From contig SHVJ01000010.1 of NCBI GenBank assembly GCA_009694295.1, positions 1-36,340 on the forward strand: a DNA stretch of 36,340 bases. The letters are read 5' to 3'. How positions within the stretch are numbered: the first letter of the stretch is position 1; each line of letters starts with the position of its first letter. This document shows, one piece after another, positions 1 through 36,340 of the stretch. The notes under the pieces were generated by a model. The model did not search any database. It was not told the DNA's origin and worked only from the letters and a program-made list of their open reading frames with translations. Position numbers and translations under genes: made by a program. Source of the stretch: Acidimicrobiia bacterium. Its GTDB lineage: Bacteria > Actinomycetota > Acidimicrobiia > IMCC26256 > PALSA-555.

Positions 1-19
1 AGAACCTACTAGTGGGCGT

Positions 20-1417
20 TTACACGTCCGAGTACTGGCTGATCGTTGCCACGCAGCGCACGTCGTTGGCGCCGGTCGAGTCGAGGCTCACACCAACCTC
101 GAACTTCAGCGCCTTGCCCGGGACGAGTTGGCTGCCGAGGTCGGACTCGTCGAGCGACTCAGAAGTGGCGCCCACCATGGCCCCGCCACTGAACAGCCCA
201 CAGATCATGTCGACGGCGTTGACCGCCTTCTTGGAGCGATTGGTGATCGTGCCGACCGCGTGGCCGCTGCCGTCGAGGCCGACATCCGAGATCTCGAACT
301 TCCAAGCGGCCGGGTCGAAGCCGGCCTCTTCCCTGATCGCACGACCGGGACGCTGGAATGCGTACGCGTTCGTGAGCACCCGCAGGCTGAAGGGAGTGCC
401 GGCGAACTCCCTGGGGGTGCCGGGCAGGAGGGGTGCGGCATACACCGTGCTGTGGGGAGCGACGTAGAGCGGTACATCGGATGACCGGCTCCCGATCACC
501 TTCCCATCGGCGGCGAGGACGTCGAACACCACATGGACGCCCCAGGCGAACTGATCCGTGGGGTTCTCGATCACCGCGCCCACCGAGTACTCGTCGAGAC
601 TCGTCAGCGCGAACCCCGCGTCCTGCACGGTGAGCTGCTCGGCACGGGCACCGACCCGGGCTTCGAGGTACTCGACCCGTCCGGAGCACCGCAGGTCGTC
701 GGGCTCCAGCCCGCCGACGAGGTTCGGTGCCTGGACGCCGGCCTCGGCACCTTCGGGGATGATCGGGAGCACCATGTGACCACCGCCGACCACGTCGCTG
801 CCCTCGAACGCGACGCATGTCACGTCGAGGCCTGCGAGCTCGTTGCCCGACACGCTGCGCACGCTCCCCACGATTGAGCTCGCGATGCCCATCGGGTCGG
901 ATGCCGGGATGGAGGAGTCCTGGTACGTGAGGTCGGCGAACTCCAGCGCGACGTCGGCGAGCGCCACGGGTGTGTCGGTCTGGAAGTCGTACTGCGCGTC
1001 CTCTCCCCAGGCGCGCGCGCTCATCATCTCGCCCACGCCGGTGACCTTCGCGGTGAGCTTCACCGGCACCTTCTTCTCGGGGTACGTCGTCGTCCAGGTG
1101 GCGTACGAGTCGTCACCCGGGGCGATATAGGCGAGCGTCGTCTGGTTGTCGATGATGGTGCGGCCGCGCTGATCCTTCAGGGTGAGGACCACCACCACGT
1201 CGACGGCCACCTTGCCGGTTGGGTTGCTCACGACCGCAGCGGCGGTCACCTCGCCGGCGTACGTAGCGTCGGGCTCGTCGGGGTTGAAGGTGAAGCCCGA
1301 CGCGGTCACCTTCGGCCGGGCCGCGACGTGCGCGGTGGCCGCGGCCGTGCCAGCGAAGGCGATCGGTGCGCCAAGGGCCGCGGCGATGATCACGGCCAGG
1401 ATCCGAGATGAGCCCAT
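20..1417 (-). CDS. Putative secreted protein with internal beta-sandwich-like repeats (ABAB), unknown function
   Basis: 465 aa ORF, N-terminal signal-like hydrophobic stretch (MGSSRILAVIIAAALGAPIAFAGTAAATA); repeated NPT...V.V...YVAP modules and Cys-pair modules. Confidence 0.8.
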   Translation of the reverse strand: MGSSRILAVIIAAALGAPIAFAGTAAATAHVAARPKVTASGFTFNPDEPDATYAGEVTAAAVVSNPTGKVAVDVVVVLTLKDQRGRTIIDNQTTLAYIAPGDDSYATWTTTYPEKKVPVKLTAKVTGVGEMMSARAWGEDAQYDFQTDTPVALADVALEFADLTYQDSSIPASDPMGIASSIVGSVRSVSGNELAGLDVTCVAFEGSDVVGGGHMVLPIIPEGAEAGVQAPNLVGGLEPDDLRCSGRVEYLEARVGARAEQLTVQDAGFALTSLDEYSVGAVIENPTDQFAWGVHVVFDVLAADGKVIGSRSSDVPLYVAPHSTVYAAPLLPGTPREFAGTPFSLRVLTNAYAFQRPGRAIREEAGFDPAAWKFEISDVGLDGSGHAVGTITNRSKKAVNAVDMICGLFSGGAMVGATSESLDESDLGSQLVPGKALKFEVGVSLDSTGANDVRCVATISQYSDV

Positions 1418-1436
1418 GTGCCGACTATGTCGGCAC
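1418..1436. promoter_or_regulatory. Perfect 8-bp inverted repeat (GTGCCGAC-TAT-GTCGGCAC) abutting the ATG of the secreted protein gene; candidate operator or 5' hairpin
   Basis: Read directly from sequence; the ATG (minus) is at 1417-1415, and a CATAGT -10-like hexamer lies inside the palindrome on the minus strand. Confidence 0.5.
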
Positions 1437-1500
1437 GACCCGACCCGGAACAGGGCCGAAGGTCACCGGCACACGGGCCTGAGACGGCGCTCCTGCCGGC

Positions 1501-1683
1501 TCAGCAGGCTGAGGTGATTGCCTTGGCGAGACCCGTGTTCTTCTGAACCGCGGGGATGAGGGTGTCGAGGGAGAAGTCGTTGAGCGCCGAGACGGCGTTG
1601 CCGAGCGCGTCCCCAAGCGCGAACAACGACTCCGATGCACCGGTTGGGTTCGCCAGGTCGACGCTGGCCAGGGCTGGCCGGAC
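1501..1683 (-). pseudogene. 60-codon coding-like extension in frame with, and directly after, the TAG stop of the cyclic-nucleotide-binding gene
   Basis: Reverse-strand translation VRPALASVDLANPTGASESLFALGDALGNAVSALNDFSLDTLIPAVQKNTGLAKAITSAC*; 51 of 60 codons end in G/C; no plausible ATG/GTG start inside. Confidence 0.5.
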
Positions 1684-2106
1684 CTACTGGACGGCTTGGG
1701 CGTCGTAGGCGCGCAGGCGCCGGGCGAGTCCGGCGAGCAGTTTGTGCGCGAACCCGGGCACCTCGTCGATGAGGGCGGCGAACTCACGCTGGCCCAGCAC
1801 GACGAGCTCCATCGGAGTCGATGCGGTGATGGTGGCGTTGCGCGGCGCCCGGTCGAGCAGCGCGAGGTCGCCGAAGAAGTCGCCGGGCCCGAGGGTTGCG
1901 ACCTCTTGACCATGTCGCGTGACCTTGGCGTTGCCGTCGATGATCACGAAGAACTCGGCGCCGGCAGCGCCTTCGCTGACCAGCACTTTGCCGGTGTCGA
2001 CCCGAATGTCCTCGGCCCGACGCGCGACCTGTTGGAGGTCCTTCTTCGAGCACGCCGAGAACAGCGGCACCTCGGCCAGGTGGTCAACGAACGTTTCCTT
2101 CGCCAT
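1684..2106 (-). CDS. Cyclic nucleotide-binding (Crp-like cNMP) domain protein
   Basis: 140 aa; FSACSKKDLQQVARRAEDIRVDTGKVLVSEGAAGAEFFVIIDGNAKVTRHGQEVATLGPGDFFGDLALLDRAPRNATITA is a classic cNMP-binding fold signature. Confidence 0.9.
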   Translation of the reverse strand: MAKETFVDHLAEVPLFSACSKKDLQQVARRAEDIRVDTGKVLVSEGAAGAEFFVIIDGNAKVTRHGQEVATLGPGDFFGDLALLDRAPRNATITASTPMELVVLGQREFAALIDEVPGFAHKLLAGLARRLRAYDAQAVQ

Positions 2107-2114
2107 GGCCAGGG

Positions 2115-2120
2115 AATCTA
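2115..2120 (-). promoter_or_regulatory. Candidate -10 (TAGATT) 8 nt before the ATG of the cNMP-binding gene (leaderless)
   Basis: minus: TAGATT-ccctggcc-ATG. Confidence 0.45.
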
Positions 2121-2191
2121 GCGACAGTGCCGGATTCGTGCCTTGCGAAATGGGCTGAGTGTCGCGGATCTGGCGGAATCACCTCAGAGGG

Positions 2192-2217
2192 GGAATAGCG
2201 AGGCACCGAGCAAAGTT
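2192..2217 (+). promoter_or_regulatory. Candidate SigR/SigH-type ECF promoter GGAAT-N18-GTT upstream of dnaK
   Basis: GGAAT at 2192-2196, GTT at 2215-2217, spacer exactly 18 nt; same layout as at clpB. Confidence 0.6.
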
Positions 2218-2235
2218 GATACCGTCACACTCAAG
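2215..2235. promoter_or_regulatory. HAIR-like HspR operator (GTTGATA-N7-ACTCAAG) upstream of dnaK
   Basis: Right half-site matches the HAIR half-site ACTCAAG exactly; TTGA-N11-TCAA spacing matches CTTGAGT-N7-ACTCAAG. Confidence 0.75.
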
Positions 2236-2292
2236 TTCGCAATCTCCTATTCCGACAACCAACTCTCAGTACCAACTCGTGGAGGAAATCCC

Positions 2293-4131
2293 ATGCCCAG
2301 AGCCGTAGGCATCGACCTCGGTACCACCAACTCGGTCGTTGCGACCCTCGACGCGGGCGAGCCCACCGTGATCCCGAACGCCGAAGGCCAGCGCACCACG
2401 CCATCGGTCGTCGCGTTCTCCAAGACCGGCGAAGTGCTCGTCGGCGAGGTGGCCAAGCGCCAGGCGATCACCAACCCCGACCGCACCGTCCGCTCGGTGA
2501 AGCGCGAGATGGGCACGAGCTGGTCGCTCGACATCGACGGCAAGAAGTACACGCCGCAGGAGATCTCGGCCCGCATCCTCCAGAAGCTCAAGCGGGATGC
2601 GGAGGCGTACCTCGGCGACACTGTCACGCAGGCCGTCGTCACCGTGCCCGCGTACTTCGACGACGCACAGCGTCAGGCCACCCAGGAGGCCGGTCAGATC
2701 GCGGGGCTCGAGGTCTTGCGCATCATCAACGAACCGACTGCGGCCGCGCTCGCATACGGCCTCGACAAGGACACCGACCAGACCATCCTCGTGTTCGACC
2801 TCGGCGGCGGCACCTTCGACGTGTCACTGCTCGACATCGGCGACGGCGTCTTCGAGGTGAAGTCGACGGCCGGGAACACACACCTCGGTGGTGACGACTG
2901 GGACCAGCGCGTCGTCGACTGGATGGTGCAGGAGTTCAAGAACGCGCACGGCGTCGACCTCTCGGTCGACAAGATGGCCGCGCAACGACTGAAGGAAGCG
3001 GCGGAGAAGGCGAAGATCGAGCTCTCGGCCGTGCAAGAGACCACGATCAACCTGCCGTTCATCACCGCAACGCAAGACGGACCCCTGCACCTCGAGCAGA
3101 CGCTCTCGCGCGCCAAGTTTCAAGAGCTGACGGCGGATCTGCTCGAGGCCTGCAAGGGCCCCGTCGAGCAGGCCGTGAAGGACGCGGGCGTCGACAAGTC
3201 GAAGGTGGACCACGTCATCCTCGTGGGCGGTTCCACGCGGATGCCTGCGGTCGTCGACCTCGTTCGGGAGATCATCGGCAAGGACGCACACAAGGGTGTG
3301 AACCCCGACGAGGTGGTTGCGATCGGTGCTGCGATCCAGGCCGGCGTGCTCAAAGGCGACGTCAAGGACGTGCTGCTCCTCGACGTGACGCCGCTGTCGC
3401 TCGGCATCGAGACCAAGGGTCAGATCATGACCAAGCTCATCGAGCGCAACACCACGATCCCGACCAAGCGGTCGGAGGTGTTCACGACCGCGGACGACAA
3501 CCAGTCGAGCGTCGAGATCAAGGTGCTCCAGGGCGAGAGCGACATGGCGTACCGCAACAAGACGCTCGGCACGTTCCAGCTCGTCGGCATCCCGCCGGCT
3601 CAGCGTGGTGTGCCGCAGGTCGAAGTCACGTTCGACATCGACGCCAACGGCATCGTGCACGTCTCGGCGAAGGATCTCGGGACGGGAAAGGAACAGCAGA
3701 TGACGATCACCGGCGGTACCGCGCTCGATCGCGACGAGATCGACCGGATGATGAAGGAAGCCGAGGAGCACGCCGAGGAAGACAAGCAACGCCGCGAGGC
3801 GGTCGAGTTCCGCAACAACGCCGACTCGCTCGTGTACCAGACCGAGAAGCTGCTCAAGGACCAGGCCGACAAGGTCGGGGACGACGACAAGGTGAAGATC
3901 GAGGCCGCGCTCGGCGAGCTCAAGGAAGCGCTCGCGGGCGAGGACGTCGATGCGATACGGGCGAAGCACGAGGCGCTCATTCAGGCGAGCCAGGAGTTCG
4001 CGCAGCGGCTGTACCAGTCGGCCCAGCAGGAGCAGGCGGCCGGCGACGCCGGTGCGAGCGACCCGGCTGCTTCCGACGACGACGTCGCCGACGCCGAGAT
4101 CGTGGACGAGGGCGAAGAGCAGAGCGCGTAA
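2293..4131 (+). CDS. dnaK: Chaperone protein DnaK (Hsp70)
   Basis: [23 protein letters not shown]...[21 protein letters not shown] at 2281. The ORF-track start at 2143 is too far upstream. Confidence 0.98.
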
Positions 4132-4664
4132 TGGGCGACGAAGTCCGCGAGGACATTGACGACGCTGACGTCGAGCAGACGGCCGACGAGGCCGAAGCGA
4201 CTGTGGAGGCGGACCTCGTCGCGCTCGCGGCTGAACGCGACGACTTCCGTGAGCTCGCCCAGCGTGTGCAAGCCGACTTCGAGAACTATCGGAAGCGGAT
4301 GCTGCGCGAGCAGACCGACAAGATGGAGCGGGCCAACGAAGGGCTCGTCGAGCAGCTCCTTTCGGTGCTCGACAGCTTCGAGCTCGCGCTCTCCAACATC
4401 CCGAACGGTGATGGAGACGCGGACGAAAAGGTCCGCAAGGGCGTCGAGCTCGTGTACGCCGAGCTACTCGGTGTGCTTGAGAAGTCCGGGCTCGAGCGAA
4501 TCGATGCGTTTGGGAAGCCGTTCGACCCACACGAGCACGAAGCCGTCGCGCAAGAAGACGGTGACGGTGAGCCGGTGGTCTGCGACATCCTCCGGTCGGG
4601 ATACCGACTGAAGGGCCGCGTGCTGCGTCCGGCCACCGTGAGGGTCACGCGCGCAGGAGCCTGA
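4131..4664 (+). CDS. grpE: Nucleotide exchange factor GrpE
   Basis: RVQADFENYRKRM...AFGKPFDPHEHEAV; TAATG overlap with dnaK. Confidence 0.96.
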   Translation: MGDEVREDIDDADVEQTADEAEATVEADLVALAAERDDFRELAQRVQADFENYRKRMLREQTDKMERANEGLVEQLLSVLDSFELALSNIPNGDGDADEKVRKGVELVYAELLGVLEKSGLERIDAFGKPFDPHEHEAVAQEDGDGEPVVCDILRSGYRLKGRVLRPATVRVTRAGA

Positions 4665-4668
4665 CTGT

Positions 4669-5802
4669 ATGGCGCCGCAACGAGAGTGGTTCGATACCGA
4701 CTACTACCAACTGCTGGGCCTGAGTTCCGACGCGTCCGAGAAAGACATCCAGAAGGCGTACCGCAACCTCGCGAAGCAGTTTCACCCCGACGCGAACCCG
4801 GGCGACGCGTCCGCGGAGGCGCGCTTCAAGGAAATCTCCGCCGCGAACGACGTGCTCGGCGATCCTGAGAAGCGCAAGGAGTACGACGAGGTGCGCGCGA
4901 TGGTCGCGAGCGGTCGCGGCCCGGGCGGCTTCGGTGGCCGCGGCTTCGGAGGCGCCAGCTTCGACTTCGGTGAGGGCGGAGGTCTAGGCGACCTGTTTGG
5001 CGGACTGTTCGGCAACGCCGGCGGACGTCAGCGCGGTGGTCGCCAGCCAAACGCGCCGCAACGCGGTCAAGACCTCGAGACCGAGCTGAAGCTCGACTTC
5101 CTCGACGCCGTGCACGGTGTCGAGACGACGGTCGGGCTCACGTCGGATGCGGCGTGCTCAAAGTGCAACGGCAGCGGCTCAGAGCCCGGCACGCGGCCCG
5201 AGGTCTGCCCTACGTGTCACGGCAGCGGATCGGTCGCGGTCGACCAGGGTCCGTTTTCGTTCTCGCAGGTGTGCTCAACGTGCGGTGGACGCGGTCAGGT
5301 GATCACGAGTCCGTGCAAGAAGTGCCATGGGTCTGGTGTCGAGCGTCGGCGCCGCAACGTGAAGGTGCGCATCCCTGCGGGAGTTCGCGACGCCCAGCGC
5401 ATCCGCGTGAAGGGGCGTGGTGGCGCGGGTCGAAACCGCGGGCCGTCGGGCGATCTGTACGTGATCGTCCACGTGAGCAAGCACCCACTCTTCGGACGCA
5501 AGGGCGCCAAGGACCTCACGCTCGCTGTTCCGGTCACCTTCCCCGAAGCCGCGCTCGGTATGCAGGTGAAGGTCCCCACGCTCGCCGAACCCGTCACCGT
5601 GAAGGTGCCCGCCGGTACGGCGAGCGGCACGACCGTTCGCGTGCGCGGTCGAGGCATCAAGCCCGCCAAGGGCGATGCGGGCGACCTCCTCGTTACGTTC
5701 GAGGTTGTGGTGCCCAAGAAGCTCACAGCCGACCAACGCGCCGCGGCGGAAGCCCTCGCGGAGAAGCTCGACGACAACCCACGCGCGCACCTGGGGGTGT
5801 GA
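4669..5802 (+). CDS. dnaJ: Chaperone protein DnaJ
   Basis: J domain (HPDAN), G/F region, four CxxCxGxG zinc motifs. Confidence 0.97.
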   Translation: MAPQREWFDTDYYQLLGLSSDASEKDIQKAYRNLAKQFHPDANPGDASAEARFKEISAANDVLGDPEKRKEYDEVRAMVASGRGPGGFGGRGFGGASFDFGEGGGLGDLFGGLFGNAGGRQRGGRQPNAPQRGQDLETELKLDFLDAVHGVETTVGLTSDAACSKCNGSGSEPGTRPEVCPTCHGSGSVAVDQGPFSFSQVCSTCGGRGQVITSPCKKCHGSGVERRRRNVKVRIPAGVRDAQRIRVKGRGGAGRNRGPSGDLYVIVHVSKHPLFGRKGAKDLTLAVPVTFPEAALGMQVKVPTLAEPVTVKVPAGTASGTTVRVRGRGIKPAKGDAGDLLVTFEVVVPKKLTADQRAAAEALAEKLDDNPRAHLGV

Positions 5803-5804
5803 CG

Positions 5805-6152
5805 ATGGCCAACGATCCGAGCGAACGCAGCCAGCAAGAACGAGCGCTCTACATCATCTCGGTGGCGGCCGAGCTGGCGGGTGTGCATGCGCAGACGTTG
5901 CGCATCTACGAACGCAAAGGACTCATCGAGCCGGCGCGTACGCAGGGCGGAAGCCGGCGCTACTCCGAACGCGACATCCAGCTCTTGCAGCGGATCCAGG
6001 AGCTCACGAACGAAGGCGTCGGCTTGATGGGAGTGCGCAAGATCCTGGAGCTGGAAGACGATCTCGCAACTGCGTTGGCGCACATCCGAGATCTGGAGGT
6101 GGCGCTCGAGCGGGCGCGCGCCGCCGCGCGTGGAGCCGTCAGCTCGAAGTGA
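5805..6152 (+). CDS. hspR: Heat-shock repressor HspR (MerR family)
   Basis: ALYIISVAAELAGVHAQTLRIYERKGLIEPARTQGGSRRYSERDIQLLQRIQEL; last gene of the dnaK-grpE-dnaJ-hspR order; the track shows it inside the 5154..6152 ORF. Confidence 0.93.
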   Translation: MANDPSERSQQERALYIISVAAELAGVHAQTLRIYERKGLIEPARTQGGSRRYSERDIQLLQRIQELTNEGVGLMGVRKILELEDDLATALAHIRDLEVALERARAAARGAVSSK

Positions 6153-7062
6153 TCGAGGCGAGGAACATGGTCAGCTCCTCATCGCTGACTTGTGTGCGCG
6201 GCTCGCGGACCGTGATCCCGACGAGAAGCGGTCGGCCACCCGCAGTCCGGCCCGTGTACTGCACCACCCGCACCTCGGGCTTCGTCGTGCTGTCGACGAA
6301 CTCGATTCGGAACGCCGGCGCGCCGGCGAGGCGCGCCTCGGTAGCTGAAGCGAGTCGGAAGTTGACCAGGTGCCTCGCGATGAGGTCGGCCGAGGTCGAC
6401 ACCACGAGGTCTTCGAGGCGGATCGCCGCCTGGCCGTCGCTCGTGCCGGCCACGACCGACACCGTGTTCTGCTCGTCGGCCGGTACCGATGTGGAGCCGA
6501 CGATGAAGTTGATCCCTTCACCCGGAACGCGCTTGTCGACGTGCCACTCCTCGGGGTACTTCAGGGCGAAGTCGGCGTCGTCATCCCGGTACGCGATGCG
6601 GTCGTCGACGATCGGGCGGGCGTCGCCACCGAGCATCGCGGTGCCGACGCCGGCGCCCGCGGCGATCATGAGCACAGCGACGCCGAGTACGGCCCATGCG
6701 CGACGATTCCGGGGCGGGTGGGGACGCCTCGGGCCTTCCGCCGCGGCGGGCGCCCCGACGGGCGCGACCTCGACGGGCGTCGAAGTCGGAAGCTCCGCCG
6801 GTGCTGGCGTGGGCATCGGCGCCGGTGGCGTCTGGATCGTGAGGTCGATGAGCGGCACCGGGGGAGCCGCGATCTGTGGCTCGGGCGGTGCGAGATCGGC
6901 AATCGCCGCGTGCCAGGAGATGGCGTCGGAGCCGGCTTCGAGCTTGGCGATCCGGGCGACCCACGAGGTGCCGTCCCACCAGCGCAGGCGCGACGGATCG
7001 AGCGGATCCGGATGCCAGCCCGGGCCGACCAGGTTGACGTGGTTCGTAGCCTCCCCATGCAC
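6139..7062 (-). CDS. DUF2510-type membrane protein with Pro-rich linker, one TM segment and an extracytoplasmic domain
   Basis: PGWHPDPLDPSRLRWWDGTSWV motif, PAPMPTPAPAELPTSTP linker, AWAVLGVAVLMIAAGAGVGTAML TM. Confidence 0.85.
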   Translation of the reverse strand: MHGEATNHVNLVGPGWHPDPLDPSRLRWWDGTSWVARIAKLEAGSDAISWHAAIADLAPPEPQIAAPPVPLIDLTIQTPPAPMPTPAPAELPTSTPVEVAPVGAPAAAEGPRRPHPPRNRRAWAVLGVAVLMIAAGAGVGTAMLGGDARPIVDDRIAYRDDDADFALKYPEEWHVDKRVPGEGINFIVGSTSVPADEQNTVSVVAGTSDGQAAIRLEDLVVSTSADLIARHLVNFRLASATEARLAGAPAFRIEFVDSTTKPEVRVVQYTGRTAGGRPLLVGITVREPRTQVSDEELTMFLASITSS

Positions 7063-7123
7063 GATCTGTCGAGGATGGCACAGGCATCAGCGCACTTCGG
7101 GGCACAGAAATCGCCCCGGACCC

Positions 7124-7149
7124 GGAATGCGAAAGTTGATGGTTGTGTT
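7124..7149 (+). promoter_or_regulatory. Candidate SigR/SigH-type ECF promoter GGAAT-N18-GTT upstream of clpB
   Basis: GGAAT at 7124-7128, GTT at 7147-7149, 18-nt spacer. Confidence 0.6.
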
Positions 7150-7157
7150 ATCAACTT
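7133..7157. promoter_or_regulatory. HAIR-like HspR operator (AAGTTGAT-N9-ATCAACTT) upstream of clpB
   Basis: Perfect 8-bp inverted repeat with TTGA-N11-TCAA spacing, as at dnaK. Confidence 0.75.
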
Positions 7158-7212
7158 CACCAACCGACCCAACCTCCAACTCAACTTCCAACCCAAGTGA
7201 GGTGCACGGCAC

Positions 7213-9789
7213 ATGGCCCTTGATCCCAACAAGCTGACTCGAAAGACCGCCGAGGTTCTCCAGGCCGCGCAGTCACTCGCGCGCGAACGCAACCACGCCC
7301 AGGTGAGCCCCGAGCATCTGCTCGCGGCCATGGTTGGTCAGCCCGAATCCGTCGTGCTCCCCGTGCTCGAGCGGGTCGGCGTCACCCCATCCGCTGTGCG
7401 GACCCAGGTCGACGAGGCGCTGGCGAAGGTTCCCCAGGTCTATGCCGAGACCGCGCAGCAGGCGCAGCTCTCGCCCGACGCGTTCAAAGTGCTCGAGATC
7501 GCCGACGGTCAACGTACCGATCTCGGCGACGACTATCTCTCGACCGAGCACCTGCTCCTTGCCATGACCGAAGCCGCTGGCGGTGTCGGCGACTTGCTCC
7601 GCGCGCTCGGCGTCACGCACGACGCCGTCCTCGCCGCGCTCAAGGAAGTGCGTGGCAGCCACCGCGTGACCAGCGAGAATCCTGAGGACCAATACCAGGC
7701 GCTCGAAAGGTTCGGCCGCGACCTCACCGAAGAGGCGCGCAAAGGCAAGCTCGACCCGGTCATCGGGCGCGACGACGAGATTCGGCGCGTCATCCAGGTG
7801 CTCTCCCGTCGCACCAAGAACAACCCGGTGCTCATCGGTGAGCCTGGCGTGGGCAAGACCGCGATCGTCGAAGGGCTCGCGCGTCGAATCATTGAAGGCG
7901 ACGTGCCTGAGTCGCTGCGCAACAAGCGACTGATCTCGCTCGACATCGCCAGCATGGTGGCCGGGTCGAAGTATCGCGGTGAGTTCGAAGACCGCATGAA
8001 GGCCGTGCTCAAGGAGATCACCGACGCACAAGGCGAAGTGATCTCGTTCGTCGACGAACTGCACACGATCGTCGGCGCGGGTGGCGCCGAAGGTGCCGTC
8101 GACGCCGGCAACATGATCAAGCCGATGCTCGCCCGCGGTGAGCTGCGCATGATCGGCGCGACGACGCTCGACGAGTTCCGCAAGTACATCGAGAAGGACC
8201 CCGCGCTGGAGCGCCGCTTTCAGCAGGTGTTCGTGGGTGAGCCGTCGGTCGAGGACACGATTGCGATCCTGCGCGGCCTCAAGGAGCGCTACGAGGTGCA
8301 CCACGGTGTGCGCATCCAGGACGCCGCGCTCGTGGCCGCGGCGGTGCTGTCGGACCGCTACATCACTGCGCGCCAACTTCCCGATAAGGCGATCGACCTG
8401 ATTGATGAGTCCGCGTCGCGGTTGCGCATCGAGATCGACTCGATGCCGATCGAGATCGACGTGGTCGAGCGCCGTATCCGTCAGCTCGAGATCGAGAAGG
8501 CCGCGTTGGCCAAGGAGACCGACGACGCGTCGAAGCAGCGCCTCGCCGCGCTGGAGGCCGAGCTCGCTGAGCTGGCTGAGTCGCGCGACGCGATGGTCGC
8601 CCACTGGCAGAACGAGAAGGACGCCATCACCGAGATCCGGGCGCTCAAGGAGCAGCTCGAGCAGGCCCGCAATGAAGCCGAGCGGGCCGAGCGTGAGGGC
8701 GATCTCCAGCGTGCCGCGGAGTTGCGCTACGGCACCATGCGCGACCTCGAGCTCGAGATCGAGGACAAGACCGCCCGCCTCGACGATCTCCAGCGCGAGC
8801 AGAAGATGCTGAAGGAGGAGGTTGACGAGGAGGACGTCGCCGAGATCGTCTCGAAGTGGACCGGCGTCCCCGTGACGCGACTGCTCGAAGGCGAGGTCGC
8901 GAAGCTCATCCGCATGGAAGACGTGCTGCACGGTCGCGTCGTCGGCCAAGACGCGGCGGTCGACGTGGTGGCGAACGCCATCCGTCGCTCACGCGCCGGC
9001 CTGTCGGACGCGAACCGACCGATCGGTTCGTTCCTGTTTCTCGGCCCGACGGGCGTGGGCAAGACCGAGCTCGCACGCAGCCTCGCCGACTTCTTGTTCG
9101 ACGACGAGCGGGCGATGGTCCGCATCGACATGTCGGAGTACCAGGAGAAGCACAACGTGTCGCGCCTCGTCGGCGCGCCTCCGGGGTACGTGGGCTACGA
9201 GGAAGGTGGTCAGCTCACCGAAGCGGTGCGTCGCCGCCCGTACTCGGTGATCCTGCTCGACGAGATCGAGAAGGCCCACTCCGACGTGTTCAACGTGCTG
9301 CTCCAAGTGCTCGACGACGGCCGGCTCACCGACGGGCAGGGCCGTACGGTCGACTTCTCCAACAGCGTGCTGATCATGACGTCGAACCTCGGTGGTGGAT
9401 CAGACGAGAACACGGTGATGAATGTGGTGCGTAACCACTTCAAGCCGGAGTTTCTGAACCGCATCGACGAGATCGTGGTGTTCCACCCGCTCACCCAAGA
9501 GCACATCCGCGAGATCGTGATGTTCCAGGTGGAGCACCTGCGGGCGCGCCTGGCCGAGCGCAACCTCGGCCTGGAGCTCACCGACGCGGCACTCGACCAT
9601 CTTGCGACGGTGGGCTACGACCCCGACTACGGGGCGCGTCCGCTCAAGCGAGTGATCCAAAAGGAGATCGCCGACTCGGTCGCTCTCGGGTTGCTGAAGG
9701 GTGACTACTCCGACGGCGACGTGGTGGTGATCGACGCAGCGAGCGACGGCCAACTCGCGTTCAGCCGCCGCCAAGCCGTCAACGCCTGA
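7213..9789 (+). CDS. clpB: ATP-dependent chaperone ClpB
   Basis: 858 aa, two Walker A motifs ([30 protein letters not shown]), coiled-coil middle domain. Confidence 0.98.
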
Positions 9790-9790
9790 G

Positions 9791-10186
9791 TCAGGCTCCC
9801 GGCGAGGAGACGGTAAGGCCGTGAGCCTCGGCCGCTTCGATTGTCCGGCGGTCGTACGAGAAGAAGACGACATCGGCAGATCCGAGGGTGAGGGCCGTGG
9901 CTACGTGGATCGCGTCGAGTGACCGCAGGTTTGGTGGATCTAGCCGCGCGGCTGCGTCGAGGACGGGGCGATCTACCGACATCAGTTCGAACGAAAGGAT
10001 TGCCGCGCGTGCTCGGGCACTCCCGGTGTCACCGTGCCGTCGACGCGCTCCCCGGACCACCTCCGTGATGGCGAGTTCACTCGTAGTCCGAGTTGCGTGT
10101 TCCAAGGCGGAACGCAACGCGCTCGACTCGGGTTCGTCGACGACCAACTTCACAAGTGCCGATGACTCGACGTACGCGGTCGTCAC
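9791..10186 (-). CDS. vapC: PIN-domain toxin, VapC family
   Basis: VTTAYVESSALVKLVVDEPESSALRSAL...LRSLDAIHVATAL; GTGA overlap with upstream antitoxin gene. Confidence 0.88.
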   Translation of the reverse strand: MTTAYVESSALVKLVVDEPESSALRSALEHATRTTSELAITEVVRGARRRHGDTGSARARAAILSFELMSVDRPVLDAAARLDPPNLRSLDAIHVATALTLGSADVVFFSYDRRTIEAAEAHGLTVSSPGA

Positions 10187-10455
10187 TCCTTGCCTTCCCG
10201 ATCTTCCATCAGGCCCTTCGTCCCCGAGTAGGGCTCGGTAGCAGGGAGGGGCGGCGGTGGCGGCCACGGAGCTTCCGCTGGCTTGAGTCGACCGTCACGC
10301 CGCATGCGCTCGATGGGATCGTCGGGATCGCGAACCGGTACGAGCGCGGCAACCGTGTGACCGTGCTCGGTCACCTCGAGCGATTCGCCGTCCTTCACCC
10401 GTTGCACGTACACGCTGAGGTTCTGTCGCAACTCGCGAATGCCCACCCGATCCAT
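10183..10455 (-). CDS. vapB: Antitoxin, Phd/YefM (VapB-type) family
   Basis: MDRVGIRELRQNLSVYVQRVKDGESLEVTEHGHTVAALVPV; start placed at the second Met (10455) from the -10 position. Confidence 0.88.
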   Translation of the reverse strand: MDRVGIRELRQNLSVYVQRVKDGESLEVTEHGHTVAALVPVRDPDDPIERMRRDGRLKPAEAPWPPPPPLPATEPYSGTKGLMEDREGKE

Positions 10456-10462
10456 GTAGCAC

Positions 10463-10468
10463 ATGGTA
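10463..10468 (-). promoter_or_regulatory. Candidate -10 (TACCAT) 7 nt before the vapB ATG
   Basis: minus: TACCAT-gtgctac-ATG; overlapped by direct repeat TGTGCTAC x2. Confidence 0.5.
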
Positions 10469-10478
10469 GCACAATCTG

Positions 10479-10997
10479 TCAGGTCGACGTCGACGTCTTC
10501 GTGGCTTCGATGTGCACGGCGTCAGTAGCGCCGCTGGTTGCTCGGATGGTCAATGACAGATGGGCGCCCAACTTGGCGGCCGGAATGACCTTGATGACGA
10601 CCCGGAGTTGTGCGAACTCCCCAGTGGCGACCACTGGAGCGAAGAAGTTTGCTGTGTCGCCAGCCGTGACTGGCTTCGTCACGTCGTGGCGGCCGCTGAG
10701 GTAGCGAACGCGAAAGCCCTGACTCGGAGGCGAAGCCGAGATGGTGAAGATGTCGCGGTCCGTACCGTCGTTCTGGACACGGATCACGAGCACGGTTCGC
10801 CTGTCGACGATCACCTCGCGCTGCTGACCGACGCCGTCGGAGTTGTAGATGTTGTCGCCGGTGAGGGTGTTGCCGTTCCGTCCGACGATGACGAGGTCGG
10901 GTTGCGACGCCGACTGCCCGGCCGCGGCCGCGGGTGAGAGCGCCAGCGTCAACGCGACCACGAGGAGGACTCCGCCTCGCGACACGATTTCGAGCAT
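10479..10997 (-). CDS. Putative secreted single-domain protein of unknown function
   Basis: MLEIVSRGGVLLVVALTLALSPAAAAGQS signal peptide; PDLVIVGRNGNTLTGDNIYNSDG...VIRVQNDGTDRDIFTI; GGAGG SD just upstream. Confidence 0.75.
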   Translation of the reverse strand: MLEIVSRGGVLLVVALTLALSPAAAAGQSASQPDLVIVGRNGNTLTGDNIYNSDGVGQQREVIVDRRTVLVIRVQNDGTDRDIFTISASPPSQGFRVRYLSGRHDVTKPVTAGDTANFFAPVVATGEFAQLRVVIKVIPAAKLGAHLSLTIRATSGATDAVHIEATKTSTST

Positions 10998-11008
10998 AGC
11001 CTCCGCGC

Positions 11009-12178
11009 ATGGCGGCTCCGTCGGAGACGGAAGCGATCGCGGCAACCGAGCGTTGGTTCACGGCGCGCGGTCTTCCTCACTTCATCTTTCGGTACAGCGC
11101 ATCGCGCGACGTGTGGACGCGCGCAGTTCCATTGCTCACGCTGGTTGCGCTCGGCGAAGTTGCTGCCAACGCGCCGAGCGACGACTTCCCGGTGTGGGGG
11201 AGCGTGCTCGCGTGCGTCCTGGCGTTCGCGGCCGTGCTCGGCGTTTGGGCGGTCGCGAATCGGCTTCGACATCGGCCGCTGTTTGCGCGGCCCGAAAACG
11301 TCGGTCTGGTCGAAGTTGCGATGTTCGTCGTCGTTCCAGCACTCGTGCCGATCATCGCGAGCTCGCAATGGCGATCGGGGGTGATCACGGGTGGCGCCAA
11401 TGTGCTGCTGCTCGCGCTCATCTACGTGACAACGAGCTATGGCGTCGTGCCGATGGCTCGGTGGGCCGTCGGGCACGGCGCGCGCCAGGTGTTGACCGTC
11501 TCGGGCGTGTTGGTGCGCGCGTTGCCCCTGCTCCTCCTCGTCGTGATCGTCGTCTTCTATACGACCGAGCCAGCACAGATTGCTCACGCACTGACCTGGC
11601 CGCTCATCGCCGTTGCGGTCGGCTTCTTCTTGCTCGTCGCCACATTGTTCGCGGCGATCCGCGTACCGGGGCAGGTCGGGGAGTTGGCCCATGCCGAGTC
11701 ATGGGCGGTGCTGAAGGAGCGCACCGTTCCTACGCCAGCCGGTCCGCTGGCCCGTCGTCTGCCAAGTCGCCCGCCCGAACCGCCGCTGCTGTCGCGCAAG
11801 GAATGGCTCAACGTCGGTTTGGTCGTCCTGGCCACCGAGGCGATCCTCGTGTTGCTCGTCGGCGCGGCGATGTTCGGATTCCTGGTCATCCTCGGAACCC
11901 TGACGGTGCCCCCCGATCTGATGCACACGTGGATTGGCGAAGCACCCGACGCCCTGGTCTCGTTCAACCTCTTCGACACCAAGCTCGCCGTGACCTCCGA
12001 ACTCCTGAAGACGGCGTCGTTCCTGGCCGGATTTTCCGCTTTGCAGTTCACCGTTGCGTTGCTGTCCGACGGCACCCAGCAGGAGGAGTTCCTGCACCAG
12101 CTGCGCGAAGAGATGCGCGAGTCGCTCGCCGCACGCGCGGTGTACCTCACCGCAGCCATCCGGCGTGCCCGCACATAG
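11009..12178 (+). CDS. Polytopic membrane protein of unknown function
   Basis: 389 aa with many hydrophobic segments; preferred over the overlapping Arg-rich 10849..12234 frame. Confidence 0.8.
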   Translation: MAAPSETEAIAATERWFTARGLPHFIFRYSASRDVWTRAVPLLTLVALGEVAANAPSDDFPVWGSVLACVLAFAAVLGVWAVANRLRHRPLFARPENVGLVEVAMFVVVPALVPIIASSQWRSGVITGGANVLLLALIYVTTSYGVVPMARWAVGHGARQVLTVSGVLVRALPLLLLVVIVVFYTTEPAQIAHALTWPLIAVAVGFFLLVATLFAAIRVPGQVGELAHAESWAVLKERTVPTPAGPLARRLPSRPPEPPLLSRKEWLNVGLVVLATEAILVLLVGAAMFGFLVILGTLTVPPDLMHTWIGEAPDALVSFNLFDTKLAVTSELLKTASFLAGFSALQFTVALLSDGTQQEEFLHQLREEMRESLAARAVYLTAAIRRART

Positions 12179-13567
<1,389 letters not shown>

Positions 13568-13571
13568 GAGC

Positions 13572-14861
13572 GTGAGGGTTCTCGTCGTCGGGAGCGGCGG
13601 ACGGGAGCACGCGCTGTGTTGGACCCTGGCGCGCAGCGCTTCGGTCGATGAGGTGATCGCCGCGCCGGGCAACCCCGGGATCGAGTCCGTTGGCCGCTGC
13701 GTGTCGATTGATCCGAAAGACCCCGCGGCCGTCGCGCAGCTGGCTGATGATCTCGACGCCAACCTTGTGCTCGGGGGATCGGAAGAGAGCCTCGTGCGCG
13801 GCCTGGTCGATGCCGTGCAGGCGCGAGGTCGACATGCCTTTGGCCCCACAGCCCAGGCCGCCCATCTCGAGGGCTCCAAGGCGTGGATGAAGGAAGTGGT
13901 TGCCGAGGCCGGTGTGCCGACGGCGCGTCACGCCACATTCACCGCCGCGGACCAAGACGCCGCGCTCCAGTTCCTCACCACACTCGACGGCTTGTACGTG
14001 GTGAAGACCGACGGTTTGGCGGGCGGCAAGGGTGTGGTCGTCACCGAGTCGCTCGACGAGGCCCGCGACGCGGTTCGCGCCTACCTCTCGGGTTCGGCGT
14101 TCGGCGATGCCGGCCGCACGCTGGTCATCGAAGAGGGGATGCGCGGCCCCGAGCTCTCGCTGCTCGTGGTGTGCAACGGCGACGTGGATGGTGCGGCGCC
14201 CCTCGCCCCGGCCCAGGACTTCAAGCGCATCGGCGACGGCGACGTCGGTCCCAACACCGGCGGCATGGGCGCGTACTCACCGGTGCCGATTGTGGGCGAC
14301 GGCGTGGTGGAACAAGTGATGGTCGAGGCTGTGCGCCCCACGTTGCGCGCGCTGGCCGCGCGCGGGATCGAATACCGCGGCATCCTCTACGCGGGCCTGA
14401 TGCTGACAGCCGTTGGGCCGAAGCTCGTGGAGTACAACGTGCGCTTCGGCGATCCCGAGTGCCAGGTCGTCGTGCCGCGACTCACAACCGATCTCGGTGA
14501 GCTCTGCCTCGCATCGGCGAGCGGCAAGCCGCTCCCCGAAGTTCGCTGCTCGACGGATGCGTGGGTCACTGTCGTGCTCGCGAGCGAGAGCTATCCGGCG
14601 TCGCCGCGCACTGGCGACCCCATCGAGGGACTCGACGCGGCCGAAGCGCTGCCCAGCGTGGTGCTCTTCCATGCGGGTACTGCTCGCGACGACCGCGGCC
14701 GACTGGTGACGGCAGGAGGACGCGTTCTCAACGTGACCGCGTCCGCTCCTACGTTGGGCGAAGCGCGCGATCGCGCGTACGGCGCGGCCGCACTGATCAA
14801 CTGGCCGGGGATGCAGTTCCGCCACGACATCGCAGCAGAGGCCGCGGGAGTCTCGGCGTGA
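13572..14861 (+). CDS. purD: Phosphoribosylamine-glycine ligase
   Basis: VRVLVVGSGGREHALCWTLARS...GGMGAYSPVP...EYNVRFGDPECQ; GTG start. Confidence 0.97.
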   Translation: MRVLVVGSGGREHALCWTLARSASVDEVIAAPGNPGIESVGRCVSIDPKDPAAVAQLADDLDANLVLGGSEESLVRGLVDAVQARGRHAFGPTAQAAHLEGSKAWMKEVVAEAGVPTARHATFTAADQDAALQFLTTLDGLYVVKTDGLAGGKGVVVTESLDEARDAVRAYLSGSAFGDAGRTLVIEEGMRGPELSLLVVCNGDVDGAAPLAPAQDFKRIGDGDVGPNTGGMGAYSPVPIVGDGVVEQVMVEAVRPTLRALAARGIEYRGILYAGLMLTAVGPKLVEYNVRFGDPECQVVVPRLTTDLGELCLASASGKPLPEVRCSTDAWVTVVLASESYPASPRTGDPIEGLDAAEALPSVVLFHAGTARDDRGRLVTAGGRVLNVTASAPTLGEARDRAYGAAALINWPGMQFRHDIAAEAAGVSA

Positions 14862-14866
14862 ACGCT

Positions 14867-15205
14867 CTAGAAGAGATCTGTCGGCCGCTTCTGGTGGCGG
14901 CTCATGTTGGTGATTCCAGAGCGCCGGGGTCCGGGCGCGCGCACGCCAGCGGCGACGAGGGCACAGTCGATGCAGCGGGTGGGTTGACGCTTGCGGGTGG
15001 TAGGCACGATGCACTGCGAGCACCAAAGCTCGCCGCAGTCGTCGCACTTGCCGACGGCCCGCGCGGCGAAATGCTTGGCGCAGGCACCGAGGAAGGCGGG
15101 CCGAGCGGTCCCGTTGGTCCCGAGCGCGTGGCCGTTCCCATTGCCGTTCGGGTAGCCCGCGCCGTTCCCGTTCCCGTTCTCCGTGCCCCATTGGTCCGCT
15201 CGCAC
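14867..15205 (-). CDS. Small B-box/zinc-ribbon-like Cys-rich protein with Asn-Gly-rich N-terminus
   Basis: CAKHFAARAVGKCDDCGELWCSQCIVPTTRKRQPTRCIDCAL; NGNGNGAGYPNGNGNG. Confidence 0.75.
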   Translation of the reverse strand: MRADQWGTENGNGNGAGYPNGNGNGHALGTNGTARPAFLGACAKHFAARAVGKCDDCGELWCSQCIVPTTRKRQPTRCIDCALVAAGVRAPGPRRSGITNMSRHQKRPTDLF

Positions 15206-15282
15206 GCCTTCGCCTCCCGTGGTACTCGTGTACGCGTTGCACCCCGCCGTGGCTCACCGCGAGCGACTCTGTCGCCCGTACA

Positions 15283-16599
15283 GTGTCGGCAGGGAGGGAC
15301 CGGCCCTTGATCCCCCGTTATGCCCTATCGCCCATGGCGGACCTGTTCGCTGACGAGGCTCGATACGCCACCTGGCTCGAGGTGGAGATCCTCGCGACCG
15401 AAGCCCAGGCCGAGGCGGGTGTGGTCCCAGCCGAGGCCGCCGTAGCCATCCGGGCCCGAGCGGGCTTCGACGTCGCCGCGATCGAGGCCCGGGAGCGGGT
15501 CACCGACCACGACGTGGCGGCCTTCGTGGATGTGGTCCAGGAGCGGGTCGGGCTGCCCGAGGGGGCGTGGGTCCACCATGGCCTCACGTCGAGCGACGTC
15601 GTCGACACCGCACTTTCGGTGACTCTCGTCCGCGCCTGCGACCTGCTCCTCGTGGCGGTCGACGACCTCGAAGCGGCGATCGCCGTCCGGGCGCGGGAGC
15701 ACCGCTCCACGCCGATGGTGGGTCGCACCCACGGGATCCACGCCGAGCCCACCACGTTCGGGGCGAAGATCGCTCTGTGGGCGCTTCAGGTTCGACGCGA
15801 TCGGGTGCGACTGGAACGCGCTCGCGAGGCGATCGCGGTCGGGAAGTTGTCGGGCGCGGTCGGCACGTATTCGAACGTCGCGCCCGAGGTCGAGGCGTAC
15901 GTGTGCGAGCACCTCGGGCTCCAACCGGTGCCGGCAACTCAGGTGATCACGCGGGATCGCCACGCTGAGCTCCTGTACGCCTGTGCGTCGCTCGGTGCCG
16001 CCGTCGAGACGTTCGCGCTCGAGATCCGACACCTCCAGCGCACCGAGGTCGGCGAAGCCGAAGAGCCCTTCCGCTCGGGGGAGCAGAAGGGCTCGAGCGC
16101 GATGCCACACAAGCGAAACCCGGTGAAGTGCGAGCAGCTCTGTGGTCTGGCCCGCGTGTTGCGCGCCAACGTGGTCCCGGGGCTCGAGAACGTGGCGCTG
16201 TGGCACGAACGTGATATTTCGCACTCATCGGTGGAGCGGATCGTGCTCCCCGACTCCTTGATGCTCGCCTATTACCTAGCGGTGAAGTTCCGCGCGATCG
16301 TGGAGGGGATGGTCGTGAAGCCGGAGCGCATGCTCGAGAACCTCGACGCGTCGTTCGGTCTCGTGTTTAGCCAACCGGTGCTCCTCGCCCTCGTCGAGTT
16401 CGGGGTATCCCGCGACGACGCGTATCGGCTCGCGCAGCGCAACGCGATGCGCACATGGGACGAGCGTCGTCCATTCCTCGACGTTCTGCGCGAAGACCCG
16501 GAGGTGACGGCAGTGCTCGACGACGCCCGCCTCGTCGCATGCTTCGATCTCGACCACGCGCTCGCGAACGCCGGGCGGTCGGTGGACGCGCTCTCGTGA
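15283..16599 (+). CDS. purB: Adenylosuccinate lyase
   Basis: RPLIPRYALSPMADLFADEARYATWLEVE...GSSAMPHKRNPVKCEQ; true start may be TTG at 15307. Confidence 0.96.
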   Translation: MSAGRDRPLIPRYALSPMADLFADEARYATWLEVEILATEAQAEAGVVPAEAAVAIRARAGFDVAAIEARERVTDHDVAAFVDVVQERVGLPEGAWVHHGLTSSDVVDTALSVTLVRACDLLLVAVDDLEAAIAVRAREHRSTPMVGRTHGIHAEPTTFGAKIALWALQVRRDRVRLERAREAIAVGKLSGAVGTYSNVAPEVEAYVCEHLGLQPVPATQVITRDRHAELLYACASLGAAVETFALEIRHLQRTEVGEAEEPFRSGEQKGSSAMPHKRNPVKCEQLCGLARVLRANVVPGLENVALWHERDISHSSVERIVLPDSLMLAYYLAVKFRAIVEGMVVKPERMLENLDASFGLVFSQPVLLALVEFGVSRDDAYRLAQRNAMRTWDERRPFLDVLREDPEVTAVLDDARLVACFDLDHALANAGRSVDALS

Positions 16600-17480
16600 C
16601 GCGCCTCGCGCTCCCGCACCGTTACACCGGCAAGGTCCGCGATCTCTACGAGGTCGGTCACGACCGGATGCTGATCGTCGCGTCGGACCGCATCTCGGTG
16701 TTCGACGTCGTGCTTCCCGACCTGGTGCCCGACAAGGGCCGGGCCTTGACCGCGTTGGCGACCTTCTGGTTTGAGCGCACCGCCGACGTGTGGCCCAACC
16801 ACGTGGTGTCGTCGGATCCGACCGACTTCCCCGAGACGGCAGGACCAGACGTGGCCGGACGGGCGATGCTCGTACGGGCGGCCCGACCGATCCGGCTGGA
16901 GTGCATCGCGCGCGGCTACCTGTTCGGCTCGGCGTGGTCCGAGTACCAAGGCGGCGGCACGGTGAATGGGGTTGGCCTGCGTTCGGGACTGCGCCAGGCC
17001 GAACGCCTCGACGAGCCGATCTTCACGTCCACCACCAAGGCCGAAGCGGGACACGACGAAGCATTGACCGACGCTGAGGCCGCCGCACTTGTGGGCGACG
17101 GCGTGTTCGAGCAGGTACGGGACGCGACCCTGGCGATCTACGCGATGGGCGCCGCGCATGCCGCGGACTCGGGGCTGATCCTCGCCGACACGAAGCTCGA
17201 GTTCGGCACGGTCGACGACACGGTGATCGTGATCGACGAGATGATGACGTGCGACTCGTCGCGATACTGGTCGGCGGAGGAGTACGAGGTGGGTACGTCG
17301 CCCCCGTCGTTCGACAAGCAGTACGTGCGTGACCACTACCTCGCACTCGGCTGGGACCAGAAGCCCCCGGCACCTGCGTTGCCCGCCGAGGTGATCGCCG
17401 GGACGCGCGCCCGCTACGTCGAGGCCTACGAGATGCTCACCACCCACAGTTTCGACGAATGGCACGGCGCCGACGAGTGA
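16596..17480 (+). CDS. purC: SAICAR synthase
   Basis: LPHRYTGKVRDLYEVGHDRMLIVASDRISVFDVVLPDLVPDKGRALT; GTGA overlap with purB. Confidence 0.96.
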   Translation: MTRLALPHRYTGKVRDLYEVGHDRMLIVASDRISVFDVVLPDLVPDKGRALTALATFWFERTADVWPNHVVSSDPTDFPETAGPDVAGRAMLVRAARPIRLECIARGYLFGSAWSEYQGGGTVNGVGLRSGLRQAERLDEPIFTSTTKAEAGHDEALTDAEAAALVGDGVFEQVRDATLAIYAMGAAHAADSGLILADTKLEFGTVDDTVIVIDEMMTCDSSRYWSAEEYEVGTSPPSFDKQYVRDHYLALGWDQKPPAPALPAEVIAGTRARYVEAYEMLTTHSFDEWHGADE

Positions 17481-17486
17481 AGAACG

Positions 17487-17535
17487 GAGCGAGTGACGCT
17501 GCGTTGTAAATATGACGGCGGAGCGTCACTTGCTC
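17487..17535. repeat. 14-bp imperfect inverted repeat (GAGCGAGTGACGCT / AGCGTCACTTGCTC, 13/14) around an AT-rich 21-nt centre, purC-purS intergenic
   Basis: Arms 17487-17500 and 17522-17535. Confidence 0.7.
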
Positions 17536-17574
17536 GGGTTGGGGACGGGTCGCGGACCGGGTGAGACCACCGCG

Positions 17575-17580
17575 TAGATT
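17575..17580 (+). promoter_or_regulatory. Candidate -10 (TAGATT) 7 nt before GTG 17588 (purS, leaderless)
   Basis: TAGATT-gggtggc-GTGATG. Confidence 0.5.
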
Positions 17581-17587
17581 GGGTGGC

Positions 17588-17845
17588 GTGATGTTCGAGG
17601 CGCGGGTTGACGTGAAGCACTTGCCGGGCATTGCCGACCCGCAAGGTGCGACCGTCGAGCGCTCGTTGCCTGCGCTGGGTTACACGAACGTGTCGGAGGT
17701 GCACATCGGCAAGCTGATCCGACTCGTGCTCGACGCGTCCGACGAGGCCGCGGCCCGCGCCCAGGTCGCCGAGATGTGTGAGCGGCTGCTCGCGAACCCA
17801 GTGATCGAGGCATACGAGATTCAGATCAGCGAGCTCGCGTCGTAG
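17588..17845 (+). CDS. purS: FGAM synthase subunit PurS
   Basis: MFEARVDVKHLPGIADPQGATVERSLPALGYTNVSEVHIGKLIRL; start GTG 17588 or ATG 17591. Confidence 0.93.
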   Translation: MMFEARVDVKHLPGIADPQGATVERSLPALGYTNVSEVHIGKLIRLVLDASDEAAARAQVAEMCERLLANPVIEAYEIQISELAS

Positions 17846-18525
17846 TGAGCACACGCGTCGCAGTCATCGTGTTTCCGGGCACGAACTGCGAGCTTGATGT
17901 GCAGCACGCGCTCGAACAGCTCGGCGGCACTGCCGAGCTCGTGTTCCACACCGAGACCAGCCTTGGCGGCGCCGACGCCGTCGTCGTGCCGGGCGGCTTC
18001 GCACATGGCGACTATCTCCGCACTGGCGCACTGGCTCGTTTCTCACCGGTGATGGCTGCGGTCGGTGAGCACGCCGCGGCGGGCGGACCAGTCGTCGGCA
18101 TCTGCAACGGCTTCCAAGTCCTGACCGAAGCCGGGCTGTTGCCGGGCGCGCTCCAGAAGAACGCCGGCTTGAAGTTCTTGTGCGAGACGGTGGAGTGCCG
18201 CGTCGACTCGACGCACTCGGTGCTCACCTCGGGCGCCGCGCTCGGCGCGGTGCTGCGCCTGCCGATCAACCACTTCGAGGGCAACTACATCTGCGACGCG
18301 GCCACGCTCGACCAGCTGAGGGCCGACGACCGCATCGTGCTGCGCTACGTGGACAACCCGAATGGCGCGCTCGACGACATCGCCGGGATCCGCAACGAGC
18401 ACGGCAACGTGGTTGGGCTCATGCCCCATCCCGAGCGCGCGAGTGACACGGTGCTCGGCTCGGCCGACGGTGTCGTGCTGCTCCAGTCGCTGCTCGACGC
18501 GGCGACCGCTCGCTCCGCCGTCTGA
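17845..18525 (+). CDS. purQ: FGAM synthase subunit PurQ (glutaminase)
   Basis: VAVIVFPGTNCELDVQHALEQLGG...GICNGFQVLTEAGLLPGAL; TAGTG overlap with purS. Confidence 0.96.
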   Translation: MSTRVAVIVFPGTNCELDVQHALEQLGGTAELVFHTETSLGGADAVVVPGGFAHGDYLRTGALARFSPVMAAVGEHAAAGGPVVGICNGFQVLTEAGLLPGALQKNAGLKFLCETVECRVDSTHSVLTSGAALGAVLRLPINHFEGNYICDAATLDQLRADDRIVLRYVDNPNGALDDIAGIRNEHGNVVGLMPHPERASDTVLGSADGVVLLQSLLDAATARSAV

Positions 18526-18528
18526 GCG

Positions 18529-18936
18529 TCAGTTCCCGCGGGTGATGCCCGCCGTCTTGAGGATGTCGGCGGGGACGCCGAGGTCGCGCCACGTGGCGTA
18601 TGCGATGCCCTTGCGGGCGGCGTAGGCCTTGGCCACCTGCACGAAGCCGCCTTCCAGTGCCGAGAGATCGACCGTGGTGCCGGTATGCAGGCCGGCGAGC
18701 TCGGCTTGGAGGTCACGGCGCTCCTGCGTGAGCTGCAAGCGCTGCAGCGACGACGCTCCATCGATCTGAGCGTCGATGGCGACGAGGCGCTTCTGGATCG
18801 AGTCGGGGGTCCGCCGACGGCCGCGGCGAGGCCGGTGCTGCTCGAGGGCGTCGAGGTAGGCCTTGACCGCTTGGCCTTCCTTGCGGCCTGCGGCCATGGC
18901 GTTCTTGTGCTCAGGGGTGAGTGATTTGGGGGGCAT
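18529..18936 (-). CDS. Uncharacterised basic protein
   Basis: MPPKSLTPEHKNAMAAGRKEGQAVKAYLDALEQHRPRRGRRRTPDSIQKRLVAIDAQ...VDLSALEGGFVQVAKAYAARKGIAYATWRDLGVPADILKTAGITRGN; GAGGAAG SD before ATG 18936. Confidence 0.8.
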   Translation of the reverse strand: MPPKSLTPEHKNAMAAGRKEGQAVKAYLDALEQHRPRRGRRRTPDSIQKRLVAIDAQIDGASSLQRLQLTQERRDLQAELAGLHTGTTVDLSALEGGFVQVAKAYAARKGIAYATWRDLGVPADILKTAGITRGN

Positions 18937-19021
18937 TTCGATGACTTCCTCTTTTGACGAATTCGCGAACGCTGTCTTACGCAATTCTGCCACGAAGCAT
19001 TTGGTGAAATCGAGCCGTCAC

Positions 19022-19027
19022 TAGTCT
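19022..19027 (+). promoter_or_regulatory. Candidate -10 (TAGTCT) 6 nt before the purL GTG
   Basis: TAGTCT-caagct-GTG. Confidence 0.45.
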
Positions 19028-19033
19028 CAAGCT

Positions 19034-21334
19034 GTGACCGCGGAGCCCATGCATCGACAGCTCGGGCTCACTGACGACGAGCTCGGCGACATCCAAGAGC
19101 TGCTCGGACGGGAACCCACCGAGCTCGAGCTCGCGATGTATGCGGTGATGTGGTCCGAGCACTGCTCGTACAAGTCGTCGTCGGTACATCTTCGGCGTTT
19201 TCCCACCGAAGCGCCGTGGGTGCTCGTCGGCCCCGGTGAGGGCGCTGGCGTGATCGACGTCGGCGACGGGTTGGCGGTGGCGATCCGCATCGAAAGTCAC
19301 AACCACCCGTCGGCGGTCGAGCCGTATCAAGGTGCGGCGACGGGCGTCGGCGGCATCATCCGCGACATCTTCTCGATGGGTGCACGTCCGATCGCTCTGA
19401 TGGACCCATTGCGCTTCGGCTCGCTCGACGACGCGCGCACCCGCTACCTGTTCGAGGGTGTGATCTCCGGCATCAGCGGATACGGCAACGCGGTCGGTGT
19501 GCCCACCGTCGGCGGCGAGGTGGTGTTCGACGACTGCTACCGCGAGAACCCGCTCGTGAACGTGCTCTGCCTCGGTCTCCTGCCCAAAGAGCGACTGGTG
19601 CTCGCGCGCGCCGAAGGCGCCGGAAAGCTCGCGGTGCTGCTCGGGTCGTCGACGGGGCGCGACGGGATCGGTGGCGCGAGCGTCCTCGCGTCGGCTGGCT
19701 TCGAGGAGGGATCCGAAGCGAAGCGACCGTCGGTGCAGGTCGGCGACCCGTTCGAGGAGAAGCGGCTGATCGAAGCGTGCCTCGCCATGCTCGATGCCGG
19801 GCTCGCCACCGGCGTGCAGGACCTCGGCGCGGCCGGACTGTCGTGCGCAGCGTCGGAGACCGCGGCAGCGGGCGGCGCAGGGATGGACGTCGACGTGGCG
19901 CGGGTCGCGCGACGCGAGCCGGGGATGAACCCGGTCGAGCTGCTCACGTCGGAGAGCCAGGAGCGCATGCTCGCGATCGTCGAGCCGAAGCACCTCGACG
20001 AAGTGCTGGCCCTGTGCGAGCGCTGGGAGATCCGCGCCACCGTCGTGGGACGTGTCACCGACACGGGCCGCTTCCGCGTGTTCGACGGACTGTTCGACGC
20101 GGTCGGTGTTCCGGGTACCAATCCTCCTGCCCCGCGCGGTGATGAACCGCCCGACGTGTCGTCGGATCGCCAGCCGATTGCCGACTTGCCGTGCGAGAGC
20201 CTCGGCAATGGGCCCTCCTACACGCGCCCGATCAGTGCACCGGCCGACCAAGCAACGCTGAACGCGGCGGATCCCTGGGAGGCGCTCGCCGAGAACTTCG
20301 GTCCGGGCACCGACTGCTCCGATGAACTCCTCGCGCTGCTCGCCACGCCGACCATCGCCGACAAGTCGTGGGTGTGGCGCCAGTACGACCACCAGCTCTT
20401 CTTGAACACGGTGGTCGGGCCGGGCGGCGACGCCGCGGTCTTGCGTCTGAAAGGCACGTCGAAGGCGCTCGCGCTCGCAACCGACGGCAAGGGCCGGTTC
20501 TGCCGTCTCGACCCGCGCACCGGCGGTCGCCTCGTGGTGCTCGAAGCGGCGCGGAACGTCGCGTGCGCGGGCGCGGAGCCCCGTGCGCTGGTGAACTGCT
20601 TGAACTTCGGGAATCCCGAACACCCCCAGGTGATGTGGCAGTTCCAGCAAGTCGTCGAAGGGATCAGTGAGGCGTGCGAGGCGTTGGGCATCCCGGTGGT
20701 CGGGGGCAACGTCAGCTTCTACAACGAGTCGCGCGGCGCCGACATCGATCCCACACCGGTCGTCGGCGTTGTCGGCCTGATCGAGAAGCTCGACGGCGTT
20801 CCGCCGATCCCACGAACGATCGACCGTGAGCACTTGATCGTGCTCGGCACCACCCGCGCCGAGCTCGGCGGCTCCGAGTGGGCCGCGGTCGTGCATGGCC
20901 TCGACGGTGGCGTGCCCCCCGCCGCCGACCTCGATGACGCGCGTCGGCTGCACGCGTTCGTGAGCGAGCTCGTCGCCGGCCGTTCCGTCGGGGGTGTGCA
21001 CGACTGCGCCGACGGCGGGCTCGCGGTCGCGCTCGCCGAGATGGCGTTCGGCAGCGGGATCGGCTTCACGGTGGCGCCAGAAACCGAGGTCGCCGCGGCC
21101 GCGTGGTGCTTCTCGGAGTCGGCGAACCGCGTGGTCGTGTCAGTGGACGCGCGTCCGCTGCCGCACATCCTGCGTCGGGCTGAGGAAGCCGGCGTGCATG
21201 CCGTCGATCTCGGCACCGCCGGTGGTGACCGTCTCGTCGTCGACGGCGTGATCGATGTCGGGCTGGCGGAAGCTGAGCGAGTGTGGCGCGACGCGATCCC
21301 CAACGCGCTCGGCGCGGCCGCTACTGCCGGGTGA
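19034..21334 (+). CDS. purL: FGAM synthase subunit PurL
   Basis: [40 protein letters not shown]...[25 protein letters not shown]-type motif. Confidence 0.97.
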
Positions 21335-21746
21335 GCACGCCGGTGTGTTCGAGCCACGAGATCACGAGGGCGATCGACGCGTCATGGTCACGGTCGTGGG
21401 TGGGCACTCGCAGCTCGGGTGCGAACGGCTCCTCGTAGCTCTCGGCGCCCGCGCCACTCGCCCCTCCGTCGACGAACACCTCGACGAAGTCGGCGACCGC
21501 CTCTCGGACTCGTTCTCGGTCGTCACGATCAGGGCGATCGGCCGCGACGACGGTCGTCACACCGCTCTCGGTGAGCAGTCGGACCAGCCACACGGTCGCC
21601 TCGAGGCCCCCGACGAGGTGACTCATCTCGGCCTCGTCGAGCAAGGCGACCGCCAACCCGGCGCGGTCGAACTCGCTGGCGACGGCGCGCCCGATCGTGC
21701 TCTTGCCGGATTCGGCGCGACCCGTCAACCAGAGGCACATCGCCAT
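21321..21746 (-). CDS. APS-kinase-like P-loop NTPase
   Basis: [51 protein letters not shown]; Walker [10 protein letters not shown]; -10 TAGCGT 7 nt before the ATG. Confidence 0.8.
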
Positions 21747-21802
21747 CGCTCCGACGCTACGTGTCCGGGAACCCCGATCGCGCATGGGATACTTGGCGGG
21801 CG

Positions 21803-23320
21803 ATGGACCGCCAACTAGGGCACGCGTGCGGGATCTTCGGCGTGTACGCGCCGGGTGCGCCGGTGGCCAACCTCGCCTATCTCGGGCTCTACGCGCTCCA
21901 GCACCGCGGCCAGGAGTCGGCTGGCATCGCGGTGAGCGACGGCGAGAGCATCACGGTCAGCAAGGACATGGGGCTCGTCACTCAGGTGTTCGACGAGCGC
22001 CGGCTCGCCCCACTGCAGGGTCATCTCGCAATCGCGCACAACCGCTACTCCACGACGGGTTCGAGTACGTGGCGTAACGCGCAACCCGTCTACCGCTCTG
22101 TTGGCGACGCGGGCTTCGCGCTCGGACACAACGGCAACCTCACGAATGTGGTCGAACTCGCCGAGGGGCTCGGGATGCTGCCCGGCTTCGAATCGGCGAG
22201 CGTTGACGTCGACTCCACCACCGACTCTGCCCTCATCGGTGAGCTCATCGCCAAGGAGTACCCGTCGCAGTCGCGTTCCGACGGACGCGACCTCGAGATC
22301 GCGTTGGAGAAGGTGCTTCCCACGTTGGAGGGCGGCTTCTCGCTCGTGCTGATGGACGACGCGCGCCTCATCGGTGTGCGCGACCGGCATGGGTTCTGGC
22401 CGCTGGTCCTCGGGCGCATCGAAGGCGGGTGGATCCTCGCCAGCGAGACCGCGGCGCTCGACATCGTTGGCGCGCACTTCGTGCGCGAGGTCGAGCCAGG
22501 AGAGATGGTCGTGATCGACGCGAGCGGCATGCGCGAGTACCGCTTCGCCGAGCCCGATCCCAAGCTCTGCCTCTTTGAGTTCGTGTACTTCGCCCGACCC
22601 GACACCTACCTCTATGGGCGCAGCGTGCATGCCGCACGCCAGCGCATGGGCGAGGAGCTCGCCCGCCAGGCGCCCGTCGATGCCGACATGGTGATGCCCG
22701 TTCCCGAGTCGGGCATCCCCGCCGCGCAGGGATATGCGCGTGCGGCGGGCATCCCCTATGGCGACGGGCTCGTGAAGAACCGCTACGTCGGACGCACGTT
22801 CATCCAACCGAGTGCGCAGCTGCGCAGCGGTGGTGTGCGCATGAAGCTCAATCCCTTGCGCGAGAACATCCGCGGCAAGAAGCTGGTCGTGGTCGACGAC
22901 TCGATCGTGCGCGGTACCACGACCCGCCAGGTCGTCGCGATGCTGCGGGAGGCCGGCGCCGAGGAAGTGCACTTCCGTGTGTCGTCGCCGCCGTACAAGT
23001 GGCCGTGCTTCTACGGCATGGACACCGGTCGACGTTCGGAACTGCTCGCGGCCGACATGGCGGTCGGCGAGATCAAGGAGTTCCTGAAGGTCGACTCGCT
23101 CGCGTACCTCGAGCTCGACCGAGTGATCGGTGCCACCGGCGCGGCCGCGGGTTCGTTCTGCACCGCGTGTCTCTCGGGTCACTACCCGGTGCCCGTGCCC
23201 GACCTTGCCGACGCCAAGCTCGTGCTGGAACAGATGCCTGCTCAGGCGACACCAGATGCTTCCGCCACTGAGGGACACCAGGAGGTGGTCCTGCCCGTCG
23301 CCGACCCAGGCCGCGCGTGA
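21803..23320 (+). CDS. purF: Amidophosphoribosyltransferase
   Basis: HACGIFGVYAPGAPVANLAYLGLYALQHRGQESAGIAV...VVVDDSIVRGTTTRQVV. Confidence 0.97.
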   Translation: MDRQLGHACGIFGVYAPGAPVANLAYLGLYALQHRGQESAGIAVSDGESITVSKDMGLVTQVFDERRLAPLQGHLAIAHNRYSTTGSSTWRNAQPVYRSVGDAGFALGHNGNLTNVVELAEGLGMLPGFESASVDVDSTTDSALIGELIAKEYPSQSRSDGRDLEIALEKVLPTLEGGFSLVLMDDARLIGVRDRHGFWPLVLGRIEGGWILASETAALDIVGAHFVREVEPGEMVVIDASGMREYRFAEPDPKLCLFEFVYFARPDTYLYGRSVHAARQRMGEELARQAPVDADMVMPVPESGIPAAQGYARAAGIPYGDGLVKNRYVGRTFIQPSAQLRSGGVRMKLNPLRENIRGKKLVVVDDSIVRGTTTRQVVAMLREAGAEEVHFRVSSPPYKWPCFYGMDTGRRSELLAADMAVGEIKEFLKVDSLAYLELDRVIGATGAAAGSFCTACLSGHYPVPVPDLADAKLVLEQMPAQATPDASATEGHQEVVLPVADPGRA

Positions 23321-24423
23321 AGCGTCGCGACCGACGAGGCGGCGAACCGCGGCGGAAAGGGGCACCCCGTCGGGACGCTCCCGCGGATGCGGGGCTCACG
23401 TATGCCGAAGCCGGCGTCGACATCGGTGCTGGTGAGAAGGCCGTCGAGCTCATCAAGGAGCACGTTCGATCCACGTTCCGCGCCGAGGTGGTCGGCGACA
23501 TCGGCGGGTTCGGTGGGCTGTTCTCGCTCGGCAAGCTGCCGTACAAGGATCCGCTGCTCGTGTCGTCGACCGACGGCGTGGGCACAAAGTCGGTGATCGC
23601 TGCGGAGGTCGGGCGCTTCGACACGATCGGCCTCGACGTGGTCGCTATGTCGGTCGATGACATCGCCGCGCACGGCGCCGAGCCCCTCTTCTTCCTCGAC
23701 TACATCTCGGTCGGCAAGCTCGTCCCCGAGCACATCGAGCAGATCGTGCATGGCGTCGCAATGGGTTGCCGGCAAGCCGGTTGTGCGCTCGTCGGCGGAG
23801 AGATGTCGGAGCATCCGGGCGTGATGGCCGCCAGCGAGTTCGACTTGGTCGGATTCGCGGTCGGTGTCGTGGAGCGCTCGCAACTCTTGCCTGCTGGCGT
23901 GCGCGACGGCGATCGAGTCATCGGGTTCGCAAGCCCCGGCCTTCGATGCAACGGGTATTCGCTCGCTCGGCGCGCGTTCGCCCGCGCGGGCAGACCGCTC
24001 GACGGACCCGCCTGGCGCGGCGCGCGTCACTCACTCGGCGCCGAGCTCCTCGTCCCGAGCGTCATCTACGCACCCGCGGTTGCGCACCTCCGTCGTCATA
24101 CCGAGGTGCACGCCTTGTGCCACGTGACGGGTGGAGGCATCCCCGGAAACCTCGAGCGCGTCCTTCCCCACGATTGCGACGCGGTAATCGAACGTGGCCG
24201 CTGGGAGGAGCCGAGGATCTTCGATGTGATCCAGACGGCCGGCGAGGTGAGCGACGAGGAGATGGAACACGTCTTCAACCTCGGTCTCGGCATGCTCGCG
24301 GTTGTGCCCGGCGACGAGGTGCATCACGCCATCGACGCCATCCGCACCGGTGGGCACGATGCGTGGTTGGTCGGCGCCGTCGTCGATGGCCACGGAAAAG
24401 TCACACTCGACCACCGCGAGTGA
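23317..24423 (+). CDS. purM: Phosphoribosylformylglycinamidine cyclo-ligase
   Basis: TYAEAGVDIGAGEKAVELIKEHVRSTF...STDGVGTKSVIA; GTGA overlap with purF. Confidence 0.96.
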   Translation: MKRRDRRGGEPRRKGAPRRDAPADAGLTYAEAGVDIGAGEKAVELIKEHVRSTFRAEVVGDIGGFGGLFSLGKLPYKDPLLVSSTDGVGTKSVIAAEVGRFDTIGLDVVAMSVDDIAAHGAEPLFFLDYISVGKLVPEHIEQIVHGVAMGCRQAGCALVGGEMSEHPGVMAASEFDLVGFAVGVVERSQLLPAGVRDGDRVIGFASPGLRCNGYSLARRAFARAGRPLDGPAWRGARHSLGAELLVPSVIYAPAVAHLRRHTEVHALCHVTGGGIPGNLERVLPHDCDAVIERGRWEEPRIFDVIQTAGEVSDEEMEHVFNLGLGMLAVVPGDEVHHAIDAIRTGGHDAWLVGAVVDGHGKVTLDHRE

Positions 24424-24443
24424 AACCAATCTCGGACAAACGG

Positions 24444-24449
24444 TACGAT
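24444..24449 (+). promoter_or_regulatory. Candidate -10 (TACGAT) 7 nt before the BldC-like ATG
   Basis: TACGAT-caggccc-ATG; TGAAAC -35-like hexamer 17 nt upstream. Confidence 0.55.
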
Positions 24450-24456
24450 CAGGCCC

Positions 24457-24684
24457 ATGGAGCCCGAGTCCGCCCCCCACGAGCCAGAGGAGCTGCTGAC
24501 TCCCGCTGAGGTCGCGGCGATGTTCCGCGTCAACCCCAAAACAGTCACACGCTGGGCCCGAGCCGGAAAGATCTCAGCCATCAGAACCTTGGGCGGCCAC
24601 CGAAGATTCAAAAAGTCCGAGATCGACGCCCTGCTGCAAGAAGTACAGGAAACCCCAGAGTCACCAGCCACACCGATCGCGTAA
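24457..24684 (+). CDS. BldC-like small MerR-type DNA-binding protein
   Basis: LLTPAEVAAMFRVNPKTVTRWARAGKISAIRTLGGHRRFKKSEIDALL matches the BldC family signature. Confidence 0.9.
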   Translation: MEPESAPHEPEELLTPAEVAAMFRVNPKTVTRWARAGKISAIRTLGGHRRFKKSEIDALLQEVQETPESPATPIA

Positions 24685-24759
24685 GCGTCCACCACCGCGG
24701 CGCCGGAGGCGCTCGCCGGGGAGCGAACGGTCTGCGAGCCACCGCGTTGGAGAATCGCA

Positions 24760-24813
24760 GGAGCGCGGGCAGTGAGCGACCCAGAACAGTGGGAGCGCGG
24801 GCAGTGAGCGACC
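24760..24813. repeat. Two 22-bp perfect direct repeats GGAGCGCGGGCAGTGAGCGACC, 32-bp period
   Basis: Copies at 24760-24781 and 24792-24813, just beyond the 3' end of tRNA-Phe. Confidence 0.9.
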
Positions 24814-24827
24814 GAGGAGAGGTGGAG

Positions 24828-24900
24828 TGGCCGGGGCCGGCGTCGATCCGGCGACCCCGCGCTTTTCAGGCGCGTGCTCTGCCAACTGAGCTACCCGGCC
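24828..24900 (-). tRNA. tRNA-Phe (GAA)
   Basis: GGCCGGGTAGCTCAGTTGGCAGAGCACGCGCCTGAAAAGCGCGGGGTCGCCGGATCGACGCCGGCCCCGGCCA; complete cloverleaf; CCA not encoded. Confidence 0.95.
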
Positions 24901-24904
24901 GGGT

Positions 24905-24926
24905 GGTACCCGGCGCTCCGGGTACC
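24905..24926. repeat. Perfect 9-bp stem / 4-nt loop inverted repeat between tRNA-Asp and tRNA-Phe
   Basis: GGTACCCGG-CGCT-CCGGGTACC. Confidence 0.9.
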
Positions 24927-24929
24927 CCG

Positions 24930-25004
24930 CGGTCCTGACGAGATTTGAACTCGCGACCTCCGCCTTGACAGGGCGGCGTGCACTCCAAACTGCACCACAG
25001 GACC
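24930..25004 (-). tRNA. tRNA-Asp (GTC)
   Basis: GGTCCTGTGGTGCAGTTTGGAGTGCACGCCGCCCTGTCAAGGCGGAGGTCGCGAGTTCAAATCTCGTCAGGACCG. Confidence 0.95.
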
Positions 25005-25051
25005 TAGCTGTCACATTGTGTTCTCAACGACGGTTGGCAACCGCCGCTGCG

Positions 25052-25124
25052 TGCCCCCAGGGGAATTCGAATCCCCGTTACCGCCTTGAAAGAGCGGCGT
25101 CCTGGGCCACTGGACGATGGGGGC
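25052..25124 (-). tRNA. tRNA-Glu (TTC)
   Basis: GCCCCCATCGTCCAGTGGCCCAGGACGCCGCTCTTTCAAGGCGGTAACGGGGATTCGAATTCCCCTGGGGGCA. Confidence 0.95.
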
Positions 25125-25172
25125 CCTTCCCCGAAGGGGCTACTCATGGTAGCAGTCGACCTTCGCGACCCC

Positions 25173-25925
25173 TCAGGGCTTGCGGCGACGCGCGTGCACC
25201 ACGGTGCGTCCGTGTGAATACCGGTGCCGTGGGCGACCCTTCACGATGCGCGAACCGACGGCGTTGCGGAGTCGTTGCCGGCGCGGCGTCACGTGGACGA
25301 CCGTCGCGTCGGCGAAGCCAGCTACCTCGAGCATGCCGAAGAGGGCTGGAAGGTTCGGGCCCCACCAGTTCGTGGCGTCGCCGTAGAGCTCCTTGTCGGG
25401 ATAGAACGCGGCGGCGGGCTCGCGAACTCCGAGCAGGTCCACATGCGTCTCGAGCACGAGGCGATCCGAAGTCACGCTCGCCACTCGCTCGAGCGCGGTG
25501 ATCGGGTCGCGCAGGTGGTACAGCACGCCGAGAAACAGCACGAGGTCGAACGTGCCGCCCGCGGTCTCGGGTGAGAGGTCGAGCACGTCGACTTCTCGGG
25601 CCTCGACTTCGGATCCAAGGGCGCGATGCGCACAATCGAAGCCTCGCCGGCCCGTACCGAGCTGTTGCCACGCGAACTCGTCGGCCGCGACGACGCGCGC
25701 GGCGCCCCGGCGTTCAGCTTCGAACGAGTAGAAGCCGTCCCACGCGCCGATGTCGAGCACGCTGAGGCCCGCGAGCGATTCCGGCAGCCCGAGCAGCGGC
25801 CATCTCGCGGGCGTCTCGTCGCGACCGGGCGTGATGATGCCGTTGCCCAGATCGATCGTGTGCCACCACACGATGTCGTTGACCTCGGTACGGAGCGCGT
25901 CAGGGTTCATAGGAGAGTCGTGCAT
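25173..25925 (-). CDS. Class I SAM methyltransferase, CmoB/DUF1698-like
   Basis: WWHTIDLGNGIITPGRDETPARWPLLGLPESLAGLSVLDIGAWDGFYSFEAERRGAARVVAADEFAW...LFLGVLYHLRDPI. Confidence 0.85.
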   Translation of the reverse strand: MHDSPMNPDALRTEVNDIVWWHTIDLGNGIITPGRDETPARWPLLGLPESLAGLSVLDIGAWDGFYSFEAERRGAARVVAADEFAWQQLGTGRRGFDCAHRALGSEVEAREVDVLDLSPETAGGTFDLVLFLGVLYHLRDPITALERVASVTSDRLVLETHVDLLGVREPAAAFYPDKELYGDATNWWGPNLPALFGMLEVAGFADATVVHVTPRRQRLRNAVGSRIVKGRPRHRYSHGRTVVHARRRKP

Positions 25926-25951
25926 CGTGTCAGACGCGTAACCTCAGACCA

Positions 25952-26025
25952 GGGCCGCTAGCTCAATCTGGCAGAGCAACGGGCTTTTAACCCGGAGGTT
26001 CAGGGTTCGATTCCCTGGCGGCCCA
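25952..26025 (+). tRNA. tRNA-Lys (TTT)
   Basis: GGGCCGCTAGCTCAATCTGGCAGAGCAACGGGCTTTTAACCCGGAGGTTCAGGGTTCGATTCCCTGGCGGCCCA. Confidence 0.95.
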
Positions 26026-26026
26026 C

Positions 26027-27235
26027 TCAGCGATCTTCCATGCCGTGCGGGGAGCCGTATTCGGCGAGCAGGTCGAGGAACGGGACGGCGTCGAACGCTT
26101 CGGGGCCGAGCACGCCGGTGCCTGACCAGGAGCCGTTGGCGACCAGCTCGAGCGCGACGACCGGGCTGACGGCGGTCTGCCACGCCACGGCTTGGCATCC
26201 GTACTCCGCCATCGAATCCGCGTTGTCGACCACGTGGTACAGGTACGTCGCGCGCGGCTTCCCGTCCTTGCCCGTACCGGTGACGTACGTGCCCGCGCAG
26301 GTCTTGCCGTGCATCTTGTCGCCGAGGTGCGCGGGATTCGGGAGACACGCGGCCACCAGGTCGCGCGGGCTCACCTCGATATCGCCAACGCGCACCGGAT
26401 CGACGCGATCGAGTCCGATTGCGTGCAGGACGCGGAGCACGTTGATGAACTCATCGCCGAGGCCGTACTTGAATGTGACTCGCTGGCAATCGACCCATCG
26501 TGGTACGAGGACAACTTCCTCGTGCTCGACGTTCACGCACTCGATCGGCCCGATCCCTTCGGGGAAGTCGAAGACCTCGGGCTCGGAGAACGGCTCGGTC
26601 GTGAAGAAGCCGCCGTGCGCCTGGTCGTAGACGATCGGCGGGTTCAGACACTCTTCGATCGTGGTCCAGATCGAGAAGGTTGGCGCGAACCCGTAGCCGT
26701 CAACCGTGAGGTTGGCGCCGTCCCGCACGCCAACCTCGTCGATCGACAAGAACAGGTGATCAGCCGCGTAGCGGGCGAACACGTCGGACATGCCTGGCTC
26801 CACGCCCATCCCCACCAGTGCCAGCAGTCCGGCAGCTTCCCAGTCGGGTGAGCGATCAAACTGCTCCGCGCCGAGCGGTGCGCCGACGAGATGGTACGGG
26901 TCGGTCGGGTGCGGCACCGACGGCGTCATCGCCATGTCCATGTACGTGGCCTTGGCACGGAAGGCACCTTCGAAGATCGCCACATTCAGACGCGGGTCAC
27001 ACGCGTTGAGCACGGCATCGGCCCCGACTTCCCGAGCCTTCGCAGCCACGGCTTCGGGGTCGCGCGCGTCGATGGAGTGCGGCGTGCACCGCTTGTCGCC
27101 CACTCGCGCCACGACCTCTACGGCGCGCGCCTCGTCGTAGTCGGCGACGACCAACGCATCCACGAACTCACGTCGGGCCGCGATCGCCACGATCGATTCG
27201 CCGACGGCACCGGCGCCTACCAACAGGATGCGCAT
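26027..27235 (-). CDS. Saccharopine dehydrogenase-family oxidoreductase
   Basis: MRILLVGAGAVGESIVAIAARREFVDALVVADYDEARAVEVV...GVEPGMSDVFARYAAD; start at 27235 rather than the 27826 given in the track. Confidence 0.88.
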   Translation of the reverse strand: MRILLVGAGAVGESIVAIAARREFVDALVVADYDEARAVEVVARVGDKRCTPHSIDARDPEAVAAKAREVGADAVLNACDPRLNVAIFEGAFRAKATYMDMAMTPSVPHPTDPYHLVGAPLGAEQFDRSPDWEAAGLLALVGMGVEPGMSDVFARYAADHLFLSIDEVGVRDGANLTVDGYGFAPTFSIWTTIEECLNPPIVYDQAHGGFFTTEPFSEPEVFDFPEGIGPIECVNVEHEEVVLVPRWVDCQRVTFKYGLGDEFINVLRVLHAIGLDRVDPVRVGDIEVSPRDLVAACLPNPAHLGDKMHGKTCAGTYVTGTGKDGKPRATYLYHVVDNADSMAEYGCQAVAWQTAVSPVVALELVANGSWSGTGVLGPEAFDAVPFLDLLAEYGSPHGMEDR

Positions 27236-27246
27236 CGCGCCGTCGG

Positions 27247-28380
27247 TCAGGTCGCGAGCGCGTCGGCGAGGGGAGTGACGGGTCGCCCGAGTGCCTCGGC
27301 CACCGCCGCGTTCGTCACGTTCCCGCCCACGGTGTTCACGCCGAGGGCGAGCTCGTTGTCGGCCGCAACCGCGGCGGCGACGCCGAGCGTGGCAAGCGCG
27401 TGCGCGTACGGCAAGGTGGCATTCGTGAGCGCGTAGGTGGAGGTGTGCGGTACCGCAGCCGGAATGTTGCCGACCGCGTAGTGCAACACCCCGTGCAACT
27501 CGTAGACGGGCTCGGCGTGGGTGGTCTCGTGCGTGGTCTCGACGCAGCCGCCTTGGTCGACGGCGGCGTCCACGATCACGGCCCCCGCCTTCATCGTGCG
27601 CACCATTGCTTCGGTCACCACGACCGGCGCGCGTCCTCCCGGCACGAGCACCGCGCCGATGACGAGATCGGCATCGGCCACCGCGCGCTCGACCGCGCCG
27701 CGGTTGCTGGCCAACGTCATGATCCGGCCCTTGTGGATCTGGTCGACCCACCGCAGTCGGTCCAGGTTCTTGTCGAGCAGCAGGACCTCGGCTTCCATGC
27801 CTTGGGCGATCCAGGCCGCGTTCCATCCGACGTTGCCGGCGCCGAGCACAACCACTCGCGCCGGGCGCACACCCGGCGCGCCGCCCAGCAGCACGCCCCG
27901 TCCGCCGTGGTCGCGCTCGAGGAAGTGCGAGCCGACCTGTGGCGCCATGCGCCCAGCCACCTCGCTCATCGGTGCAAGTAGCGGTAGCGCACCGCCGTCG
28001 ACCTGCACCGTCTCATACGCGACTCCCGTCACCTTGCGTTCCAGCAGCGCGTTCGCCACCTCGGGATATGCCGCGAGATGGAGATAGGTGAACAACACGA
28101 GGCCGGGCCGCAGCCGTTCGAGCTCCTCGATCTGTGGTTCCTTGACCTTCATGACCATCCCGGCGCGTTCCCACACGGCGGCCGCGCCGGCAACGATCTC
28201 GGCGCCGGCGCGCGCGTAGTCGTCGTCGGAGATCGACGATCCCTCGCCGGCTCCGGCCTCGATGAGCACCGTCGCTCCGCCCGCTGCGGTGAGTTCGTGC
28301 ACGCCGTCGGGCGTGACCGCGACGCGATGCTCGCCCTCCTTCACCTCGCGCGGGATGCCGACGACGAGCGACTCACTCAC
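27247..28380 (-). CDS. ald: Alanine dehydrogenase
   Basis: [56 protein letters not shown]...[20 protein letters not shown]. Confidence 0.95.
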
Positions 28381-29762
28381 GCGCAGAACTTCTCCCACGC
28401 CTCCGTCAGCGCGGTCCGCAGGATCGACTCGATGATGTCGAGCTCGGCATCGCCGGCGATCAAGGGCGGTGAGAGCTGAATGACGGGATCACCGCGATCG
28501 TCGGTGCGGCAGATGAGTCCGGCGTCGAACAGACGCGGCGCCAGGAAGCCGCGCAGCACCTCTTCGGCTTCGGGGCGATCGAATCGCGCCGCGGTGGCTT
28601 GGTCACGCACCAGCTCGAGTCCGAGGAAGTATCCGCTCCCGCGCACGTCGCCGACGATCGGGATGTCGAGGAGGCCGTCGATGCGCTCACGGAAGCCAGG
28701 AGCGTTCGTGCGCACGTTCTCGAGCAGGTGCTCACGCTCGAAGATGTCGAGGTTGGCGAGCGCCACCGCGCAGCTCACGGGATGTCCGCCGAAGGTGATG
28801 CCGTGTAGGAAGGACGCGCCGGGCTCGAGGAACGGCTCGGCGAGCCGGTCGCTGCAGATCACGCCTCCGAGCGGCGAGTACCCGCTCGTCAGGCCCTTGG
28901 CCATCGTGATCATGTCGGGCTGGTAGTTGTAGGTCTGCGAGCCGAACCAGTCGCCGAGCCGTCCGAACGCGCAGATCACTTCGTCGGACACGAGCAGCAC
29001 GCCGTGGCGATCGCAGATCTCGCGGACGCGTTGGAAGTAGCCCGTGGGGGGCACGAAGCACCCACCGGCGTTCTGCACCGGCTCGAGGAACACCGCGGCG
29101 ACGGTGTCGGCCCCTTCGCGGAGGATCGCATCTTCGATCGGCGCGGTGACCGCGTCGAGGAACGCGGCATCGTCGGCGGCAAGGGGATGGCGATACCGGT
29201 TGGTGTTCGTGACGTGGGTCGCGCCCGGCGTTAATGGTTCGAACGGCTCGCGGAGCGATTGCACGCCGGTGATTGCCAGCGCACCGAGTGTGGTGCCGTG
29301 GTACGCGGTCTCACGGGCGATCACCTTGTAGCGACCCGGTTGACCGATGGCGCGGAAGTACTGACGCGCCAGCTTCCATGCCGACTCGACCGCTTCGGAA
29401 CCACCGCTCGTGAAGAACACCCGGTTGAGGTCGCCGGGGGCGAGCTCGGCGAGTCGAGCCGCGAGACCGATCGCCGGTGGGTGCGCGTACGTCCAGATCG
29501 GGAAGTACTCGAGTTGCTCGGCCTGGCGCGCTGCCGCTTGTCCGAGCTCGCGCCGCCCGTGGCCGACCTGCACCGTGAACAGACCCGAGAGCGCGTCGAG
29601 GTATTGCTTGCCGTTGACGTCGGTGACGTAGCAACCCTCGCCACCGCTGATGATTGGGATCGGGCGATCGGCGTACGCGCCCAAGCGCGAGAAGTGCATC
29701 CACAGATGCCGCCGCGCGAGCTCGTCGAGCCGACCCGCGTCGAAGGTGGCGTCGTCGCTCAT
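28377..29762 (-). CDS. Class III (omega) aminotransferase
   Basis: GEGCYVTDVNGKQYLDALSGLFTVQVGHGR...FFTSGGSEAVESAWKLARQY...MAKGLTSGYSPLGGVI (PLP Lys). Confidence 0.94.
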   Translation of the reverse strand: MSDDATFDAGRLDELARRHLWMHFSRLGAYADRPIPIISGGEGCYVTDVNGKQYLDALSGLFTVQVGHGRRELGQAAARQAEQLEYFPIWTYAHPPAIGLAARLAELAPGDLNRVFFTSGGSEAVESAWKLARQYFRAIGQPGRYKVIARETAYHGTTLGALAITGVQSLREPFEPLTPGATHVTNTNRYRHPLAADDAAFLDAVTAPIEDAILREGADTVAAVFLEPVQNAGGCFVPPTGYFQRVREICDRHGVLLVSDEVICAFGRLGDWFGSQTYNYQPDMITMAKGLTSGYSPLGGVICSDRLAEPFLEPGASFLHGITFGGHPVSCAVALANLDIFEREHLLENVRTNAPGFRERIDGLLDIPIVGDVRGSGYFLGLELVRDQATAARFDRPEAEEVLRGFLAPRLFDAGLICRTDDRGDPVIQLSPPLIAGDAELDIIESILRTALTEAWEKFCA

Positions 29763-29778
29763 CGTGCTCCCCGGGCGA

Positions 29779-30255
29779 TCATCGGGTTCCCCAGGCGTAG
29801 GTCTGCTTGTAGAGACGGAGGTACGTAAATGTCTCGGTCGAGCGAACGCCGGGGATGGCGCGGACCTTGTCGTTCAAGAGGCTGAGCAGGTGGTCGTCGT
29901 CTTCGCAGACCACCTCGATCAGCAAGTCGAAAGAACCGCCGACGATGACGACGTAGTCGACCTCGGGGATCGAGGCGATCGTGTCGGCGACGGAGCGCAC
30001 GTCACCTTCGACGCCGATCCCCACCATCGCCATGCGCCGGAACCCCAACATCATCGGGTCGGTCACGGCCACGATCTGGGTCGCGCCCGACTCGATGAGG
30101 CGTTGCACGCGCTGGCGTACTGCGGCCTCCGACAGCCCGACTTCGGTCGCAAGACGGGTGTAGGGGAGTCGTCCGTCGTGCTGCAGGAGCTCGATGAGCG
30201 CCTTGTCGACATCGTCGATCACGGTCGTCGCGGCCGCTTCGGTGGAGCGAGGCAT
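29779..30255 (-). CDS. Lrp/AsnC family transcriptional regulator
   Basis: IDDVDKALIELLQHDGRLPYTRLATEVGLSEAAVRQRVQRLIESGATQIVAVTDP plus RAM domain. Confidence 0.95.
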   Translation of the reverse strand: MPRSTEAAATTVIDDVDKALIELLQHDGRLPYTRLATEVGLSEAAVRQRVQRLIESGATQIVAVTDPMMLGFRRMAMVGIGVEGDVRSVADTIASIPEVDYVVIVGGSFDLLIEVVCEDDDHLLSLLNDKVRAIPGVRSTETFTYLRLYKQTYAWGTR

Positions 30256-30292
30256 GGGCCTGAGCATGGCGCCCCCCGATTGCGCCTGCAAG

Positions 30293-30359
30293 GGAATCCG
30301 CACATCGCACCCCCCTTGGATGCGGAATCCGGTGTTCGTCGCCCGTCCGAGTGCGGATC
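30293..30359. promoter_or_regulatory. Candidate Lrp/AsnC operator array (three TGCGGA/TCCGCA sites about 30 bp apart)
   Basis: GGAATCCGCA 30293-30302, TGCGGAATCC 30321-30330, TGCGGATC 30352-30359. Confidence 0.5.
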
Positions 30360-30367
30360 GCGAGCCC

Positions 30368-30373
30368 TACGAT
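30368..30373 (+). promoter_or_regulatory. Candidate -10 (TACGAT) 8 nt before the ATG of the FAD oxidoreductase
   Basis: TACGAT-cgcaatcg-ATG. Confidence 0.5.
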
Positions 30374-30381
30374 CGCAATCG

Positions 30382-31686
30382 ATGGCACGGCGACGGGCGG
30401 CTCCCCTCGGGCCTGACTACCGCGAGTCCGTGCTGTGGCACGAAGGCGTCGAGCGCGCCCACCCCGCGCCCGGGCGACTGCCAACCGAAGCAGACGTTGT
30501 CGTGGTGGGCGGTGGGTACTGCGGATTGATGGCGGCTGCGGAGCTGACCCGACGCGGACGCCACGTCGTCGTGCTTGAAGCCGAAGAGCTCGGTGTCGGC
30601 GGCGCGAGCACACGCAACGGAGGAATGGTCATCCCGGAGCTCAAGTACGGACCGCGAGCGCTCACGCGCAAGTACGGCCCGCTCGGACGCGAGATGGCCG
30701 AGTCGGTGTTCGATGCGTGTTCGCTGGTGGCGCGTCTTGTGGACGAGCACGGAATTGCGTGCGACTACCAGCAGACCGGCGGCCTGTTGCTTGCCCACCA
30801 CGACGCGCAAGTAGCCGGGCTACGCGAATCCGAACGTGAGTGGGTTGACGATCTCGGGCGACCCGCGCACTTTGTGGATGGCGATGCGTTGCACGAAGAG
30901 ATCGGTTCGTCGGAGTACGTCGCCGGGTTGGTGATGGACGACGTTGCCGGGATCCAGCCAGCGAAGTACCACGCCGGCCTCGTGCGGATCGCGCTCGACG
31001 CCGGTGTAGAACTGCACGATCGAACCGCAGCCGAGGTGTTGGAGCCCCGGGCGCGCGGGGGTTGGCGGGTGGCGACCACGCGTGGCGTCGTACTCACCAA
31101 AGATGTGCTCGTCGCGACGAACGCGTACATCGACGGCTTGGTGCCTCCCCTCAAGCGGCGGGTGCTCCCGGTTGGGAGCTTCATCATCGCGACGGGCGTG
31201 CTCGATGAGGACGTCGCCCGCGCCGTGATCCCGCGCGGTCGGATGGTGTTCGACACCCGCAACTTGCTCGCGTACTGGCGCCTGTCACCCGATCGACGCA
31301 TGGTCTTCGGCGGACGCACGAGCCTGGCGCCGATGAGTGTGGCCAAAGCGCGCGATCGGCTCTATGAAGAGATGGTCCGCATACATCCCCAGCTCGACGG
31401 AATGCCACTGGACTTCGCGTGGGGCGGGCACGTGGCGATCACGTTCGATCGCATGCCCCACTTCGGTCGCGTGAACGGTGTGGCGTACGCAACCGGCTGC
31501 AATGGCACGGGCATCGCGCTCGCCACGTGGTTTGGTGAGCGCGCCGCGGCGTGGATCGCGGACGGTGAGCCACCGCCGGTATTCGCACATCTCAAGTTCC
31601 CCAAGATTCCGATGAGCTCCCTGCGCCGCGCGTACCTGCCGGCCGTCGGCCAGTGGTTCCGAGCGATGGATCGCGCCGGTCGCTAA
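30382..31686 (+). CDS. DAO-family FAD-dependent oxidoreductase (PuuB-like)
   Basis: ADVVVVGGGYCGLMAAAELTRRGRHVVVLEAEELGVGGASTRNGGMV; true start 30382, not 29650. Confidence 0.9.
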   Translation: MARRRAAPLGPDYRESVLWHEGVERAHPAPGRLPTEADVVVVGGGYCGLMAAAELTRRGRHVVVLEAEELGVGGASTRNGGMVIPELKYGPRALTRKYGPLGREMAESVFDACSLVARLVDEHGIACDYQQTGGLLLAHHDAQVAGLRESEREWVDDLGRPAHFVDGDALHEEIGSSEYVAGLVMDDVAGIQPAKYHAGLVRIALDAGVELHDRTAAEVLEPRARGGWRVATTRGVVLTKDVLVATNAYIDGLVPPLKRRVLPVGSFIIATGVLDEDVARAVIPRGRMVFDTRNLLAYWRLSPDRRMVFGGRTSLAPMSVAKARDRLYEEMVRIHPQLDGMPLDFAWGGHVAITFDRMPHFGRVNGVAYATGCNGTGIALATWFGERAAAWIADGEPPPVFAHLKFPKIPMSSLRRAYLPAVGQWFRAMDRAGR

Positions 31687-32315
31687 TGCGCCAAGTGATC
31701 AGCGAGTGCGGTGGGGCTGGTGACCACCTCGAAATCGGCGCGTAGGCGGAGCCAGTTGAGGTTGCGTCGATGCACATCGTTGTGCTCGTCGAACCGGTTC
31801 AACGCCACGAGCACGGGGCGCGGTGCGAACGGCGCCGCGCTGAGGCGAGCGGCGTTGATCGCCCCGAGTTCGGCGTCGGAGACGATGACCACCAGATTGG
31901 GTTCGATCGCAGCAACGAGATCGACGGTGTCGCCGTCGACCGCGAGTGGGGAGCGCGGGCCCCCGACACCTTCGACCAGTCCGACGACGACGCCGTCGGG
32001 CCAGGTCAACTCGCGTGCGAGATCGGCGATCCTGAACGCAGGTTGCCGCAGTGCTTCGGCCGCCATCGGTGGCGCGAGCGCTCGCTCGTACGAACGGTGT
32101 GGCGGGCACACTTCCTCGACGGCTTCACCGGTCGCGGCCGCCAGCACTTCCGCGTCGAGTGGATGTTCACCGGGCTCGAACGATTGCACTGGCTTGCGCG
32201 CGGCAACGTGAATGCCGCGGCTGCGCAGCAGCCCGAGCGTGACCGCCGAGAACCACGTCTTGCCGACGCCCGTGCCGGTTCCAGTGACTACGACGAGTCC
32301 GCGCGGCCGCGTCAT
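31683..32315 (-). CDS. bioD: Dethiobiotin synthetase
   Basis: GLVVVTGTGTGVGKTWFSAVTLGLLRSRGIHVAARKPVQSF. Confidence 0.93.
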   Translation of the reverse strand: MTRPRGLVVVTGTGTGVGKTWFSAVTLGLLRSRGIHVAARKPVQSFEPGEHPLDAEVLAAATGEAVEEVCPPHRSYERALAPPMAAEALRQPAFRIADLARELTWPDGVVVGLVEGVGGPRSPLAVDGDTVDLVAAIEPNLVVIVSDAELGAINAARLSAAPFAPRPVLVALNRFDEHNDVHRRNLNWLRLRADFEVVTSPTALADHLAH

Positions 32316-33418
32316 GTGAGGCGGTCGAGGCCGGTCTTGAGTGCGGCGACCTGGTCCTCGGTGTGCGCGGCCGAGAGTGCGACGCGCAGGCGCGAGGTAC
32401 CCGGTGCAACTGTCGGCGGCCGGATCGCGGGCACGAGCATCCCGTCTTCGAGCAGTGCAGCGGCCGCATCGAGCGTGGCGCGCTCGTCACCGATCACGTA
32501 GGGCACGATCGGGGATGGGTGGCCTGGACGCAGTTGCTCAACGTGAGCCGCGAGTCGGGCCCGGAGCTTGGTGCCCTCGGACGAACGCACCACGGCCAGT
32601 GCCGCGAGCGCCGCCGCGGCATCGGCTGGCGTGGACGCCGTGGTGAAGATGTACGAACGGGCGCGGTTGACGATCAGGTCGCAGAGATGCGCTGGTCCGG
32701 CGGCGAAACCACCGAGCGCCCCCAGGGTCTTTGACAGCGTCCCGATCCGTATCGCTTCGACACCGTCGAGCGAGGGGTCGGGACCCAGCACCGCGTGCGC
32801 CTCGTCGAGCACGAGGAGCGCGCCATATCGAGCGCAGATCTCGACGAGTTCATCGATAGGCGCGAGATCGCCATCCATCGAGAAGACCGTGTCCGTGACG
32901 ACGAGCTTCTGTTCGGCGGTCGATGCACGGAGGAGCGCGTCGACGTGTCCGGGGTCGGCGTGGCGAGCAATCTCCACGTCGGCGCGCGCCAACCGGCAAC
33001 CATCGATGATCGACGCGTGGTTGAGCTCGTCGGAGACAACGAAGGCATCCGGGCCCGCGAACGTCGTGATCACACCCAAGTTCGTGGCAAACCCGGTCGG
33101 GAAGAGCACCGCGCGCTCGGTGCTCTTCCAGTCGGCGAGCGCGTGCTCCAGTTCCGAATGGATGGGCCGGGAGCCAACGATGAGGCGCGCAGAGCCCGAA
33201 CCCGCGCCCCAACGGTCGATGGCGGCGTGCGCGGCCGCGATGACGGTGGGATGTTGCGTGAGCCCGAGGTAGTCGTTCGACGCGAAGGTCACGACCGGTC
33301 GGTCGTCGGGAGCGAGCTTGCCCTCAGGTCCGGCGGCGTCGAGATCGCGAGGCGCGCGCCACTGTCCGGCGTTGCGAATGTCCGACGCCTCGGCCTCCGC
33401 CCATTCGCGCCAGTTCAT
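32312..33418 (-). CDS. bioF: 8-amino-7-oxononanoate synthase
   Basis: VTFASNDYLGLTQHPTVIAAAHAAIDRWGAGSGSARLIVGS...LDEAHAVLG; start 33418. Confidence 0.92.
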   Translation of the reverse strand: MNWREWAEAEASDIRNAGQWRAPRDLDAAGPEGKLAPDDRPVVTFASNDYLGLTQHPTVIAAAHAAIDRWGAGSGSARLIVGSRPIHSELEHALADWKSTERAVLFPTGFATNLGVITTFAGPDAFVVSDELNHASIIDGCRLARADVEIARHADPGHVDALLRASTAEQKLVVTDTVFSMDGDLAPIDELVEICARYGALLVLDEAHAVLGPDPSLDGVEAIRIGTLSKTLGALGGFAAGPAHLCDLIVNRARSYIFTTASTPADAAAALAALAVVRSSEGTKLRARLAAHVEQLRPGHPSPIVPYVIGDERATLDAAAALLEDGMLVPAIRPPTVAPGTSRLRVALSAAHTEDQVAALKTGLDRLT

Positions 33419-34707
33419 CGGCACACCTCGGCGATTGATGCAACGAGCGCGTCCACGATGCGCGTGAGCTCCGGCGGGGTGATGGTGAGCGGCGGCATGA
33501 GCACGACGACGTCGCCGATCGGTCGCAGCAGCACACCGCGCCGCACCGCGGCAGCGCACACCCGTCGACCCCACTTGAGGTCTTCTTCCGGGGGCGCGAG
33601 TTCAACCCCACCCATCAGTCCGTGCAACCGCACTTCGCGGACTGCCGCCAGCGGGGCGATGCGCTCATCGAGCAGTGCCCGCAGCTCCTCGGAGCGGGCG
33701 CAGACATTGGCGAGCACGTCGCGTGACTCGATGAGCTCGATGTGCCGTAGCGCCACCGCGCACGCGAGCGCGTTCCCGCTATACGAGTGCCCGTGGTACA
33801 GCGTCTTGTCGGACAGGTCGGGGCCGAGAAACGCGTCGAACACGCGCCCGCTCGCGACGGTCGCCGATTGCGGTAGGTAGCCCGCCGTCAAGCCCTTGCC
33901 GATCGCCATGAGATCGGGCGTGAGGCCGCATTGCTCCGACGCGAACAGTGTGCCGGTGCGGCCGAACCCGGTGGCCACTTCGTCGCAGATGAGGAGCACG
34001 TCGTGTTCGCGGCAGGCGTCGCCCAGCACGCGGAACGACTCGGCCGGCGCGCTCTGCATGCCAGCCGCGGCTTGTACGAGCGGCTCGACGATCACAGCCG
34101 CAAGCTCGTGCGCGTGTTCAGCAACCATGCGCGCCGCAGTAGTGAAGCACTCAGGGTCAGCGAACTGCGGCGCGCGGAGCACGGGAAAGCGCAGCGGGTC
34201 GAACACGTTCGTTCCGAATCCGCCGTCGCCAACGGAGAGCGCGCCGATCGTGTCGCCGTGGTACGCCCCGCCAAAGGCGAGGAAGGTCGTTCGGCCTTCG
34301 ACACCGAGGTTCACCCAGAATTGGAACGCGATCTTCAGGGCCTGTTCGACGGCCGACGCGCCGTCGCCAGCGAACAAGAAGTGCGGATCGTCGACCGGCA
34401 CGCGTGACGCGAGCGCCTCGGCGAGCTCCACCACGATCTGGTTGCTGTTGCCGAGCATCGTGGAGTGCGCACCCCGGTCGAGCTGCTCGCGCAACGCCTC
34501 GTCGAGCTCGGGCACTCGATGCCCGAGCGTGTTCACCCAGAGCGACGAGATGGCATCGAGATAGCGCTTGCCGTCGACGTCGATGAGCTCGTGGCCTTCC
34601 GCACCTTCGACGACAATCGGCGTGCTCTCGGTGAAGGACGACATCTGCGTGAACCCGTGCCACACCACGGCCGCATCGCGCTTGGCCCAGACGGGTGCCT
34701 CATCCAT
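33415..34707 (-). CDS. bioA: Adenosylmethionine-8-amino-7-oxononanoate aminotransferase
   Basis: AVVWHGFTQMSSFTESTPIVVEGAEGHELIDVDGKRYLDAISSLWVNTLGH. Confidence 0.94.
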   Translation of the reverse strand: MDEAPVWAKRDAAVVWHGFTQMSSFTESTPIVVEGAEGHELIDVDGKRYLDAISSLWVNTLGHRVPELDEALREQLDRGAHSTMLGNSNQIVVELAEALASRVPVDDPHFLFAGDGASAVEQALKIAFQFWVNLGVEGRTTFLAFGGAYHGDTIGALSVGDGGFGTNVFDPLRFPVLRAPQFADPECFTTAARMVAEHAHELAAVIVEPLVQAAAGMQSAPAESFRVLGDACREHDVLLICDEVATGFGRTGTLFASEQCGLTPDLMAIGKGLTAGYLPQSATVASGRVFDAFLGPDLSDKTLYHGHSYSGNALACAVALRHIELIESRDVLANVCARSEELRALLDERIAPLAAVREVRLHGLMGGVELAPPEEDLKWGRRVCAAAVRRGVLLRPIGDVVVLMPPLTITPPELTRIVDALVASIAEVCR

Positions 34708-34710
34708 TGT

Positions 34711-34776
34711 CTCTACTCCGCTCCCGCTCCGCTACTTCCGCTCGCGGTGCTCGCTCCATCCACTCCGCTCGCTCCG
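34711..34776. repeat. Degenerate (CCGCTC)n / GCTCC iteration upstream of bioA
   Basis: ctctactccgctcccgctccgctacttccgctcgcggtgctcgctccatccactccgctcgctccg. Confidence 0.7.
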
Positions 34777-34777
34777 T

Positions 34778-34794
34778 GCATCATGCAATGATGC
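34778..34794. promoter_or_regulatory. Perfect 7-bp inverted repeat GCATCAT-GCA-ATGATGC in the bioA/thiolase divergent region
   Basis: Ends 7 nt before the thiolase ATG at 34802. Confidence 0.6.
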
Positions 34795-34801
34795 CCCGGT
34801 A

Positions 34802-36007
34802 ATGACGCTTCGTGACAAGGCCGCCGTTGTTGGTGTTGGCTCCACGCCGTATTACAAGCGTGGGCGATCGCTCCCGCAGACTTCGTTCGAGCTCGCGGGC
34901 AAGGCGGTGCTTGCAGCCGTCGACGACGCCGGGCTCACGATCGACGACGTCGACGGGCTCGCGTTGTATTCGATGGGACTCGGCGGCGACACGTCTCTGT
35001 TTGCGCAGGTACTCGGCATCCCCGAGGTGCGTTTCACCGCCACGCTGACCGGTGGCGGCGGAGGTGCGGCCGGTTCGGTGGGGCTCGCGGCGGCAGCGAT
35101 CGCATCGGGCATGGCGGAGTGCGTCGTGAGCCTCATGACGCTCCAGCAGGCCGCGAGCCGGTTCGGCGCGTCGTACGCGCCGCGCGGCAAGCCGGGCGCG
35201 CAGTACTCCGCGCCACCGTCACCCGAGGGCAACTTCATCCAGCCGGCGGGTCTGATGGGTCCAGGCCAGATGTTCGCCGTGCTCGCCCAACGCCACTTTC
35301 ACTTGTATGGCACCAAACGCGAGCACCTCGCTGAGGTCGCGATCTCGACACGCGAGAATGCGATCAAGCGTGAGACGTCGATCATGCAGACACCGCTCAC
35401 GCTCGACGACTACTTCAATGCACGCCTGATCGCCGAGCCGCTGTGCCTCTACGACTTCTGTCTCGAGTGCGACGGCGCCGTCGCGGTGGTCACCACGACG
35501 GCCGAGCGGGCCAAGGACCTCCGGCATCCGCCCGCGTACGTTCGTGCATCCGCACATGGTGGGCGCGGACGTTGGGGCCAGGCGATCGTCTGGATGGGCA
35601 TGGACGACGACGAGTTCGCATCGTCGGGCCATCGACCGGTCGCGAAGCGCATGTACGAGATGGCCGGACTCGGTCCGTCCGACGTGGATGTCGCGTTGCT
35701 CTACGACCACTTCTCGCCGATGGTGCTGATGCAACTCGAGGACTACGGCTTCTGCGGGATCGGTGAGTCGGGTCCGTTCGTCGAGTCGGGTGCAATCCGG
35801 TGGCCGAACGGTTCGCTGCCGGTAAACACGCACGGTGGCAACCTTTCCGAGGCGTACATCATCGGCATGACGCACGTGCGCGAAGCCGTCGAGCAGATCC
35901 GCGGCACCGCGGTGAACCAAGTGGCGAATTGCGAGGTGGCGCTCGCAACCGGGGGTCCCGCGTCGATCCCCGTCAGCGGCCTACTGCTCACGAAGGAAAC
36001 AGAGTGA
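34802..36007 (+). CDS. Thiolase-fold / lipid-transfer (SCP-x/Ltp2-like) protein
   Basis: KAAVVGVGSTPYYKRGRSLPQTSFELAGKAVLAAVDDAGL...NTHGGNLSEAYIIGMTHVREAVEQIRG; start 34802. Confidence 0.9.
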   Translation: MTLRDKAAVVGVGSTPYYKRGRSLPQTSFELAGKAVLAAVDDAGLTIDDVDGLALYSMGLGGDTSLFAQVLGIPEVRFTATLTGGGGGAAGSVGLAAAAIASGMAECVVSLMTLQQAASRFGASYAPRGKPGAQYSAPPSPEGNFIQPAGLMGPGQMFAVLAQRHFHLYGTKREHLAEVAISTRENAIKRETSIMQTPLTLDDYFNARLIAEPLCLYDFCLECDGAVAVVTTTAERAKDLRHPPAYVRASAHGGRGRWGQAIVWMGMDDDEFASSGHRPVAKRMYEMAGLGPSDVDVALLYDHFSPMVLMQLEDYGFCGIGESGPFVESGAIRWPNGSLPVNTHGGNLSEAYIIGMTHVREAVEQIRGTAVNQVANCEVALATGGPASIPVSGLLLTKETE

Positions 36008-36059
36008 GCGGCCGCGGCGCCGGTGTCCGGCGACGCCGCGTCGAGTGCGGGGATTTCGG

Positions 36060-36340
36060 ATGAGCACTGCGTACGACCACGACCAGATGGCGAAGCTGCC
36101 CGACGAGCGCATCATCGGGCTCACGCCCGACGTCTGGACGCAACCCTTCTGGGATGCCGCCGCGCAACACCGTCTCGTGGTGCCGCGTTGCACGGCGTGC
36201 GGCACATTCCGACTTCCGCCCAGTGCGTTCTGTTGGAAGTGCCGCGCGCAAGAGGTGGAGTGGGTCGAGCACGATGGTCGTGGCGCGGTCTACAGCTTCA
36301 CAATCGTCTGGCACCCATTGCTGCCCGACGTCGCCGACTC
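36060..36340 (+). CDS. Zn-ribbon/OB-fold DUF35-type protein (truncated by window end)
   Basis: Manual translation MSTAYDHDQMAKLPDERIIGLTPDVWTQPFWDAAAQHRLVVPRCTACGTFRLPPSAFCWKCRAQEVEWVEHDGRGAVYSFTIVWHPLLPDVAD; absent from the ORF track because it is incomplete. Confidence 0.88.
   Translation, partial: MSTAYDHDQMAKLPDERIIGLTPDVWTQPFWDAAAQHRLVVPRCTACGTFRLPPSAFCWKCRAQEVEWVEHDGRGAVYSFTIVWHPLLPDVAD

Follow-up and report, generated by a model that had tools for sequence, protein, structure and literature searches.

The window (the whole stretch of 36,340 nucleotides that was analyzed, from a 2.1-Mb draft MAG estimated as 64.5% complete, so that further targets may be missing) carries dnaK, grpE, dnaJ and hspR in that order, then a minus-strand reading frame that matched no family, and finally clpB. 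The named genes all lie on the plus strand. dnaK (2293..4131) and dnaJ (4669..5802) matched TIGR02350 and TIGR02349 above cutoff, and grpE (4131..4664) matched NCBIfam GrpE models with E values down to 5e-37, below their individual cutoffs. The last gene of the dnaK operon, hspR (5805..6152), encodes a MerR-family repressor of 115 aa that scored 112.9 bits against the HspR equivalog model NF047375 (cutoff, 105), and clpB (7213..9789) encodes the disaggregase, 858 aa long (TIGR03346, 1328 bits; cutoff, 1232). The C-terminus of the HspR protein (...RARAAARGAVSSK, encoded at 6110-6149) was not obviously hydrophobic; for mycobacterial HspR, by contrast, the title of a reference listed in PMC8223512 reports a hydrophobic tail that mediates DnaK dependence.

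Upstream of clpB on the plus strand, GGAAT (7124-7128) is followed by an 18-nt spacer, GCGAAAGTTGATGGTTGT, and then by GTT (7147-7149), in the manner of the -35 and -10 elements of a SigH/SigR-type promoter. The GTT lies between the arms of an inverted repeat, AAGTTGAT-N9-ATCAACTT (7133-7157), and abuts the right arm; the left arm (AAGTTGAT, 7133-7140) and the right arm (ATCAACTT, 7150-7157) are perfectly complementary over 8 bp and stand 9 nt apart, and the repeat stands 55 nt upstream of clpB. The consensus of the HspR operator, or HAIR, is CTTGAGT-N7-ACTCAAG. We predict that the repeat is a HAIR-type operator, on the basis of its exact core (TTGA 7136-7139, N11, TCAA 7151-7154), its retention at clpB in relatives and its context, since the pattern stands upstream of both clpB and dnaK in a genome that encodes HspR. 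At dnaK, a candidate promoter of the same type (GGAAT 2192-2196, N18, GTT 2215-2217) runs into a predicted operator (AAGTTGATACCGTCACACTCAAGTT, 2213..2237) with its core at TTGA 2216-2219, N11, TCAA 2231-2234. Here the left arm itself contains the GTT, and the arms, unlike those at clpB, do not form a perfect 8-bp repeat. Separately, the predicted clpB leader (7157-7196) is C/A rich, with repeated CCAAC and CAACTT words, and the dnaK leader (2250-2275) shows a milder form of the same repetition.

When the sequence was reread, the coordinates that an earlier note had given for clpB, and the overlap of promoter and 8-bp repeat that it described, proved exact. It had also proposed that the two operators overlap their promoters differently, and this was borne out: the predicted clpB HAIR spans the spacer, the -10 element and the likely start, whereas that of dnaK extends from the -10 element onward. 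Its description of the spacing at the two genes as identical holds within each element; between the elements, the register, which we define as the distance from the start of GGAAT to the start of TTGA, is 12 nt at clpB and 24 nt at dnaK.

The regulators that this reading needs are encoded in the genome. Besides HspR, contig C18 carries a SigH-family sigma factor gene (TIGR02947, 254.2 bits; cutoff, 251.55), with an RsrA-like match (TIGR03988) no more than about 100 bp downstream of it; at 58.8 bits, this match falls just below the cutoff of 62.5. The RsrA-like gene encodes the zinc motif HLNKCPPC (HxxxCxxC) and has MDC near its N-terminus. In RsrA, the HxxxCxxC motif and N-terminal residues hold zinc and sense thiol stress. 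Taken together, these features suggest that the segment at 7124-7157 is, very probably, a SigH/SigR-type ECF promoter of clpB with an HspR operator covering its spacer, its -10 element and its probable start.

The promoter might instead be real but served by a different, SigE-like ECF sigma factor, alone or alongside SigH. Two further, weaker ECF sigma matches occur in the genome, and in Corynebacterium glutamicum both SigH and SigE drive transcription from the P2 promoter of dnaK (PMC10012870). However, the promoters shared by SigH and SigE in that organism have GGAAC (PMC10012870) rather than the GGAAT found here, and the best sigma match in the genome exceeds the SigH cutoff, so that we consider this alternative unlikely.

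Relatives were found through HspR, most of them draft genomes whose titles read Acidimicrobiia, Acidimicrobiales or Actinomycetota; the dnaK and clpB upstream regions of HspR-bearing loci were then aligned on the operator. The operator was conserved at both genes, its arms constant and its centre variable. In SigH-bearing Acidimicrobiia genomes, GGAAT-N17-19-GTT was present in 18 of 28 clpB upstream regions (0.06 in shuffles) and in 19 of 28 dnaK upstream regions (0.22 in shuffles), while Acidimicrobiia genomes without SigH had it in 1 of 21 dnaK and 0 of 4 clpB upstream regions. Within the genus (four genomes, including that of the window), the linked pair occurred twice in each genome: one copy was at register 24 throughout, and the other was at register 12 in three genomes and at register 13 in the remaining one. 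The clpB registers among relatives were 11, 12 and 13 with spacers of 17, 18 and 19 nt, respectively, or 23 and 24 with spacers of 17 and 18 nt. For dnaK they were 24, -35 in a second clade, where the operator lies upstream of the promoter, and singly 4, 5 and 33. In the spacer variants (N17 in L031, N19 in L022) it was GGAAT that shifted, GTT staying put in the operator. Because register and spacer length vary together, GTT rather than GGAAT appears to be anchored to the operator, as expected if the -10 element and the operator are locked together. Two observations on individual relatives may be recorded here. The eight dnaK loci with the operator 35 nt upstream of GGAAT and no promoter overlap are L072, L075, L081, L084, L085, L087, L089 and L091. 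One record titled as a Bifidobacterium breve MAG (CAMDCC010000012.1) encodes an HspR and a ClpB N-terminus that share 94% and 86% identity, respectively, with those of the window and has the same register-12 clpB promoter; its title looks wrong.

Across 58 genomes of the same order, there were 81 linked matches, compared with 8 for a reversed pattern, and they piled up at register 24 (28 of 81) and register 12 (16 of 81), where a uniform distribution would place about 4.5 each. All fetched register-24 loci preceded dnaK except L120, which preceded lon, and those at register 12 preceded clpB except L111, L122 and L135, which lay by neither gene. A further register-24 pair, G067:C399, resembles the lon site of L120 in sequence and is probably likewise upstream of lon. 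A phylum-wide sample of 297 genomes showed register 24 upstream of dnaK in several families; it also preceded lon at three loci and a ClpB-family gene at one, loci L162 and L164 being confirmed by NCBIfam. Register 12 before clpB was found in this sample, which held only three genomes of the order, in the window's genome only. None of the fetched register-12 matches from outside the order adjoined clpB, and they look like chance occurrences. On these alignments and pattern matches, the register is gene specific and conserved, at 12 nt for clpB and 24 nt for dnaK, and, among the genomes sampled, clpB showed the register of 12 in the window's order only. The earlier note had clpB repeating the dnaK arrangement independently. 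That independence was not established, because the two sites belong to one inherited regulon.

It is also conceivable that the repeat is an HspR operator but that a housekeeping SigA promoter accounts for most clpB transcription, GGAAT and GTT being incidental. SigA-type promoters that share the HspR operator are indeed the rule at dnaK loci that lack GGAAT-N17-19-GTT: these loci retain the operator, and 31 of 36 have TANNNT 16 to 18 bp past the TTG hexamer of the left arm (expected, 1.9), so that in these 31 lineages the left arm is predicted to supply the -35 element of a SigA-like dnaK promoter. A weaker effect was seen at clpB loci, 6 of 16 having TANNNT past the right arm (expected, 0.8). 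However, loci with the SigH-type element had TANNNT at that spacing only at chance level (dnaK, 1 of 19; clpB, 0 of 18), and the GGAAT-N18-GTT of clpB is conserved far above shuffled sequences. In the window, neither clpB nor dnaK has TANNNT 16 to 18 bp after an operator-arm hexamer, the form expected of a SigA promoter that shares the operator. We regard a mainly SigA-driven clpB as distinctly improbable. By eye, the dnaK locus L053 appears to carry both kinds of promoter (TTGATA and CATAAT).

The type of promoter agreed with the presence of SigH in 43 of 51 genomes (23 with both SigH and the promoter, 20 with neither, 7 with SigH only and 1 with the promoter only; Fisher P = 3e-7). On a DnaK tree there were three changes of SigH and four of promoter type, and once phylogeny was taken into account, the association between SigH and promoter type was not significant, there being too few independent changes (three pairs). 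Because SigH changed only three times on the tree, the association is not phylogenetically independent evidence, and that SigH presence tracks promoter type is suggestive only. A broader reading, to which we give an even chance, is that the HspR operator of the Actinomycetota is a fixed module on which different promoters are carried: its left arm may serve as a SigH -10 element (register 24), its central-right part may do so at register 12, as at clpB in this order, and in lineages that lack the SigH-type promoter an arm may instead act as a SigA -35 element. The sigma factor would thus be swapped and the repressor kept, and register 12 at clpB would have arisen locally, putting the repressor on top of the promoter spacer.

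A repeat with perfect 8-bp arms could pair in RNA and act only as a hairpin in the leader, or it could be bound by another repressor, such as HrcA at CIRCE. Against a hairpin, nearly all of the repeat would precede the predicted start and so fall outside the transcript; against another repressor, its TTGA-N11-TCAA core is that of dnaK, whose operon ends in hspR, and we take the repeat not to be the HrcA/CIRCE one. The constancy of the arms while the centre varies among relatives speaks against both, which leaves them very improbable.

In the window, TTGA-N11-TCAA occurs 2 times where 0.09 is expected, and none of 100 shuffles reached 2; GGAAT-N18-GTT occurs 3 times where 0.28 is expected. The third of these matches (25989-26014, minus strand) lies inside a tRNA-Lys gene and is an unrelated chance match, of a kind to watch for as a false positive in motif scans. 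The genome-wide scan suggested by the earlier note, run as a pattern search, found TTGA-N11-TCAA in 9 places (2 for the reversed-pattern control) and GGAAT-N18-GTT in 11 (control, 2). The two overlapped at dnaK and clpB only, far from background frequency: about 0.002 coincidences within 25 bp are expected (9 x 11 x 51 / 2.1 Mb). The other seven TTGA-N11-TCAA sites overlap open frames of at least 150 codons and have no extended arms. A chance meeting of two short motifs, each present about ten times in the genome, is practically eliminated by this restriction and refuted by the order-wide concentration at two registers, in keeping with the earlier note's judgment that chance was unlikely. Other intergenic GGAAT-N18-GTT sites precede lon (L016, G000:C67) and a peroxiredoxin gene (L020, G000:C79) and are likely further SigH targets, which would fit a SigH regulon; the genome pattern search found no TTGA-N11-TCAA at this lon site.

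From these elements, with their conservation and register, and from the sigma, anti-sigma and repressor genes, we infer a two-input logic for an HspR-repressed SigH-type promoter, along with its binding events, start sites and induction. In the absence of stress, HspR would occupy 7133-7157 and keep RNA polymerase off the clpB promoter, probably aided by DnaK. Such assistance of HspR by DnaK is known in Streptomyces and mycobacteria. Both operator placements, at clpB and at dnaK, would block polymerase binding. Heat or thiol-oxidative stress would open two locks at these genes: HspR would let go once unfolded protein had titrated DnaK away, and the RsrA-like anti-sigma factor would release SigH. 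Expression of clpB and of the dnaK-grpE-dnaJ-hspR operon would then rise together, and the increased DnaK and HspR would close the loop.

The best reading is that the clpB promoter and operator belong to a known design, a SigH/SigR promoter repressed by HspR, as at dnaK in Corynebacterium. The dnaK gene of C. glutamicum has a SigA promoter, P1, and a SigH/SigE promoter, P2, with HAIR (PMC3917453, PMC10012870), and so combines a GGAA-type ECF promoter with an HspR operator in one region of the same gene. It differs in its additional P1, where no SigA-like -10 element was found here at the expected operator spacing, and in the GGAAC of its P2, where the window has GGAAT and, at clpB, register 12. 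In Mycobacterium tuberculosis the same two regulators act on dnaK and clpB (PMC2687793, PMC3917460, PMC8223512), the HspR regulon comprising hsp70, clpB and acr2 (PMC2687793) and the SigH regulon including Hsp70 and ClpB (PMC3917460). Streptomyces coelicolor has the same repressor and targets, its HspR regulon being dnaK, clpB and lon (PMC2687793); lon has the SigH-type/HAIR pair in the order relative L120, whereas in the window's genome it has the SigH-type element without the operator core.

A small literature search turned up no account of HspR control in Acidimicrobiia and no description of an order-restricted clpB register or of a sigma swap on a fixed operator. The finding would extend a known two-input heat and oxidative stress switch to a large, mostly uncultured class of actinobacteria, in which the switch is testable with existing cultured relatives, and it offers a clean comparative case of a promoter that changes its sigma factor yet keeps its repressor site.
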